Source: an uncultured Aquimarina sp. (GTDB taxonomy: Bacteria; Bacteroidota; Bacteroidia; Flavobacteriales; Flavobacteriaceae). From it: a DNA stretch of 64,000 bases. A program made the translations under genes and the position numbers. The stretch lies in assembly GCF_947495315.1 (NCBI RefSeq), contig NZ_CANLYD010000001.1:1-64000 (forward strand). Reading direction: 5' to 3'. How positions within the stretch are numbered: position 1 is the stretch's first letter; the number at the start of each line of letters is the position of its first letter. Of this stretch, positions 1-64,000 are shown in pieces. The notes under the pieces are model-generated. The model had not been told where the DNA came from and ran no database searches. It worked only from the letters and a program-made list of their open reading frames with translations.

Positions 1-1938
1 GATACCTTAGATGAAGGAAGTGAGACGACTACCTTAACAGTTGGAGGAGCAAGCGGAACAGGAACAATCAATGATCCAGCAGATCCTACAGTTGCCAGTG
101 TTAGCAGTCCTACGGTTACCGAGGGTACTGACTTAGTTCATACGATTACCTTGAGTGGTAGTACTCCACAGCCAGTTACCTATCCATTTGTATTAGTAGA
201 TGGTAGTGCTGTCGCTCCAGGAGATTATACAAATACCCCAGTGTTTAGTGACCCAGGTATTGTTTATGATTCAGTAGCAGGAACGATTACAGTTCCGGCA
301 GGAGTTACAGACTTTACAGTTAGCTATCCTACCGTTGTAGATATTTTAGATGAAGGAGATGAGACTACTACAGTTAGCGTTGGAGGAGAGAGTGGAACAG
401 GAACGATTCAGGATCCATTAGATCCAAGTTTAAGCGTTATCAAAACGGTTCGCGTTACAGGAAGTGTATTGAATGATGTTATCGAGTACGATATTGTAGT
501 TACCAATACTGGAAATGTTACATTAACAGATATCGAAGTTACAGATGCCAATGCAGATGCGGGAAGTATTATTGGAAGTCCAATCGCGAGCTTAGCACCA
601 GGTGCTAGTGTAACGGTTACGGCAAACCAAACTATTACACAGTTAGATCTTGATGCGGGCTATATAGAGAATAGTGCTACAGCTACAGGAGATAGTCCCT
701 TAGGCGGTCCTGATGATGTTCGTGATGATTCAGATGCAGGAGATGAAAGTGTTGAGACACCAGACGGAGACGGTACTACGGATGGTATTCCGGATAATGA
801 TCCAACCGTGACTATTTTAAATCCAGACCCTGAATTGACATTAGTGAAGACAGGATTGGCTAGTGGTTCTTCTGTAGGAGATATCATCACCTATACATTT
901 ACAGTTACTAATACAGGTAATGTTACCATAGATAATATATTCATAGATGACATACTTACAGGAAGCACAAATCTTTCTGTCAATCCATCTACTTTAGCTC
1001 CAGGAGAGGAAGGAATTGCAACTGCAACTTATGCAATTTCTCAAGATGATATTAATAATGGAGAAGTAATTAATAGTGCGACAGTAATGGGTGAGGATCC
1101 AAATGGAGATGATGTGATGGATGTATCCGATAACGGTGATGAAACTGTTGATGATAATGGTGATAATGACCCAACTAATGATGAGACAATAACGGATATC
1201 GAGCAATTACCTAATTTAGCTTTAACTAAGACAGGTATTTATGTAGATGTTAATGGAGATGACCTACCTAACGTTGGTGACGAGATTCAATATACATTTA
1301 CAATAGAGAATACTGGTAATGTTGATATTGTCAATATTGTTCTTACAGATCCATTAACAGGTATTGTGTTAACCGGTGGACCAATTGATCTATTAGTTGG
1401 TGAAACAGATACTACTACATTTACAGCAACGTATGTTTTAACTGCTGAAGATGTTTTATTAGGAGAGGTATTAAATCAAGCTACTGTTACTGGTCAGGAT
1501 CCAAGTGGAAATGATGTGGTTGACTTATCTGACGATCCAATAAATACTACAGATGTAGACCTTGATAATGATGGGGATGCAGAAGATGAAACAGTAACCG
1601 TTATTGAAGGAGTATTTACAGATGAAGATGACCCTATTATTGTATACACGGGAATTAGCCCTAATGGAGATGGAGTTAATGATGACTTTAGAATTGTAGG
1701 GTTGAACAATTTTCCTGACAATACATTAAGAATTTATAACAGATGGGGAGTTCAAGTATTCGAAGAAGAAGGATATGAGCAACCAGGTGTAGAATTATTT
1801 AAAGGAATTAGTAACGGAAGGGTTACAATTTCTCAGAAAAATGAGCTGCCTGTAGGTACGTATTACTATGTTTTAGAATATATAAATGCGAGAGGATTGA
1901 ATACATATAAAGCAGGTTACTTATACATAAACAGATAA
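1..1938 (+). CDS. Gliding-motility-type adhesin, C-terminal part (Calx-beta/DUF11 repeats, CHU_C C-terminal domain); 5' end outside window
   Basis: The frame is open from base 1, so only the last 645 codons are seen. The apparent start at 151 is an internal TTG. The first ~140 residues are tandem Calx-beta-like units ending in a G-rich GTGTI motif. Three DUF11-type repeats follow, each beginning with an (L/I)xKT motif and containing VTNTGNV or a close variant. Acidic DxDGDxxDE linkers separate them and could bind calcium. The last ~90 residues contain SPNGDGVND and YNRWG, the signature of the gliding motility-associated (CHU_C) C-terminal domain, a type B signal for T9SS export. The protein is therefore probably a very large secreted or surface adhesin. 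The PorP/SprF gene 55 bp downstream fits, since SprF-like proteins help secrete type B cargo. Substrate and exact role are unknown. Confidence 0.88.
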   Translation, partial: DTLDEGSETTTLTVGGASGTGTINDPADPTVASVSSPTVTEGTDLVHTITLSGSTPQPVTYPFVLVDGSAVAPGDYTNTPVFSDPGIVYDSVAGTITVPAGVTDFTVSYPTVVDILDEGDETTTVSVGGESGTGTIQDPLDPSLSVIKTVRVTGSVLNDVIEYDIVVTNTGNVTLTDIEVTDANADAGSIIGSPIASLAPGASVTVTANQTITQLDLDAGYIENSATATGDSPLGGPDDVRDDSDAGDESVETPDGDGTTDGIPDNDPTVTILNPDPELTLVKTGLASGSSVGDIITYTFTVTNTGNVTIDNIFIDDILTGSTNLSVNPSTLAPGEEGIATATYAISQDDINNGEVINSATVMGEDPNGDDVMDVSDNGDETVDDNGDNDPTNDETITDIEQLPNLALTKTGIYVDVNGDDLPNVGDEIQYTFTIENTGNVDIVNIVLTDPLTGIVLTGGPIDLLVGETDTTTFTATYVLTAEDVLLGEVLNQATVTGQDPSGNDVVDLSDDPINTTDVDLDNDGDAEDETVTVIEGVFTDEDDPIIVYTGISPNGDGVNDDFRIVGLNNFPDNTLRIYNRWGVQVFEEEGYEQPGVELFKGISNGRVTISQKNELPVGTYYYVLEYINARGLNTYKAGYLYINR

Positions 1939-1993
1939 ATTTATATTTGGAATAGTATATATTTGTTATTCCCTAAATCAAATAAAGATACTT

Positions 1994-2953
1994 ATGAATA
2001 GACTATTAACAATATTTGTGCTGATTATATTTGGCTTAATAGCAAATTATGGTATTGCACAACAAGATGCTCAGTATACTCAATATATGTATAATACAAT
2101 TAGCGTAAATCCTGCATATGCAGGTAGTCGAGGTGTTATGAGTATAATGGGGTTGCATCGTAGTCAATGGGTCGGATTAGATGGAGCCCCAAGAACCCAA
2201 ACATTAACATTAAATACACCAATAGGTGATAATAATAAAGTTGGGTTGGGACTATCAATAGTTAATGATGAAATAGGTCCAACTAATGAAACGTATTTCG
2301 ACATTGATTTTTCGTATACAATTCCCACTTCAGAACGAGGTAAACTGAGTTTCGGAGTAAAAGCAGGAGGGCATTTGTTAAATGTTGATTTTGATAGACT
2401 ATCACAATTCGAAACAGGAGATCCTCTTTTTGGTAATGGTAATATCGATAATAAATTTAGTCCTAACGTAGGTGTTGGATTTTACTATCATACGGATAAA
2501 TTTTATGTTGGGTTGAGCGCCCCAAATTTATTAGAAACAGACCATTTTGATGAAGGAGCTGAAATAGATGATAATGGTAATTCATCATTTATAGCAGAAG
2601 AACGGATTAATTACTACTTAATAGCAGGGCATGTTTTTGATCTTAGTGACACTGTAAAGTTTAAACCAGCTGTACTAAGTAAATTAGTATTTGGAGCTCC
2701 ACTACAGGTAGATGTTTCTGCTAATTTCTTGTTGTATGACAAATTAACGTTAGGAGTTGGATATAGATGGAGCGCAGCATTTAGTGCTATGGCTGGATTT
2801 CAGGTGTCAGATTCTTTAATGATCGGTTTTGCTTATGACAAAGAGACTACAGAATTAGGAAGAACACAATTTAACGATGGTAGTTATGAAGTTATGTTAC
2901 GTTTTGAACTATTTAGAAAGTATAATAGAATGCTAACACCTAGGTTCTTTTAA
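1994..2953 (+). CDS. PorP/SprF family type IX secretion membrane protein
   Basis: 319 residues with an N-terminal signal peptide ending near GIAQ. The family signature is clear: QYMYN, SVNPAYAGSRG, then LHRSQWVGLDGAP. The rest alternates short hydrophobic strands and turns, as expected for an outer-membrane beta-barrel. Members such as SprF of Flavobacterium johnsoniae are needed for secretion or surface attachment of type B T9SS cargo, and usually sit just behind their cargo gene. Here the gene lies 55 bp after a CHU_C adhesin and 66 bp before an OmpA-family gene, which supports a dedicated helper role. Which cargo it serves is inferred from position only. Confidence 0.9.
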   Translation: MNRLLTIFVLIIFGLIANYGIAQQDAQYTQYMYNTISVNPAYAGSRGVMSIMGLHRSQWVGLDGAPRTQTLTLNTPIGDNNKVGLGLSIVNDEIGPTNETYFDIDFSYTIPTSERGKLSFGVKAGGHLLNVDFDRLSQFETGDPLFGNGNIDNKFSPNVGVGFYYHTDKFYVGLSAPNLLETDHFDEGAEIDDNGNSSFIAEERINYYLIAGHVFDLSDTVKFKPAVLSKLVFGAPLQVDVSANFLLYDKLTLGVGYRWSAAFSAMAGFQVSDSLMIGFAYDKETTELGRTQFNDGSYEVMLRFELFRKYNRMLTPRFF

Positions 2954-3019
2954 TTGTAAAGCATTACATAATTCAGATAAGTTAATTTTTAGATTACATA
3001 AAATATAGCCAAAAATAAA

Positions 3020-4978
3020 ATGAAGGGATTATTACACAAATTATTATTTGTTATTGTTGGATTTTTCTTTGTGAACTCCATGTTTTCTCAAGAAAGAAAA
3101 TTAAAAGCGGCACAGAATCAGTATGACAAATACGAATATATCAATGCACAAGAGACCTATCTTAAAGTCGTAAAAAAAGGATACAAGAGTGCAGATTTAT
3201 ATAAGAACCTTGGAAACAGTTATTATTTTAATAGCCAATTTGAGGAAGCTTCAAAATGGTACGAAGAATTAGTGAATTCTTACCCTACTGAAGTCGAGCC
3301 AGAATATTACTTCAGGTATGCGCAGACATTGAAATCTGTGGGACGTTACGATGATGCAGATGTGTATATGAAAAAATTTGTAGAAGCTAGTTCAGATGAT
3401 CAACGTGCTCAATTGTTTCAAGATGAGCCAAATTATCTAAAACGAATAGATTTTCAATCAGGAAGATTTGAGATAGAGAATTCTTCTATTAATTCTTCAT
3501 TCACTGATTTTGGTTCTGCTTTTTTTGGAAGATTTGTAGTTTTTAGTTCTTCTAGAGATACACTTTTATTCAAAAAAAGTGTTCATCAATGGAATGAAGA
3601 GCCATTTTTAGACCTATTTAGAGCAGAATACAATCCTACTAATGGTGAGCTTTCTGAAATTGAGAAATTTGATAGTAAAATAAATAGTAAGTTTCACGAA
3701 TCCACGCCTATTTTTGCAAAAGATGGTCAAACAGTATATTTTACCAGAAATAATTATGACGGTAGAAAATACGGAAATGATAAAAAAGGAACTAACCGAT
3801 TAAAAATTTATCGCTCATATAAGAATACACAAGGTAGTTGGACGACTCCTCAAAATTTACCTTTTAATAGTGACCAGTATTCTACAGCACATCCAGCACT
3901 TAGTGTAGATGAAAAAACATTATATTTTTCGTCAGATATGCCTGGCGGTGAAGGACAGTCAGATATTTATGAGGTTGCTATAAATTCTGATGGAAGCTTT
4001 GGGGAACCTAAAAACTTAGGAAATAGAATCAATACCGAAGGAAAAGAAACTTTTCCTTTTGTAAGTGCCAATAATGATCTTTATTTTGCTTCTGATGGTC
4101 ATATTGGACTTGGAGGATTAGATGTTTATGTAACCAGGCTTAATCCACAAACAGATGAAGAAAAATTAGTAGTTAATATTGGTAAACCAGTAAATGGCCC
4201 GGATGATGACTTTGCTTTTATAGTTGATGATAAATCCAGAAGGGGCTATTTTTCTTCGAATAGAGATGGAGGAAGAGGAAAAGACGATATCTATAGCTTT
4301 CTGCAATTAGAAGACCTTAAAAGCTTTTGCGAAATTACAATTGCCGGTATAGTAAAGGATAAAGATACTCAAGAATTATTGCCAGGAGCAAAAGTTTCCA
4401 TTTATGACAGTAGTAATAATCTTTTAGAGAGTTTTATTGTAGGAGATGATGCAGCATATAGCCACTTGGTAAAATGTAGTTCTAAATATTTCGTACGTGC
4501 AGAAAAAGAAGCATATCTAACGTTAGAAAAACTAGTAAATACACCAGGAAAAACAGAAACGGTAGATGTAACGTTATTGTTAGAGAAAAAAGTGAAATCT
4601 GCTGATGTAGGAGACGACCTTGCTAAAGTACTATCTCTAAACCCTATTTACTTTGATTTTGATCAACATTATATACGTCCTGATGCAGCAGTAGAATTGG
4701 CTAAGGTGATCGAAGTAATGAATCAATATCCAGAGATGAAAATTGATGTAAGATCACATACAGATAGCCATGGTGATGATGCTTATAACCTGTGGTTATC
4801 AGAACAAAGAGCAAAATCTACAGTTGATTATATGATTGCTAAAGGAATTTCTGCTGATAGATTGACCAGTAAAGGATATGGAGAAACACAACCTGTTAAT
4901 GATTGTGGAAATGATTCTAATTGTAGAAAATCAGAATATCAATTAAATAGACGAAGTGAATTTATCATTGTTAAGTAA
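3020..4978 (+). CDS. OmpA-family lipid-independent envelope protein with TPR, PD40 and CarboxypepD_reg-like domains
   Basis: 652 residues. A signal peptide (about 1-23, ending near FSQ) is followed by TPR-like helices (about 30-130), WD40-like/PD40 beta-propeller segments with repeated YFSS(D/N) motifs (about 230-430), a CarboxypepD_reg-like beta-sandwich (about 435-530), and a C-terminal OmpA/MotB domain (about 540-650). The OmpA domain has the FDFDxxxIRPDA start and the SHTDSHGDD peptidoglycan-binding loop. This architecture is common next to PorP/SprF genes and resembles PorE-type proteins that anchor T9SS parts to peptidoglycan. With the two upstream genes it forms an adhesin/SprF/OmpA unit closed by a terminator. 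Assignment to a particular T9SS subunit is not certain. Confidence 0.87.
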   Translation: MKGLLHKLLFVIVGFFFVNSMFSQERKLKAAQNQYDKYEYINAQETYLKVVKKGYKSADLYKNLGNSYYFNSQFEEASKWYEELVNSYPTEVEPEYYFRYAQTLKSVGRYDDADVYMKKFVEASSDDQRAQLFQDEPNYLKRIDFQSGRFEIENSSINSSFTDFGSAFFGRFVVFSSSRDTLLFKKSVHQWNEEPFLDLFRAEYNPTNGELSEIEKFDSKINSKFHESTPIFAKDGQTVYFTRNNYDGRKYGNDKKGTNRLKIYRSYKNTQGSWTTPQNLPFNSDQYSTAHPALSVDEKTLYFSSDMPGGEGQSDIYEVAINSDGSFGEPKNLGNRINTEGKETFPFVSANNDLYFASDGHIGLGGLDVYVTRLNPQTDEEKLVVNIGKPVNGPDDDFAFIVDDKSRRGYFSSNRDGGRGKDDIYSFLQLEDLKSFCEITIAGIVKDKDTQELLPGAKVSIYDSSNNLLESFIVGDDAAYSHLVKCSSKYFVRAEKEAYLTLEKLVNTPGKTETVDVTLLLEKKVKSADVGDDLAKVLSLNPIYFDFDQHYIRPDAAVELAKVIEVMNQYPEMKIDVRSHTDSHGDDAYNLWLSEQRAKSTVDYMIAKGISADRLTSKGYGETQPVNDCGNDSNCRKSEYQLNRRSEFIIVK

Positions 4979-5023
4979 TATATAACAGCCCTATATAGAC
5001 TAATAATAAATCTTTGTCTATCT

Positions 5024-5052
5024 AAAACACCTTACTTGTTAAGGTGTTTTTT
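5024..5052 (+). terminator. Rho-independent terminator after the adhesin/SprF/OmpA unit
   Basis: An 11-bp stem, 5024-5034 pairing with 5040-5050, with a 5-nt loop is followed by a T-run. It lies 46 bp after the OmpA-family stop codon and before idi. Confidence 0.85.
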
Positions 5053-5176
5053 ATTAATAATACCAGTAAATTCAAATGACAAATGGTATAAGTAAACAAT
5101 TCTTTATTTTATGCCAAAAATGGGATAGATTATGAATTGCTACTACGATTTCGTAGTTTTGGGGCAATACAAAGAA

Positions 5177-5695
5177 ATGGAAGAAGAAAAAGTCATTTTA
5201 GTCAATGAAAATGATGAGCAAATTGGGCTAATGCCTAAGCTTGAAGCGCACGAAAAAGCACTATTACATAGAGCATTTTCTGTTTTTATTCTTAATGATA
5301 AACAAGAATTAATGCTACAACAACGAGCTCAACATAAATATCATTCACCAGGGTTATGGACAAATACTTGCTGTAGCCATCAACGAGAAGGAGAAACTAA
5401 TCTGGAAGCAGGAACTAGAAGATTGCAGGAAGAAATGGGATTTACTACTCCACTTAAAGAAACTATATCATTTATATACAAAGCACCATTTGATAACGGT
5501 CTTACTGAACATGAATTAGATCATGTGATGGTTGGACATTATGAAAATAATCCGGTAATCAATCCAGAAGAAGTTGAAGATTGGAAATGGATGGCGATTG
5601 AGGATATAAAAGAAGACATGGCTAAGAATCCTAACCTATATACGGCTTGGTTTAAAATTATTTTTGATAAATTTTACTCACACATCACATTATGA
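5177..5695 (+). CDS. idi: Isopentenyl-diphosphate delta-isomerase, type 1
   Basis: A Nudix-fold isomerase interconverting isopentenyl and dimethylallyl diphosphate, cytosolic, isoprenoid pathway. The frame is open from 5132, but I place the start at the ATG at 5177 (MEEEKVILVNE), which gives 172 residues, close to the usual 170-180. Sequence marks include LLHRAFSVFI, the TNTCCSH segment with the catalytic cysteine, a Nudix-box-like stretch (GTRRLQEEMGF), and HELDHV with the catalytic glutamate. The stop overlaps the next start by 4 bp (ATGA), indicating translational coupling with the QueD-like gene. That pairing mixes isoprenoid and pterin functions, so the operon may reflect growth-linked expression rather than one pathway. 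Confidence 0.94.
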   Translation: MEEEKVILVNENDEQIGLMPKLEAHEKALLHRAFSVFILNDKQELMLQQRAQHKYHSPGLWTNTCCSHQREGETNLEAGTRRLQEEMGFTTPLKETISFIYKAPFDNGLTEHELDHVMVGHYENNPVINPEEVEDWKWMAIEDIKEDMAKNPNLYTAWFKIIFDKFYSHITL

Positions 5696-6102
5696 AGATA
5701 AAAGCCTGTAGGAAAGCACATTTTAACGCAGCACATCGATTGTACAGAAAAGATTGGAGTGATGAAAAAAACACTCAGGTTTTTGGAAAATGTAGTAACC
5801 CGCTATATCACGGACATAATTACGAATTAAATGTTGCTGTAATAGGTGATATTGATCCTGAAACGGGTTTCTTAATTGATTTAAAGATATTAAAAGACTA
5901 TATCAAATCTGAAGTAGAGGATTATATGGATCATAAAAATCTCAATGAAGAAGTTGAAGAGTTTAAGAATTTAAATCCTACTGCAGAAAATATAGCTGTG
6001 GTGATATGGAATAGACTTCGTAAAAAGTTAGAGTCAAAATATGATATAGAAGTTACATTATATGAAACTCCAAGAAACTATGTAATCTATAATGGCAAAT
6101 AA
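5692..6102 (+). CDS. 6-carboxytetrahydropterin synthase / 6-pyruvoyltetrahydropterin synthase family (QueD-like)
   Basis: 136 residues, typical of the family. Zinc ligands are visible in HFNAAHRL and HGHNY, the catalytic cysteine lies in FGKCSNP, and the DHKNLNEE segment supplies the Asp/His pair. PTAENIA and a late glutamate (YETPRNY) complete the active site. QueD makes 6-carboxytetrahydropterin from dihydroneopterin triphosphate for queuosine and deazapurine synthesis; related enzymes make 6-pyruvoyl tetrahydropterin. No other queuosine gene is visible in the window, so which activity it has is open. It is coupled to idi by a 4-bp overlap, and a peroxiredoxin gene follows 5 bp later. Confidence 0.88.
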   Translation: MKIKACRKAHFNAAHRLYRKDWSDEKNTQVFGKCSNPLYHGHNYELNVAVIGDIDPETGFLIDLKILKDYIKSEVEDYMDHKNLNEEVEEFKNLNPTAENIAVVIWNRLRKKLESKYDIEVTLYETPRNYVIYNGK

Positions 6103-6107
6103 TAACT

Positions 6108-6569
6108 ATGGGATTAGAAGTAGGAGACAAGGTTCCTGGATTTTTAGCTAAAACAGATACTAGAGAAGAGTTCCTTAGTAATGAGTTTATTGGTAAAAAA
6201 CCTTTAGTAGTTTATTTTTATCCTAAAAACTTTACCCCAGGATGTATAAAAGAAGCTTGTGACTTTAGAGATAGTTACGAAGATTTTAAAAATATGGGAG
6301 TAGAGGTGATAGGAATAAGTTCTGATAGTGTTAAATCTCACGAAAGATTTAAAAACAAATATAGATTACCATTCATTTTTTTATCAGATGAGAAAGGCGA
6401 TCTCAGAAAGGTTTTTGGAGTAAAAGCTGGCCTGTTCGGAATGTTGCCAGGTAGAGAAACCTTTGTAATTGATAAAGAAGGAATAATTAGGCTAAAATTT
6501 AATAGTATCAATGCGTCACAACATTTGAAACAAGCTATTAAAAAAACCAAAGAAATGATGAATGAATAA
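6108..6569 (+). CDS. Peroxiredoxin, Bcp/PrxQ type
   Basis: 153 residues with an AhpC/TSA thioredoxin fold. The active site reads FTPGCIKEAC: C46 is the likely peroxidatic cysteine and C51, five residues later, the resolving one, which is the atypical two-cysteine PrxQ arrangement. GxSSDSxxSHxxFKxKYxLPF is the usual second conserved block. It reduces hydrogen peroxide and organic peroxides in the cytosol with thioredoxin as donor. The gene ends 8 bp inside manA, in the same operon. No odd feature is seen. Confidence 0.92.
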   Translation: MGLEVGDKVPGFLAKTDTREEFLSNEFIGKKPLVVYFYPKNFTPGCIKEACDFRDSYEDFKNMGVEVIGISSDSVKSHERFKNKYRLPFIFLSDEKGDLRKVFGVKAGLFGMLPGRETFVIDKEGIIRLKFNSINASQHLKQAIKKTKEMMNE

Positions 6570-7539
6570 AGATTCACTATATATATTAAAATTTAAACCA
6601 ATCCTTAAAGAAAAGATATGGGGAGGGTCTAAACTAAACAATCTTTTAGATAAAGAACCAAAAGGTTCTTCTATCGGTGAAAGTTGGGAAATAAGTGATG
6701 TAGAAGGAGAACAATCTGTAGTAATTAATGGATCTTTTAGAGGAAAAACGTTAAAAGATCTTTTGACTCATCACCAAGAAAAACTGGTAGGAGAAAAGAA
6801 TTTTAAACGTTTTGGGACTAAGTTTCCTTTACTTATTAAGTTTATTGATGCTAAGGAAGATCTTTCCGTACAATTACATCCAGGTGATGAAATAGCCAAA
6901 CGAAAACATAATTCTCTTGGTAAGACTGAAATGTGGTACGTTACTCAAGCTGACGAAAATGCTAATATTATTATTGGTTTTAATCAGAAAGTAAGCCCTG
7001 AGTTGTATCAAAAACATGTCAACAAAAAAACTATAAAGGATATTTTGCATTATGAACTAGTATCTTCTGGAGATACGTTTTTTGTGTATTCTGGATTGAT
7101 ACATGCAATCGGAAAAGGAGTATTATTGGCAGAAATACAGCAAACATCAGATATAACATATCGCGTTTACGATTGGGATCGTAAGGATACCAATGGAGTT
7201 TATAGAGAACTTCATCAAGAAGACGCTTTAGAAGCAATAGATTTTAATAATAGTACGGATTATAGGGTATCCTATGATTCTAAGAAGAATGAAGTAACAG
7301 GTTTAGTTAATTGTCCTCATTTTATAACAAATATTATAGAAGTTGATTCGGAAGTTTTATTATCACATAAGGTATTTGATTCTTTTGTGATTTATATGTG
7401 CGTGGAAGGTGAAGCAGAAATAATTAATGGAGAACAGAAAATAGCTATTAGCTTAGGGGAAACCATTTTGGTTCCTGCATCTATAAATGAAGTAAAAGTT
7501 ATCTCAAAAGGAGTAAAACTTTTACAGACCTATATTTAA
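6562..7539 (+). CDS. manA: Mannose-6-phosphate isomerase, class I
   Basis: 325 residues, a bacterial-length class I phosphomannose isomerase (cupin fold, zinc-dependent) interconverting fructose-6-phosphate and mannose-6-phosphate. It opens with LKFKPILKEKIWGG, typical of the family. Zinc-site residues appear in QLHPGDE, in EMWYV, and in the SGLIHAIGKG block. The start overlaps the end of the peroxiredoxin gene by 8 bp, so the four genes from idi onward are one transcription unit. It probably feeds GDP-mannose and surface polysaccharide synthesis; that role is inferred from the reaction only. Confidence 0.93.
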   Translation: MNKDSLYILKFKPILKEKIWGGSKLNNLLDKEPKGSSIGESWEISDVEGEQSVVINGSFRGKTLKDLLTHHQEKLVGEKNFKRFGTKFPLLIKFIDAKEDLSVQLHPGDEIAKRKHNSLGKTEMWYVTQADENANIIIGFNQKVSPELYQKHVNKKTIKDILHYELVSSGDTFFVYSGLIHAIGKGVLLAEIQQTSDITYRVYDWDRKDTNGVYRELHQEDALEAIDFNNSTDYRVSYDSKKNEVTGLVNCPHFITNIIEVDSEVLLSHKVFDSFVIYMCVEGEAEIINGEQKIAISLGETILVPASINEVKVISKGVKLLQTYI

Positions 7540-7550
7540 AACTAAAACCG

Positions 7551-7580
7551 TTTGATAAATGGTTTAAAAGACTAATTTTG
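7551..7580 (+). promoter_or_regulatory. Bacteroidota-type promoter for the 88-residue protein gene
   Basis: TTTG at 7551-7554, an 18-bp spacer, and TAATTTTG at 7573-7580 match the Bacteroidota pattern TTTG-N19-TAnnTTTG within one base of spacing. The start codon lies at 7598, leaving a short leader. Confidence 0.7.
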
Positions 7581-7597
7581 CATAAAATATATTAAAA

Positions 7598-7864
7598 ATG
7601 GCAAATAAAAGAAATCTAAAGAAGGATATTAACTACGTATTAGGTGATATTATAGAAGAGGTGTATATCTGGGAAGAAAACAATCCTGATAAAGATAAAA
7701 AAGCAGGAGAAGTTATTATTGATGAGGCGATCACATCTTTTGATGCATTTATGGCTAGAGTTAGTGATCGTAATGTAGAAAATGCAGCGAAACACTTTAA
7801 GTCTATTAAAGAAGATTTAGAAAAAACAGCTAAATCTTTAGCTGAAAAAGTAAATTCATTATAA
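7598..7864 (+). CDS. Small conserved hypothetical protein
   Basis: 88 residues, acidic and lysine-rich, predicted mostly helical, without signal peptide or membrane segment. I do not recognise a named domain, but the sequence looks like a conserved flavobacterial cytosolic protein of unknown function. It has its own well-formed promoter 18 bp before the start codon, so it is not simply the last gene of the idi operon. tRNA-Thr follows 57 bp downstream under a second promoter. Confidence 0.75.
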   Translation: MANKRNLKKDINYVLGDIIEEVYIWEENNPDKDKKAGEVIIDEAITSFDAFMARVSDRNVENAAKHFKSIKEDLEKTAKSLAEKVNSL

Positions 7865-7880
7865 TTTTTTTAAAAAAGTA

Positions 7881-7911
7881 TTTGCAAATATGATTACAGA
7901 AATTATATTTG
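7881..7911 (+). promoter_or_regulatory. Consensus promoter of tRNA-Thr
   Basis: TTTG at 7881-7884, exactly 19 bp, then TATATTTG at 7904-7911, a perfect match to the Bacteroidota sigma-70 pattern TTTG-N19-TAnnTTTG. The tRNA begins 11 bp later. It is a useful internal standard for judging the other promoters in the window. Confidence 0.85.
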
Positions 7912-7921
7912 CAACCGCTTT

Positions 7922-7995
7922 GCCGATGTAGCTCAGCTGGCTAGAGCAGCTGATTTGTAATCAGCAGGTCGTGGGTTCGAGTCCCTCCATCGGCT
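7922..7995 (+). tRNA. tRNA-Thr (anticodon TGT)
   Basis: A 74-nt cloverleaf. The acceptor stem GCCGATG (7922-7928) pairs with CATCGGC (7988-7994), and the discriminator is T. The D arm contains GCTCAGC...GAGC. The anticodon stem GCTGA/TCAGC encloses the loop TTTGTAA, giving anticodon TGT that reads ACA. The T arm is GTGGGTTCGAGTCCCTC. CCA is not encoded, as is usual in this phylum. Confidence 0.97.
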
Positions 7996-8006
7996 CTTCA
8001 AAGTGT

Positions 8007-8039
8007 AAATCCCAATTTCGAAAGGAGTTGGGATTTTTT
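8007..8039 (+). terminator. Terminator after tRNA-Thr
   Basis: A 9-bp stem, AAATCCCAA (8007-8015) with TTGGGATTT (8028-8036), runs into a T-run. It ends the tRNA transcript 12 bp after the gene. Confidence 0.85.
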
Positions 8040-8214
8040 CATGTAATATTACAAGAATTTGTAGGATGTTATTCTTAAACAAAGTCGAATACATTCTTGA
8101 TTCAGAATAACATAAAGATATCGTATAGTGAACTAAAAGTGAAGTTTGATGCTTTTACAGTACAGTTTAATAACACGAAAAGATAGATACTATCTTCTAT
8201 TCTTTTTTTTAAAT

Positions 8215-8940
8215 TTAATTTTCCTTTTTTGCTTCCTTAGCTTTTCGTTCAGCTAAGTATTCTTTAAGCTGTTTTCCGTAGATTGATTTTTTAACTCTCG
8301 GGGATAAAGATTTTGCCACGGTATCTAGATATTTGATGTTAGCATCAAAAACTTCGTTAAGTGTTATATACGGAGCTACTTCTAGTTTTCTATTATTGAT
8401 GGCAAAATTAATTGTATATAAATATTTCTGTCTTAATAAATTTTTGTAAGCCTTGTCGTTTTCAGTTAATTTCTCTTCGTCATTTTGTTTTTTAGCTTCG
8501 TAGTCTTCCTTAATGATTCTCAGATTTCTTTCATTAAATCTTTTATTCATTTTGTTAAATTCTACTAGTTTTGCCTGATTTTTTCCTCCTACAATAATAG
8601 CGTCTCTATCAAAACCATTTAAAGAAGTATTGATTACAACTTCTCCAGCTTCTGCAAAAAATTCTATGCGGTCATTAAATTGAGTACCGTCGTGTTTGTC
8701 AAGATATAGATAATGTATTTCAGGTTCCAGAACATCTGTTTGAAATGCAAATTGTGGATCACCATCAATAATCAAAGAATCAAGATTTACTAAAATAGTA
8801 TCCTGTATCTTTTGAAGATAAAGAGTTCCTTTTTTAAGCCCTTGTACAGTTCCACTTATTGAAACATTTCCTTTTTTCTTTTGAGTACTACAGCCTAGTA
8901 CAAGAATAGCTAAAAATAAGACGGCAGAAATTCGTTGCAT
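8215..8940 (-). CDS. DUF4369-type lipoprotein
   Basis: 241 residues. A short signal peptide ends in the lipobox LVLGC, so C17 should be lipidated. The N-terminal half (about 25-125) has the DUF4369 pattern, VSISGTVQGLKKGTLYLQKI, a beta-sandwich found at the front of many Bacteroidota thioredoxin-like lipoproteins. The C-terminal part is charged and helical (KEDYEAKKQNDEEK) and has no CxxC thioredoxin motif, so the reductase domain often fused to DUF4369 is absent. It probably faces the periplasm from a membrane anchor. Function unknown. Confidence 0.8.
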   Translation of the reverse strand: MQRISAVLFLAILVLGCSTQKKKGNVSISGTVQGLKKGTLYLQKIQDTILVNLDSLIIDGDPQFAFQTDVLEPEIHYLYLDKHDGTQFNDRIEFFAEAGEVVINTSLNGFDRDAIIVGGKNQAKLVEFNKMNKRFNERNLRIIKEDYEAKKQNDEEKLTENDKAYKNLLRQKYLYTINFAINNRKLEVAPYITLNEVFDANIKYLDTVAKSLSPRVKKSIYGKQLKEYLAERKAKEAKKEN

Positions 8941-9000
8941 TGATAGTTTTTTGATTTAAAAAAATTGGAGTACAAAGATGCTATAAATTAGATTGAAAAA

Positions 9001-10305
9001 CTAACTTCCAGATGCAATTTGCATTAATATTGTACACAGAATTGCACCATAAGTTCCTACTACATATCCGAAAACGGCTAATAGAACACCAACAGTAGCA
9101 AGAGACGGATGAAAAGCGGCTGCAACTACTGGAGCAGAGGCTGCTCCGCCAATATTTGCTTTACTACCTACGGCAAGGAAAAAGTATGGTGCTTTTATAA
9201 TTTTAGCTACTACAATAAGTAATAATACATGTATCAGCATCCAAACCACTCCGATACCAATTAGTCCAGGATTTTTTAATATTTGAGTTAAATCCATTTT
9301 CATACCAATAGTTGCGACCAATATATAAATAAAGATACTCCCTATTTTACTGGCTCCGGCACCTTCATACTTTTTTGCTTTGGTATACGATAATAAAATT
9401 CCAATGGCAGTCGCTATAGTAATCATCCAGAAAAACTGAGAAGTAAACGATGATAATGCCGAGCTTTTGTCGTTAAAAATTTCAAAATTATCAGATAAGA
9501 AATCAGACATACCATTGGCTCCCCAATGTGCCAATCCAACGGTAGTAAATGCAATGGAAAGCATAACCATATAATCCGTCAATGTGGGATTTCTAGTAAT
9601 ACTCTCCGAATAGGAAGATACCTTTTCTTTAAGGGATTCTATGGCACTACTATCTGCTTTGAGCCAACGATCAATTTTTTCACTTTTGCCAATACCAATA
9701 AGTAGAATAGCCATCCATATTTGAGCAACCACGATATCCACTAATACCATACCACCATATTTATCCGGATTATACTCATAAATTTCCAGCATAGCGGCCT
9801 GATTGGCGCCTCCACCGATCCAGCTACCAGCTAGTGTAGATAATCCTCTCCAGACAGCATCAAATCCAGCTCCTCCTACAGTTTCTGGTGAGAATATAGA
9901 GATGATTAATATGGCTAAAGGACCACCAATAATAACACCTACTGTACCTGTGAAGAACATTATCAATGCCTTTGGACCTAGATTAAATATTCCTTTTAGA
10001 TCAATACTTAAAGTCATTAAAACTAATGAAGCAGGTAATAAATACCTACTAGCTATGTAATATACGTCGGATGATTTTTTTATAAGTTCTCCGTCCGAAT
10101 CTAACTCTTTCCATTCAGGAGCAATGATTCCAAGAGAAGTAAATATTGCCGGAATAAAATAGCAAAGTAAAAGAGCAGGAACAAACTTATAGAACCCTTT
10201 CCAAAAACTTGTTTTAATTGAAGATGTATAAAATACCAGTCCTAGACATAGAAATAGTATTCCAAAAACTATAGTGTCATTGGTAAAAAAAGGAGCATTT
10301 TCCAT
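9001..10305 (-). CDS. DUF819 family integral membrane protein
   Basis: 434 residues with about twelve hydrophobic segments. The family is recognisable from AGSWIGGGANQAAM near residue 160, from KANIGGAASAPVVAAAF near residue 385 and from the overall length. DUF819 (YjcL-like) proteins resemble sodium/anion transporters in fold, and their substrate is generally not known. The gene is separate from its neighbours, 60 bp from the DUF4369 lipoprotein and 139 bp from the next gene. No regulatory signal is evident. Confidence 0.85.
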   Translation of the reverse strand: MENAPFFTNDTIVFGILFLCLGLVFYTSSIKTSFWKGFYKFVPALLLCYFIPAIFTSLGIIAPEWKELDSDGELIKKSSDVYYIASRYLLPASLVLMTLSIDLKGIFNLGPKALIMFFTGTVGVIIGGPLAILIISIFSPETVGGAGFDAVWRGLSTLAGSWIGGGANQAAMLEIYEYNPDKYGGMVLVDIVVAQIWMAILLIGIGKSEKIDRWLKADSSAIESLKEKVSSYSESITRNPTLTDYMVMLSIAFTTVGLAHWGANGMSDFLSDNFEIFNDKSSALSSFTSQFFWMITIATAIGILLSYTKAKKYEGAGASKIGSIFIYILVATIGMKMDLTQILKNPGLIGIGVVWMLIHVLLLIVVAKIIKAPYFFLAVGSKANIGGAASAPVVAAAFHPSLATVGVLLAVFGYVVGTYGAILCTILMQIASGS

Positions 10306-10444
10306 AGTGTGAGTTCATTTTTTTGTGAGATGGGTTGCAAAATACAATTTTTGTAAAGATTTAAATTTATTCCTTTTCGTATTTTGAAAATAACTCACAT
10401 ATAGAAATGATTTCCGAAGCTCTTGTTTTTAAAGTTATAAGCTT

Positions 10445-10900
10445 TTATTGGCGAATAAGGTAGTAAGAAAACCCTTTATCATCTTCATCCAATACTTGCA
10501 CAAATAATTTTGAATCATTAATTTTTTGATACTGAATTTTTCTAGGAAAATCGTGTGATAAATTTTCAAATGAAAGTTTATCCGTTATAGAGTTATTTAA
10601 GGTAAAGTTGATTGTTTTTCCATCATTTTGATTGGGTACGGTAGCTTGGTATATAATTGTATCATTTATTTTTTTTATAAGGAGATGTTCTGAAACTTTT
10701 TTAATTCTCTCAATTAATTTATATGAAACTCCAATAAATTGATCGCCTTTTTCTTTTTTCCATTCTTCATAAGTAGTTTTGTTTTCAATCTTCCATACTC
10801 CGACCATAAAATTTAATTCTTTTATTTCAGTTTGACCTATACAGGAGTTTAAAAAACATAAGGTTATAAATATGATGCTGGTGTAATTTACTTTTTTCAT
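10445..10900 (-). CDS. Small lipoprotein, DUF6265-like
   Basis: 151 residues. The signal peptide ends at LNSC, giving a lipid-anchored C20. The pattern ELNFMVGVWKIEN near residue 30, then EEWKKEKGDQFIGVSYK and LSHDFPRKIQYQ, fits the DUF6265 family, small beta-barrel-like proteins of unknown function. It lies 70 bp downstream of an AraC-type regulator on the same strand and may be cotranscribed. I call the family with moderate confidence because no search could be made. Confidence 0.65.
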   Translation of the reverse strand: MKKVNYTSIIFITLCFLNSCIGQTEIKELNFMVGVWKIENKTTYEEWKKEKGDQFIGVSYKLIERIKKVSEHLLIKKINDTIIYQATVPNQNDGKTINFTLNNSITDKLSFENLSHDFPRKIQYQKINDSKLFVQVLDEDDKGFSYYLIRQ

Positions 10901-10970
10901 AATTGTTAAGTTTTAATAAAAAGTAAATATATTTTAGAGATGTATAGTAGTATTGTAAAAAACCGACAAC

Positions 10971-11777
10971 TTACTTTTTTAGGAAAAAATTTGCCATATT
11001 TTCATCAGTAAAACCATATTTCGAGGGGTCTTCTCCAGTAAATTCCTTGAAGTTTTTTATAAAATGAGATTGATCATAAAAGCCTGCCAAATAGGTGATA
11101 TCGGACCAATTGAAGTCTTGGTGATTGAGTAAATCAAATATGTTTGAAAAACGAATAACTCTGCTAAATAATTTTGGTGTTAGTCCTATATGTGACTTAA
11201 AATAGCGCTCCAAACTTCTTTCACTTATACCAGTTTGTTCATAAACATCACTTAAAAGTACTTTTCCTTTTTTGCTAATAATTAATTCTACAGCTTCTTG
11301 ACCATTAGTAGATACGCTGTTTTTTGAATCATAAAAATCTAACAAGTGGTTTTCTATATGTTTAATTTTTTTATCAAATATACTATTCCCAATAGCAATT
11401 TGTTTGATTGTTTTTAGTTTTTCCAGAAGACTTTTAGGGATATCAATTACATTGTTTGTAATCTGAAACATCTCTATATTAAAAAGGGTTTTTAAGGCCC
11501 AAGGCTGAAATTTAATGGCAAATATCCTTGTTTTACCAGTGTTTTCAAGATAAAAATAATTTTTGATCTGCCCGGCTATTAAACTCATCCCTTGCTCCGA
11601 CCAGTGACCTTGGATATTAGTTTTATAAGGTTGGCCATAGTGAAAAATCATTTCAGGATATCCATCCGGAATAATTTTCTCTTTCCTTATGGTTTGATCT
11701 GATTCACTATCAACCATCCAAAAATTTTTTACAGTTTTGGATAATTGAGTATTCGGTTCTTTTTGTTTGTAAATCAA
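10971..11777 (-). CDS. AraC family transcriptional regulator with DUF6597-like N-terminal domain
   Basis: 268 residues. The C-terminal ~100 residues hold two helix-turn-helix motifs: SDVYEQTGISERSLERYFKSHIGLTPK, then DITYLAGFYDQSHFIKNFKEFTGEDPSKY, the classical AraC signature. The N-terminal domain begins YKQKEPNTQLSKTVKNFW with an IIPDGYPEMIFHYG motif, matching DUF6597-type sensor domains. Its ligand is unknown. The downstream lipoprotein gene is the obvious first target candidate, but that is only positional. Confidence 0.88.
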   Translation of the reverse strand: MIYKQKEPNTQLSKTVKNFWMVDSESDQTIRKEKIIPDGYPEMIFHYGQPYKTNIQGHWSEQGMSLIAGQIKNYFYLENTGKTRIFAIKFQPWALKTLFNIEMFQITNNVIDIPKSLLEKLKTIKQIAIGNSIFDKKIKHIENHLLDFYDSKNSVSTNGQEAVELIISKKGKVLLSDVYEQTGISERSLERYFKSHIGLTPKLFSRVIRFSNIFDLLNHQDFNWSDITYLAGFYDQSHFIKNFKEFTGEDPSKYGFTDENMANFFLKK

Positions 11778-11802
11778 TTATTAGTGTTGTAAATAGATTT
11801 TA

Positions 11803-13698
11803 TTAATCATTAATCCAACTCTTCAAGATTGTTATTTGTTTTTTAGTGGCATCTGGATTTTGTTTTAGAACAATCTTTTCTACAGTAGGCGCAATTACCT
11901 TAGAAGTAAGTTTTAATATATTTTGATCTCGTTCTATAATAAAAACAATATCATCGCCAATATTCCATTTACTAGAATCACTAAAAAGGTCATAGATGTT
12001 TTTAATTGTGTATTTTTTATTATTAATACCTAATAAAAAATCACCACTTTTTATCCCTATATTTCTTAAAAAATTGTTGCGTTCTGCACCAGCAGTAAAA
12101 ACTACTTTTTTGTTGGATTCAGAGCCTTTGATAAAAGGTTCTTGTTCATGAATAAAATAGGCAGATGGAATTTCTATTGTATTGTAGATCAATCCAGCTT
12201 TTTCCAAATAAAAACCATAATCAATAGGTGTATTGTTTACTACGTGAGACTCTAAAAAATCTGCTACTTCTGGGTAAGAAACTTCTTTTATTATTTCAAT
12301 CAACTCAGCATCCTTAAAAGGTTTTTCACTACCAAATCTGCCAGATAATCCTCTAATTAGATCTACAATGCCATAAGCTCCATTACTTTTTTCACGCATA
12401 ATGATATCAATACACATAGAAATCAGAGCCCCTTTTTCGTATACATTACGATAATTGTCCAGGTATGGATCTTGTAAGATGTTTTTACTCATTTTAGTAA
12501 AAGACATAGTATCATCAAATACTTTGGAGTTGTTTATCTTTTCCAGAATTCTTTCGAAAAAATCTTCTTTGCCAATAAGTGCCTGATTTATTTGAAACAG
12601 TATTGAGAAATACTCTGTTGTTCCTTCATAAAGCCATAAATGTTCAGACATTTTTGGGTTGTTGTAATCAAAATCATGAATTTCCTCAGAATGTATGCTT
12701 AGTGGTGTAACAATATGAAAAAATTCATGCGAAACAACATCGGTTAGTGATTCATTTAATTTTTCAAGGGGTATAGATTCAGGAAGAACAACTACTGTAG
12801 ATGTATTATGTTCTAACGCACCAAAACCTTTAGCATCATCATTTTTGGCAGAAGAAAGGTATAGTAAAACACTGTATTTTTTTGTTGTATTTATAGGTCC
12901 TAAAAAATTCTTTTGTGCCCTGATCACTCGTTCCATTTGTGGCATCAATTGTGCCGCTCGATGCAATTTATTTGGAGAATAGACACTTAGCAAAATTTCA
13001 ATCTCATTAATATTAAAGGTTACTTTATCCGGAATCGAATACATTATGGGATAATCAGCCAAATCAGCGTATCTTTTAAATACAAAAAGGTCGGTGTCAT
13101 ACTTGGCACCTGCCTGAGGTTCTTTAGGTAAATATTCGGATAAAGAAGTAGAAGCTTCCATATCCAAAGGGTGTTTAATAAAAAGATTATATTTCTTTTC
13201 TTTCATTTTATCAAAATATCCTACGAAAGCATATAGATTTAAAACGAAATTTTTATTACTTAAGATGTTTGTTCCTGTTGGAGAAAATATTTGATGAGTA
13301 CCTTCAGTATCAAAAGTATCATTCACTAAATAAGTTATGGAACTTAACCGTTTTGAATTATTAATTTTCCAACGATTATCTCCAAGCTTTTCTACCAATA
13401 GTTCATTTCCTTGATTATCAAAAGCTTTAAATTCTTCAATATATTTTCCGTAATTATTATTTTGATAAGTGCCAGGAACGATTTTAGGGAGATAATAACT
13501 AACCGTGTCTTTTGTTAAATTGGTTACTTTTAGTTCTACTTTTACTTTATCATTGATAATATTTACTAAATCCAAAGAAGCTATAATAGGGGTATGATCT
13601 ACTGTCATTGTAGATTCTGCAGTTTTACAACCCACTACAGAATTTAATACAGCGATGTAAAGGATTAGAATTCTAATCTGGTTAATTTTTCTTAGCAC
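11803..13698 (-). CDS. M61 family metallopeptidase with PDZ domain, lipoprotein
   Basis: 631 residues. A signal sequence ends at VVGC, so C24 is probably lipidated. The N-terminal beta-rich domain (about 35-230) is followed by the catalytic domain with SHEFFH: H324, E325 and H328 are the HExxH zinc motif, and the third ligand is likely the glutamate of LWLYEGTTEYF. A PDZ-like domain occupies about 510-605 (GIKSGDFLLGINNKKY). M61 enzymes (glycyl aminopeptidase type) cleave N-terminal Gly or Ala; here it should act in the periplasm or at the surface. It is last in a three-gene minus-strand operon, 5 bp after the HAD gene. Confidence 0.9.
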   Translation of the reverse strand: MLRKINQIRILILYIAVLNSVVGCKTAESTMTVDHTPIIASLDLVNIINDKVKVELKVTNLTKDTVSYYLPKIVPGTYQNNNYGKYIEEFKAFDNQGNELLVEKLGDNRWKINNSKRLSSITYLVNDTFDTEGTHQIFSPTGTNILSNKNFVLNLYAFVGYFDKMKEKKYNLFIKHPLDMEASTSLSEYLPKEPQAGAKYDTDLFVFKRYADLADYPIMYSIPDKVTFNINEIEILLSVYSPNKLHRAAQLMPQMERVIRAQKNFLGPINTTKKYSVLLYLSSAKNDDAKGFGALEHNTSTVVVLPESIPLEKLNESLTDVVSHEFFHIVTPLSIHSEEIHDFDYNNPKMSEHLWLYEGTTEYFSILFQINQALIGKEDFFERILEKINNSKVFDDTMSFTKMSKNILQDPYLDNYRNVYEKGALISMCIDIIMREKSNGAYGIVDLIRGLSGRFGSEKPFKDAELIEIIKEVSYPEVADFLESHVVNNTPIDYGFYLEKAGLIYNTIEIPSAYFIHEQEPFIKGSESNKKVVFTAGAERNNFLRNIGIKSGDFLLGINNKKYTIKNIYDLFSDSSKWNIGDDIVFIIERDQNILKLTSKVIAPTVEKIVLKQNPDATKKQITILKSWIND

Positions 13699-13703
13699 AA
13701 GTA

Positions 13704-14510
13704 TTAGATATTGTTTTTAATATATGTAGCTACACCATCTTCTTTTCCGGATAGGGTAACTACATCAGCAATTTTTAAGGTTTCAGGCTTAGCGTTGGCA
13801 ACTGCAACTCCAGTGCCAACAGCTTTTATCATAGCAATATCGTTATAATTATCGCCAAAAGCTACTGCATCTGATAGAGAAATTTTATAATGCGTGTTCA
13901 GCAACAATTCGATGGCAGTTAATTTTGAAATGCTTTTATGAGCAACCTCTATATATGTTGGTTTGGAGCGATATAAATGTAATGTATTACTAAAATTGGT
14001 TTCCAAAAATCTAAATGCCTGATCAATGTATTTTTCATCACCCATACACATGATTTTATGAGCACCTTTACTTTTAGTTTTCCAGTTTTCAATAACTTCT
14101 TTAGTTGATTTTACTACAGGAGTTACTTTAGTGTTTTGAGCTTCTCTATTAGCCCAAAAATCCATTTGAGGTACAAACCAATCATCATCGTGGTATAAGC
14201 TTATATGAAATAAGTTATCCTTATTAAATGTATGTAGCTTTTGTATAATATTTGGAGCTATGAACGTAGAATGAATTGGTTTTTTATCGACTAGAATTAA
14301 TCCACCATTATAACAAATTAAAGGAAGGTGGGTAATATTTAGTTCTTCTTGTAAATGTGTCATAGCACTTGGCATGCGAGAAGAAATTAATATAACGGGA
14401 ATAGTATCTTTTATGCGTTTTATCTCAGAAATAGTGAAGTCAGAAAGTTCTCTTTCGGCATTAAGAAGTGTTCCATCGATATCAGAAAATACAATGCGAT
14501 GTGGATTCAA
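13704..14510 (-). CDS. Cof-type HAD-IIB phosphatase
   Basis: 268 residues. Motif I is FSDIDGTLLN with the nucleophilic and acid/base aspartates. Motif II is ISSRM, motif III the lysine in SKLTAIELL, and motif IV GDNYNDIAM. The large cap between motifs II and III (about 75-195) marks class IIB, which dephosphorylates sugar phosphates or cofactors such as FMN and PLP. No ATG is available near the N-terminus; the TTG at 14508-14510 gives a normal start four residues before the first beta-strand, so I accept it with some doubt. It sits between the hydrolase gene (37 bp) and the M61 gene (5 bp). Confidence 0.88.
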   Translation of the reverse strand: MNPHRIVFSDIDGTLLNAERELSDFTISEIKRIKDTIPVILISSRMPSAMTHLQEELNITHLPLICYNGGLILVDKKPIHSTFIAPNIIQKLHTFNKDNLFHISLYHDDDWFVPQMDFWANREAQNTKVTPVVKSTKEVIENWKTKSKGAHKIMCMGDEKYIDQAFRFLETNFSNTLHLYRSKPTYIEVAHKSISKLTAIELLLNTHYKISLSDAVAFGDNYNDIAMIKAVGTGVAVANAKPETLKIADVVTLSGKEDGVATYIKNNI

Positions 14511-14547
14511 TAATATAAGATTTGGGTTACTAAATTTTACAGATTGG

Positions 14548-15492
14548 TTATTTGTTCACGAAGTTAATAATACTGCTGGTAACTTCGGGCATAATTTTTA
14601 ACCAGTATTCATTATAGGATTTATGATTTTCTAATCTACTTCCTTTTATCTCTCTGAGAATGTGATTCATGTTTTCTATAATTACATAATCGGCATTAGG
14701 AACAGCCTCCTTTAATTTTTCTGCTTCAGAAACTTCCACCTGTAGATCCTTATCACCTTGTAATATTAGAATAGGGATGTCTATGTTTTTTATTTCATCT
14801 GATGGAGTATATTTTATCCAGGATTTCATAAAATGCTGTAACTTATAACTAAAAATAGATTCTAGCGCCGGATCATAATTCATAGCTCTTCCTTTTTCTT
14901 TTAAGTCAGTAAATGCTACTGCTGCACTTTTATCCAATCCTGGCGCCTGTTTTTCAAGTTGCTGAATAACAATTTGATCTACAGATTGCGCATTTCCGGC
15001 GATAGATATAAATCCATCTACATCGTTTTTAGCAGCCATAATCCCTATCAATGAACCTTGACCATGACCGGCTAAAATAATCTTGGTGTAATTTCCGTTT
15101 TTTCGAAAATATTCTACAATTGATTGTGCATCTTGAATAAAGTGGTCTAGTGAGATTTCATGTTCTCGAATACCAAGAGCATCAATTTTAAAAAGTCTTT
15201 TATCATATCTATATGTGGCAATACCTTGCTTTGCTAAGTCGATAGCTAATAATTTAAAAGCATCATTCTTAGACATTCTGTCATTACCTTCTCTATTGAT
15301 AGCTCCTGCATCCATAATAAAAATAACAAGAGGAACACGATCATCAGAATATGGAGTAGCCAAGGTTCCTTCAATAAAACGATTTACTCTAACAATAGCA
15401 GAGTTATATTCTTTTTCTTCACTCGCTTCTTTTTCTTGTGCTAAACAAAATGTTGTAATGGCAATCAGTAAAATTGAAAACCGTGTTTTCAT
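14548..15492 (-). CDS. Secreted alpha/beta hydrolase
   Basis: 314 residues with a signal peptide (MKTRFSILLIAITTFCLAQ). The nucleophile elbow is AGHGQGS, with the serine as nucleophile. An acidic residue lies in LILQGDKDLQV and the histidine in ENMNHILRE, forming a complete triad. The fold resembles dienelactone-hydrolase or S9-like esterases found in Bacteroidota. The substrate cannot be told. First gene of the operon with the HAD phosphatase and M61 peptidase. Confidence 0.87.
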   Translation of the reverse strand: MKTRFSILLIAITTFCLAQEKEASEEKEYNSAIVRVNRFIEGTLATPYSDDRVPLVIFIMDAGAINREGNDRMSKNDAFKLLAIDLAKQGIATYRYDKRLFKIDALGIREHEISLDHFIQDAQSIVEYFRKNGNYTKIILAGHGQGSLIGIMAAKNDVDGFISIAGNAQSVDQIVIQQLEKQAPGLDKSAAVAFTDLKEKGRAMNYDPALESIFSYKLQHFMKSWIKYTPSDEIKNIDIPILILQGDKDLQVEVSEAEKLKEAVPNADYVIIENMNHILREIKGSRLENHKSYNEYWLKIMPEVTSSIINFVNK

Positions 15493-15620
15493 AGATATAG
15501 GGGTTTATAGGATCTGTATGTAAGAAACGACAAATATGTTGCCATATTTTAGGGTTAATTCTTTTTGATCAAAATGTATTATAAAAATAACATTTAACGA
15601 TTCACTAACATACCCTTTTT

Positions 15621-15628
15621 TATCTTTG
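15621..15628 (+). promoter_or_regulatory. -7 promoter element of the S1/P1 nuclease gene
   Basis: TATCTTTG matches TAnnTTTG exactly and lies 17 bp before the ATG. No good TTTG is seen 19 bp upstream. Confidence 0.55.
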
Positions 15629-15645
15629 CTTCAAAATATAAAATT

Positions 15646-16428
15646 ATGAATACTCGCTACATTATACTTTTATTACTTCTTACTATTTCTATTAAGGGAT
15701 TTTCAGTAACCGAGGATTGGGGAAAAACCGGACATAGAGTTACAGGAGAAATTGCAGATAACTATCTTACGAAAAAAGCTAAGAGAAATATCGCAGAACT
15801 TCTGAAGGGTAAAGGATTAGCTTTCGTGTCTATTTATGCGGATGAAATTAAAAGTGATGATAGATATAGAGTATATAGCCCTTGGCATTATGTTAATTTT
15901 TCTTTTGATAAAAAGTATGGAGAGGATACACCTAGCGAGCGCGGTGATTTAATCCAGGGAATACAAAAATGTATAGAGATATTAAAAAGTGACACTGCTT
16001 CTGAAGAAGATAAAGAGTTTTATCTTAAAATGTTGGTACATTTTATAGGTGATTTACATCAACCATTACATGTTGGTAGAGGAGAAGATAAAGGGGGAAA
16101 TGACATTCAGGTACGTTGGTTTAATGATGGTTCTAATTTACATAGAGTTTGGGATAGTGAGATGATTGATTATTATAAAATGAGCTATACAGAATTGGCT
16201 AACAATGCAGATGAATTATCGTTGTCAGAAGTAGAAGCTATAGAAAAAGGAGATGTTTTGGATTGGATTTATGAATCTCAAAGTCTTGCAAAAAAAGTGT
16301 ACGCTTCGGCTAATATAGGAGAAAAGTTAGGTTATAAATATGTATACAATCATTTTCCAACTGTACGCTCTCAACTACAAAAAGGAGGAATACGATTAGC
16401 TAAAATATTAAATGATATTTTTGGGTAA
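15646..16428 (+). CDS. S1/P1 family nuclease, secreted
   Basis: 260 residues. After a signal peptide the mature protein begins close to the tryptophan of DWGKTGHRVTGEIA; in this family the mature N-terminal Trp helps bind zinc. Other ligands lie in YADEIKSD, in HYVNFSF, in the HFIGDLHQPLHVG block and in NLHRVWDSE. The set is complete for the three-zinc phospholipase C/P1 nuclease site. It should degrade single-stranded DNA or RNA outside the cytoplasm, as a way to obtain phosphate and nucleosides. Stand-alone gene, convergent with the AraC regulator that follows 11 bp later. Confidence 0.93.
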   Translation: MNTRYIILLLLLTISIKGFSVTEDWGKTGHRVTGEIADNYLTKKAKRNIAELLKGKGLAFVSIYADEIKSDDRYRVYSPWHYVNFSFDKKYGEDTPSERGDLIQGIQKCIEILKSDTASEEDKEFYLKMLVHFIGDLHQPLHVGRGEDKGGNDIQVRWFNDGSNLHRVWDSEMIDYYKMSYTELANNADELSLSEVEAIEKGDVLDWIYESQSLAKKVYASANIGEKLGYKYVYNHFPTVRSQLQKGGIRLAKILNDIFG

Positions 16429-16439
16429 AAGAATTTTTT

Positions 16440-17306
16440 TTACTCACTAACAGCAAGATCCTTTCGATATTGCTTAGGAGACATAGAGAAATATTTTTTA
16501 AAAGTTTTGGTAAGGTGACTCTCATCAGTATATCCCAATTGATATGCAATTTCTGCAATAGTAAACTCGGTGTTTTGTAACCTGTATTCGACCAGTTTCA
16601 TTTTATACTTAGTCACATATTGATGGATTGACTCTCCGGTGGCTTTCTTAAAATATGTACTGATAGAGCTCTGAGACATATTAAACTTATCTGCCATATA
16701 ATTTATCTTAGTGAGATCATTATCATATACATTTTGCCTAATATGACCTAGTATTTGATCTATTCTAGAATCATTTAATGATACATTTCTGTTATTAGAA
16801 CTGTATTTAGCAGAAATATTCCGAACAATAATACTTAATATAGTACTGATTGCATTAGAAATGATTTCCTGGTAATATATTTTCTCATTTTTAAATTCTT
16901 CCATTACCACATTATGAATATCCCAGATAATCCTGCGGTCTTCTTCGTGAGAGATTACATCTCCGGGAATAATATTGGGATGATGAAGAAGTTGCTCGAT
17001 TCTCTGAAGCCAATATTTCCTATCGGGTAAGTTGACTTTACTCGAAAATAAAAGTTCGGTAAACTTAAAATGTGTAAATGCAGAGTGCTTTTCTATTTCA
17101 AAATGATGCGTGTCTTCAGGCGCTAAGAGAAATATATCATCCTTTTTATAACGAAACCGAATTCCATTAATAGTATGATAACCGCTTCCATTCTCAACAA
17201 AAATAATCTCAAAATAATTATGATTATGTGGTTCCGCTTCCCATTTATCAAATGAATATTGATGTACAACAAAGGTCTCGTGTAAGGTATAACGATTCAT
17301 AATCAA
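16440..17306 (-). CDS. AraC family transcriptional regulator with cupin N-terminal domain
   Basis: 288 residues. The N-terminal cupin (about 10-100) carries EPHNHNYFEIIFVENGSG, typical of sugar- or effector-sensing AraC proteins. The C-terminal domain has both helix-turn-helix units: INYMADKFNMSQSSISTYFKKATGES and FTIAEIAYQLGYTDESHLTKTFKKYF. The divergent neighbour, 200 bp away on the other strand, is a DoxX-like membrane protein and a plausible target, but no operator could be identified. Confidence 0.9.
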   Translation of the reverse strand: MIMNRYTLHETFVVHQYSFDKWEAEPHNHNYFEIIFVENGSGYHTINGIRFRYKKDDIFLLAPEDTHHFEIEKHSAFTHFKFTELLFSSKVNLPDRKYWLQRIEQLLHHPNIIPGDVISHEEDRRIIWDIHNVVMEEFKNEKIYYQEIISNAISTILSIIVRNISAKYSSNNRNVSLNDSRIDQILGHIRQNVYDNDLTKINYMADKFNMSQSSISTYFKKATGESIHQYVTKYKMKLVEYRLQNTEFTIAEIAYQLGYTDESHLTKTFKKYFSMSPKQYRKDLAVSE

Positions 17307-17470
17307 TTTTTCTTTTGTCTTAAAGTTACAAAAATAAAATCAAACAAAATAACTGTTTTATACTTGTATTTTTAAACTATATCATTTGATGTTGTTGATA
17401 ATTAGTTGATTATGTTTTTATTGTACAAGTTGTTACGATAGTTTTACAAGTAAATAGCATGAGAGACTTA

Positions 17471-17478
17471 TATTTTTG
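17471..17478 (+). promoter_or_regulatory. -7 promoter element that decides the start of the DoxX-like gene
   Basis: TATTTTTG matches TAnnTTTG. It lies downstream of the first in-frame ATG at 17459, so that ATG would fall outside the transcript; this favours the ATG at 17507. Confidence 0.5.
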
Positions 17479-17506
17479 CAGCGCGAATTTTTTACACAAA
17501 TCAGCG

Positions 17507-17920
17507 ATGAAATTTAGAATTTATTTATATGCTATTGCAAGAATATTATTTGGACTAGCATTAACGTTTAATGGGGCTTATAACGTAATTGTTTATCCTA
17601 AGTTTTTAGCTTGTTTAGATGATCATTTCGAAAGAACTACCATACTTGATTTTGAAATTATAGAATTTTTTCTAGTATTAGTTCCCTTTGCTGAGTTTAT
17701 TATTGGTTTGCTTCTGATGATTGGTTGTTATACTAGAAAAGTTTTAATATCCTCTATAATTTTATTTTTATTTATAGTTATGTATTTGTTAGACGCAAAT
17801 TCTGAAATTATGATATTTGTTTATACAGTTTTCTTACTGATGTCTGGAATTTTATTAAGAAAGGATAATTATAATCTAAAATCGATGGATTATTCCAGAG
17901 ACTCTTACCAAATGATATAA
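17507..17920 (+). CDS. DoxX/MauE-like four-helix membrane protein
   Basis: 137 residues from the ATG at 17507. A longer frame begins at 17459, but its extra 16 residues look non-coding and precede a likely -7 element. Four hydrophobic segments fit the DoxX/MauE fold: ARILFGLALTFNG, the PFAEFIIGLLLMIG helix ending in CYTRK, SSIILFLFIVMYLL, and VYTVFLLMSGILL. Several such proteins help redox or electron-carrier maturation, but the function of this one is unknown. It is alone, divergent from the AraC gene. Confidence 0.72.
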   Translation: MKFRIYLYAIARILFGLALTFNGAYNVIVYPKFLACLDDHFERTTILDFEIIEFFLVLVPFAEFIIGLLLMIGCYTRKVLISSIILFLFIVMYLLDANSEIMIFVYTVFLLMSGILLRKDNYNLKSMDYSRDSYQMI

Positions 17921-18002
17921 ATAAGTAGTGATACTCATCATATGGGATTCTAACAGTTGACCTTGTTTAAAATGTAAATCTTTATGATTTGAAATGAGTT
18001 TT

Positions 18003-18605
18003 TTAATCAATAATTCTAAAAGTCAGATTAATACGCGGTTTCATAACTTTTTTGGATTTTGGTAATTGATGTAACCAGTTTTTCTGTGTTTTTCCTTTCA
18101 TTATAAGTAAACTACCATGTTGTAGCAAGATTTTTTGTTTTAGATCTTTTGTTTTATGTTTGAAATGAAACCAGCGTTCTTCACCTAAACTTATAGACGC
18201 TATTATTGGTTCTGTACCAAGTTCTTTTTCATTATCCGCATGCCAACCATTACTATCTTGACCATCTCTATACAGATTAAGTAGGCAGGTAGTAAATATT
18301 CCTAAACTTATATTTTCTATTTCTTCTTTAATCATTAATAACTCCTCTGTAAATTGATGAGGTTTCATGGTGATATTAGAGTAAGTATAGGTGTTTTTAT
18401 TGTTAGCATATAATGAAGTCAGTCGAGGTTGTTTATATACTTTGCCAAAAACCTTAATATCGTCTTGCTGCCATTTGATAGATTCTTTTAAGGCTTTAAA
18501 TAAATGATCAGCTTTGTTTTTATCGAAAAAATTAGGATAATAGCGTACATCACCATCGGGCATTTTTAATTGAATATCATCATTTTGGGAAGTAAATAAG
18601 TCCAA
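18003..18605 (-). CDS. AlkB-like 2-oxoglutarate/iron-dependent dioxygenase
   Basis: 200 residues. Iron ligands are complete: GWHADNE supplies the HxD pair, and the distal histidine is in NWLHQLPK. The 2-oxoglutarate-binding arginines are in KPRINLTFR. The nucleotide-recognition lid includes QPRLTSLYA and NLYRDGQDS. AlkB enzymes remove alkyl groups from DNA or RNA bases by oxidation; the short form resembles the AlkB-like proteins common in Bacteroidota. It is last in a minus-strand operon, 10 bp after a DoxX-family gene, so it may be expressed as part of a stress response. Confidence 0.92.
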   Translation of the reverse strand: MDLFTSQNDDIQLKMPDGDVRYYPNFFDKNKADHLFKALKESIKWQQDDIKVFGKVYKQPRLTSLYANNKNTYTYSNITMKPHQFTEELLMIKEEIENISLGIFTTCLLNLYRDGQDSNGWHADNEKELGTEPIIASISLGEERWFHFKHKTKDLKQKILLQHGSLLIMKGKTQKNWLHQLPKSKKVMKPRINLTFRIID

Positions 18606-18615
18606 CTTGTATGGT

Positions 18616-18963
18616 TTAAAGGTATAAATGAGCCCAATATATTAAACCAAATTGAAGTAAAAGCCTAAAAACAAGAACTGATTTTGGTAACTTAAGGCTT
18701 GCTTTTTTATTAACTAACATATGTATATGTACAGGAAAAAATAAAATAAGCATAGCAATGATTGCCCAAATTGAAAAAAATCTAGTCTGGAAAAAAAGAA
18801 CACCTACTCCTGCCATTATCTCAGTTATACCACTCAAGTACACCAATTGCCTGTGGTATGGAATATATAATGGCATAATTCTCATAAATGCCTTTGGACG
18901 AATTAGATGAAAAATACCAGCAATTATAAAAATAGCTGATAAAGAGTATAAGTGCCAACTCAT
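18616..18963 (-). CDS. DoxX family membrane protein
   Basis: 115 residues with four hydrophobic helices: HLYSLSAIFIIAGIFH, QLVYLSGITEIMAGVGVLFF, IWAIIAMLILFFPVHIHM, and VFRLLLQFGLIYW. The pattern AGIFHLIRPKAFMRIMP near the first loop is typical of small DoxX proteins in this phylum. Its ATG overlaps the stop of the upstream gene in a TAATG arrangement, so translation is coupled. Function unknown; the gene order DUF3052-like, DoxX, AlkB suggests a shared role in damage or oxidative stress, which is only an inference. Confidence 0.82.
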   Translation of the reverse strand: MSWHLYSLSAIFIIAGIFHLIRPKAFMRIMPLYIPYHRQLVYLSGITEIMAGVGVLFFQTRFFSIWAIIAMLILFFPVHIHMLVNKKASLKLPKSVLVFRLLLQFGLIYWAHLYL

Positions 18964-19424
18964 TAAACTCCCGTAGTTTTTTCTTTACCAGCACTACTAA
19001 GTGCAAAATCTTTACTTCTTGTCATATTTTTTATAAAGCTTACTTTTCTAAAACGTAATGCAGTCCAATCTTCATCAATGGCTACTTGTCGTACAGGTTC
19101 TAAATTATAGTCTCCCAAAACTCCCCAGCCATGGTCTCTGGTGATTTCGGTGGTGTATCTTTTAGAACTTTTTTTAGGATAAGCAAACCAAAGAATACCA
19201 TCTCCTACTAACTTGGGATATACAGTTTCAATGCGGTTTTCAATCTGTTTTTTTTCTGTAACAAAAACCAATGCAAAGTCAACTTCAGATACTTGTATTA
19301 AAGACTCTTTAACTATAACATCTTTTAGGCAGTCCAGTTCTTTACAAAATCCTTCAGGTTCATTCAATATTAATATCTCATCCAGTGATGGAGGAAGTTG
19401 TAATTTTTTAAACAGCGCAGTCAT
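18963..19424 (-). CDS. DUF3052-like hypothetical protein
   Basis: 153 residues, cytosolic, no signal or membrane segment. The core (about 15-120) alternates hydrophobic strands with the segment GDGILWFAYPKKSSK, and ends with WTALRFRKVSFIKNM. This resembles DUF3052-type proteins, small alpha/beta domains of unknown function, but I hold the family call loosely. It is first in the operon with the DoxX-family and AlkB-like genes and is translationally coupled to the DoxX gene by a 1-bp overlap. Confidence 0.62.
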   Translation of the reverse strand: MTALFKKLQLPPSLDEILILNEPEGFCKELDCLKDVIVKESLIQVSEVDFALVFVTEKKQIENRIETVYPKLVGDGILWFAYPKKSSKRYTTEITRDHGWGVLGDYNLEPVRQVAIDEDWTALRFRKVSFIKNMTRSKDFALSSAGKEKTTGV

Positions 19425-19714
19425 GTGAGTAAATTTTAATTAGAACAACTTGTGTTTACTAAAGATACAAAAAAATAAAATTAAGATGGTTCATTTTAAC
19501 GTAATCCTTTAGTATAAAACCTCTAAAACATGATAATCCATAAAGTTTCCGATATACCATTTTTGCCATCCTCTTTAAATATTTATCAGAAACGAATACT
19601 TTTTGATTTATAACGTTTGTTAAAAGTTTGAAAGCACTTAGTATTTTGAAGGTATTAGAAAGAAAAGTATTCACTAATATAGTAACGACTTTTAAAACTA
19701 ACATAGACTTAATC

Positions 19715-20935
19715 ATGAAAAAGTATTCTAAACTCTATATGCCATTATTATTAGGATTAATAATAAGTATATTATGCATCTCTTGTGAATCTCAAGAATT
19801 TGAATCTAACGACCAACAAGATCTAAATGAAGATTTTATGTTAGAACAAGCGTATCCTAATGAAACTGGGAAATTGCTAAGTATAACATTAAATGGAGGA
19901 GAGGTAGATGTAGAGAGTATTGACAAACATTACATATTAGAAGGAGATATAAAAGTATTACCTTCTGATACTGATAAAGGAGTTGGTAGAACAGGAGGAA
20001 GATGGCCAAATAATACGGTGTATTACTCTATTCAAAGTGGAATGCCTAATCAGGCGCGTATAACAAATGCTATTGCTCATTGGGAATCTAAAACCGCATT
20101 GAGATTCGTACAACGCACGAATCAATCGAACTATGTGTATTTTAAGAACGGATCAGGTTGTTCTTCTTATGTGGGACGCATTGGTGGTAGACAAGATATT
20201 ACTTTGGCCGATGGTTGTTCTACAGGTAATACGATTCATGAGATTGGTCATGCAATAGGATTATGGCATGAACAAAGTAGAAAAGATCGAGATCAATATA
20301 TAAGGGTGTTGTTCGAAAATATACAAAGCGGTAAAGAATTTAATTTTAGAACGTATATCGAACAAGGTCAGGATGGTAATGAATATACCTCTAATCTGGA
20401 TCTAGGAAGTATCATGATGTATGGATCTTATGCTTTTTCTAAAAATGGTCAACCGACGATCACGCGTGCTAATGGAAATACATACAATGCACAACGCAAC
20501 GGATTATCCAATAGTGATGTAGCTGGAATTAATAAAATGTATCCTCCAACAACTTCAGGAGGAACTATAGACATTAAAGGAAGCAATAATAATTATGTAA
20601 GTAGTGAAAATGGAGCTAAACCTATGAATTGTAATAGAGCCACTGCTCAAGGATGGGAAAAGTTCCAGGTAATCACGCTTAGCGGAGGGAAAGTTGCATT
20701 AAAAGGAAACAATGGTAAATATGTGAGTAGCGAGAATGGTGCTAATCCAATAACGTGTAATAGATCTCAAATTGGTGCGTGGGAACAATTTACTTTAGTT
20801 AGTAGAGGAGGAAATAAATATGCAATAAAAGGTAATAACGGTAAATACATAAGCTCAGAAAATGGGTCGAAACCGATGACTTGTAATAGAACTTCAATAG
20901 GGAACTGGGAAGAATTCGTAATTTCGGGATTATAA
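19715..20935 (+). CDS. Astacin (M12A) metalloprotease with C-terminal beta-trefoil-like domain
   Basis: 406 residues from the ATG at 19715; the frame is open further upstream, but this start puts the signal sequence first (hydrophobic helix then ISC, probable lipidation). The protease domain covers about 95-275. H175, E176, H179 and H185 form the astacin motif HExxHxxGxxHExxRxDRD, and MMYGSYAF supplies the Met-turn tyrosine. From about 284 there are three repeats of 40-44 residues, each with IKG-N-YVSSENG and CNR motifs, which together make a fascin- or ricin-like trefoil likely to bind glycans. It resembles flavastacin-type secreted proteases. A terminator follows. Confidence 0.92.
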   Translation: MKKYSKLYMPLLLGLIISILCISCESQEFESNDQQDLNEDFMLEQAYPNETGKLLSITLNGGEVDVESIDKHYILEGDIKVLPSDTDKGVGRTGGRWPNNTVYYSIQSGMPNQARITNAIAHWESKTALRFVQRTNQSNYVYFKNGSGCSSYVGRIGGRQDITLADGCSTGNTIHEIGHAIGLWHEQSRKDRDQYIRVLFENIQSGKEFNFRTYIEQGQDGNEYTSNLDLGSIMMYGSYAFSKNGQPTITRANGNTYNAQRNGLSNSDVAGINKMYPPTTSGGTIDIKGSNNNYVSSENGAKPMNCNRATAQGWEKFQVITLSGGKVALKGNNGKYVSSENGANPITCNRSQIGAWEQFTLVSRGGNKYAIKGNNGKYISSENGSKPMTCNRTSIGNWEEFVISGL

Positions 20936-20957
20936 ATTTCATCGAATTTGTGAATTA

Positions 20958-20988
20958 AAAAAACACCGCTCATATTGCGGTGTTTTTT
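20958..20988. terminator. Bidirectional terminator between astacin gene and lipoprotein gene
   Basis: A 10-bp GC-containing stem (20960-20969 with 20977-20986) is flanked by an A-run on the left and a T-run on the right. It can therefore end transcripts from both converging genes. Confidence 0.85.
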
Positions 20989-21012
20989 AGTTTAAATCTT
21001 TGATCTTTGCTG

Positions 21013-21861
21013 TTAGTCTATTATTTTAGAATTCTCCGGATCGTCAAATAGTTCTCCCTCGTTTTCCAGAAAGGTAATATCTGTTATGGTAGCTTCTCCT
21101 AATTTATCAGTCATTCCCTTTTCTGAAGTCCAACCATAAAATTCCCATTTAGTAGCAAAAGGAATGTCATCTACAGTGGTAAATTCCTTGTAATGTATGG
21201 CATGTGGATCGGCTTCTGCTTTAGAAGTATCACCATCACTTCCAAAAGTTACGATATAAGCTGCAGCTTGCAGTGATTTCGCAACAGGATCCGCATAGAT
21301 AATATACCAATCATCTGGAGCATCACCGGTTCCAGCTTCAAAAGTTAGTTTTGCAGTACTATGTTTAATATTATTTAGCATTCTATCATCTTGCAATTCC
21401 AATTTAGTTCCGGGATCACTTAGTTTATAAGGTAATCCAAAGAAGTAAGTCCAAGTAAACATATCAAAACGAGCTCCTTTATCATTAGCATCAGCGGGAC
21501 ACAGGTATACATTTTCTCCATCATAAATTAACTTACTATCATCTTTTTTATCAATTCTTATCTTTGATGAATTGGTAAGCATAGTAACTTTTCCATCCAA
21601 ATGCTCTTTTCCGTTAAAGATGATATTCACATAGAAACTTACTGCTTTATGATTTAAGAATTTATCTTTTTTATGAGCTTTCTCTATAGTTTTGGTGAAA
21701 TGGTTAGAAATAGACAAAGCCCCGTCACCAATACCACCATCAGGTTCTACGGGAATCATGTCTTTATTTTCTGTTACTTCGGGTTCCTTATTTTTTTCTT
21801 CTTTATTTTGATTACAACTAAGTACAATAATAGAAAGTAATACTATAAAAATTCTTTTCAT
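21013..21861 (-). CDS. Lipoprotein, DUF6503-like
   Basis: 282 residues. The signal sequence ends at IIVLSC, giving a lipidated C16 and an acidic EEKNKEPEVTENKD linker. The body is beta-rich, with KAVSFYVNIIFNGKEHL, KLIYDGENVYLCPAD, FTWTYFFGLPYKL and DDWYIIYADP segments. The layout resembles DUF6503 proteins of flavobacteria, which look like outer-membrane lipoprotein carriers (LolA/LolB-like) in secondary structure; that resemblance is only a general impression. It converges on the astacin gene and shares its terminator. Confidence 0.66.
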   Translation of the reverse strand: MKRIFIVLLSIIVLSCNQNKEEKNKEPEVTENKDMIPVEPDGGIGDGALSISNHFTKTIEKAHKKDKFLNHKAVSFYVNIIFNGKEHLDGKVTMLTNSSKIRIDKKDDSKLIYDGENVYLCPADANDKGARFDMFTWTYFFGLPYKLSDPGTKLELQDDRMLNNIKHSTAKLTFEAGTGDAPDDWYIIYADPVAKSLQAAAYIVTFGSDGDTSKAEADPHAIHYKEFTTVDDIPFATKWEFYGWTSEKGMTDKLGEATITDITFLENEGELFDDPENSKIID

Positions 21862-22212
21862 TGTGAGGTTATTTGTGTTATGAGTCTAAAGTACTAAAAC
21901 CTTAAATAGTAGTATAATCTTTATGAAAACTGTAACAGATATAAGCGGTTAGTTATGTCAATAGAGTGAAACATAGTACTGACTTTTTTATAATTTTAAA
22001 TCTAAAAATTAGACAGTTATGTTCTTTTTCCTTGTTAAAAATCAACAAATAATGTAACAAAAAGCTAATGTTGATTACTAACATCATATACATTCACTTT
22101 TTTCATTATCAATTTTATAAACAGATAAAATGAGCTGTTAAATGAAACTAATAAATTATTAGAGTAATTGAAAGCGAATCCAATCTGAACTTAAAGATCA
22201 AAAAACAAACAG
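21862..22212. other. Intergenic region without recognised feature
   Basis: 351 bp between a minus-strand lipoprotein gene and the plus-strand S9 peptidase gene. It must hold both promoters, but I see no clear TAnnTTTG element, RNA structure or coding remnant. Confidence 0.5.
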
Positions 22213-24525
22213 ATGAAACAATTATTTAAAACAGTATGGGGTACATTCTTAGTAGTGTTATGCATGTCATTTACCCAAACGTACGGACAAGAAGTTATAG
22301 GAACTTGGAAAGGAAAATTATCAGTTCAGGGAACTGAAGTCCCATTACTATTTCATATTGAAGAAAAAGAAGGTGCTTTATCTTCTACAATGAATAGTCC
22401 TTCTCAAGGTGCAACAGGAATTCCATTGGATTCTACAGTTTTTGAAAACAATCAATTAACTTTGACATTTAAACAAGGAGGGATCAAATATGTAGCATCT
22501 CTAGAAGATAGTAAACTTAAAGGAACTTTTTATCAAAGCGGAATGGAACTACCATTAGAAATGGAAAAATCAGAGAAAACAATACCAGGAAATCCAGCAT
22601 TGGTTTCTTCTGATACAGAATTAGAAAAAATAGCAAGTTTGGATCAAGGGAATTATAAATATTCTGTTGAAGATTATTTTGCAAGACCAAAGGCAAGAAG
22701 TTTTCAGTTTTCTCCAAACGGAAAATATCTTTCATACAGAGAGAAAGATGAAAATAGTAAAAATCACGTATATGTAAAAGAAATCGCAACTGATAAGGTT
22801 ATCCGTGTAATCGAAGAGAAAGAAGAACTAATCAGAGGGTATGGTTGGGCTAATAATGAACGATTGGTGTATGTGATGGATAAAGGCGGAAATGAAGATT
22901 ATCATCTATTTGCCGCTAATATTGACGGGACAGATCAAAAAGAATTAACTCCTTATGACGGTGTTCAAGTTAATATTTTAGAAGGATTAAAGGAAGATGA
23001 GAATCATATGATCATCTCCATGAATAAGAATAATAAACAAATCTTTGAACCATATAAAATTAATATTGTTACGGGAGAAATCAAACAATTATTTAAGAAT
23101 GAAGATGCCGCTAATCCTATAGCAGGATATAATTTTGACAAGGATGGTAACCTTAGAGGCTATGGTAAGATAAGAGATGGAGTAAATGTGGATTTTTATT
23201 ATGCTAAGGAAGAAGGCAAATACGAAATCATAAAAAAAATGAACTGGAAGGATACCTTCTCAATTCTAAATTATGATTACTCCACAGAAAACCCTCACGA
23301 TGCCTATGTAGTTTCTAACCTAGATACAGATAAATCTCAGATATATTTATATGATTTAAAAGCTGATAAAGTAATCAAAAAATTATTCTCTAATGATAAA
23401 TATGATGTTTCTAACTTATCTTTATCAAGAAAAAGAGGGTACGAATTGGATTATTTCTCGTATCAAGGAGAGAAAAGAGTGATGATTCCTGTAAGTGATT
23501 ACTATAAAAAATTACATACAAGAATTACTAAAGAGTTTCCTGATCACCAGTATTCGATAGCAGGAAAAACAGACGAAGAAGATAAGTATTTGATCTTTTT
23601 TCAGAGTGATAAATTGTATGGAGTCTATTACTCTTATGATACAAAAAAGGATGAATTTAAGCTGCTTTATAATTTAATGCCTCAGCTTAAAGAGAATGAT
23701 ATGGCAGAGATGCGTCCGATTACTTTTAAGAGTAGAGATGGATTGACAATACACGGATATATTACGTTACCAAAAGAAGCAATACAAGGTAAAAAAGTAC
23801 CATTGGTAGTAAATCCACATGGGGGACCACAAGGAATAAGAGATTCTTGGGGGTTTAATCCAGAATCACAATTGTTCGCGAGTAGAGGATACGCGACGTT
23901 GCAAGTAAACTTTAGAATTTCTGGAGGATATGGTAGAGAATTCTTAGAAACTGGATTCAAACAAATCGGTAGAAAAGCAATGGATGATGTAGAAGATGGA
24001 TTGCAATACGTAATTGATCAAGGTTGGGTGGATAAGGACAGAGTAGCTATTTATGGTGGTAGTCACGGAGGATATGCTGTATTACGTGGATTGACTAAAA
24101 CACCAGATTTATATGCTTGTGGAGTGGATTATGTGGGAGTATCTAATCTATTTACTTTTATGAAAACAATTCCTCCTTATTGGAAACCATATTTAAAAAT
24201 CATAAAAGAGATTTGGTATGATGAAGACATAGCTGAAGAAAAAGCTATTATGGAAGAAGTGTCTCCAGTATATCAAATTGATAAAATCAAAAAACCACTG
24301 TTTGTCGTGCAAGGAGCAAATGATCCTCGTGTAAATATTGATGAGTCGGATCAGATCGTAAAGGCATTGCGTGATAAGGGATATGATGTTCCGTATATGG
24401 TACGATATGACGAAGGTCATGGTTTTGGTAAGGAAGAAAACTCTATCGCTATGTACAAAGCTATGATGGGATTCTACGCTAAGCATATTGGTAAAAAAGA
24501 AACTACTAAACCTGTTAAAGGATAA
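22213..24525 (+). CDS. S9 family prolyl-oligopeptidase-type serine peptidase, secreted
   Basis: 770 residues with a signal peptide ending near TYGQ. Residues about 25-120 form a small beta domain preceding the usual S9 architecture. A beta-propeller follows (about 140-490), and the alpha/beta hydrolase domain is about 500-760. The catalytic triad is readable: S617 in GGSHGGY, D704 in GANDPR, H736 in DEGHGF; the oxyanion region is NPHGGPQG. Such enzymes cleave peptides or acyl-peptides after proline or other residues in the periplasm. The extra N-terminal domain, with EVIGTWKGKLSVQG, resembles a lipocalin-like insertion seen in some Bacteroidota homologues. Single gene with its own terminator. 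Confidence 0.92.
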   Translation: MKQLFKTVWGTFLVVLCMSFTQTYGQEVIGTWKGKLSVQGTEVPLLFHIEEKEGALSSTMNSPSQGATGIPLDSTVFENNQLTLTFKQGGIKYVASLEDSKLKGTFYQSGMELPLEMEKSEKTIPGNPALVSSDTELEKIASLDQGNYKYSVEDYFARPKARSFQFSPNGKYLSYREKDENSKNHVYVKEIATDKVIRVIEEKEELIRGYGWANNERLVYVMDKGGNEDYHLFAANIDGTDQKELTPYDGVQVNILEGLKEDENHMIISMNKNNKQIFEPYKINIVTGEIKQLFKNEDAANPIAGYNFDKDGNLRGYGKIRDGVNVDFYYAKEEGKYEIIKKMNWKDTFSILNYDYSTENPHDAYVVSNLDTDKSQIYLYDLKADKVIKKLFSNDKYDVSNLSLSRKRGYELDYFSYQGEKRVMIPVSDYYKKLHTRITKEFPDHQYSIAGKTDEEDKYLIFFQSDKLYGVYYSYDTKKDEFKLLYNLMPQLKENDMAEMRPITFKSRDGLTIHGYITLPKEAIQGKKVPLVVNPHGGPQGIRDSWGFNPESQLFASRGYATLQVNFRISGGYGREFLETGFKQIGRKAMDDVEDGLQYVIDQGWVDKDRVAIYGGSHGGYAVLRGLTKTPDLYACGVDYVGVSNLFTFMKTIPPYWKPYLKIIKEIWYDEDIAEEKAIMEEVSPVYQIDKIKKPLFVVQGANDPRVNIDESDQIVKALRDKGYDVPYMVRYDEGHGFGKEENSIAMYKAMMGFYAKHIGKKETTKPVKG

Positions 24526-24578
24526 TTAAGTGAAACTTTTAGACACTATCTCATTAAGTGTGTAAATGAAAATATCTA

Positions 24579-24612
24579 GGGTAAGGCTTTTTTTAAGGCT
24601 TTACCCTTTTTT
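24579..24612 (+). terminator. Terminator of the S9 peptidase gene
   Basis: Stem GGGTAAGGC (24579-24587) with GCTTTACCC (24598-24606), one G-T wobble, followed by six T. Confidence 0.82.
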
Positions 24613-24788
24613 CATTATAGTTAAGAACTGATTCAATATGGTTCCTCAATTTCTAATTCGCATAGACCATTGTTTGGTAGCCTATCTTTTTTTCAAAAAT
24701 ACAGATTTCGTAACTGCTTGATCTATTTGAAATTAAGATTTTTTTTTGGGGTACTTTCTTGTTTTTCCATTAAGGGTAGTTAATCAGT

Positions 24789-25078
24789 TTATAATTTATA
24801 CTGAAATTTAGCTATAAGAAACAATGCGTCTATTATGTTCGTTCTGTTTTTGATTGATGTATCAATTACAGATCTTATTTCAGCAAATACCTGAGCTGTT
24901 TTATAGTCTTGAATTATCCAGATATCTTTTATTTGGTTTTTACATTCCTTATAGCTCTCCCTTAAGCATTATTATCTGATGGCACTTCTTTGATTTCTGA
25001 AAAAGAGACTATAGGTTCCTTATCTCTAAGTATTTGCTTATAGAAAGTGTAGAGCACTTAAAACACTGTTTTCCTTTT
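24789..25078 (-). pseudogene. Decayed IS66-family transposase, C-terminal remnant
   Basis: The minus strand still encodes the C-terminus of an IS66-type transposase, but in pieces. One frame reads TFYKQILRDKEPIVSF, then EVPSDNNA, a stop, GRAIRNVKTK, a stop, KISG, a stop, FKTIK. After a one-base shift the frame continues TAQVFAEIRSVIDTSIKNR and ends LFLIAKFQYKL before a TAA at 24789-24791. PxDNNxSERAIR is the hallmark of the IS66 C-terminus. Two stops fall where CAA codons are usual in this family, and one where a serine is expected. No terminal inverted repeats or target duplications could be identified. It is a fossil and should not be functional. Confidence 0.85.
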
Positions 25079-25278
25079 CTAAAAAAATCTCAAGGTGATC
25101 TTATCCATTCTAACTCCAATAAAATTCGTGATAAAAAATAAAAGGATAAATGTTAAAATTAAACTAAAATCGAAGAACAGGGTTCGAGTTTTTAATTCAC
25201 AGTTGTTTAATTAATATAAAGATTGTTTAAACATTTTTAAGTTCAAAATAAACTATAAACCTTTAACCAATTAGTATC

Positions 25279-27660
25279 ATGAAATCTAATTACATTTTTA
25301 CCTTATTAATTGCAATATGTTTCTTTTCTTTTACATCTATTGCGCAGACTGCTAGAGTTCAAGCAATTCATAATTCGGCTGATGCAGCCGCTGCTATAGT
25401 TGATGTGTATATTTTTACATCCGTCTCAGGGGATCAACTATTACTAGAAGATTTTGCATTTAGAACTGCTTCTACATTTGTAGATGCTCCTGCCGGCATA
25501 CCCATTACATTAAAAGTAACGGTTCCTGATGGTTCTCCTACTACTCCTGTATATGAAATTACAACAACACTCTCGCCGGGTTCTACTTATATATTAGTGG
25601 CTGATGGTATCGTTAGCGCTTCTGGTTATATGCCAGCACAACCTTTCGGTATCCAGGTGTATGATATGGGAAGAGAAGCTGCTTCTACTTCGGGGAATAC
25701 AGATGTATTAGTGCATCACGGAGCAACAGATGCACCTACTGTAGATGTAAATTTACAATCAGGAGGAGCTCCATTAGTTGATGATGTATCCTATACAGAA
25801 TTTGCAGGTTATTTAGAACTTCCAACAGATGATTACGCTATTAATGTTTCTACTTCAGATGGCGCCACTATTGTAAAAGCATATGATGCTCCTTTAGCTA
25901 CTTTAGGTCTTACTGATTCTGCTGTTACAGTGGTGGCAAGTGGATTTTTAGATCCTTCAATGAATAGTAATGGAGCTGCTTTTGGATTGTATGCAGCTAC
26001 ACCAGCTGGAGGTGATTTAGTAGCATTGCCAGAAAGTTCTGCTCGTGTTCAAGTAATTCATAATTCTGCTGATGCTGCTGCGACCTCCGTAGATGTATAT
26101 CTAAATGATGCTATGTTGATAGATGATTTTGAATTCAGGACTGCTTCTCCTTTTATCGATGCTCCTGCTGGAGTTCCATTAAGTATTGAGGTAGCTCCAG
26201 GAACAAGTACTTCTTCTATGGATGCTATTTATGAATTACCCGCTACCTTAGTTTCTGGAGAAACGTATATTCTTGTAGCTGATGGTATCGTTAGCGCTTC
26301 TGGTTATATGCCAGCACAACCTTTCGGTATCCAGGTGTATGCTATGGGAAGAGAAGCTGCTTCCATTTCTGGGAATACGGATGTATTAGTGCATCACGGA
26401 GCAACAGATGCACCTACTGTAGATGTAAATTTACAATCAGGAGGAGCTCCATTAGTTGATGATGTTTCATATACAGAATTTGCAGGTTATTTAGAACTTC
26501 AAACAGATGATTACGCTATTAATGTTTCTACTTCAGATGGTGCCACTATTGTAAAAGCATATGATGCTCCTTTGGCTACTTTAGGTCTTACAGATTCTGC
26601 TGTTACAGTGGTAGCAAGTGGGTTTTTAGATCCTTCAATGAATAGCAATGGAGCTGCTTTTGGATTATATGCAGCTACACCAGCTGGAGGTGATTTAGTA
26701 GCATTGCCAGAAAGTTCTGCTCGTGTTCAAGTAATTCATAATTCTGCTGACGCTGCTGCGACCTCTGTAGATGTATATCTAAATGATGCTATGTTGATAG
26801 ATGATTTTGCATTCAGAACTGCTTCTCCTTTTATCGATGCTCCTGCTGGAGTTCCATTAAGTATTGAGGTAGCTCCAGGAACAAGTACTTCTTCTATGGA
26901 TGCTATTTATGAATTACCAGCTACACTAGTTTCTGGAGAAACGTATATTCTTATAGCCGATGGTATCGTTAGTGCCTCTGGTTATATGCCAACGCAACTT
27001 TTCGGTATAGAGGTTTATGCTATGGGAAGAGAAGCTGCTTCAACTTCTGGGAATACGGATGTATTAGTGCATCACGGTGCTACAGATGCACCTACTGTAG
27101 ATGTAAATTTACAATCAGGAGGAAGTCCATTAGTTGATGATGTATCCTATACAGAATTTGCAGGTTATTTAGAACTTCCAACAGATGATTATCAAATCAA
27201 TATTTCTACTGCAGATGGTGCTACTATTGTACAAGGATATGATGCTCCTTTAGCATCTCTTAGCTTAGACGACGCTGCAATTACAGTAGTAGCAAGTGGG
27301 TTTTTAGATCCTTCAATGAATAGTAATGGAGCTGCTTTTGGATTATGGGTAGCTCTAGCAGCGGGAGGACCTTTGGTTGAGTTACCAACAAATACATTGA
27401 GTATCAGAGAATTTGCAAATGTTGATCAATTAGCTGTATATCCAAATCCAAGTATAGATGGTGATTTATTTATTTCATTACCTCAATTAACCGAAGATAT
27501 AGATGCGTTCGTATATGATATATCTGGTAGAGAAGTAATCAAAACAGTACTTTCTAATGAGCTTACAAAATTGGATGTACGTTCTTTAAATACCGGATTT
27601 TACATTATTACATTAAGGAAAGGGAACGATTCTTTCTCAGTAAAAATAGCTGTTAATTAA
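25279..27660 (+). CDS. DUF4397 repeat protein with T9SS type A sorting domain
   Basis: 793 residues. A signal peptide (about 1-23, ending IAQ) is followed by three long units at about 25-254, 255-480 and 481-705. Each unit is a double DUF4397-like beta-sandwich: the first half opens ARVQxIHNSADAAA, the second VLVHHGATDAPTVDV. The last ~75 residues hold a Por secretion tail, with VYPNPSIDGDLFISLP, YDISGREV and LNTGFYIITL. The protein should be exported by T9SS, cut at the tail and anchored or released. DUF4397 domains occur in cell-surface proteins of unknown function. The units are nearly identical at the DNA level, so copy number may vary between strains. Confidence 0.92.
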   Translation: MKSNYIFTLLIAICFFSFTSIAQTARVQAIHNSADAAAAIVDVYIFTSVSGDQLLLEDFAFRTASTFVDAPAGIPITLKVTVPDGSPTTPVYEITTTLSPGSTYILVADGIVSASGYMPAQPFGIQVYDMGREAASTSGNTDVLVHHGATDAPTVDVNLQSGGAPLVDDVSYTEFAGYLELPTDDYAINVSTSDGATIVKAYDAPLATLGLTDSAVTVVASGFLDPSMNSNGAAFGLYAATPAGGDLVALPESSARVQVIHNSADAAATSVDVYLNDAMLIDDFEFRTASPFIDAPAGVPLSIEVAPGTSTSSMDAIYELPATLVSGETYILVADGIVSASGYMPAQPFGIQVYAMGREAASISGNTDVLVHHGATDAPTVDVNLQSGGAPLVDDVSYTEFAGYLELQTDDYAINVSTSDGATIVKAYDAPLATLGLTDSAVTVVASGFLDPSMNSNGAAFGLYAATPAGGDLVALPESSARVQVIHNSADAAATSVDVYLNDAMLIDDFAFRTASPFIDAPAGVPLSIEVAPGTSTSSMDAIYELPATLVSGETYILIADGIVSASGYMPTQLFGIEVYAMGREAASTSGNTDVLVHHGATDAPTVDVNLQSGGSPLVDDVSYTEFAGYLELPTDDYQINISTADGATIVQGYDAPLASLSLDDAAITVVASGFLDPSMNSNGAAFGLWVALAAGGPLVELPTNTLSIREFANVDQLAVYPNPSIDGDLFISLPQLTEDIDAFVYDISGREVIKTVLSNELTKLDVRSLNTGFYIITLRKGNDSFSVKIAVN
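25351..27393 (+). repeat. Three tandem ~680-690 bp coding repeats
   Basis: Units start at 25351, 26041 and 26719 (spacings 690 and 678 bp). The 678-bp unit 2 and unit 3 differ at few bases over their first 250 bp, and the segment from GCTGATGGTATCGTTAG onward is also nearly the same in unit 1. Unit 3 diverges near its end. This suggests recent duplication or gene conversion. Confidence 0.9.
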
Positions 27661-28105
27661 TCGAATTTCATTCTGAATTAGTACTTGAAAACCTTCGCTA
27701 TCTTTATTTATGGCGAGGGTTTTATATTGATGTCTATTGTTTTAGAGAAAGAAATACTAAGTAACTATGGAAATATTTCTTTTGGTCAATTTTCTAACTA
27801 TGAATCGTTTGGCTTTGCTTATCGATACGGTTTTGTTGAGTTAGAGATAGAAAGATATACAATTTTGTTTATTGATATTTAGGTGAGACTTGGTTAAATT
27901 ACGGGAATTATACATTTGAGATAGGAGCCAATGATTCTTAGGAACAATGAATAAAGCTTTCTATAAGATTAGTTCAGGATTAATAAGTTTTTAAATGAAT
28001 TCGATTCTACTGTTTGCTATTTAATTAGTTTCATGTCTTTGATCTAAAAATATAGTTTTTAAATACGGATAAACTATATTGAAAATTTAAAGACAATTCA
28101 GTTAA
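27661..28105. other. 445-bp intergenic region, possibly with coding debris
   Basis: It contains the terminator at 27688-27723. A 65-codon frame at 27685-27882 starts inside that terminator and is probably chance. Around 27885-27975 the plus strand can be read as GETWLNYGNYTFEIGANDS, stop, EQ, stop, IKLSIRLVQ, which might be the decayed end of a beta-sandwich protein. I cannot name it. Confidence 0.45.
27688..27723 (+). terminator. Terminator of the DUF4397 gene
   Basis: Stem AAACCTTCGC (27688-27697) with GCGAGGGTTT (27713-27722), one G-T wobble, ending in a short T-run. Confidence 0.75.
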
Positions 28106-31100
28106 CTACTCAATTTCCTGCTCTGACTTTAATTCTTTAAGTAGATTCTCTTCATCTTCTAGAGTAGTATCAAGTTGAGGTCTTTTTTGTCTGTTAAAGA
28201 ACCTTGGAAACAAATTTATATATCGATTAAATGTATCTATTTCAGTATTTATAAGTTCTTTATCCTGATTTTCAACCAGAGTATCCACAAGATCCCGATA
28301 ATACGTTACATTATCCATGATATTTTCAAAATGCTCTTCTTGTTTTTTATAAGATAAATTTGAAAAATAGTGTAGTTGTTCTTGATATTTTATAGCTAAT
28401 TGTTTCCAGAGAGATCTTGCTTTTTCTTTTTTATCTATTTGATAATAGCTGCCTACAAAAGTGTGTAATGGTGTATAATATTCATAGATATCCAAAGGCA
28501 TTTTTTCTATCCCCAAATCCAGGATTTCTTCAGCTTTAAGTAGTTGGTCTTCTTTAATTAACTGATTGGCTAATCTTCCAAGATTGGTCCTAAAGGATAT
28601 TCCGTTTTTTCTGGTTTCTGTATCATGATAGATTTCTGTACTATCCCCATTTCCCCAGTCCCATTCTTTGACATTTTTATACATCACATCGGTATCGACT
28701 CTTCCTAATTGATAGGGATTGTTTGGATTCACCTTAGTTTTGATGGGAATAAGTTTATACGTCATTCCGTCTAATTGCAAATAGTCTTTCATCCAGATAT
28801 AATCATCATCACCAAAACTACCACCAGTAAAATAAATCGGGCGTTCCCAATTGTTATTAGCAATGATGTCTAACATGACCAGTCTGTGTTTAGGGATGTA
28901 ATTACCTTTTAGATGAATATCGATATAGGGCACAATGTTATCTGTATCTTTTTCAGACACTATTCCGTTTTTTAATACAGCTTCCTTATCAACTGGTATT
29001 CGAATATTCTTTGTCGGAAACGTAGAAACTACTTTTCCGTTCATAAGCTCTCCTTTGGTTCTATCGTCATCAGATGTGATCCAGCGCATCCAGTTTTTGA
29101 TGAGCATAGTATCCTTTGTTACCTCTTTGTAGAAAACTGCGTCATTATTTCCATAGGTATAAAATGAGTGTTCTAATTGGGAAGGCACAGGTTTACCTTC
29201 ATAAGCAGCTTTTTTCATTTGATCGATATACCAATCTGTCGCCAATAAATTAGTGATAAGAATGCGTATATCTGTTCGATATCCTTCTATTTCTTGCAAA
29301 TACCATAAGGGGAAACTATCATTATCACCAATAGAAAATAGAATCGCATCTTTCTGACAAGAGGATAAGTATGTTTTTGCGGATGATTGAGCGGTATATC
29401 GATTGGATCGATCATGATCATCCCAGTTTTGGGCAATCAATAAGGAAGGTACTCCAAGTAATGAAATGAGAATTGTTATGTACGCAGCTTTCTTAGCGTT
29501 CATTTGATCCTTTAATATGTCGAAAAGTGCATATACTCCAAATGCAATCCAAATGGCAAATACATAAAAAGAACCTACTAGAGCATAATCTCTTTCCCTG
29601 GGTTCAAAGGGTCTTTCATTAAGATATATTTTTAAAGATAATCCTGTAAACAAAAAGAATATAAACAATACCCAGAAATTCTTTTTATCATGCTTCAATT
29701 GGAAAACTAATCCAATCAAACCTAAAATAAGAGGAATGAAGTAATACGTATTTCTAGCTTTGTTTTTTAATGCATCATTTGGTAAATTATCTTGAGATCC
29801 AAGGCGATGTTTATCAATAAACGAAATTCCACTAAGCCAATTACCGTGTAAAGAAGATAATTTCCCTTGAACATCGTCTTGTCTTCCAACAAAGTTCCAC
29901 ATAAAATAACGCCAGTACATATAATTAATTTGGTATTGAAAGAGGTAGGATACATTATCCCAAAATGAAGGCGGTCGGACATCCAGAAATTGACCAAATG
30001 ATTCTAAGAATTTGTGATAATCACTGTAATCTAATTGGTCTGCTGCATATTGTTTTCTAAAATCAATAACAGTATCTATAAGTTCCTTTTCATCCTGATA
30101 TTCAGCTTTTATAGAGAATTTCAGTGGTCCGCTAAATAACATATAATTACTGATATGCTCAGTACTCCACATTCTTGGTAACAAAGTTTTATGAGTATTA
30201 TCTAAATTCTGTTTAGCATTTTTCCAATCATTAACAACTATATATTTTCCTGTATTTAGATCTTTTTCGTATTTCGGTTTGTCATCTAGATATGGTTCAT
30301 TCTCATCTAAATTGCCATAGATCTCAGTGAATTGAGGGCCATAAAACAGGTGCGTTTTTGGGTATTGCTCCAGATTGTAGTATGCTAATAATTCTCTGGC
30401 ATTGTTTGGGTTATTTTCGTTAATCACCGTACCGGCGTTTGCTCTAATCGGAATCATTAACCAGCTAGAAAACCCAACTAAAATAAAAAGAATACAAAGC
30501 AGGGAAGTATGGATCAATGGATAGGATTTTTTTCTAGTGTATTTTAATCCGAGATAAAAACAGATCATTAAACTTATGCCGGCAATAATAGTTCCTGAAT
30601 GAAAAGGTAACCCGATTGAATTGATAAAGAAGATTTCAGAACTACCAAAATACGCCAGTGTATAAGGTAGTAGCATTTTAAAAATGAACAATAATATAGC
30701 AATCACAATAAGATTGGCGATTATGAAATTATTGAGTGTTATGGTTTTATAATTTTTAAAATAATACAATAGCCCTATTGCCGGAATCGAGAGTAATCCC
30801 ATAAAATGAACACCAAAGGATAGTCCAACAATAAAAGAAATTAAAATGATCCATTTATTTCCTTGCGGTTGATTCATATCTCGTTGCCATAACAATCCTA
30901 GGTAGAATAACACTGACAGAATACAAGTAGCCATTGCATAAACTTCTGCCTCTACTGCATTAAACCAAAAACTATCTGTAAACGCAAAAGCCAGGGAACC
31001 TATTACTCCGCCTCCTAGTATGATAATATAAGTGCTTTTTGCAAGATTTGATTTGGCCTTTGCCAAATTAGTCAGCAAAATGGTGATTGACCAAAACATG

Positions 31101-31381
31101 AAAAGTATGGTAAATGCACTTGCAATTCCTGATGTAATATTCAATGTATATGCAATTTGTTCCGGATACGTAGCAAAACTGGAAGCAAAAGCTCCTATCA
31201 TTTGAAACAATGGGGCACCTGGAGGATGTCCAATTTGTAATTTTGAAGATGCTGAAATATATTCACCTACATCCCAAAAACTATTTGTTGGCTCTGCTGT
31301 ATTAATATAAACTAAGAGAGAAATAAGGAATACAGTCCAACCCAGTATAAGATTCCACTTTTTGAAAAGAGATATATTCAT
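28106..31381 (-). CDS. DUF2723 family large membrane protein
   Basis: 1091 residues. The N-terminal half has the DUF2723 signature: NTAEPTNSFWDVGEYI near residue 28, then KLQIGHPPGAPLFQMIG, followed by multiple membrane helices to about residue 330. A second membrane cluster lies at about 545-665 (GLVFQLKHDKKNF, then EPRERDYALVGSFYVF). The C-terminal ~400 residues are soluble and end in TPR-like helices and an acidic tail. DUF2723 proteins resemble GT-C fold glycosyltransferases such as protein O-mannosyltransferases; the acidic pair in FWDVGEY would fit a GT-C catalytic site. Bacteroidota do O-glycosylate periplasmic proteins, so a lipid-linked sugar donor is plausible. The substrate is unknown. 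Confidence 0.88.
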   Translation of the reverse strand: MNISLFKKWNLILGWTVFLISLLVYINTAEPTNSFWDVGEYISASSKLQIGHPPGAPLFQMIGAFASSFATYPEQIAYTLNITSGIASAFTILFMFWSITILLTNLAKAKSNLAKSTYIIILGGGVIGSLAFAFTDSFWFNAVEAEVYAMATCILSVLFYLGLLWQRDMNQPQGNKWIILISFIVGLSFGVHFMGLLSIPAIGLLYYFKNYKTITLNNFIIANLIVIAILLFIFKMLLPYTLAYFGSSEIFFINSIGLPFHSGTIIAGISLMICFYLGLKYTRKKSYPLIHTSLLCILFILVGFSSWLMIPIRANAGTVINENNPNNARELLAYYNLEQYPKTHLFYGPQFTEIYGNLDENEPYLDDKPKYEKDLNTGKYIVVNDWKNAKQNLDNTHKTLLPRMWSTEHISNYMLFSGPLKFSIKAEYQDEKELIDTVIDFRKQYAADQLDYSDYHKFLESFGQFLDVRPPSFWDNVSYLFQYQINYMYWRYFMWNFVGRQDDVQGKLSSLHGNWLSGISFIDKHRLGSQDNLPNDALKNKARNTYYFIPLILGLIGLVFQLKHDKKNFWVLFIFFLFTGLSLKIYLNERPFEPRERDYALVGSFYVFAIWIAFGVYALFDILKDQMNAKKAAYITILISLLGVPSLLIAQNWDDHDRSNRYTAQSSAKTYLSSCQKDAILFSIGDNDSFPLWYLQEIEGYRTDIRILITNLLATDWYIDQMKKAAYEGKPVPSQLEHSFYTYGNNDAVFYKEVTKDTMLIKNWMRWITSDDDRTKGELMNGKVVSTFPTKNIRIPVDKEAVLKNGIVSEKDTDNIVPYIDIHLKGNYIPKHRLVMLDIIANNNWERPIYFTGGSFGDDDYIWMKDYLQLDGMTYKLIPIKTKVNPNNPYQLGRVDTDVMYKNVKEWDWGNGDSTEIYHDTETRKNGISFRTNLGRLANQLIKEDQLLKAEEILDLGIEKMPLDIYEYYTPLHTFVGSYYQIDKKEKARSLWKQLAIKYQEQLHYFSNLSYKKQEEHFENIMDNVTYYRDLVDTLVENQDKELINTEIDTFNRYINLFPRFFNRQKRPQLDTTLEDEENLLKELKSEQEIE

Positions 31382-31789
31382 TTGTATTGATTGCCTTTTT
31401 TTAGGTAATCAAATGACGAGTAAAAAATTAAAAAAGTGGAGCGTTAGAAGTTGTAATAAAGTACTAGTACTGGTATGATTTTATTTAAATCACTTGAAAA
31501 TAAGTTGTTTATGGTAAAATTCAAAACTTTGTTAGCATTGAAAAGAAGTTATGTTTTGAGAATTTTATAGACAAGAAAGTTCTATGAATAGAGCGATATA
31601 GAATTATTTATCTAAGTGTTATAACATATAAGTGACATCTATTCTTATCAATTAATGAGGATTAAACAATAGTTAAAACTTAGTTATTTGGGGAAAAATC
31701 TACTTTTTTAAATAAACATGAACTATCTTATATAATAATAATGCAATTGTATTTTAATTAGGCCCTGATTTTTACAAATTTTTTAAAGC
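31382..31789. other. 408-bp divergent intergenic region without recognised feature
   Basis: It lies between the starts of the DUF2723 and BLUF genes and must contain both promoters. It is very AT-rich. I see no TAnnTTTG with good spacing, no hairpin and no coding remnant. Confidence 0.5.
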
Positions 31790-32212
31790 ATGCAAACTAC
31801 CGAAGAAATTAGAACTATTAGTTATTTAAGTAATTCTTCAAAATTGGATAGTGAAGAAATAGAAGAGCTTTTGATAGATACTATGACTAATAACAATAAA
31901 ATTGGAATAGGTGGAATTCTTATATATAGTAATGATACTTTTTTTCAAATTATAGAAGGTTATACAAAGGATATAGATAGATTGTTTGCCAAAATAGAGC
32001 TTGATAAAAGACATTTTAATGTCTTCAAAATTTTTGATAGAAAAGTATCAATCAAAAAATTTGAAAGATTTAGTTTTAGTTATATTAGAGTTGAAGATGA
32101 AAAGATATCTAATGAATTAATGAGTTTTTTAGAAATAGGAGATAATTTTGGTGATGAAACTCATGAAATGCTAGTAGGAAAAGTAAAAAACCTTATTAAA
32201 GATTCTAAATAA
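31790..32212 (+). CDS. BLUF-domain blue-light photoreceptor
   Basis: 140 residues, a stand-alone BLUF domain that binds FAD. Core residues for the photocycle are present: Y12 in TISYLS, an asparagine at N35/N36 in the NNN run, and Q53 in FFQIIEG, with spacing like AppA Y21/N45/Q63. D72-R74-H75 in ELDKRHF match the usual D-RH block. The beta5 segment reads ERFSFSY where many BLUF proteins have RxFxxWSM, so the semi-conserved tryptophan is absent. No effector domain is fused, so output must be through a partner. The convergent membrane LuxR-type regulator, 5 bp away, is a candidate only by position. Confidence 0.93.
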   Translation: MQTTEEIRTISYLSNSSKLDSEEIEELLIDTMTNNNKIGIGGILIYSNDTFFQIIEGYTKDIDRLFAKIELDKRHFNVFKIFDRKVSIKKFERFSFSYIRVEDEKISNELMSFLEIGDNFGDETHEMLVGKVKNLIKDSK

Positions 32213-32217
32213 CACTA

Positions 32218-33198
32218 CTATTTATTAATTAGTTCTTTTCGATTAGTGATGTGTAATTTGCTGTAAATGTTAGAGATATGTGTTTTTACAGTGTTGATAC
32301 TAATAAACAATTCATTGGCAATTTCTTTATTGCTTTTTCCGGAAATGATTAACTCCTTGATAGTATTTTCTTGTTTGCTTAATGGTACTAAAATAGTTTT
32401 TCGTTGATGTCTTTTTCTTTTTACAACTAAAAAAACAAGGGTTATAATAACCAATCCGGCGATACCATTTAATACCATGCTTATGGAGTATTTTTTTTCA
32501 GTTTTTTCCTTGTGAACCAATGAAAGTTTATTCTCAAGATATAAGAATAAAGCAGGATCGATGTCACTGGCTTTTAATTCTTTTAATAACTCGGCATAGT
32601 AAGCAGTATTTTCTTTAATATCTTTTTCCAATAATTTCTTGTCATCAAGTTTTTTAATACTTATTAACTTTACCAGAAGAATTTGCAAGGAGTCTTTTAC
32701 GTATCCTTTGGTCCTAAGTAAATACTTTTCGGTATCAAAATCGTCGTGCAAGCTTTCAAACTTAGATTCGAATTTTTTTAGTTGTTGCCATTCCTTGTGA
32801 GCTTTATTATTGGTTGTATAAGAATCAAAAAACGACGTTCCTTTTTCAAAATAGATGGAGTCATTCTTAGATAAAATGAATAGCTTAGAGTTTTTAGTCA
32901 CACCTGTATGTCTTGATACTGATTTAATTGGATCAATGTGAACTCTGTATATATGATCCTTATTATTAAACCATTTTTGGTCAAAAGAGAAGTATCCCTC
33001 TTTAGAAATAACCGAAGAAGCAATAGGTATATAGGTATGTCCATTAGCCGTACCGTTTAACTGTACTTTGCTTAAATTTACTTTTTCTTCCCAGTTCTCA
33101 GGGTTTTCCAGTTGTAAATATCCAGAAACAATTTCTTGCCCATTCGTCTTTAGACAAATTAATAGTGTTAGTATGAAAAGAAAGATTGTATTTTTCAT
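32218..33198 (-). CDS. Membrane-anchored LuxR-type regulator
   Basis: 326 residues. A signal peptide (ending NGQ, about 20) is followed by a periplasmic part (about 21-235), a single membrane helix (about 240-262, GIAGLVIITLVFLVV), and a cytosolic LuxR-type helix-turn-helix domain (about 270-326, with KEIANELFISINTVKTHISNIY). It has no receiver or kinase domain, so a periplasmic signal would be passed straight through the membrane to DNA. The N-terminal part (SGYLQLENPENWEEKV and onward) resembles small beta-domains seen in such flavobacterial regulators. The signal and targets are unknown. Confidence 0.85.
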   Translation of the reverse strand: MKNTIFLFILTLLICLKTNGQEIVSGYLQLENPENWEEKVNLSKVQLNGTANGHTYIPIASSVISKEGYFSFDQKWFNNKDHIYRVHIDPIKSVSRHTGVTKNSKLFILSKNDSIYFEKGTSFFDSYTTNNKAHKEWQQLKKFESKFESLHDDFDTEKYLLRTKGYVKDSLQILLVKLISIKKLDDKKLLEKDIKENTAYYAELLKELKASDIDPALFLYLENKLSLVHKEKTEKKYSISMVLNGIAGLVIITLVFLVVKRKRHQRKTILVPLSKQENTIKELIISGKSNKEIANELFISINTVKTHISNIYSKLHITNRKELINK

Positions 33199-33267
33199 TT
33201 GTCTTGTTATCTAGATGGAAAGTGATATTGTAAAAATAATAAAATATGTTATAAATAAGTAGAAATA

Positions 33268-33306
33268 AGAAAACCGCTTCTACTGTTCAACAGCAAAGCG
33301 GTTTTG
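33268..33306 (-). terminator. Terminator of htpG
   Basis: A 10-bp stem (33270-33279 with 33296-33305) is followed on the minus strand by a T-run. It lies 65 bp past the htpG stop codon. Confidence 0.8.
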
Positions 33307-33371
33307 TATATGTATTCCAAAAGCGCAGCTTTCTTGTAATCTAAAGATCCAAAAGCATAGCGTTTCTAAGA

Positions 33372-35258
33372 TTACTTAATCATCTCAAAGCTGCGTTTGA
33401 CAAATTCAGTCAATTCTTCACCTTTAAGTAAATTCTGTGATAATCTTGCTAAATCCAGTGATTGCTTAATCAAGCGCTCTTTCTTTTTATCAGTTTTAGT
33501 GTCTTTAATTTGGCCAATCAACTCGTGATTTGTATTCACAATTAGATTGTACATCTCTGGCATATTTCCAAACATGTTCATTCCACCACCGCCAGTCTGT
33601 TGCATCTCTTTCATACGACGCATAAACTCTGGTTGTGTAATTATAAACGGAGAAGCATTACTATCCATAGCTTCTAACTGAACCGTATATTTATCAGCAG
33701 GAATCACTTTTTCTAGATCAACTTTTAACGCATCCTTTTCTTCATCAGATAGTTTAGAAATAGTTTCCTCGTCTTTTTTAATCAGGTTATCAATATGATC
33801 ACCATCAACACGAACAAAAGAGATATTTTCTTTACTGGTTTCTAATTTCTGGATGAGATGCGAAACAATAGGTGAGTCTAGTAACAATACTTCGTATCCT
33901 TTGTCTTTTGCAGCAGATATATAAGCGTGCTGCTCATCTTTGTCAGAAGCGTATAAGACAACTAGTTTATTATCTTTATCTGTTTGATTTTCTTTTATTT
34001 TTTCCTGTAATTCTTCAAAAGTGAAATAGGTGCCATCAACAGTAGGGTATAAAGCAAATTTATCAGCTTTTTCGAAGAACTTATCTTCAGAAAGCATTCC
34101 GTATTCGATCACTACTTTAATGTCATTCCATTTCTTTTCAAAATCTTCTCTATCATTTTTAAATAGAGAACTTAGTTTATCCGCCACTTTACGAGTGATA
34201 TAACTAGAGATTTTCTTTACAGCACCATCTGCTTGTAAGTATGATCTGGAAACATTTAATGGAATGTCAGGAGAATCAATAACACCGCGGAGCATTGTTA
34301 AAAATTCAGGAACAATACCTTCTACATTATCCGTTACGAAAACTTGGTTTTGGTATAATTGGATTCTATCCTTCTGCATATTCATATCCTGTCCGAGCTT
34401 CGGGAAATATAAAATCCCTGTAAGGTTAAATGGATAATCTACATTAAGGTGAATATTAAATAAAGGCTCTTCGAACTGCATTGGATACAATTCTCTATAA
34501 AACCCTTTATAATCTTCATCTTTTAGATCAGCAGGTTGTTTAGTCCAGGCCGGATTAGGATTATTAATGATGTTATCTACTTCCTGAGTAGGTGCCGGAT
34601 CTTCTTCTTTTGCTCCTTCTGGTTTTGGTAGTGTTTCTGTTTTAGTTCCGAATTTAATCGAAACGGGCATAAACTTATTATATTTTACCAATAATTCACT
34701 GATTCTACTTTCTTCAAGGAATTCTGTATCATCTTCTCCAATATGTAGGATGATTTCTGTTCCTCTTTCAGTTTTATCATGAGCTTCGATTGTGTATGTA
34801 GGAGAACCATCACAAGTCCAGTGTGCCGCTGGCGCATCTGTATATGATTTGGTAATAATCTCTACTTTATTAGCTACCATAAATGCCGAGTAGAACCCTA
34901 AACCAAAATGTCCAATGATTCCAGAATCTTTTGCGCTGTCCTTATATTTTTCTAAGAATTCTTCAGCACCAGAAAAAGCTACCTGATTGATATATTTTTC
35001 AACCTCTTCTGCAGTCATACCGATTCCTTGATCGATAATATGTAGTAACTTATTTTCTTTGTCAATTTTAACTTCAATCTTAGGATCACCATATTCTACC
35101 TTAGCTTCACCAATATTCGTTAAATGTTTTAGTTTTAAAGTCGCATCTGTTGCGTTAGATATTAACTCTCGTAAAAAGATCTCATGATCAGAATACAAGA
35201 ATTTTTTAATCAAAGGAAAAATGTTTTCTACTGATACATTAATACTTCCTGTTGCCAT
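33372..35258 (-). CDS. htpG: Molecular chaperone HtpG (Hsp90)
   Basis: 628 residues, full length for bacterial Hsp90. The N-terminal ATP-binding GHKL domain shows ELISNATDATLK, DQGIGM and GHFGLGFYSAFMVA. The middle domain has LNVSRSYLQ with its catalytic arginine. The C-terminal dimerization region contains a GGGMNMFG stretch, somewhat flexible and common in Bacteroidota. It is cytosolic and ATP-dependent in protein folding. A single gene with its own terminator. No heat-shock operator is recognisable in the 257 bp upstream. Confidence 0.97.
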   Translation of the reverse strand: MATGSINVSVENIFPLIKKFLYSDHEIFLRELISNATDATLKLKHLTNIGEAKVEYGDPKIEVKIDKENKLLHIIDQGIGMTAEEVEKYINQVAFSGAEEFLEKYKDSAKDSGIIGHFGLGFYSAFMVANKVEIITKSYTDAPAAHWTCDGSPTYTIEAHDKTERGTEIILHIGEDDTEFLEESRISELLVKYNKFMPVSIKFGTKTETLPKPEGAKEEDPAPTQEVDNIINNPNPAWTKQPADLKDEDYKGFYRELYPMQFEEPLFNIHLNVDYPFNLTGILYFPKLGQDMNMQKDRIQLYQNQVFVTDNVEGIVPEFLTMLRGVIDSPDIPLNVSRSYLQADGAVKKISSYITRKVADKLSSLFKNDREDFEKKWNDIKVVIEYGMLSEDKFFEKADKFALYPTVDGTYFTFEELQEKIKENQTDKDNKLVVLYASDKDEQHAYISAAKDKGYEVLLLDSPIVSHLIQKLETSKENISFVRVDGDHIDNLIKKDEETISKLSDEEKDALKVDLEKVIPADKYTVQLEAMDSNASPFIITQPEFMRRMKEMQQTGGGGMNMFGNMPEMYNLIVNTNHELIGQIKDTKTDKKKERLIKQSLDLARLSQNLLKGEELTEFVKRSFEMIK

Positions 35259-35515
35259 TTTATTTATGTTTTAATTTTAATTATCACTTCTGGACTCTTT
35301 ATAGTCAAAAAAAATACCAATTCTACATTGCTGACAAACTGACACAGAAATAACAAGATGATTAATAAAACGTAAGGATAATACAAGTATTTCGTCTATT
35401 GTAAAACGGCGAAATTAAGTTTCATTTTTTCTGAAACAACTTTAACATATTTTTTGTTTAGGTTTTTTATATAAAAGTTAAACAATTGTTATCTTTACAA
35501 CGTAAATCAAGAATT

Positions 35516-36181
35516 ATGGCATCTCCAAAAAAGAAACAGATAATTGATAGTCACTATATCATTACTAAGTATATGAATTTTGTTTTAGAGCATGATTCTT
35601 ATCCTAAATCAGTATTTAAGTTCTGCAAAGAATCTAAAATAAAAGAAGAAGAGTTTTACGAATTCTTTGGTAGTTTAGATAGTGTAAATAAAAGAATTTG
35701 GAATACTTTTTTTAGTACTACTATAGACGCAATGAATAGCAATGAGGAATATGAAAAATTATCTAGTAAGGATAAAATGCTCACTTTCTTTTACACATTT
35801 TTTGAGTTATTAACTCTAAATCGTAGCTATGTGTTATTTGCATTAAAGTATCACGAAATGCCTCTCAAGAACTTGGGGCAGTTAAAAGGACTTCGGAAAC
35901 ATATAAAAGATTTTGCGAAGGAACTTATTGAAGTAGATAATGATGATAAAATGTTTAGGATTGCGAAAAACCCTATCTCTGTTTACTCAGAAGGTGCTTG
36001 GTTACAGTTTTTATTTCTTTTAAAATTTTGGATGGACGATGAGTCTTCTGGATTTGAAAAAACAGACATTGCTATTGAGAAGTCGGTAAATACAGTTTTC
36101 GATCTATTCGATAATACGCCACTTAGTAGTGTATTGGATTTTGGGAAATTCTTATGGAAGGAAAAATCAATGTGGAATTAG
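35516..36181 (+). CDS. TetR-like transcriptional regulator
   Basis: 221 residues from the ATG at 35516 (MASPKKKQ). A frame upstream reaches 35486, but a -7-like TATCTTTA at 35490-35497 makes that start unlikely. The N-terminal helix-turn-helix region (about 5-50) includes SVFKFCKESKIKEEEFYEFFGS, which replaces the usual TetR recognition helix with a rather divergent sequence. The C-terminal ligand domain is helical. In flavobacteria such genes often precede an AarF/UbiB kinase, as here (38 bp away), so both are probably one operon. The ligand is unknown. Confidence 0.75.
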   Translation: MASPKKKQIIDSHYIITKYMNFVLEHDSYPKSVFKFCKESKIKEEEFYEFFGSLDSVNKRIWNTFFSTTIDAMNSNEEYEKLSSKDKMLTFFYTFFELLTLNRSYVLFALKYHEMPLKNLGQLKGLRKHIKDFAKELIEVDNDDKMFRIAKNPISVYSEGAWLQFLFLLKFWMDDESSGFEKTDIAIEKSVNTVFDLFDNTPLSSVLDFGKFLWKEKSMWN

Positions 36182-36219
36182 TGGTTTCTGAATATAGACA
36201 ATAAGCAGACGGATAAGAT

Positions 36220-37527
36220 ATGAAGACTATAGATAAAATACCAACTACAAAAATAGGAAGAACAACAGAGCTGGTTAAGACGGGTGTGAAGGTAGGTGGA
36301 AATTATCTTAAATATTATAGTAAAAAAGCGATCAATCCTAACACGACTAGAGATCAGCTTAATGAGAATAATGCTGCTGATATCTATGATGGATTGAAGA
36401 ATTTAAAGGGTAGCGCGCTAAAGGTAGCGCAAATGCTTTCAATGGAGAAAAATATACTACCAAATGCGTATGTAGAGAAGTTTTCTTTAGCACAATTTAG
36501 TGTTCCTCCATTGTCTGCACCATTAGTTAGAAGAACATTTAAAAAGTATCACGGACAATATCCGGAAGATTTATATGATACGTTTGCAACTCAATCTGTT
36601 AACGCCGCCAGTATCGGTCAGGTACACAAGGCATCTAAAGACGGGAAAAAACTTGCTGTGAAAATTCAATATCCTGGAGTTGCAGACAGTATAAGTTCTG
36701 ATTTGGCGATGGTAAAACCCATCGCCATCAGAATGTTTAATTTAAAAGGTAAAGATTCTGATAAATATTTTCAGGAATTAGAAGGAAAGCTCTTAGAAGA
36801 GACAGATTATGTGCTAGAAGTACAACAAAGTAAAGAAATAACTGGAGCTTGTTCCAAAATTCCTAATCTTACTTTTCCTAAGTATTATGAAGAATTATCC
36901 AGCAAACGTATTATTACGATGGACTGGATGGATGGTGTGCATCTTAGCGAATTTGCTAAACAAAATACAGATCAGGAAAAAGCTAATAAAATAGGACAGG
37001 CGCTTTGGGATTTTTATATGTATCAAATGCATATCCTAAAAGCAGTTCATGCAGATCCACATCCAGGTAACTTCTTAATTGATAAAGATGACAATTTAAT
37101 AGCAATAGATTTTGGTTGTGTAAAGAAAGTTCCGTTAGAGTTTTATACGCCTTATTTCGAATTAGCTGAAAAAGAAAATATAGAGAATCCGGAATTTTTT
37201 GCCCTGAAAATGTTTGAGTTGGAAATACTTCGAAAAGATGATTCTCCTGAAGAAAGAGCTTTCTTCTCGGAGTTATTCCACGAGATGCTTAGTCTTTTTA
37301 CGACTCCTTTTCAGATGGATACATTTGATTTTGCAGATGAAAAATTCTGGGGAGCAATAACAGAATTGAGTGAAAAATATTCTAAAGACACAGAGCTTAG
37401 AAAAATGAATGGTAATAGGGGTAGTAAACACTTCTTGTATATCAACAGAACATTTTTCGGCTTGTATAACTTATTACACGATCTAGGAGCAACAATTCGT
37501 GTTAAAAATTTCGAAAAGTACCTTTAG
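36220..37527 (+). CDS. AarF/ABC1/UbiB family atypical kinase
   Basis: 435 residues. Signature motifs appear in order: the KxGQ region reads KGSALKVAQMLS (alanine in place of the usual glycine), the A-rich loop region is NAASIGQVHKA, the catalytic lysine lies in AVKIQYPG, HADPHPGN forms the catalytic loop, and the metal-binding aspartate is in IDFGCVK. UbiB-like proteins are needed for quinone synthesis and lipid distribution, acting as ATPases at the membrane. No membrane helix is obvious here. Operon with the TetR-like gene. The stop codon overlaps a perfect 16-bp palindrome. Confidence 0.92.
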   Translation: MKTIDKIPTTKIGRTTELVKTGVKVGGNYLKYYSKKAINPNTTRDQLNENNAADIYDGLKNLKGSALKVAQMLSMEKNILPNAYVEKFSLAQFSVPPLSAPLVRRTFKKYHGQYPEDLYDTFATQSVNAASIGQVHKASKDGKKLAVKIQYPGVADSISSDLAMVKPIAIRMFNLKGKDSDKYFQELEGKLLEETDYVLEVQQSKEITGACSKIPNLTFPKYYEELSSKRIITMDWMDGVHLSEFAKQNTDQEKANKIGQALWDFYMYQMHILKAVHADPHPGNFLIDKDDNLIAIDFGCVKKVPLEFYTPYFELAEKENIENPEFFALKMFELEILRKDDSPEERAFFSELFHEMLSLFTTPFQMDTFDFADEKFWGAITELSEKYSKDTELRKMNGNRGSKHFLYINRTFFGLYNLLHDLGATIRVKNFEKYL

Positions 37528-37541
37528 TCAGTCGACTGACT
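37526..37541. repeat. Perfect 16-bp palindrome AGTCAGTCGACTGACT
   Basis: Every base is symmetric about 37533/37534. It overlaps the aarF stop codon. Such a site could bind a TetR-type dimer or could form part of the 3' end structure. Only the symmetry is observed. Confidence 0.8.
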
Positions 37542-37576
37542 GGCTTTGGTTTGTTTATTTATTGGTTAGGTTGTTA

Positions 37577-37613
37577 GAAAGGCATGCTGTGGTTGGCGTG
37601 CCTTTCGCTTTTT
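37577..37613 (+). terminator. Terminator of the TetR/aarF operon
   Basis: Stem GAAAGGCATGC (37577-37587) with GCGTGCCTTTC (37596-37606), one G-T wobble, followed by a T-run at 37609-37613. Confidence 0.82.
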
Positions 37614-37632
37614 ATGTTTCGCGAAGCATAAA
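37611..37632. repeat. Near-perfect 22-bp palindrome
   Basis: TTTATGTTTCGCGAAGCATAAA is self-complementary except for one T-G pair. It is the third symmetric element in this 107-bp stretch, directly overlapping the end of the terminator. Confidence 0.7.
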
Positions 37633-37751
37633 CAGTTGGTCTAACTAATCCACCATTTTATTCGTTTATCGTTTAATATTATAAGGTAAATTTTGTAAAA
37701 CATTCATTATCTAAGGGTTTTAACTTTTTTGAAAATATCATTTTCTAAAAT

Positions 37752-37798
37752 TCCGTAACCCTACGTATAATGATACAATACAGTTATATGTATCTTGT
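37752..37798 (+). promoter_or_regulatory. Operator copy 1 and -7 position, kinase promoter
   Basis: The dyad TCCGTA-ACCC-TACGTA (37752-37767) is the reverse complement of copy 2 with one mismatch. The -7-like TATCTTGT begins at 37791, 24 bp after the dyad. It is only a partial match to TAnnTTTG. The kinase start codon lies 13 bp beyond. Confidence 0.72.
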
Positions 37799-37810
37799 AC
37801 ATATTAAATT

Positions 37811-39868
37811 ATGTGTATGTCTAGATTAAAAATACTCCTATATTTTGCTATTATTTTTCCTTTTTTACTGATATCCCAGGAAAAGGAAGGTATGATTCGG
37901 TTGATGAATATGCTAGAAAAAGAAACTAATGAAACTATAAAACTAGAAATTTTAGATTCCTTAAGTGATAATATTTATCCATTTCACAGAACAGATCAGG
38001 CATTTTATCATAAAAATTATCCTAAATATTGTTTAAAATGTATTGACTTAGCGAATAGACTGGAGGACTTTGATCTTGCAGCAAAAAAAACCGCTCAATT
38101 AAGCAATCATTATTTGCAAGTTATTGATAAACCTGATTCGGCATTGATAATAATAGAAAATTCCCTTAGGGATAGTAGTGGCATAAAAAACAAAAGTAAC
38201 CTAGGACATTTACTGGTAAAAAGAGGAGGGGTCTATTATGAGATAGACGATTTGAAAAAAGCAATAATTGAGTACGAAGCAGCGCAAAAGATGTATCAAA
38301 AAAGTAGAGATACTATCTATGAAGCTGATGCAGTTTATTTTTCAGGACAAACTCACGAGCGTTTAGGAAACCTGACACAAGCAATTCTTAAATACCAATC
38401 TGCTTATGAATTGTATGCTGCAATGAAAGATACATCTTATATGGCATTTGCTAAGATAGGGGTTTCAGGAATTTTTAGTCAATTATATCTATTGGATGAA
38501 TCTTTTGAAGAAAGACAAGAAATCAAAACATTACTGGAGCAGAGCAAAAATAAAGACTTTGGGGTTTTATCCGAATTACACCTAAATGATGCACGTGATT
38601 TTGTGAAAAAGAAAGAGTATAAAGCAGAAGAAAAATCACTTTTAGAAGCGTTCCGATTGTCTAAATATAATTCTAACTTATATAATCAAACTTCTAGGTT
38701 GGCTGCATATCTAGTTGAGTTTTATGCTAAGCAAAATCGTTTAGAAATTGCTGAAAAATACTTGGATACCTTAAATTCTAATAAGAGTTTTATACAAAGT
38801 AACTATGGGCAGTTATTCTACTTACAAGCCCAAGGAGCATTAAAAATAGCTCAAGGTAAGTATAATGAAGCCATTCCTTTTTTTGAAAAAAAATTAATAC
38901 TAAGAAAGAATTCTAATGATGTAAGGGGTGAGCTTTTTGTACAAAAAGATTTGTACAAAGCCTATAAATCGAATGAAGAGCTAACAAAGGCTTTAAACCA
39001 TTTAGAGGTTTATGATAAACTAAAAGATTCTGTTTATAATCTGGATAGATCTAATAGCGTCATTTATTATAAAACACTGTATGAAACTGAGAAAAAGGAG
39101 AGTGAAATACAAATTCAAAAAGCAAATATAGAAGCTTTAGAAACTATAAATAAGACTCGCAATACTCTATTTATCTTTGTTGTTCTAGGGTTGATTTTGT
39201 TATTCTTTATTATTTATTTGATCCGTAATCGAATGTTTTTAGTCAGAAACAAAAAAACACAACAATCTTTTTTACAAGAACTTTTACAAACTCAGGAGCG
39301 AGTAAGCAAACGTATTTCTAAAGATTTACATGATAGTGTTGGTCAAAGTCTATTATTGGTTAAAAATAAATTAGTTCAGAATAATGATGAAAAATCTGCT
39401 GTTATCGTAGATGAGGTAATTGATGAAGTACGTGAGATATCCAGAACTCTACATCCTTTTAAGTTAGAAGAAATAGGTCTTACAGGAACTATACAAAGTA
39501 GTGTGGATGCAATTGATGAAAACTACGATATCTTTATCTCTACTAAGATTGATAATATCGATGGTATTTTTGACCAGGAAAAAGAAATCAATATATATAG
39601 ACTGGTACAAGAAAGTTTTAATAATATACTGAAGCATTCTAATGCTACTTCGGCAGAGATCAAAATAGATAATAATTCTAATGAGATAAGAATATCAATT
39701 ACTGATAATGGCAAAGGATTTGATATAGAAAGCGAAAGAATTATTCATTCTAAAATTGGGCTTAAAACATTAAGTGAAAGATCAAAGTTTTTAAGAGCTA
39801 CTTTTAGTATTGTATCCGATCTGAATAAAGGAACTAAATTGACTTTTAATATCCCTAAAAATGTTTAA
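37811..39868 (+). CDS. TPR-containing sensor histidine kinase (HisKA_3 type)
   Basis: 685 residues from the ATG at 37811; a second ATG at 37817 is equally good. A signal peptide (ending LLISQ) leads into a periplasmic domain of TPR-like helices (about 60-430; for example YYEIDDLKKAIIEYEAAQKMYQ). One membrane helix lies at about 452-472 (LFIFVVLGLILLFFIIYLI). The cytosolic part has the HisKA_3 dimerization domain with phosphoacceptor H507 in KDLHDSVGQSL, and an HATPase domain with NNILKHSNA and DNGKGFD. It resembles NarX/LiaS-like kinases with a TPR sensor. It overlaps the response regulator gene by 8 bp, and its promoter carries the TACGTA dyad. Confidence 0.93.
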   Translation: MCMSRLKILLYFAIIFPFLLISQEKEGMIRLMNMLEKETNETIKLEILDSLSDNIYPFHRTDQAFYHKNYPKYCLKCIDLANRLEDFDLAAKKTAQLSNHYLQVIDKPDSALIIIENSLRDSSGIKNKSNLGHLLVKRGGVYYEIDDLKKAIIEYEAAQKMYQKSRDTIYEADAVYFSGQTHERLGNLTQAILKYQSAYELYAAMKDTSYMAFAKIGVSGIFSQLYLLDESFEERQEIKTLLEQSKNKDFGVLSELHLNDARDFVKKKEYKAEEKSLLEAFRLSKYNSNLYNQTSRLAAYLVEFYAKQNRLEIAEKYLDTLNSNKSFIQSNYGQLFYLQAQGALKIAQGKYNEAIPFFEKKLILRKNSNDVRGELFVQKDLYKAYKSNEELTKALNHLEVYDKLKDSVYNLDRSNSVIYYKTLYETEKKESEIQIQKANIEALETINKTRNTLFIFVVLGLILLFFIIYLIRNRMFLVRNKKTQQSFLQELLQTQERVSKRISKDLHDSVGQSLLLVKNKLVQNNDEKSAVIVDEVIDEVREISRTLHPFKLEEIGLTGTIQSSVDAIDENYDIFISTKIDNIDGIFDQEKEINIYRLVQESFNNILKHSNATSAEIKIDNNSNEIRISITDNGKGFDIESERIIHSKIGLKTLSERSKFLRATFSIVSDLNKGTKLTFNIPKNV

Positions 39869-40493
39869 ACCTGATATATTAATAGCAGATGATCATCCTT
39901 TATTGTTAAAAGGATTAGAGGAATTCTTAAAAGAACGAAACCATAAAGTCATAGCGACTTGTTCTGATGGATTATCCGCATATAATAGTATTATAAAAGA
40001 AAAACCTGACATAGCTATATTGGATATAGACATGCCACATTTGTCGGGAATTGATATTGCAAAAAAATGTAAGCGACATCAGGTTTCTACCAAGATAGTG
40101 TTGATTACATTACATAAAGAGAAAAAATTGTACGAGAATGCGGTTCAATACAATATCCATGGATATTTGTTAAAGGAATTTGCGTTAAGTGAAATTGAAG
40201 CATGTATTCAGAGTTTGTCAAAGGGCAACCCGTATTTTAGTGAAAGGATTTATAAACGTTTTACTAATAGGACACAAAGTGATAATTCAATAAAAGACCT
40301 TACACCTTCAGAAGTAAAAATACTTAAACGAATAGCTGCTGAGATGACAAGTTCCGAGATTGCAGAGGCTCTTAGCATATCTGTTCGTACGGTAGAAAAA
40401 CATCGTGCTAACATCATAAGAAAACTAGGTTTGGAACAAAAATCTAACGCTTTACTAATATGGTCTCAGCAAAATAAAGAGTCATTGGTATAA
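39861..40493 (+). CDS. NarL/LuxR-family response regulator
   Basis: 210 residues. The receiver domain (about 3-120) has the acidic pair D10/D11, phosphoacceptor D55 in AILDIDMP, a threonine in VLITLH and the lysine in YLLKEF. The C-terminal helix-turn-helix is TPSEVKILKRIAAEMTSSEI then LSISVRTVEKHRANIIRKL. The start overlaps the kinase gene by 8 bp, so the pair is cotranslated. It should bind DNA as a phosphorylated dimer. The TACGTA-N4-TACGTA dyad in the three nearby promoters is the obvious candidate site (TACxxxT heptamers are typical for NarL). Confidence 0.95.
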   Translation: MFKPDILIADDHPLLLKGLEEFLKERNHKVIATCSDGLSAYNSIIKEKPDIAILDIDMPHLSGIDIAKKCKRHQVSTKIVLITLHKEKKLYENAVQYNIHGYLLKEFALSEIEACIQSLSKGNPYFSERIYKRFTNRTQSDNSIKDLTPSEVKILKRIAAEMTSSEIAEALSISVRTVEKHRANIIRKLGLEQKSNALLIWSQQNKESLV

Positions 40494-40512
40494 ATTTTCT
40501 GTAATTCGTATT

Positions 40513-40559
40513 TACGTAGGGTTACGTATTTCATTAAGATGTAAAGATGAATACTTTTG
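40513..40559 (+). promoter_or_regulatory. Operator copy 2 and -7 element, first lectin operon
   Basis: TACGTA-GGGT-TACGTA (40513-40528), then 23 bp, then TACTTTTG (40552-40559), an exact TAnnTTTG. The start codon is 28 bp further. No -33 TTTG lies at the usual place, as expected of an activator-dependent promoter. Confidence 0.82.
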
Positions 40560-40587
40560 ATCTGTTCATCCCAAAATCTTATTGAAA

Positions 40588-42024
40588 ATGAAATACATTA
40601 CTTCGATTATTTTTTATCTATTACCAGCAATTTTAGTAGCAAGCCATGCACAGACAGTGGTTAATGGTTTTGCAATGAATAATGATGCAAGGCATATAAG
40701 AGATAATATTTTTGAACTTACTCCAGCTACGAATACAAAAAATGGTCAAATTTGGTTTACAGAAACGCTTGATTTAAGTAAAGACTTTACGATTGACGCG
40801 ATATTGAATTTTGGATCTAAAGGTTCTAATGGAGCGGATGGTATTACTTTTACCTTACAAAATGAATGCCTGAGTGCTGGTAGTGGAGGTGGTGGACTTG
40901 GTATTTCTGGAGTCACTCCATCTTTCATTGTAGAATTTGACACTTTTAGAAATTTTCAAACACTAAGCGATCCGGCAGAAGATCATCTCGCAATGTTTAA
41001 AAATGGGGGTTTAGATCATGATAGTAGTAATCTTTTAAGCAACTACTTGGGTTCCAATACTGTAAAAGTTACCAATCTTGAAGATGGAACCAACAAAACA
41101 ATCAAAATTACATGGGTAGCATCAACGAAGACTTTGGAGGTTTTTTTACAAAGCACGTTACGTTTAAGATTTATAGGTGACATAGCAGGCATTATTGGAA
41201 ATACTGTTACCTACTGGGGTTTTACAGCATCTACAGGAGCTTCAAATAATAGACAAAGAGTAGAAGTTATAAATTTACCTGATAATCGTGTGACTTTATC
41301 AGATCAAAAGATTTGTGAGGGAGAATCTATTCAAAACGGATTAATTGGGGTAAGTAATCCTGTATGGTCACCAGAAACAGGTGTAAGTGATATTAATATT
41401 CTAAATCCTATTTTTTCTCCAACAGATACTACACAATATACAGTAAGTTATCAGGATAATTGTAATGGTATTACCTTGAATCAATCTTTTACAATTGTTG
41501 TAGATCCAAAACCAAGCACATCCGAAATCAATGGATCAGATAATATAATTTGTAATACAAACTTCCCCGAAATTTATAGCGTAACTAATACTACAGGAAG
41601 TAACTATAATTGGTCTGTTCCTGAAGGAGCTACCATTTTGTCAGGGCAAGGGTCAAATGAAATTGAAGTTGAGTTTAATGAAAATTCCGGAAATATAAGT
41701 GTTATAGAAACTAATTCAATAGGCTGTACAGGGGATGCAAAAACTATTGAAGTTTCGTGCTTAACATTGAGTACAGTAGATATAGCATTGAATGATTTTA
41801 GTGTTTACCCTAATCCCGTAACTAACAATAGACTTTCTGTTCAGAGTGATAAAATAATAAATGTTATAGATCTTATTACAATAAGTGGACAAATTATCCG
41901 GACTATTAAGAACCCGAAATTAGTTAACAATACATATACCATTTCTAATCTTATTAGTGGTTTATACTTTATACGAATTACAAGCAATAAGAAACAGGTA
42001 TTCCAAAAGATCTTAGTGAATTAA
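40588..42024 (+). CDS. Secreted L-type lectin-like protein with PKD-like domain and T9SS type A tail
   Basis: 478 residues from the ATG at 40588; an in-frame TTG six bases earlier is ignored. The signal peptide ends about AHAQ. Residues about 25-225 match bacterial L-type lectin domains: GSNGADGITFTLQN, then GLGISGVTPSFIVEFDTFRN, the acidic metal-binding patch DPAEDHLAMF, and YWGFTASTGASNN. Two Ig/PKD-like segments follow (about 240-400). The last ~75 residues are a Por secretion tail (FSVYPNPVTNNRLSV, LISGLYFIRITS). The protein should sit at the cell surface and bind a glycan. It begins the operon downstream of operator copy 2. A close paralogue lies at 43826. Confidence 0.9.
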   Translation: MKYITSIIFYLLPAILVASHAQTVVNGFAMNNDARHIRDNIFELTPATNTKNGQIWFTETLDLSKDFTIDAILNFGSKGSNGADGITFTLQNECLSAGSGGGGLGISGVTPSFIVEFDTFRNFQTLSDPAEDHLAMFKNGGLDHDSSNLLSNYLGSNTVKVTNLEDGTNKTIKITWVASTKTLEVFLQSTLRLRFIGDIAGIIGNTVTYWGFTASTGASNNRQRVEVINLPDNRVTLSDQKICEGESIQNGLIGVSNPVWSPETGVSDINILNPIFSPTDTTQYTVSYQDNCNGITLNQSFTIVVDPKPSTSEINGSDNIICNTNFPEIYSVTNTTGSNYNWSVPEGATILSGQGSNEIEVEFNENSGNISVIETNSIGCTGDAKTIEVSCLTLSTVDIALNDFSVYPNPVTNNRLSVQSDKIINVIDLITISGQIIRTIKNPKLVNNTYTISNLISGLYFIRITSNKKQVFQKILVN

Positions 42025-42066
42025 ACAAATCATTATTTACTACTCAGTTTTCTAATAATTTAAAAA

Positions 42067-42561
42067 ATGAAACTAATGAATATCAATAAAAAAGTATTCC
42101 TGATCATTTTCTCTACAATGCTTTTAGAGATAGCGGCACAAGAAGCTGTAGTAACGTTAGGTGCTGAAATAACTGATGTTGGAGGAAGTATTAGTTATAC
42201 AATAGGTCAAATAGTTTATATACCAATGTCTGGAACTAGCGGTTCTATTGTCCCTGGAGTTCAGCAAAGTGTAGAAATTAATGTACTAGATGTTGATGAT
42301 ATAGAAAAACCGGATATTGAGATTACTGTTTATCCAAACCCAATGCATGATCATTTGATTATAGAGTTACAGACTTTTAAACAAGAGTTTGACTATCTAC
42401 TATATGATACATTAGGAAGAGAGATTAAATCTAATAAAATACAGGAAGATAAAACTGTAATTTCCTTACAAGATTTTCCCGATGGTACTTATTTTTTAAA
42501 AGTGTACTCTTTTAATAAAACAATGCGAACATTTCAAATAATTAAAGCATCTAAAAACTAA
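42067..42561 (+). CDS. Short secreted protein with T9SS type A sorting domain
   Basis: 164 residues. Signal peptide to about IAAQ. Residues 25-80 hold a glycine-rich pattern, GGSISYTIGQIVY then GVQQSVEI, found in many small Bacteroidota secreted proteins. Residues about 88-160 are a Por secretion tail (VYPNPMHDHLIIEL, LQDFPDGTYFLKVYS). There is no catalytic or binding domain beyond that, so it may be a structural surface component. It lies 42 bp after the lectin gene and 6 bp before the next gene. Confidence 0.83.
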   Translation: MKLMNINKKVFLIIFSTMLLEIAAQEAVVTLGAEITDVGGSISYTIGQIVYIPMSGTSGSIVPGVQQSVEINVLDVDDIEKPDIEITVYPNPMHDHLIIELQTFKQEFDYLLYDTLGREIKSNKIQEDKTVISLQDFPDGTYFLKVYSFNKTMRTFQIIKASKN

Positions 42562-42567
42562 AATTAC

Positions 42568-43356
42568 ATGAAAAACCGATACAGTATATTAGTTGCATTA
42601 CTTATAGCTACTATTAATTGGGCTCAAATTCCTGAAAAAATGAGTTACCAGGCCATTCTAAGAAGTGCAGATGACATACCGCTGGATAATCAATCTATTG
42701 GAATGCGGTTAAGTATTCTGAATGATAGTCCTACAGGCACTGCAGTATATTCAGAAACCCATACGTTAATGACTAATAAAAATGGTTTAATAAGTTTAGA
42801 AATAGGAACAGGTACTATTGTAAACGGAGTTTTTGCAACGATAGATTGGTCTTTGGGAACCTATTTTATCCAAACTGAAACCGATCTTACTGGAGGAACA
42901 AATTATACAATTACAGGAACTAGCCAATTATTAAGTGTTCCTTATGCCTTACACGCTAAAACGGTAGAAGAACCCATTTATACTATTGGTTTGAATAGAG
43001 ATTTGGGCGGCTACGTATTTTATGTTACTCCTAATGGAAAACATGGATTGGTTGCAGCTTTGAGAGATCAAAGTGACAGTATTACTTGGTATAGAGCAAA
43101 TAACGTATGTAGCAATTCAGAAAACCATGATAGTAATGGTCAACAATTTACAGATTGGCGTTTGCCAACAATAAATGAATTGTACATGATGTTCCTTAAA
43201 CGATCAGAAATAGGGGCTTTTGATTCCTTTTGGTATTGGAGTTCAACAGAAAGTACCGCAGAAAAAGCATTAGGTTTTTATTTTGGTGGTAGTGGAGGTT
43301 CCGGTGATCCAAATAAGGCTATCTCATACAGAGTACGCTGTATTCGTTCTTTCTGA
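42568..43356 (+). CDS. Secreted protein with tail-fibre-like N-terminus and DUF1566/Lcl-like C-terminus
   Basis: 262 residues. After a signal peptide the segment PEKMSYQAILRSADD, then SLEIGTGTIVNGVF, and SVPYALHAKTVEE form a beta-rich N-terminal module often placed before variable C-terminal domains in Bacteroidota. Residues about 145-262 resemble DUF1566/Lcl: GGYVFYVTPNGKHGL, DWRLPTINELYMM, YWSSTES, YRVRCIRSF. Similar folds bind ligands on the cell surface of other bacteria. No T9SS tail is seen. It is 6 bp after the preceding gene and ends the first lectin operon just before operator copy 3. Confidence 0.8.
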   Translation: MKNRYSILVALLIATINWAQIPEKMSYQAILRSADDIPLDNQSIGMRLSILNDSPTGTAVYSETHTLMTNKNGLISLEIGTGTIVNGVFATIDWSLGTYFIQTETDLTGGTNYTITGTSQLLSVPYALHAKTVEEPIYTIGLNRDLGGYVFYVTPNGKHGLVAALRDQSDSITWYRANNVCSNSENHDSNGQQFTDWRLPTINELYMMFLKRSEIGAFDSFWYWSSTESTAEKALGFYFGGSGGSGDPNKAISYRVRCIRSF

Positions 43357-43366
43357 AAACTGTAAT

Positions 43367-43413
43367 TACGTAAGGCTACGTATGTTTTAGCATGCGGTTA
43401 ACATTTAGTTTTG
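43367..43413 (+). promoter_or_regulatory. Operator copy 3 and -7 element, second lectin operon
   Basis: TACGTA-AGGC-TACGTA (43367-43382) lies 10 bp after the previous stop codon. TAGTTTTG (43406-43413) is an exact TAnnTTTG and starts 24 bp after the dyad. The start codon follows 27 bp later. Confidence 0.82.
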
Positions 43414-43440
43414 TTATAGTCAAATTTCAAAATTGAAATA

Positions 43441-43785
43441 ATGAAATTAAAACAACTTTCTTTAGCAACACTTGCGTTATCTTTTATATATGATGAGGCT
43501 CAAGTTCTCCATGCAGAAAGGAATGCCTTAATTGACCTGTTTAATACTACAAACATATATAATTGGATTGATACTACGAATTGGAATACCAATGAATCTG
43601 TAATCTGGACAGGTGTAACAGTTAGCAATAATAGTGTTGTTTCACTAGGTTTTGAGAGTGATAATCTCAACGCTTCTCTTAGAGATTTACTCAATGTAAA
43701 GGATATTGAATTTAGCAACAATGAAGTATTTGGAAGAATCTTAAGCTCTTTTGAAAACCTGAAAACCTTGTTTGATATTGCATGA
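43441..43785 (+). CDS. Truncated leucine-rich-repeat-like secreted protein (possible remnant)
   Basis: 114 residues. The N-terminus resembles the cap of bacterial LRR surface proteins: AERNALIDLFNTTN, then NWIDTTNWNT, WTGVTVSNNSVVSLGF, and two incomplete repeats (DNLNASLRDLLNVKDIEFSNNEVFG). Full-length relatives continue with many repeats and often a T9SS tail; here the frame simply ends. The signal peptide (LSLATLALSFIYDEAQV) also looks damaged. The piece sits right behind a well-formed regulated promoter, so it is transcribed but may be a relic, or it may serve as a short leader gene of the second lectin operon. Confidence 0.65.
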   Translation: MKLKQLSLATLALSFIYDEAQVLHAERNALIDLFNTTNIYNWIDTTNWNTNESVIWTGVTVSNNSVVSLGFESDNLNASLRDLLNVKDIEFSNNEVFGRILSSFENLKTLFDIA

Positions 43786-43825
43786 ACAAAACTTTTTTTA
43801 ATAGTTAATTACCAAAACAGGTGAT

Positions 43826-44815
43826 ATGAAAAATACATTGATGTTAACTTTTTTATTAGTCTTATTGTCTTTGTCTTATAGGGTAGAAGCACAGTTTATC
43901 TTAAAAAACAGTGCGATTCCATTAGGTAATGACTGTTACCAATTAACACCCGACGAAAAATCAACAACAGGTCAAATTTGGAATGAAAAGAAGCTTGATT
44001 TAGAAAAAGATTTTACTATTGAAGCTACCATCAATTTAGGGGCGAAAAATAGTGGAGCCGACGGTATCACTTTTATACTTCAGAGTAGTTGTTTGTTTGA
44101 AGGAAGTGGTGCAGGAGGTATAGGTGTTTCTGGAATTAAGCCTTCGTTTATTGTTGAGTTTGATACGTTCAGAAATAGCTCACAAGGTGACCCACCTGAT
44201 GAATCTGGCAAAGATCATATCGCTATGTTCAGAAATGGTGTAATAAAACACAATAGTTTTTATCACCTAAATAATGATGTAGGATCCATAAGGACTGTTG
44301 TGGTTGATGATATGGAAAATGGAGAGGATATTCCTGTCAGGTTTACTTGGATTGCGTTGGATAAATCATTAGGTATTTATTATATGGATTCGTTAATTCT
44401 AAGATATAAAGTGAATATGTTTAATGATATTTTTGGAGATGAAACATTAGTCTATTGGGGGTTTACAGCTGGAACTGGAGGGTCCAGCAACAAGCAATCT
44501 GTGTGTATTACTTCCTTTCCAAGAGACGAAGCACTTGTAGATAACAATACTTGTAGTTTAAGTATTGAGAATTTCAGAGAAAAGAGTATAGATATATTTC
44601 CCAATCCGGTTAGAAACATATTGCATGTCAATTTTAAAAGCGAAATTATTACTCCTTCTCTAGAGCTTTTTGATTTAAACGGAAAGCAGATAAAAGTTGT
44701 AAATAATATGTTGTTAAACAACAATATCTCATTGAATTCATTAGCATCCGGAACCTATTTTATCAAAATTAGAAACCAGCAAAGAGTTATTATAAACAAA
44801 ATTCTGAAACTATAG
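43826..44815 (+). CDS. Second secreted L-type lectin-like protein with T9SS type A tail
   Basis: 329 residues, paralogous to the lectin at 40588. It has the same order: signal peptide (VEAQ), TTGQIWNEKKLDLEKDFTIEA, SGADGITFILQ, GGIGVSGIKPSFIVEFDTFRN, the acidic KDHIAMF patch, and YWGFTAGTGGSSN. It lacks the PKD-like middle of its paralogue. The C-terminal ~70 residues are a Por secretion tail (DIFPNPVRNILHVNF, LASGTYFIKI). The two lectins therefore share the binding domain but differ in spacer length. It is 40 bp after the LRR remnant and probably in its operon. Confidence 0.88.
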   Translation: MKNTLMLTFLLVLLSLSYRVEAQFILKNSAIPLGNDCYQLTPDEKSTTGQIWNEKKLDLEKDFTIEATINLGAKNSGADGITFILQSSCLFEGSGAGGIGVSGIKPSFIVEFDTFRNSSQGDPPDESGKDHIAMFRNGVIKHNSFYHLNNDVGSIRTVVVDDMENGEDIPVRFTWIALDKSLGIYYMDSLILRYKVNMFNDIFGDETLVYWGFTAGTGGSSNKQSVCITSFPRDEALVDNNTCSLSIENFREKSIDIFPNPVRNILHVNFKSEIITPSLELFDLNGKQIKVVNNMLLNNNISLNSLASGTYFIKIRNQQRVIINKILKL

Positions 44816-44885
44816 TATTTAGTATAAAGCCTATCAATAATAAATGATTGAAAACATCTTAAAAAATAATTTTAATACCTACATT

Positions 44886-45842
44886 ATGAAAACAAGAATA
44901 CAAATTTTGACAATTTTGTTAATGATCAGTTCCATAGGTTTTTCCCAAATCCAACCTTTTGGACATTTAACAATCTTCTCTGAGGATGGTGATAAGTTTA
45001 TTTTAATACTAAATGGAGAACAAATAAATGAAGAACCACAAACTAATCTACGAGTGGAAGAATTAATAAACCCCCATTATAATGCAAAAATAATTTTTGA
45101 AGATGAAGGTTTATTATCAATAAGTAAAAACTTTTTGAGAATAGCAGATGTAGATGGAATTATGAGTGATGTAACCTATAAGGTGAGAAAGAAAAGAGGA
45201 AAATTGAAGTTGAGTTATTTTTCCAGTGTTCCCGTAGTCGAAGGCTTTGTGGTGCCCTCAAATGTCTATGTTACCAGATATGGACATTCTAATCCTCCAG
45301 TACAAGAAATAATTACTCAAGAAGAAGGAAGTATTACCCAAACAACCACTACATCCTCTACTGTAGGAATAGATGCTAATGTAAATTTACCGGGAATTAA
45401 TGTAAATGTTTCGGTCAATGATCCATTGGGATCCACTACAATTAAAGAAACAACTATAGTTACTACAACGGACGGTTATGTTGATGATAGTGAACATGGA
45501 AGTTATTATAATGATGAACGAAATAATGGATCAAGGGGTTGTAAAAACAAAAGTAAAATGTGGCAACAAGATTTTAAAGATGCATTAAGCTCTATAAAAA
45601 ATATAGGCTACGATCAAACAAAACTTGAAACAGCTAAACAAATCGTTTCCGGTAATTGCATGAGTGCAATACAGATTAAGCATATCTGTGATTTATTCGG
45701 ATACGAGGCTTCTAAATTAGATTTTGCTAAATACGCTTTCGATTATTGCGTAGAGCCTAATAATTATTTTAAAGTGCATAAAACTTTTAATGCTACAACC
45801 AGTATCAATGAACTAAATGAATATATCCAAAATAGCTATTAA
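44886..45842 (+). CDS. Secreted DUF4476 protein
   Basis: 318 residues from the ATG at 44886 (MKTRIQILTILLM); the longer frame from 44844 lacks a signal peptide. After the signal peptide (ending FSQ) a beta-rich region with an HLTIFSEDGDKFILILNG motif (about 20-120) is followed by a low-complexity TTTTS stretch and an NVNVSVNDP segment. Residues about 220-315 hold a DUF4476 domain: QDFKDALSSIKNIGYDQTKLE, then LDFAKYAFDYCVEPNNYFKV. DUF4476 proteins are common, secreted and of unknown function in this phylum. It is last in the second lectin operon; no terminator is obvious. Confidence 0.83.
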   Translation: MKTRIQILTILLMISSIGFSQIQPFGHLTIFSEDGDKFILILNGEQINEEPQTNLRVEELINPHYNAKIIFEDEGLLSISKNFLRIADVDGIMSDVTYKVRKKRGKLKLSYFSSVPVVEGFVVPSNVYVTRYGHSNPPVQEIITQEEGSITQTTTTSSTVGIDANVNLPGINVNVSVNDPLGSTTIKETTIVTTTDGYVDDSEHGSYYNDERNNGSRGCKNKSKMWQQDFKDALSSIKNIGYDQTKLETAKQIVSGNCMSAIQIKHICDLFGYEASKLDFAKYAFDYCVEPNNYFKVHKTFNATTSINELNEYIQNSY

Positions 45843-46067
45843 AAATAAAATTAATTTTGAGTTGAATATATAAACCTGAACGCTAATGAGTTTGTATTTA
45901 GTTTTTGATAAAAATTAGCTATCTATTAAATTTACTATGCGCGCATACAATAAGATTGCAGTTTCTTTTATCAAAAAGGGAAGAATACATATCTTGCTCT
46001 TCAGTTTTTTTAGTATTATAAGTAATATGCTATAATTACGCACAATACACACTCAATATTATAATAT

Positions 46068-47078
46068 ATGTATACTTCAAAAGTAACAGGATTAGGTAGC
46101 TATGTTCCTGAAAACGTTGTAACTAATAATGACCTTTCTAAATTAATGGATACTAATGATGCTTGGATTCAAGAGCGTACTGGTATAAAAGAAAGGCGTC
46201 ATATTAAAAAAGGAGATGGAAATAGTACTTCTGTTATGGGGGTAAAAGCAGCAAAAATTGCTCTGGAAAGAGCAAAATTAACAAAAGATGATATAGATCT
46301 TATCATTTTTGCAACATTGAGTCCGGATATGTATTTCCCGGGAGGTGGAGTCAGAGTTCAGGATATGATGGATATGAGTACAATACCAGCCTTAGATGTA
46401 CGTAATCAATGTAGTGGGTTCGTGTATGCTTTATCTGTAGGAGATCAGTTTATTAAAACGGGCATGTATAAGAATGTTTTGATCATAGGCAGTGAAAATC
46501 ATAGTGGAGGACTTGATATGACTACAAGAGGTAGAGGAGTTTCTGTGATATTTGGTGATGGAGCAGGTGCAATGGTATTATCCAGAAATGAAAAAGAAGA
46601 TGGAAGTGGTGTATTATCTACACATTTACATAGTGAAGGTGCACATGCAAAGGAGTTGTCATTAGAAGGGCCAAGTACAGAACATTGGGTTCCTGAGATT
46701 ATTGAAGAAAATGATCAGGAAAATATACCTTATTACCCATATATGAATGGTCAATTTGTATTTAAGAATGCAGTAGTACGCTTTTCTGAAGTCATTAATG
46801 AAGGATTACAGAAAAATAATCTTGCCGCTACGGATATAAATATGTTAATACCTCACCAGGCTAATCTAAGAATTTCTCAATTTGTGCAAAAGCAATTTAG
46901 ACTATCTGATGATCAGGTATACAATAATATTCAACGATATGGTAATACTACTGCTGCTTCAATTCCAATTGCTTTAACAGAGGCTTGGGAAGAAGGAAAA
47001 ATTAAGGAAGGTGATTTAGTAGTTTTAGCAGCTTTTGGGAGTGGTTTTACATGGGGAAGTGCAATTATTAGGTGGTAG
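46068..47078 (+). CDS. 3-oxoacyl-ACP synthase III family protein (FabH-like)
   Basis: 336 residues, full length. The catalytic triad is complete: C115 in RNQCSGF, H263 in IPHQANLR, N293 in YGNTTAAS. The fold is a thiolase-type KAS III. Primary FabH enzymes start fatty acid synthesis from acetyl-CoA; Bacteroidota also have additional copies for branched or special lipids. No fatty-acid genes surround it, so the role is not certain. A terminator follows 28 bp later. Confidence 0.9.
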   Translation: MYTSKVTGLGSYVPENVVTNNDLSKLMDTNDAWIQERTGIKERRHIKKGDGNSTSVMGVKAAKIALERAKLTKDDIDLIIFATLSPDMYFPGGGVRVQDMMDMSTIPALDVRNQCSGFVYALSVGDQFIKTGMYKNVLIIGSENHSGGLDMTTRGRGVSVIFGDGAGAMVLSRNEKEDGSGVLSTHLHSEGAHAKELSLEGPSTEHWVPEIIEENDQENIPYYPYMNGQFVFKNAVVRFSEVINEGLQKNNLAATDINMLIPHQANLRISQFVQKQFRLSDDQVYNNIQRYGNTTAASIPIALTEAWEEGKIKEGDLVVLAAFGSGFTWGSAIIRW

Positions 47079-47106
47079 TAAAGAGAGCATTAAAATTTCA
47101 ATAAAA

Positions 47107-47142
47107 TAAAAATCGCGAAACTAGTGAGCTTCGCGATTTTTT
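47107..47142 (+). terminator. Terminator of the fabH-like gene
   Basis: Stem AAAAATCGCGAA (47107-47118) with TTCGCGATTTTT (47130-47141), then T. It is symmetric enough to act in both directions, but no minus-strand gene ends here. Confidence 0.85.
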
Positions 47143-47351
47143 GTTACCGGGTTATTTTTTTTCTTTAAAGGCTAATTCAAATAAATTATAACCGTAATGG
47201 TACTATAATAGACGTAACAATTTCGATAGTGTTACAAAAACAGTGTATTTTTTGCATTTATTTAACTTATGGGGTTTTTCTTTAAGTAATATTTAAATTT
47301 AACAAATAATATGCGAATAATTTATTAAATTAACATATTATTTAATTTTTT

Positions 47352-49772
47352 TTAAAGTATCCCTCCGCCAGATTTTTCATTTTTATCTCTTCTTTTTCTG
47401 GAAACTTTTCTGTTTTTTCCACTACCAAAGCGATATGATAATCCAAGAAAAACTGTTTGCGTTTCTCCCTGAAATTGTCCATTTTGTTCAAAAGGAAAAT
47501 CTCCAGAAAATCTAAAGCGCATCGTATTAAAAATATCATTAAAGTTGATACTTGCAGTTCCTTTACCTTGTAAGAAATTATAACGCGCTCCTGTATTAAC
47601 GAAATAAAATGGTTTAGTTTTAAATTGGATCCCTTCTTGTTCGCCTCTATAAAACCCAAATACCTGGAAAGTTAAGTTTTTGGTAGCCTTAAAGTTGTTA
47701 TTCATCCTAAAGTTATAAACCACAGCATCCACTTCACTAGATACTTGGATGATTTCATCCATTCCATTGATTTCTACCACGTCTTCTACAATACCTTTTT
47801 GAGTTTGCGCATAGAGATCAAAACTTGCATTAAAATTCCACCATTTGGTAGGACGATAATTACTCGAGATTTCTATTCCATAAGCAGAATTATTGTCAAA
47901 GTTTTCAAAAGTTAGAATTTGACCTTCTTCTACAGTTGGATCGGCTAATAAAGTCTGATTGATTTCATCATTTATTAAACGATAGAAGGTTCCAGCCGTA
48001 ATAGAGCCTCCTTTTAGTTTACGAGTATAATTTAACTCAATAGAATTTGTAAATTGTGGATCTAACTCAGGATTTCCTCTAGAAGTAATTCTAGGCGTAC
48101 TCCATTCTCTAATTGGATTTACCTGATTTAATCCTGGTCTGTCTACTCTTCGACTATAACTTAATTGATAGCTATTCTTCTCGCCTGGGGAATAGGTTAA
48201 ATATGCAGATGGATAAATTGTGAAAATATCATCTTCAAATACTTTCTCGTTATTAAAGATTGCTTCTACCTGATAATTTTCCAATCTCGCTCCAACTTGG
48301 TACGACCATTTTTCATAATTTTTCCCATAAGTCGCATACAGTGCATGAATATCTCTATCATATTGATACATAGAATCGTCAAATAAAGTAGACTGATATT
48401 CATTATCAGTTCGTCTTAATCGACCTTCATACCCTAGTTCTAGTTTTGCCTTTTCTGATAAAGGATTTACATAATCCAGGTTGATTGTTGTGTTTGTTCT
48501 TTCATTATTTAGTACATCATTATAATCTAATGTAGATCCTCCAATAAAATTAAAATCATCGTCGCTATCTCCATCGAAAACATTATAATCAACTTCTAGT
48601 TCTATGTTGTGCCCTTCTTTTTTAAAGTCATGCTTATAATCAAAGTTATAAGTAGACCCAAGATTACTATTATTATTTATAAGATCCTGAAAAATGTTGT
48701 CTTCTGGTGTATCAAAAAATAGGATATCTGTTGTTCCGGCAGTGGCGCCATCAAATAAATTTTGATTGGTGTAAAAGGATACTGTATTCTGATCATTTAT
48801 ATAATAATCAAATCCTACCTTAAATAAGTGGGATTTGTTATTATCCTGAAAACGAAAATCAGTTCTATAATTTTGATCTCCTCTAAAAACAAAACCTTGA
48901 TTTAAGTTTTTGGTAATATTTGCACCATAATTTCCGTATACATTTATCTTACCACTTCTATAGTTTAGATCTATAGAGCTGTTAAATCGTGCATTTCTAT
49001 CCCAATTTACTCCCAGATTTATGTTTCCGTTAAATCCGATATTGGCGTTTTTACGTAATACAATATTAATAATACCACTCATTCCTTCTGGATTATATTT
49101 AGCGGATGGATTGGTGATTAACTCTACAGATTTAATAGAAGTAGAAGGAATTTGTTTCAATAATTGTGTTGGAGAAATATTGGTGGGTTTACCATCTATT
49201 AGTATCTGTACATTGGGATTACCACGTAATGCAATATTACCATCTTGATCCACATTTACTGATGGAATGTTTTGCATAATTTCAGCAGCAGTACCTCCGG
49301 TAGTTGTTAGGTCTTTTCCGATATTAATCACCTTTCTGTCGATTTTTTGCTCGATTGTCGTTCGCTCTGCAATAATAGTGACATCGTCTAATGCCTGAGC
49401 TTCTTCTTCTAAAGAAATGACACCCACATCTATATCCTTACTTTTTCTAGAAATTTCAATGGATTGTGTGTGGCTTGTGTATCCTATGAATTGTATTTTC
49501 AATGTATAATTTCCTTTTGGAACATCTGTGATTAAAAATGTTCCGTCTTCTTTAGTAATGCCTCCACTGATTAATTTTTCTGCCCCATCATTAATAATAA
49601 TAGTTGCGTAGGGGATAGGTTCGTTAAGACCTTTATCGATTACTTTTCCCTTTACAGTTCCTACAATTGCATCATTATTAGGTTGTGCCGTTACTATTGC
49701 ACAGCATAATGATAGAAATAAAAGAATTAGTTTTTGGCCTGTATATTGGCCAAGTAGATTGATTGTTTTCAT
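47352..49772 (-). CDS. TonB-dependent receptor-type outer membrane protein (beta-barrel 3 family)
   Basis: 806 residues from the ATG at 49772; a frame runs further upstream but its extra residues precede the signal peptide. After the signal peptide (AIVTAQ) comes a CarboxypepD_reg-like domain (about 35-120, KGKVIDKGLNEPIPYATI), a plug domain (about 120-240, with EIMQNIPSVNVDQDGNIALRG), and a beta-barrel. The barrel has RGNPELDPQF and a C-terminal FLGLSYRFG. This fits outer-membrane beta-barrel family 3 proteins related to TonB-dependent receptors. A classical TonB box is not clear. Substrate unknown. The upstream region contains strong hairpins (see separate entry). Confidence 0.88.
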   Translation of the reverse strand: MKTINLLGQYTGQKLILLFLSLCCAIVTAQPNNDAIVGTVKGKVIDKGLNEPIPYATIIINDGAEKLISGGITKEDGTFLITDVPKGNYTLKIQFIGYTSHTQSIEISRKSKDIDVGVISLEEEAQALDDVTIIAERTTIEQKIDRKVINIGKDLTTTGGTAAEIMQNIPSVNVDQDGNIALRGNPNVQILIDGKPTNISPTQLLKQIPSTSIKSVELITNPSAKYNPEGMSGIINIVLRKNANIGFNGNINLGVNWDRNARFNSSIDLNYRSGKINVYGNYGANITKNLNQGFVFRGDQNYRTDFRFQDNNKSHLFKVGFDYYINDQNTVSFYTNQNLFDGATAGTTDILFFDTPEDNIFQDLINNNSNLGSTYNFDYKHDFKKEGHNIELEVDYNVFDGDSDDDFNFIGGSTLDYNDVLNNERTNTTINLDYVNPLSEKAKLELGYEGRLRRTDNEYQSTLFDDSMYQYDRDIHALYATYGKNYEKWSYQVGARLENYQVEAIFNNEKVFEDDIFTIYPSAYLTYSPGEKNSYQLSYSRRVDRPGLNQVNPIREWSTPRITSRGNPELDPQFTNSIELNYTRKLKGGSITAGTFYRLINDEINQTLLADPTVEEGQILTFENFDNNSAYGIEISSNYRPTKWWNFNASFDLYAQTQKGIVEDVVEINGMDEIIQVSSEVDAVVYNFRMNNNFKATKNLTFQVFGFYRGEQEGIQFKTKPFYFVNTGARYNFLQGKGTASINFNDIFNTMRFRFSGDFPFEQNGQFQGETQTVFLGLSYRFGSGKNRKVSRKRRDKNEKSGGGIL

Positions 49773-50203
49773 CTGAACGCTTATTTGATTGATTTTTATG
49801 TTAAGCACTGTACTTTGTATTACATAATACATTCGTGCTTGTTTTCCATTATTACACACGTTGATTAGGCGTGTTTTGTATATGACGACTTAGAGTAAAA
49901 TCTGTTACACCATAAGTCTTTTTTAACAATAAATTATAAAATCAAAAACCGCCCCTAGATAAGGGGCGGTCCTCTATAATAATCAAATAGTAACACTAAC
50001 CATCAACTATGAATAAAATTTGATTATTAAGTAACTAACTAACTAAATCTATGAAAAATCATATTTCTTTCTTATAAGACGCGAGAGGTAAGGAGTATGT
50101 TACAGGTCATTTTTGTTTTTAACATTTTTGGGTTTATTTTTAACGTTTATACCATGAAACACTAAGGTATTAACTTTATTTTGCGATTAAATTATTAAGC
50201 AAT
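49773..50203. other. 431-bp divergent intergenic region
   Basis: It lies between the receptor gene (minus) and the CoA-binding protein gene (plus). It holds the hairpin pair described separately. An eight-residue frame MKNHISFL follows on the plus strand at 50052-50078, with no evidence that it is translated. Confidence 0.5.
49948..50029 (-). promoter_or_regulatory. Structured region upstream of the outer-membrane receptor
   Basis: A GC-rich 9-bp stem, ACCGCCCCT/AGGGGCGGT (49948-49956 with 49962-49970), is followed on the minus strand by a T-run, like a terminator. Next to it is a perfect 12-bp inverted repeat, TAATAATCAAAT (49977-49988) with ATTTGATTATTA (50018-50029). Both lie 180-260 bp before the receptor start codon. 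They could form an attenuator or just end another transcript. Confidence 0.55.
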
Positions 50204-50566
50204 ATGTCTAAAAAGACTTTAGTATTAGGAGCTTCTTTAAAAACTAGTCGATATTCTAATCTAGTTATTCATAGATTAGTAAATCATAAACAGAATGTCG
50301 TTGCGATTGGGCTTAGAGAAGGAGAAGTGTCTGGGATTAAAATAGAGACCGATTTAATTGATTTTGATGGTATTGATACAATCACATTATATCTTAATCC
50401 GGTGCGTCAACAGCAGTATTATGAATATATAGTAAGTCTTCAACCTAAAAAAGTCATTTTTAATCCGGGAACTGAAAATCCTGAATTTTATAACATCCTG
50501 AAGCGAGCTAATATAGAAGCTGAGGTAGCTTGTACTTTGGTATTACTTTCTACGAATCAATATTAG
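50204..50566 (+). CDS. CoA-binding domain protein (CoA_binding_2, YccU-like)
   Basis: 120 residues, a single Rossmann-like domain. It starts [15 protein letters not shown], with the glycine-rich loop, and contains [17 protein letters not shown] and [11 protein letters not shown]. Family members bind CoA or nucleotides; the physiological role is unknown. The last 24 bp overlap the end of the convergent symporter gene on the opposite strand. Confidence 0.88.
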
Positions 50567-52000
50567 TCCCAGAAACGTGAGTAATCCATTTAGCGGAAGT
50601 AATTCATAACCGATTTTATAACCACCGATTAATTCAGGAGGGATTTTCCATACACCGATAATAATTAGAACAGAGATCAAGGCTACAATCCATGTATATT
50701 GATCTTTTATTTTATAATTGGTGAAAATTCCGAAAGCAAATAATCCTAGTAATGGACCGTAGGTAAAAGTAGCAACAGTTAGTAAATTACTGATTACATT
50801 TTCAGTTAATACATGTTTAAAAATTATAATCACAATGATTAATAAAACGCTCATAGCGATATGAGTCTTCTTTCGGATAGCTACTTGATCTTGCTCATCT
50901 TTTTTCTCGATTCCTAAAAAATCAATACAGAAAGAGGTTGTTAGAGAAGTTAGTGCACTATCTGCACTACTATAAGCTGCAGCGACTAACCCAAGGATAA
51001 ATGCAACAGCCAACACGATACCTAATCCGCCGTTAATTGCTATTTCGGGAAATAATAAATCGGTTTTTACATCTCCATCTACGATTGGAGTGGCTATATT
51101 GAATTGATCCGCATATATAAATAGCAAGGCACCTAATAAAAGAAAAATAAAGTTGACTACGATTAGTACCAGACTAAAAGAAACCATGTTTTTCTGTGCT
51201 TCTTTTAAATTACGACAGGTTAGATTTTTTTGCATCATGTCCTGATCTAATCCTGTCATACAGATGGCAATAAACATACCTCCGATAAATGACTTGAAGA
51301 AATGATTTTTTTCTAAAAAGCTGTCAAAGAAAAATATTTTGTCATAGTTTTTTAATTCTTCGGAAGAGAGAAATTCTGAAAAAGACCATCCTATTTGATC
51401 GTTAATATAATAGATTGCCGTTCCTAAGGCGATTAACATAAATAATGTCTGTAACGTATCGGTCCAAACTATTGTTTTGATACCTCCTCTAAAGGTATAT
51501 ATCCAGATTAACAGTATAGAAAGTATAACGGTAATTTCGAATGGTACATTCCATTCATCAAAAATATACTGTTGTAATACAATTGCCACAAGATAAAGCC
51601 TGAAAGAGGCACCTAAAACTCTGGATATGAAGAAAAAGAATGCTCCTGTTTTATAACTAACTATCCCGAATCTTTCTTCCAGATATTGATAAATAGAGGT
51701 GACGTTTAATCCATAATAAATAGGCATTAAGACATACGCAATGACAAAATTACCCGCCAGATATCCGAAGACGATCTGCATATAACTAAACTGTGCTCCC
51801 TCAACCCATCCAGGAACAGAAATAAATGTAACTCCACTTAAAGAGGCACCAATCATTCCAAAAGCAACTATATACCAGGGAGATTGCTTATTAGCTTTAA
51901 AAAAAGCTTCGTTTCCTGAACTTTTTCCTGTGAAATATGAAATTAATAGTAGTACGCCAAAGTAAGCGGCGATTAAAAGCAGAATATGTATGGGTTGCAT
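50543..52000 (-). CDS. Sodium:solute symporter family protein
   Basis: 485 residues with about thirteen membrane helices. The family is recognised from [18 protein letters not shown] near residue 50 and a later [17 protein letters not shown] block. SSS transporters use the sodium gradient to import sugars, amino acids, sialic acid or other solutes; the ligand is not evident. The 3' end overlaps the CoA-binding gene on the other strand by 24 bp, and the start is 71 bp from an ABC ATPase gene. Confidence 0.9.
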
Positions 52001-52071
52001 ATAGAAATCCGAATTAGTAAAACACCAAAATACGAATTAATATTTTCAAAAAATAAACTACAAACTATAAA

Positions 52072-52758
52072 CTATCGATTCCTTATGTCGCTTTCGATCA
52101 TCCCATCACGTAATCGGATGACGCGATGCGCATGTTCTGCAACTTCTTCTTCATGAGTAACCACAATTACCGTATTTCCGGCTGCATGAATCTCATCAAG
52201 CAATTGCATAATCTCCAGAGAAGTTTTAGAATCCAGATTTCCAGTTGGCTCATCTGCTAGGATGATAGAAGGTTTATTGACCAATGCACGACCTACAGCA
52301 ACTCGTTGTCGCTGACCCCCAGAAAGCTGATTGGGTTTATGATCCATACGATCCGCTAGTCCCACATCTGTTAATACTTCTTCAGCTCTTGCATTTCTAT
52401 CTTTTTTAGAAATTCCGGCATATACCATGGGTAAGGCAACATTATCTAGTGCAGTAGTTCTAGGCAGTAAATTAAAGGTCTGAAAAACAAAACCAATTTC
52501 TTTATTTCTAATATCCGCCAATTCATCATCCGTCATTTTACTTACATCATTTCCATTAAGATTGTAAGTACCATCTGTTGGAGTGTCTAAACAACCTAAA
52601 AGATTCATTAAAGTAGATTTACCAGACCCAGAAGGTCCCATAATAGCAATGTAATCTCCTCGTTTTATTTCTAGATCAATACCTTTAAGTACATAAACGG
52701 TTTCTTGACCTAATTGAAAATTTCTAATGATACCCTTAATGTCAATAACGTTTTCCAT
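52072..52758 (-). CDS. ABC transporter ATP-binding protein, LolD/MacB type
   Basis: 228 residues, a single ATPase domain. Walker A is GPSGSGKST, the signature [15 protein letters not shown], Walker [13 protein letters not shown], and the switch histidine lies in VVTHEEE. The DEPTGNLDS form and QRQR signature are typical of the LolD/MacB/FtsE group that works with FtsX-like permeases in lipoprotein release or efflux. No permease gene is adjacent, so its partner must lie elsewhere. Upstream, divergent, is an orphan PAS protein. Confidence 0.9.
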
Positions 52759-52918
52759 GCGATGTATTATATTACAGCTGTAAGATACAATTTTAGCCTA
52801 TATGACGCATCATAAAGGAAGTTGTTACAGTTAAAAGTAATTTTTTATTAGTATGATATTTCTCATTTTTTAATTATTTAATTAGGATTACATTTTATTC
52901 TTTTTAAAATAATCTAAA

Positions 52919-53443
52919 ATGTCTACAATCGAAAAATCGACAAGGGTAAATAGCGATGCTATTTTAAATACGGAAAAGTTGGTCTTAAGTAAGACTAACA
53001 TTAATTTTTGTGTTAAATATATTGGCGATGATATGATGGTTTTAACAAGTAGATCTAAAGAATCAGATTATGTTAGACAACCTTCTACTGTGCTGTTGCA
53101 TGCAGATATGCCTAAAGCAATTTTAAAAAGATTTTGGGTGCAATTACATAGTAAAAGAAATACGATTCTTATTAACAAAAACCCAATAGATGATGGAGGG
53201 TATTACTGGGTAATTATTGATTTTGAAGCAAAACTTAATAAAGGAGACAAGACATTCTCTTTTTTTGCAAAAAGAATATCACCATCAAAACAAACAATTA
53301 AAGAGATTTCGCGACTATATAAAAAACTGTTATCTATTGAGCAGACAATGGGGTTGGAGGTGTCGGAGAAATATTTGACTCGATTTTTGAAAGAACGAAA
53401 TCAAACTTGTGATGAATATATAAAAGAAACTGTTATGCTCTGA
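52919..53443 (+). CDS. Orphan PAS-domain protein (Aer-like)
   Basis: 174 residues. The central part has the Aer-type PAS pattern: ADMPKAILKRFWVQLHSKR, then GGYYWVIIDFEAKLN. The usual RHPDMP motif has become LLHADMP. After it, ISPSKQTIKEISRLYKKLLSIEQTMG and SEKYLTRFLKERNQTCDEYI match the linker of flavobacterial PAS sensor proteins, but no kinase, methyl-accepting or other output domain follows. It may bind a cofactor and act through a partner, or be a leftover sensor. Its 3' end overlaps the next gene on the other strand by 11 bp. Confidence 0.78.
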   Translation: MSTIEKSTRVNSDAILNTEKLVLSKTNINFCVKYIGDDMMVLTSRSKESDYVRQPSTVLLHADMPKAILKRFWVQLHSKRNTILINKNPIDDGGYYWVIIDFEAKLNKGDKTFSFFAKRISPSKQTIKEISRLYKKLLSIEQTMGLEVSEKYLTRFLKERNQTCDEYIKETVML

Positions 53444-54005
53444 TAATAAAATGTTCTTTTTCCTGTTCTTTTCTGAAAAATACAAACCCAAAATCATACG
53501 TGTCAATGGTTACTTTGATTTTGGAATGATTTTGCAATTGTTGCCAAATAGTTTGATTCTCTTTGGATTTATTTATCGAATGTAGAAGAAGAAGAGAATC
53601 GTTACGGACTTTAGAAAACAAAATATCCAAAAACTCTGGATGTTTTTTGAATTGATCAATATCCAAATAAATACAATCAAATTGATCCAGATCTTCTGGA
53701 GAATAATAGATTGTAGCAGAATTATCAATGGATAAAATCTGGCCTATAAAATTAGATGAATTTTCAACGATTAATACCTTCTTATAATTAAAATATGCTA
53801 TCAATCTGTTTAGAAGTTTTACATTCTTTAAGCTTATCCCTGAAGTATTGTTTCTATAGATAGATAGAATCGATTCATAAGACGCTCTTTTCTCTCTATC
53901 GTAAAAACATTTTGTAACTAGGTTATATACAAAAGGAGAATGAACACCGTGCTGGTTGGTGGATTTCCATAAAAAATATAGATATGATTTAATTTTAAAT
54001 AGCAT
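53433..54005 (-). CDS. Degenerate class I methyltransferase-like protein
   Basis: 190 residues. It opens with the motif NQHGVHSPFVYNLV typical of a flavobacterial family of putative O-methyltransferases. The expected SAM-binding motif I (GxGxG after a hydrophobic strand) reads KVLIVENSSNFIGQI, without the glycines. FDCIYLDIDQFKKHPEF corresponds to a later core strand. It may be a pseudoenzyme or a structural homologue. It is 21 bp downstream of the ABC-F gene and convergent with the PAS gene (11-bp overlap). Confidence 0.68.
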   Translation of the reverse strand: MLFKIKSYLYFLWKSTNQHGVHSPFVYNLVTKCFYDREKRASYESILSIYRNNTSGISLKNVKLLNRLIAYFNYKKVLIVENSSNFIGQILSIDNSATIYYSPEDLDQFDCIYLDIDQFKKHPEFLDILFSKVRNDSLLLLHSINKSKENQTIWQQLQNHSKIKVTIDTYDFGFVFFRKEQEKEHFIIRA

Positions 54006-54026
54006 CAGTCCTGGAAATAGATTTGA

Positions 54027-55898
54027 TTACTCCATTTTCTCAGATAGTTCCAGCCAGCGCATTTCTTTTTCTTCAATATCGTCTATAATCTTCTTTAGCT
54101 TTGCTGATTCTTCATTGATTTTATCTCCTTCTAATGTACCGCTGACAAAAAGTGCTTCGATATCTTTCTTCTGAATTTCTAATTTTTTTAGATCACGTTC
54201 TATACGGCTATATTCTTTTTGCTCGTTATAAGATAAGGCAGTCTTGTTTTCCTTTTTCCAAGAAGTTTTTGTTTTAGGTTCAGCATCCACAGTCTTAACT
54301 TTCTCTGGTGTACGACTATTTTCATAGGTTCGATAATCAGAATAATTACCAGGAAAATCTTCAATGACCGCATTTCCTCTAAACACAAACAAGTGATCCA
54401 CTATTTTATCCATAAAATAACGGTCATGAGATACCACAATTAGACAACCTGGAAAATCAAGCAAGAAATTTTCTAAAACATTTAAGGTAACAATATCCAG
54501 ATCATTCGTAGGTTCATCTAGTATTAAGAAATTAGGGTTTTGTATCAGAACGGTACATAAATACAATCGCTTTCTTTCACCACCACTTAATTTTTCTACA
54601 AAATCATATTGCTTTTTACGATCAAATAAAAAGCGTTCTAATAATTGCTGTGCAGAAATTTGTCTTCCTTTTTTCAAAGGGATGTAATCACCAAATTCTC
54701 TGATTACTTCAATTACTTTTTGTCCTTCTTTAATGTTAATTCCTCGCTGTGTGTAATACCCGAATTTTACGGTATCACCAACTACTATTTTCCCTTGATC
54801 GGGTTGAATAGCTCCGGTAAGCATATTTAGAAATGTGGATTTTCCGGTTCCATTCTTACCAATGATACCAACTCGTTCTCCCTTTCTGAATACATACTCA
54901 TACTTGTCTAATAAAGTTAGATTTTCGAAGCTTTTAGAAACTTTATGGATTTCCAGAATCTTACTTCCCAGACGTTCCATATTAATTTCTAATTGTACTT
55001 CATGATCATTTCTTCTCTGATGAGCCCGTTCTTTGATTTCATAGAAATCATCAATTCTGGATTTGGATTTTGTGGTACGGGCTTTTGGCTGTCGCCGCAT
55101 CCAATCCAATTCTTTTTTGTAGAGTTGTTTTGCCTTACCTGTTTCAATTTCTTCGTTAGCTATTCTAGCTTCTTTATTCTGTAGGTAGTAGGCATAATTA
55201 CCTTTGTAACTATATAATTTACCATTTTCTAACTCTACAATCTCATTACATACATTTTCCAAAAAATAACGATCATGAGTTACCATAAAGAGTGTGAAAT
55301 TCTCTTTGGCAAAATACTCCTCCAACCATTCGATCATTTCTAGATCCAAGTGATTGGTTGGCTCATCTAGATATAATAGTTCTGGTTTACTTAATAATAT
55401 ATTTGCTAGTGCAAGTCTCTTTTTCTGTCCTCCAGAAAGTTGACTTACTTTTTTATCTAAATTTTCGAGCTTTAACTTAAAAAGAATTTGTTTGTATTGC
55501 GTCTCAAAATCCCAGGCGTTAAGAGCGTCCATTTGCTCAAATGCTTTTTGGTATGCTTCTGCATCATCTGGATTTTCTAAAGCTTTTTCGTAGGTATTGA
55601 TCACCCGTAAGGTCTCATTGTCCGCCGCAAAAATAGTTTGTTCTATTGTTAGACTAGGATCCAGGTTTGGTTCTTGCGGTAAAAAAGCTACTTTTAGATT
55701 CTTTCTATACACCACTTGTCCTTCATCAGGCTCTTCATCACCAGCAATAATATTAAGTAAGGATGTTTTTCCTGTTCCGTTTTTCGCAACAAAACCTACT
55801 TTCTGGCCTTCATTAATTCCAAAAGAAATGTTTTTAAACAGGATGCGTTCCCCAAAGGATTTGGCTATATTTTCGACTGATACGTAATTCACATTCAT
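54027..55898 (-). CDS. ABC-F family ATPase
   Basis: 623 residues with two ABC domains and no membrane segment. Walker A sequences are KNGTGKTSLLN and KNGTGKSTFLN; signatures are LSGGQKKRLALA and LSGGERKRLYL; Walker B sequences are LLYLDEPTNHLD and LILDEPTNDLD. The interdomain linker (about 240-315) is helical and charged. The C-terminal ~90 residues form a coiled coil (SRIERDLKKLEIQKKDIE), as in Uup-like members. ABC-F proteins act on ribosomes in translation or quality control; Uup also affects DNA recombination. Which subfamily it belongs to needs a tree. Confidence 0.95.
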   Translation of the reverse strand: MNVNYVSVENIAKSFGERILFKNISFGINEGQKVGFVAKNGTGKTSLLNIIAGDEEPDEGQVVYRKNLKVAFLPQEPNLDPSLTIEQTIFAADNETLRVINTYEKALENPDDAEAYQKAFEQMDALNAWDFETQYKQILFKLKLENLDKKVSQLSGGQKKRLALANILLSKPELLYLDEPTNHLDLEMIEWLEEYFAKENFTLFMVTHDRYFLENVCNEIVELENGKLYSYKGNYAYYLQNKEARIANEEIETGKAKQLYKKELDWMRRQPKARTTKSKSRIDDFYEIKERAHQRRNDHEVQLEINMERLGSKILEIHKVSKSFENLTLLDKYEYVFRKGERVGIIGKNGTGKSTFLNMLTGAIQPDQGKIVVGDTVKFGYYTQRGINIKEGQKVIEVIREFGDYIPLKKGRQISAQQLLERFLFDRKKQYDFVEKLSGGERKRLYLCTVLIQNPNFLILDEPTNDLDIVTLNVLENFLLDFPGCLIVVSHDRYFMDKIVDHLFVFRGNAVIEDFPGNYSDYRTYENSRTPEKVKTVDAEPKTKTSWKKENKTALSYNEQKEYSRIERDLKKLEIQKKDIEALFVSGTLEGDKINEESAKLKKIIDDIEEKEMRWLELSEKME

Positions 55899-55950
55899 AA
55901 TTTAAGATGTAAAGAAACGAAGAATTAACTACAATAGAAATGTGATTTAC

Positions 55951-56985
55951 TTAATTAGTTACGTTTCGAAGATTTTTGGATTTTAAAACGCTGATTTTCC
56001 CCTGAATACTTTCTGCATCTGCTTTGTTGTAATAGCTTTTTTTACCTGTAGTTACCGATATCCACATGCTATGATCATTTTTGTTCTTATAAATTTTATA
56101 CGTAGCATCTAGATTTTTGAACGTTAAAGATATTTCGGTATTTGTTTCTGATAATGTGAATTTAGGATCGCTATTTTCCACGGCATAATCAAACTCTATT
56201 TCGCCATCTTTATTAGTGAATACATAATTAAGTTTGTCTATTTCTGATGTAAAGAGAACTACTTCTTTTGAGTTTTTTTCTAACAAAAAGCGTAATAATA
56301 TAGATTCCTCGATATCTTCAATCAATAATTTTTTACTTATGGTTTTTACCATAATTGAGCCATTCCATCTTTTTTCTACCGTATCAAATGTGTATCCTGT
56401 AGTACTCATACCAGATCCTTCTTCAGAAATGAGAATGACTTTTGGGAGATCATTTTCGATAATATATTCTGAAAATTGATGCCAACAACAACCGCTTTTG
56501 GTCCTAGTGAATATTTTTTTAGTTTCATAATCAACCTGAAACATTCCGCAATATTCTTGAGCAAGTTGTGTGAATTCTGGGCTATGAGTAAAACCGTTTG
56601 TTTTACCTAAATAAACCTGATACGATGGTCCATGGTAACAACTAAATTGACCATCCTGAATCGCAAGGTCTTTTATATTGTCAAAATTAAAATCCTCATA
56701 AATCAATACACTCTGCTCTCCATAAGGTAATTGAAGTGTATTGGTTTTGATAGCTCCCTTTTCATTATGCTCAAAAGCTAGTTCTTCGGATTGAATTTTG
56801 ATGATCTCTTTTTTAGTTTTCTTTTTATAAATAATTATTTTTCCTTGTTTAAAAACTTCATTTTCGGATCCTTGATTAACATAAACTTTCCCGTAATATT
56901 CATCAGAAAAATCTTCGATAAAATATTGATTTTGAGAAAATAAAGGGATAGATGCGAGAAATGCTATAATAGGCAAGAATTTCAT
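55951..56985 (-). CDS. XAC2610-related secreted protein
   Basis: 344 residues with a signal peptide (ending LFSQ). Residues about 95-180 carry the pattern YEDFNFDNIKDLAIQDG, then CYHGPSYQVYLG and FTRTKSGCCWHQF, which fits XAC2610-type proteins whose fold resembles FG-GAP/VCBS repeats. The DFNFDNIKD segment resembles a calcium-binding loop. Function unknown; members in other phyla include periplasmic lysozyme inhibitors. It is 52 bp downstream of nothing coding and separate from lnt by 29 bp, so it may share its transcript. Confidence 0.72.
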   Translation of the reverse strand: MKFLPIIAFLASIPLFSQNQYFIEDFSDEYYGKVYVNQGSENEVFKQGKIIIYKKKTKKEIIKIQSEELAFEHNEKGAIKTNTLQLPYGEQSVLIYEDFNFDNIKDLAIQDGQFSCYHGPSYQVYLGKTNGFTHSPEFTQLAQEYCGMFQVDYETKKIFTRTKSGCCWHQFSEYIIENDLPKVILISEEGSGMSTTGYTFDTVEKRWNGSIMVKTISKKLLIEDIEESILLRFLLEKNSKEVVLFTSEIDKLNYVFTNKDGEIEFDYAVENSDPKFTLSETNTEISLTFKNLDATYKIYKNKNDHSMWISVTTGKKSYYNKADAESIQGKISVLKSKNLRNVTN

Positions 56986-57014
56986 AATAAATATTTTGTA
57001 TGCTATATAAAAAA

Positions 57015-58595
57015 TTATATTTTCTTTCTTCGTCTAGTCACAGAAAACAGAAAAATAAAAATCATGAGAAAAATGGCAACTCTTGCCAGATAATCTCCCG
57101 CTTTGACATAAAAAGTTATTTTGTCGTTTGTTTTAAGGGTTCCTTTTAGTACTCCTTGTTCATTATATCCAAGGGACGAAACAATAGTTCCGGTTTGATT
57201 GATGATCGCAGAGATTCCTGTGTTGGCACTTCTTGCAATACTTCTACGCGTTTCTATAGCTCTGAATTTTGCATAAGCCAAATGTTGTTTGTGCCCTTGT
57301 GTGATTCCCCACCACGCATCATTGGTAATGATAGTAAGAAAATCGGCATTATTCCTTACATAACCTGATACAAATTCACCATACACGCTTTCGTAACATA
57401 TAATTGGTCCTGCACCAATTCCTTCTTTTGTAAAGAATACTTCACGATCAGATTGAGTTGTTTTTTTTGCAACTGTACCACCCAAATCAATCATAGCATC
57501 TCCAACAATTGGTTTAAAAACACTTTGATAAGGGAAATTCTCTACACCGACTACCAATTTACTTTTGTGATACAGTTCATCGGTTCCATCTGGTCTTACT
57601 AAAAATGCAGAATTATAATCATCATAAAATACACCACTTTTATGTTCATTAGTCTGCGAGTGAACTTTAGATGGATCCCGAAATACATCAATTAACGAAA
57701 TACCAGATAAGAAATTCGCCTTTGGATATTTGCTGATGATACTTAAAGCTGTTTTTTTGGCAATAGAACTCTGAAAGTTTTTTAATCTATTATTGTCGGC
57801 AAAAACAGTTTCCGGTGCTATAATGAAATCTGTTTCATTACTAATCTTTGATGCTGTAAGAGAACTCAATAATGTTCCTACACGATCATCTGTAGTGTTA
57901 TACTTTTCGGTGTAAGGGTTTATATTAGGTTGCAAAATTATGACTTCTACATCTTGACCATCTTCTTCATAGGTTTTCAGGATAACAAAAGAAACTAAAA
58001 TCGGAATGAGTATAATCAGTCCATTTCGTATTGCCGATCTGTATAAGATAGATTTATCTTTATGCTCAATAAAAAGTAATACACTTTTATAGACACCAAT
58101 ATTTACAATCCAGATCCATAAGGTTCCTCCAAAAGCTCCTGTATATTCATACCATTGGATCCAGGAAGTGAAATTAGCAAATCCATTACCCAAATTAAGC
58201 CAAGGCCAAGAAAACTGCCATTGTAGATGCAAGTATTCGAAACTCATCCATATGCATACCAGAAAAATAGATCCAATAGTAAATGATGCTCGTCTAGCTA
58301 TAAGATGATAGATGAGAAATACCAACGCCATTAGTAAACTATTTACAATTTCGGCAAACCACATTCCAAAAGGAGTAGAGTTATAAATCCACCAAGTAGT
58401 GATCATATTCCAAATAAAGAGCGTCAGAAAGGCTAATCCAAATACCTGACTTTTATGGAATTTGTTATAACGTATTTTATATTCAGTAATTAGTAACGGA
58501 ACAAAACCGAAAAAAAGAAATAGCGGGAAACCATAAGTTGGCCAGCCAATTGCAAGTAACAAACCGGATGAAATAGCAAGTAGGATATTCTTCAT
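57015..58595 (-). CDS. lnt: Apolipoprotein N-acyltransferase
   Basis: 526 residues. Five to six membrane helices at the N-terminus (to about 205) are followed by a nitrilase-type periplasmic domain. The triad is visible: glutamate in FIIAPETVF, lysine in YHKSKLVVGVENFP, cysteine in IICYESVYGEFV. A last membrane helix is at the C-terminus. Lnt adds the third acyl chain to lipoproteins in the inner membrane. The window has many lipoproteins that could use it. It probably heads the transcript with the XAC2610-related gene. Confidence 0.95.
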   Translation of the reverse strand: MKNILLAISSGLLLAIGWPTYGFPLFLFFGFVPLLITEYKIRYNKFHKSQVFGLAFLTLFIWNMITTWWIYNSTPFGMWFAEIVNSLLMALVFLIYHLIARRASFTIGSIFLVCIWMSFEYLHLQWQFSWPWLNLGNGFANFTSWIQWYEYTGAFGGTLWIWIVNIGVYKSVLLFIEHKDKSILYRSAIRNGLIILIPILVSFVILKTYEEDGQDVEVIILQPNINPYTEKYNTTDDRVGTLLSSLTASKISNETDFIIAPETVFADNNRLKNFQSSIAKKTALSIISKYPKANFLSGISLIDVFRDPSKVHSQTNEHKSGVFYDDYNSAFLVRPDGTDELYHKSKLVVGVENFPYQSVFKPIVGDAMIDLGGTVAKKTTQSDREVFFTKEGIGAGPIICYESVYGEFVSGYVRNNADFLTIITNDAWWGITQGHKQHLAYAKFRAIETRRSIARSANTGISAIINQTGTIVSSLGYNEQGVLKGTLKTNDKITFYVKAGDYLARVAIFLMIFIFLFSVTRRRKKI

Positions 58596-58686
58596 ATAAG
58601 AGTGTTCTGTCTTAATAACGAAAATAAACTTATTTCGTTACAATACTTAAAACCTAAACTAAAAAAATGTAATGATTCTAGAATAC

Positions 58687-59784
58687 CTATCTAAAGACAC
58701 TCCAGTCTACTTTAATAGAAAATACATTAGAATAAATCGCGGCACTTTGATCTCCAATATCCGTTAAGGCGTAATCCACTTGAATCCCTTTGTATTGAAA
58801 ACCTATTCCAAAATTGGGTTGGAAACCTACATTGTCAGATCCATCAAACTGCTCTATATTCTGAAAGTTACCAACACCAACACGTAAGTAAACAATTTTG
58901 GCGTAATCTAATTCAAAACCAAAAGCAGGCGTGATACTGATAGCAGAAGAGGAAATAATATCATTTGTTTCCGCAAAACGAACAATCATGTCCAATTCTG
59001 TATTTAGTCCTATTTTTTTACCTAAGTCAAAATTTCTTGCAGCACCAAATTGTAGTTTTGGGATGGTTATTTCAGTAGTTTCTGGTAATTCCTGATCTCT
59101 AATTTGTGGTATTTGATCTTCATCAGGAATGCCATCTCCGTTAAGATCACCAATGGCAAAATCCTCTACGCTCCAAGCATTAAACGTAGTAGTAATGTCC
59201 CTTACCATAATTCCAAATTGCCAATTGTTTTTCTGATATTGTAATGCTGCATCAAGACCAAATCCCCAGGAAGATGCAAAATCACCTATCACTCTTCGGA
59301 TTACCTTTGCATTCGCTCCATAACTTAATCCCTCAATAGGTAATTTTCTTGAGTACGAAAATGTAAAAGCATAATCTGCGGCAGAAAATAAGTTAATCCT
59401 GGTATAATCAATATTTCCATCAGCATCTACTAAGCTAGTAGTATCAAGGATATCATCTACTCCAAATCTAATTAAAGAGAGAGCAATGGCGCTTTTTTCA
59501 TCTAATGGCATAGCGAAAGCTAAATAATCATAATTAGCAATATTCGCAAAATATGCTGCATGCATAAAAGATACTTGATTATCCTCCAGATGAATTAATC
59601 CGGCAGGGTTCCAATAACCGGAATTTACATCTCCAGATGATGCAACCACGGCATTAGCCATACCTAAAGCACCGGCATCTACACCAATGTTTAGAAATTC
59701 ATTAGAGTATTTTCTAGTCTGCGCCGAAGAAATTGATACAGTTAGAAACAGTAAAACAATTATAATTCTTTTCAATCCAAGCAA
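58687..59784 (-). CDS. PorV/PorQ family outer-membrane protein
   Basis: 365 residues with a signal peptide (SSAQ). The start of the mature part, FLNIGVDAGALGMANAVVASSGD then SGYWNPAGL, is the PorV/PorQ signature (FadL-like barrel). A C-terminal beta-strand with KGIQVDYALTDIGD and FSIKVDWSVF suits an outer-membrane barrel. PorV carries cargo from the T9SS translocon to the attachment complex; PorQ is related. This copy is shorter than typical PorV (~380-400), so a paralogue rather than the main PorV is possible. Confidence 0.82.
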   Translation of the reverse strand: MLGLKRIIIVLLFLTVSISSAQTRKYSNEFLNIGVDAGALGMANAVVASSGDVNSGYWNPAGLIHLEDNQVSFMHAAYFANIANYDYLAFAMPLDEKSAIALSLIRFGVDDILDTTSLVDADGNIDYTRINLFSAADYAFTFSYSRKLPIEGLSYGANAKVIRRVIGDFASSWGFGLDAALQYQKNNWQFGIMVRDITTTFNAWSVEDFAIGDLNGDGIPDEDQIPQIRDQELPETTEITIPKLQFGAARNFDLGKKIGLNTELDMIVRFAETNDIISSSAISITPAFGFELDYAKIVYLRVGVGNFQNIEQFDGSDNVGFQPNFGIGFQYKGIQVDYALTDIGDQSAAIYSNVFSIKVDWSVFR

Positions 59785-59902
59785 TTTTTCACAAATATCT
59801 CACTATTTTTCAACATGATAAACTTTATTTGCGATTTCATATTGTGCAGTCTATGTTAATAGACGAAAATAGTTTATTATTTTTACACAAAAACCAAATC
59901 AT

Positions 59903-60664
59903 ATGCAGCTTAAAAAGCAAATTCCTAATATAATTACGCTACTTAATCTCTTTTGTGGATGTATAGCTACAATTTTTGCAGTTCAAGGAGCTTTAGAATT
60001 GGCGGCGCTTTTTGTAGCATTGGGTATTGGTTTTGATTTTTTTGATGGTTTTGCAGCCAGAATTCTTAATGTTCAAAGTGAATTAGGATTGCAATTAGAT
60101 TCTTTAGCAGATATGGTGACCAGTGGATTAGTACCAGGTATTGTAATGTATCAGTTACTGGCAAAAACCTCTGGAAGTTCGGTCAGTACAGTCTTTAATT
60201 CTTGGGATTTTAATCAAAATTCAGCTCAGGTATTTATACCTTATATTTCTCTAATAGGTTTGTTAATAACACTAGCCTCTGCATATCGATTAGCTAAATT
60301 TAATATCGATACACGGCAAACAATATCTTTTATTGGATTGCCAACTCCTGCGAATGCTTTACTAATTTTAAGTATACCATTGATTTTACAGTTTCAAACA
60401 GAAGTTTGGATCTCAGATATTATATTAAATCAATGGTTTTTGATTGGTTTAACATTGGTAAGCTGTTATTTGTTAAATGCCGAAATCCCTTTGTTTGCTC
60501 TTAAATTCAAAACTTGGGGATTTGCAGAAAATAAGGTGAGGTATATTTTCTTATTACTTACACTAATACTATTGGTGATACTTCAGTTCACTGCAATACC
60601 CTGTGTGATATTATTATACGTAATAATGTCGATGGTTTTTAAGGAAAAGTCCGTTAGTGAGTGA
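59903..60664 (+). CDS. pssA: CDP-alcohol phosphatidyltransferase, probably phosphatidylserine synthase
   Basis: 253 residues with about eight membrane helices. The CDP-alcohol phosphotransferase motif is complete: FDGFAARILNVQSELGLQLD, continuing SLAD (pattern DGxxAR-x8-Gx3Dx3D). It makes phosphatidylserine from CDP-diacylglycerol and serine, on the path to phosphatidylethanolamine. The general family is certain; substrate is inferred from length and overall similarity to type II PssA. The gene is alone and convergent with lptB. Confidence 0.87.
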   Translation: MQLKKQIPNIITLLNLFCGCIATIFAVQGALELAALFVALGIGFDFFDGFAARILNVQSELGLQLDSLADMVTSGLVPGIVMYQLLAKTSGSSVSTVFNSWDFNQNSAQVFIPYISLIGLLITLASAYRLAKFNIDTRQTISFIGLPTPANALLILSIPLILQFQTEVWISDIILNQWFLIGLTLVSCYLLNAEIPLFALKFKTWGFAENKVRYIFLLLTLILLVILQFTAIPCVILLYVIMSMVFKEKSVSE

Positions 60665-60726
60665 ATTATGAGTTTTGAGAGATTTTTTAACATAAATATT
60701 CAAGGATTCACAAACTAAAATACTAA

Positions 60727-61467
60727 CTAAAAATCTAATTTCTTTTTTCTTAGTTCAAAATTCTGACCAAGATAGACTTTACGTACCATTTCATCTTCTG
60801 CCAATTCTTCAGGTTTTCCTGCTTTAAGAATACTACCTTCAAACATAAGATAAGTTCTGTCTGTAATAGCTAAAGTTTCCTGTACGTTATGATCGGTAAT
60901 AAGTATGCCAATATTTTTATTTTTAAGTTGAGCAACGATACGTTGGATATCTTCTACCGCAACTGGATCTACTCCTGCAAAAGGTTCATCCAGAAGAATA
61001 AAATTAGGATCAGTCGCTAATGCTCTGGCAATTTCAGTTCTACGTCGTTCACCACCACTTAATAGATCACCACGGTTTTTTCTAATATGTCCTAATCCAA
61101 ATTCTTCTATCAAAGATTCCATTTTATGCAATTGCTCTTTTTTAGAAAGTTTGGTTAATTGTAGCACACTTAGGATATTATCCTCTATACTTAACTTTCT
61201 AAAAACAGAGGCTTCCTGGGCTAAGTACCCGATTCCATTCTGAGCACGTTTATACATCGGAAATTTAGTGATATCGGTACTATCCAGAGTGATCTTTCCG
61301 CCATTAGGTTTTACCAAGCCAACAATCATATAAAAAGAAGTTGTTTTACCGGCTCCATTAGGTCCTAAAAGCCCTACAATTTCTCCTTGGTTTACTTCTA
61401 GAGAAATCCCTTTTACTACTTTTCTTCCTTTGTATGACTTTATTAGATTTTCTGCTTTTAACTTCAT
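60727..61467 (-). CDS. lptB: LPS export ABC transporter ATP-binding protein
   Basis: 246 residues. Walker A is [17 protein letters not shown], signature [15 protein letters not shown], Walker [14 protein letters not shown], switch [10 protein letters not shown]. These exact forms are typical of LptB, which powers lipopolysaccharide extraction from the inner membrane together with LptF/G. It is the last gene of a four-gene minus-strand group (KdsD, TatC, CMD, LptB), a gene order familiar in flavobacteria. Confidence 0.95.
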
Positions 61468-61545
61468 AATCAGAATGACTTCTTTAGATTTTAAGTGTTG
61501 CTAAAATGAACTGGTAAATTTACACTATTCTTTGGAACCTGAAAT

Positions 61546-61896
61546 TTAAGATTCTTTTGCCTCTAACGCATCCCAAAACTCATAGGCACGACGCAAATGA
61601 GGTATTACGATAGTACCGCCAATCAAAGTCGCGATACTTAAGGTTTCTACCACTTCTTCTTTAGTTAAACCTTCTTTATAACAAGTTTCTAAATGATATC
61701 TCACGCAATCGTCACATCTAAGAACGGTTGAAGCGACAAGACCTAATAATTCTTTCGTTTTTACATCCAAAGCTCCTTTCATAAAAGCATTGGTATCTAA
61801 ATTGAAGATTCTTTTGATGATTTTATTATTATCTTCTAAAATACGAGAGTTCATTCTCTCTCTATATTCATTAAACTCTTCTACTACGTTACTCAT
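61546..61896 (-). CDS. Carboxymuconolactone decarboxylase / AhpD-like protein
   Basis: 116 residues, helical. The CxxC motif is in RCDDCVRYHLETCYKEG, with the histidine three residues later, as in AhpD-type disulfide reductases. The segment KEEVVETLSIATLIGGTIVIPH is the second conserved helix. It may act in oxidative-stress defence, or as a small decarboxylase-like enzyme. It overlaps tatC by 1 bp (TAATG). Confidence 0.9.
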   Translation of the reverse strand: MSNVVEEFNEYRERMNSRILEDNNKIIKRIFNLDTNAFMKGALDVKTKELLGLVASTVLRCDDCVRYHLETCYKEGLTKEEVVETLSIATLIGGTIVIPHLRRAYEFWDALEAKES

Positions 61897-62729
61897 TAGG
61901 TTTTAGGTATTAATTCTTTGTTTTGTTTTTTGATGACCATTTTAGAAATAAAAATACTTATTTCATATAGAACCAGTATAGGGATTGCAACAATAACCTG
62001 ACTTGCAATATCCGGTGGTGTAATTACTGCTGATAAAATTAAAACAATAACCAGAGCAAATTTTCTATATTTTTTTAAGAATTCTGGAGTAACCAAACCT
62101 ACTTTTGTTAGGAAAAACATGATTACTGGTAACTCAAATATTAATCCACAGGCAATTACTGAAGCCCTAAGCAGTCCAATATAACTATCAATATCAAATT
62201 CATTAAGAACCTCTTCACTTACTTGATATCCTCCTAGGAAATTAATAGATAATGGAGTAATCACGTAGTACCCGAAAAGAACGCCTAAGAAAAATAGAAA
62301 TGAGCAAATGATGATAAATCCTTTAGAATTTTTTCGTTCTTTATCATACATTGCCGGAGCAATAAATTTCCAAAACTCATATAAAACGTAAGGAAAAGCA
62401 GCTATAAAACCTGCCGTAATTGATGTCCAAATATGGACAGAGAACTGTCCGGCGACTTTTCTACTTTGAACACTAAAAGGTAATTCTTTAAAGCATAAGC
62501 TTTCATCTAAGCCTAGTAGTTTTGATAAATTACAGAGTCCTTTATACGTTGGGAAGTCAGGTTTTTTAGGACCGAAAATCAATACGTCAAAGATAAATTC
62601 TTTGGCTATAAAAGCAGCAACTGCTGCGATTAAAATTGCTACAGTAGCTCTAATTAGATGCCATCGTAACTCTTCTAGATGATCCAAAAACGACATGGAT
62701 TGTGGATCTTTTGTTGTTTTATCCCCCAT
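61896..62729 (-). CDS. tatC: Sec-independent protein translocase subunit TatC
   Basis: 277 residues with six membrane helices. MSFLDHLEELRWHLIRA is the strongly conserved N-terminus, with the glutamate that recognises the twin-arginine signal. The first periplasmic loop is long, holding FGPKKPDFPTYKGLC, as is usual in Bacteroidota. A second conserved block is FAFPYVLYEFWKFIAPA-like (here AFPYVLYEFWKF). It exports folded proteins across the inner membrane. TatA/B are not in this window. It is 1 bp from kdsD and overlaps the CMD gene. Confidence 0.96.
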   Translation of the reverse strand: MGDKTTKDPQSMSFLDHLEELRWHLIRATVAILIAAVAAFIAKEFIFDVLIFGPKKPDFPTYKGLCNLSKLLGLDESLCFKELPFSVQSRKVAGQFSVHIWTSITAGFIAAFPYVLYEFWKFIAPAMYDKERKNSKGFIIICSFLFFLGVLFGYYVITPLSINFLGGYQVSEEVLNEFDIDSYIGLLRASVIACGLIFELPVIMFFLTKVGLVTPEFLKKYRKFALVIVLILSAVITPPDIASQVIVAIPILVLYEISIFISKMVIKKQNKELIPKT

Positions 62730-62730
62730 A

Positions 62731-63696
62731 TTATAAAATACCTTCTCTCATTAGATCATGAATATGCAAAAGACCTGCATACTTACCTTTTTTTTCTGCT
62801 AACAGCTGCGAGATACCGTATTCCTCAAGTCTATCTAGCGCATCAACAGCCATGGCATTTACATCAATACGTTTTGGATTGGGAGACATAATATCTTCTG
62901 CGGTCAATCCTTCAAAAGAAGTATTAGTGGTTAACATTCTACGTAAATCTCCGTCCGTAATGATTCCGATAATTTTACTATCTCGGGTTACTGCCGTAGC
63001 ACCTAATCTTTTTTCGGTCATTTCTACAATAACAGCGTTAATATTAGAATCCGGACTAACTTCTGGTTTTTCATTTTTTGATACAATATCGTTTACACGA
63101 AGATATAGCTTCTTTCCTAAAGCTCCTCCAGGATGATATTTGGCAAAATCGTTGCTAGAAAAACCTTTTAAATTCAATAAAGATACCGCGACAGCATCAC
63201 CTATAACTAATTGTGCTGTGGTACTTGTTGTGGGCGCTAAGTTATTAGGACAAGCCTCTTTTTCTACAAAAGCATTTAATACAAAGTCTGCTTCTTTTCC
63301 TAGAAAAGACTCTTTATTAGAAGTGATCCCGATTAAAGTATTGTTAAAGTTTTTAATTAAGGGAACTAGTACTTTGATTTCGGGCGTATTTCCACTTTTA
63401 GAAATGCAAATCACCACGTCATCTTTAAGGATATTACCTAAATCTCCATGAATCGCATCAGCAGCATGCATAAATACAGCCGGTGTACCGGTAGAATTCA
63501 TAGTAGCTACTATTTTTGAAGCTATAATGGCACTCTTACCGATCCCTGTAATAATAACTCGACCATTAGAATTATGTATGGTATTTACAGCTTCGGCAAA
63601 TTCCTGGTCGATAAGTTGTTCCAGATGTGCAATAGCTTTGGCTTCTTCGTTAATGGTTTTTTGGGCAAAAGAAATAATAGTATCGAGGGTGTTCAA
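62731..63696 (-). CDS. kdsD: Arabinose-5-phosphate isomerase (KpsF/GutQ/KdsD family)
   Basis: 321 residues. The SIS domain (about 1-190) contains GRVIITGIGKSAIIASKI and the serine-rich CISKSGNTPEI. Two CBS motifs occupy about 205-321 (IIGIITDGDLRRML; GLLHIHDLM). The enzyme makes D-arabinose-5-phosphate from ribulose-5-phosphate for Kdo, a core sugar of LPS. The LPS role agrees with lptB in the same transcript. Divergent from recQ. Confidence 0.92.
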   Translation of the reverse strand: MNTLDTIISFAQKTINEEAKAIAHLEQLIDQEFAEAVNTIHNSNGRVIITGIGKSAIIASKIVATMNSTGTPAVFMHAADAIHGDLGNILKDDVVICISKSGNTPEIKVLVPLIKNFNNTLIGITSNKESFLGKEADFVLNAFVEKEACPNNLAPTTSTTAQLVIGDAVAVSLLNLKGFSSNDFAKYHPGGALGKKLYLRVNDIVSKNEKPEVSPDSNINAVIVEMTEKRLGATAVTRDSKIIGIITDGDLRRMLTTNTSFEGLTAEDIMSPNPKRIDVNAMAVDALDRLEEYGISQLLAEKKGKYAGLLHIHDLMREGIL

Positions 63697-63748
63697 AATT
63701 TATGAAATTTGCGTGTTATAATTAAAGATTTTATTATCTTTAATTATG

Positions 63749-63756
63749 CAAAGGTA
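63749..63756 (-). promoter_or_regulatory. -7 promoter element of the kdsD operon
   Basis: On the minus strand TACCTTTG fits TAnnTTTG exactly, 52 bp before the start codon. No good upstream TTTG is seen. Confidence 0.5.
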
Positions 63757-63816
63757 TGTAATACCTTATGAATTTTAAATAGTGCTGAAAAAAAGCTTAC
63801 TATTTTTTTGTTTGCT

Positions 63817-63824
63817 TATCTTTG
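63817..63824 (+). promoter_or_regulatory. Possible -7 promoter element of recQ
   Basis: TATCTTTG fits TAnnTTTG exactly, giving a leader of about 100 nt before the recQ start at 63928. Confidence 0.45.
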
Positions 63825-63927
63825 GTAACTTTTTGAAAAAAGAACAATCCACTGGATCTTTATTGGGGAAAAAGGTTTAAGTGATAGCGATTTTAATTTA
63901 ATTGGTATATAAAAGTTAAACGATTTA

Positions 63928-64000
63928 ATGAGTTTGAACAAAACCGACTTACAAGGAGCTTTAAAGAAGTACTTTGGTTTTAGTCAATTTAGAGGATTGC
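63928..64000 (+). CDS. recQ: ATP-dependent DNA helicase RecQ, N-terminal fragment (cut by window end)
   Basis: Only 24 codons are visible, beginning MSLNKTDLQGALKKYFGF, then SQFRGL. This matches the beginning of flavobacterial RecQ proteins (LKKYFGFSQF...), just before the Q motif. Divergence from a KpsF/KdsD gene is the usual arrangement in this group. The identification rests on this short stretch and the context. Confidence 0.75.
   Translation, partial: MSLNKTDLQGALKKYFGFSQFRGL

What the first reader, a model, noticed from the sequence alone, without database searches (positions are those of the whole stretch)
37752..43413. A shared dyad, TACGTA-N4-TACGTA, at the same phase in three promoters around a TPR kinase/NarL regulator pair
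Seen: copy 1 (37752-37767, TCCGTA-ACCC-TACGTA, the reverse complement of copy 2 with one mismatch), copy 2 (40513-40528, TACGTA-GGGT-TACGTA) and copy 3 (43367-43382, TACGTA-AGGC-TACGTA). In all three the dyad ends exactly 24 bp before the start of the -7 element: TATCTTGT at 37791, TACTTTTG at 40552, TAGTTTTG at 43406 (the last two are exact TAnnTTTG). Sequences between dyad and -7 element are otherwise unrelated. With TAnnTTTG placed at about -11, the centre is near -42, a class II activator position. I found no other paired copy in the window. Inference: the NarL-type regulator at 39861 binds this site and activates itself and two secreted-protein operons.
Basis: partly seen in the sequence, partly recalled or inferred. 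Interest (0 to 1): 0.87.

Follow-up and report, generated by a model that had tools for sequence, protein, structure and literature searches.

The report
Regulator operator with swappable payload genes

Summary
The dyad TACGTA-N4-TACGTA is real: the genome's only two exact copies lie here, each 23 bp before an exact TAnnTTTG box. All 21 regulator orthologues examined in the genus (58-100 % identity, own included) have it (0-1 mismatch) 3-240 bp behind the regulator's stop, phased at 23 bp; 20 boxes are exact. In 397 Flavobacteriaceae genomes 73 of 131 composites use gap 23; 40 of the 41 genomes holding one encode the regulator family, against 175 of 397 overall (p 9e-15; other gaps 14 of 30, p 0.85). 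I read it as a NarL-type 7-2-7 operator near -43.5, likely bound by the neighbouring regulator; binding is untested. Copy 2 is conserved; copy 1 (autoregulation) has a weak box and is absent from 18 relatives; copy 3 is local. The payload varies: secreted lectins here; elsewhere lone T9SS sorting domains, 31-47-aa hydrophobic peptides, or predicted small RNAs without Rfam match (model hits in 101 of 397 genomes). A fourth likely site here precedes a 31-aa peptide. Reader partly supported; new variant of a known kind.

The parts
37752..37767 (+). copy 1 of the dyad (one mismatch), before the kinase gene; not found in 18 relatives
37791..37798 (+). weak -7-like box TATCTTGT of copy 1 (2 mismatches to TAnnTTTG)
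37811..39868 (+). TPR / HisKA_3 / HATPase_c sensor kinase, 685 aa
   Evidence: Pfam
39861..40493 (+). NarL-type response regulator (receiver + GerE), 210 aa; likely binder of the dyads
   Evidence: Pfam; orthologue and co-occurrence tests
40386..40406 (+). RTVEKHR of the presumed recognition helix (Lys180)
   Evidence: alignment; helix assignment by analogy with NarL (recalled)
40513..40528 (+). copy 2, exact dyad; the conserved operator behind the regulator gene
40552..40559 (+). -7 box TACTTTTG of copy 2
40582..42024 (+). L-type lectin + PKD + T9SS sorting tail; start more likely ATG 40588, signal peptide by eye
   Evidence: Pfam; start codon choice inferred
42067..42561 (+). 164-aa protein with T9SS sorting tail
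   Evidence: Pfam; 36 % identical over 151 positions to a homologue behind the same kind of operator in L168
42568..43356 (+). Lcl_C-domain protein, 262 aa
   Evidence: Pfam; 46 % identical over 208 positions to the L168 homologue
43367..43382 (+). copy 3, exact dyad
43406..43413 (+). -7 box TAGTTTTG of copy 3
43441..43785 (+). 114-aa ORF without Pfam or NCBIfam match, first gene behind copy 3
43826..44815 (+). second L-type lectin with T9SS sorting tail
   Evidence: Pfam
44844..45842 (+). DUF4476 protein, possible last gene of the copy-3 unit
   Evidence: Pfam; operon membership inferred

Best explanation
The 16-bp dyad is likely the operator of the neighbouring NarL-type response regulator, which, once phosphorylated, would bind it as a dimer at about -43.5 and activate the predicted sigma-A promoter whose TAnnTTTG box lies 23 bp further on. 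Shown: the dyads, their phase, their linkage to the regulator gene and the co-occurrence of regulator and phased dyad. Inferred: (1) the TPR kinase senses an unknown signal and phosphorylates the regulator, probably at Asp55; (2) a dimer binds TACGTAN-NN-NTACGTA as a NarL-type 7-2-7 site (TAC-N10-GTA, 16 bp), with Lys180 a candidate specificity residue; (3) bound there it takes the place of a -33 element and contacts RNA polymerase (class II activation); (4) in this strain it turns on a lectin / T9SS-tail / Lcl_C unit (copy 2), a second lectin unit (copy 3) and a 31-aa hydrophobic peptide on contig 15, and perhaps weakly its own kinase-regulator genes (copy 1). The regulator gene and the operator directly behind it appear to travel as one module, and what stands behind the operator differs between species: secreted proteins, lone T9SS sorting domains without signal peptide, small hydrophobic peptides or predicted tandem small RNAs.
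For: The two exact composites are the only ones in the genome. 21 of 21 orthologues have a dyad with <=1 mismatch and gap 23 (20 exact boxes, 1 with one mismatch); 5 of 7 regulators at 43-51 % identity have a nearby dyad with <=1 mismatch (3 of them phased), 0 of 4 below 41 %. Gap histogram: 23 of 34 sites in 66 genus genomes and 73 of 131 in 397 family genomes at gap 23; next in the family 13 at 31 and 10 at 22. Regulator / gap-23 co-occurrence: 16 of 16 in the genus (p 2.9e-10), 40 of 41 in the family (p 9e-15); gap 22: 7 of 9 (p 0.05); other gaps only: 14 of 30 (p 0.85). Of the 29 best regulator loci outside the host's own genome, picked by protein similarity alone, 27 have a dyad-like site with a box-like sequence at 23 (13 of 29 by a stricter cut); of 29 dyads found there by a degenerate pattern 24 have the box at 23 and none at any other gap from 10 to 40. 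Picked by the RNA model alone, 27 of the 30 best small-RNA loci have the dyad (<=2 mismatches) at exactly -51 from the RNA core, and 27 of 30 have the regulator gene just upstream. A Lys followed by His and Arg/Lys in the presumed recognition helix is kept in the dyad-linked regulators aligned except L205 (the same gene as L235); five regulators without an adjacent dyad read N, T, T, T or V there. NarL's palindromic site TACCCCTAAAGGGGTA and its napF and yeaR positions (-40 to -49, -38 to -47) are from passages of PMC4549865; the -12 to -5 position of TAnnTTTG from passages of PMC9723704.
Against: No binding, transcript or phosphorylation data. Copy 1 is not found in 18 relatives and its phase is weak. 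One-mismatch dyads and 3-mismatch composites are at control level genome-wide. One genome with a gap-23 site lacks the regulator at the cut-off used (G442). L149 and L150 have the Lys but no nearby dyad; L152 and L046 have a dyad without the phased box; L205 has the dyad but Thr. Only 6 of the 62 fetched family loci with a gap-23 site have a strong regulator match right beside it, so which regulator acts at the unlinked sites is open. Genomes share ancestry, so the Fisher values overstate independence; the loci compared were the best-scoring ones, not random.
Confidence: 0.85

Rival explanations
1. Another DNA-binding protein (for example a paralogous LuxR-type regulator or a repressor) uses the dyad, and the neighbouring regulator is only a linked bystander.
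For: 56 of 62 fetched family loci with a gap-23 site have no strong regulator match right beside it; TACGTA-N4-TACGTA also occurs with gaps 31 and 10, mostly in genomes that lack this regulator family at the cut-off, so some other protein probably reads a similar dyad.
Against: Linkage and co-occurrence are specific for gap 23 and for this regulator family.
Confidence: 0.1
2. The dyad is part of the promoter itself (an extended recognition element for an alternative sigma factor or a polymerase contact) and no regulator binds it.
For: Rigid 23-bp phase.
Against: The box is the ordinary sigma-A TAnnTTTG (PMC9723704, passages); the element is a palindrome of NarL geometry; it is rare (two exact composites in this genome) and tied to genomes with the regulator.
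Confidence: 0.03
3. Only copy 2 is functional; copies 1 and 3 arose by duplication or chance in this strain and do little.
For: Copy 1 is not found in 18 relatives and has a weak box; no second phased operator (<=1 mismatch in dyad and in box) was seen in the 16 inspected orthologous loci of relatives.
Against: Copy 3 is exact in dyad, gap and box; L168 of another genus has a second, nearly perfect operator before its own secreted-protein unit.
Confidence: 0.25
4. Chance similarity of palindromic hexamers.
For: One-mismatch dyads are no commoner genome-wide than the reversed control.
Against: Conservation in 21 of 21 orthologues and the gap-23 peak.
Confidence: 0.01

Closest known systems
Escherichia coli NarL 7-2-7 operators at class-II-like positions (napF, yeaR)
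   Same: 16-bp palindrome TAC-N10-GTA; NarL/LuxR-type regulator with a HisKA_3 kinase; site just upstream of the promoter core (PMC4549865, passages).
   Different: Inner bases (TACGTAN against NarL's TACCCCT), recognition helix (EKHR against NarL's KVHV, recalled), the Bacteroidota TAnnTTTG promoter, and the tie of the operator to the 3' side of the regulator gene.
Vibrio Qrr system (response regulator driving several small RNA genes; recalled)
   Same: In other genera a response regulator gene is followed by several predicted tandem small-RNA genes, each with its own dyad.
   Different: NarL-type instead of sigma-54-type regulator (recalled for Vibrio); the RNAs match no Rfam family at the gathering score; in this genome the payload is secreted proteins and no such RNA was found with the filter used.
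Flavobacterium psychrophilum sRNA Rfp18 (PMC9723704)
   Same: Structured small RNA conserved in related species, linked to secreted proteases (passages).
   Different: The passages name a third stem-loop and no two-component link; whether it belongs to the family found here could not be tested.
PorX/PorY regulation of the T9SS (recalled)
   Same: Two-component control touching T9SS cargo in Bacteroidota.
   Different: The PorX NCBIfam model matches the regulator here only over residues 5-135 (55.8 bits against a cut-off of 300).

Membership tests
NarL/LuxR-type response regulators | Receiver domain plus GerE HTH | tested here: met
   Pfam Response_reg 2.5e-26 and GerE 1.7e-13; NarL among PDB matches, 1a04, E 1.4e-19
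NarL/LuxR-type response regulators | HisKA_3-type kinase next door | tested here: met
   HisKA_3 + HATPase_c, gene overlapping the regulator gene
NarL/LuxR-type response regulators | Phosphorylation-dependent activation | not testable with these tools
   Asp55 in ILDIDMP read by eye
E. coli NarL (NCBIfam equivalog) | Score above the curated cut-off | tested here: not met
   NF007935 NarL 108 bits, cut-off 250; best model NF052445 MctR 142.3, cut-off 300
7-2-7 operator | Inverted heptamers 2 bp apart (16 bp, TAC-N10-GTA) | tested here: met
   Copies 2 and 3; in 18 distinct orthologue composites the outer TA and GTA are invariant and the outer C is kept in 17; NarL site. Because TACGTA is itself a palindrome, sequence alone cannot tell inverted from direct half-sites.
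7-2-7 operator | Bound by a regulator dimer | not testable with these tools
   -
Class II activator site | Fixed position near -42 overlapping the -35/-33 region | tested here: met
   Dyad -51 to -36 if TAnnTTTG is -12 to -5; gap-23 peak; start sites not mapped
Class II activator site | Activation of transcription | not testable with these tools
   -
T9SS cargo (downstream genes) | Por_Secre_tail sorting domain | tested here: met
   Genes at 40582, 42067 and 43826; not in those at 42568, 43441 and 44844
Autoregulated two-component operon | Conserved operator before the kinase-regulator genes | tested here: not met
   0 of 18 relatives
Known Rfam small RNA (relatives' payload) | Match at the gathering score | tested here: not met
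   Only tRNAs in 10 loci; only below-threshold matches in the lax run on one locus

The most novel reading that the evidence does not exclude
Flavobacteriaceae carry a portable regulator-plus-operator module: a NarL-type response regulator whose own 7-2-7 operator promoter sits directly behind its gene and fires an exchangeable payload. The payloads include a new family of tandem ~75-nt small RNAs (up to nine copies), a new family of 31-47-aa membrane microproteins, many with a conserved LN-x-x-NYFVS end and many read from leaderless mRNAs, and, in Aquimarina, a stand-alone T9SS sorting domain without signal peptide that acts in the cytoplasm; this genome has rewired the same switch to secreted lectins.
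Probability: 0.65. Interest if true: 0.88.

Novelty: new variant of a known kind. Interest (0 to 1): 0.78.

Why it matters
Sequence comparison alone gives one regulator family (found in 175 of 397 sampled family genomes), its likely operator, its promoter geometry and candidate targets, so binding and activation can be tested at once in a group where few such operators are known (recalled). It also points to predicted small RNAs and small peptides without a family model, and to one switch being re-used for different outputs. My queries on the motif and the RNA core found no paper describing it: searches returned none, and none of the 8 papers listed of 387 holds TACGTA. Only open-licence PubMed Central papers are held.

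Tried and rejected
Autoregulation as a rule: rejected. Chance: rejected for copies 2 and 3. Loose one-mismatch scan as evidence: rejected, equal to its reversed control. All gap-23 sites lying beside a regulator: rejected, 6 of 62 fetched family loci do; 2 of 18 control loci (other gaps) also have the regulator beside a dyad, with an altered box. Rfam identity of the small RNA: none at the gathering score; the lax run on one locus gave only below-threshold matches. Small RNA in this genome: no match with the filter used; a window match at 27645-27728 has E 0.17 and was dropped. No decoy search was run for the RNA model, so weak hits among the 101 genomes may be ordinary terminators. Identity with Rfp18: could not be tested. 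Automatic consensus folding found only the terminator hairpin in common; hairpin I rests on single folds, 11 of 12. dN/dS: 75 of 91 pairs usable (0<dS<2), median 0.29; 16 dropped as undefined or saturated. The payload of 4 of the 20 non-own orthologues (G048, G057, G060, G080) was not inspected. Family-wide scans used exact patterns, so counts are lower bounds. Of 59 genes picked behind gap-23 sites I carried 48 into A3, leaving out short or doubtful ORFs and exchanging one for a smaller ORF (L222), and scanned 40 singly for defence models.
Full report
Setting. The window lies at the start of contig 1 of a 6.53-Mb genome. Around the finding lie an ABC1-kinase gene (36220), a TPR/HisKA_3 sensor kinase (37811), a NarL-type regulator (39861), then a lectin-PKD-T9SS protein, a T9SS-tail protein, an Lcl_C protein, a 114-aa ORF without family, a second lectin-T9SS protein and a DUF4476 protein.

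Observation. Copies 2 and 3 are the only exact dyads in the whole genome and the only exact dyad-N23-TAnnTTTG composites. At one mismatch the genome holds 14 dyads, as many as the reversed control, and at three mismatches 19 composites against 22 for the control, so looser copies mean nothing without more evidence. Copy 1 has such evidence only from its place; the spacing of its box is not significant by itself.

Orthologues. Searching 66 genomes of the genus with the regulator gave 23 positive at E<=1e-40. I examined 32 regulators: 21 at 58-100 % identity, 7 at 43-51 %, 4 below 41 %. All 21 have a dyad with 0 (14) or 1 (7) mismatches 3-240 bp behind the regulator's stop with the box at 23 bp; 20 boxes are exact TAnnTTTG, one is off by one. 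Five of the 7 have a dyad with at most one mismatch, three of them phased; none of the 4 has one. In the 18 distinct composites the second half-site is invariant and the first nearly so; between dyad and box the information is highest in the first six positions (TGTT-T), with smaller peaks further on. The dyad before the kinase is found in none of 18 relatives (15 orthologous, 3 paralogous loci; one had only 209 bp to search).

Genus and family. The exact pattern with a free gap of 10-40 gave 34 sites in 66 genus genomes, 23 at gap 23, and 131 sites in 397 family genomes, 73 at gap 23. All 16 genus genomes with a gap-23 site are among the 23 regulator-positive ones (p 2.9e-10). In the family 40 of 41 gap-23 genomes have the regulator at E<=1e-38 (175 of 397 overall; p 9e-15); for gap 22 it is 7 of 9 (p 0.05); genomes with only other gaps show no association (14 of 30, p 0.85). 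These are not independent lineages.

Regulator loci of other genomes. The 29 best loci besides the own one (54-59 % identity) were chosen by protein similarity only; 27 have a dyad-like site, mostly TACGTG-N4-YACGTA, with a box-like sequence at 23 (13 by a strict cut; L277 and L289 have none). Of 29 dyads found there by the degenerate pattern 24 have the box at 23 and none at any other gap. In 14 loci an ATG follows the box by 4 nt, that is at the predicted +1, and opens a peptide of 43-47 aa; counting later starts too, 18 of 29 loci have, by eye, a peptide ending in an LN-x-x-NYFVS-like stretch behind one hydrophobic segment. No transmembrane predictor was run. None of the four peptides tested (two of these, two of the Aquimarina second-site kind) matches an NCBIfam model, and a protein search with one of them found a single near-identical relative.

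Small RNAs. In L177, L179, L205, L206 and L227 one to four dyads follow the regulator with no ORF of 45 aa or more between them. The stretches behind the boxes begin with a GCTATTAA core and end in a terminator-like hairpin; 11 of the 12 taken also fold a first hairpin, and 11 of 14 consensus pairs of the terminator show compensatory change. A covariance model of these 12 sequences, from five genomes and without promoter, has matches at E<=1e-3 in 101 of 397 genomes and 71 of 237 genera, the training genomes included, with up to nine matches in one genome, in a tandem row; its E-values are rough and no decoy was searched. Of the 30 best loci 27 have the dyad (<=2 mismatches) at exactly -51 from the RNA core and two more are one base off; leaving out loci of the training genomes, 23 of 26. 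The regulator gene lies upstream in 27 of 30. In the five loci named, asparaginase and TatD genes lie upstream, and in three of them a ~147-aa protein before the regulator was seen; Pfam was run on one example of each (retropepsin-like protease for L179). No Rfam family fits at the gathering score. No transcript has been seen.

Payload in Aquimarina. In 14 of 16 inspected relatives the operator precedes a 76-90-aa ORF that looks like a T9SS sorting domain and nothing else (Pfam confirmed on the four tested; L097's starts at a non-ATG codon), with no signal peptide by eye and an in-frame stop 6-90 nt upstream; median dN/dS 0.29 over 75 of 91 pairs. Database copies are named T9SS type A sorting domain proteins in three of five hits. 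The other two loci, L090 and L098, lack it. Five relatives have a second site before a 32-34-aa hydrophobic peptide. This genome has the same locus on contig 15: CCCGTATTTCCACGTA, 23 bp, TACATTTG, then after 4 nt a 31-aa ORF, beside the orthologue of the same 442-aa gene. It is one of sixteen 3-mismatch hits and is kept only for its synteny. In G109, another genus, a TPR kinase-regulator pair, the dyad behind it and a second dyad precede homologues of the window's 164-aa and Lcl_C proteins.

Mechanism. The dyad has the length and outer bases of the NarL 7-2-7 site and, with TAnnTTTG at -12 to -5, spans -51 to -36, close to where NarL sites lie at napF and yeaR (both papers seen as passages only). 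A Lys-His-Arg/Lys in the presumed recognition helix runs with the dyad, with exceptions L205, L149 and L150. Binding, phosphorylation and activation are inferred.

Literature. Searches returned no paper; of 387 papers I saw the 8 listed, none with the motif. Searches were listings, of which I opened only PMC9723704 and PMC4549865, as passages. This covers only the held open-licence papers.

Noticed in passing
L172, L183, L214, L220, L226, L159, L218 (genes behind gap-23 sites in other genera): Seven of 40 genes scanned singly match PADLOC defence models at E<=1e-10 (a type IV restriction enzyme, PDC-S37, PD-Lambda-1, PDC-S60, an AAA ATPase; L159 patatin and L218 HTH are weak cases), against one member of 48 random genes from control loci. 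The regulator may command phage defence genes in some genera.
   Followed up: partly
L216:1551-5915 and the dyad upstream of it: An exact dyad with a near-consensus box stands before a Cas9-like gene (RuvC_III, HNH_4, Cas9_a).
   Followed up: partly
L198, L199, L207, L208 and the gap-31/gap-10 sites: A second class of TACGTA-N4-TACGTA sites with gaps 31 and 10, often with a third TACGTA near the box, mostly in genomes without this regulator at the cut-off; another protein probably reads it.
   Followed up: no
L084, L091: Regulators at 45-47 % identity whose dyad precedes a 244-249-aa protein; L084's has a sub-threshold AraC-type HTH match, L091's none. L084 has a further dyad before a LytTR regulator.
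   Followed up: partly
L098, about 320 bp behind the dyad start: A 45-aa ORF that looks by eye like a double-glycine leader peptide of a small modified peptide.
   Followed up: no
window 43441-43785: 114-aa ORF that looks by eye like a truncated leucine-rich-repeat protein; no Pfam or NCBIfam match.
   Followed up: no
G000:C11:5409-5455 (L017, L105): Composite with 2 mismatches and an exact box, just under 90 bp before a 320-aa gene; may be chance. The same region holds three evenly spaced 83-aa ORFs with near-identical ends.
   Followed up: no
L183, L185, L186 (G441) and L218-L221 (G425): Closely similar operator-promoters repeated before unrelated genes within one genome (8 and 6 gap-23 sites), as if the promoter were copied with the genes.
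   Followed up: no
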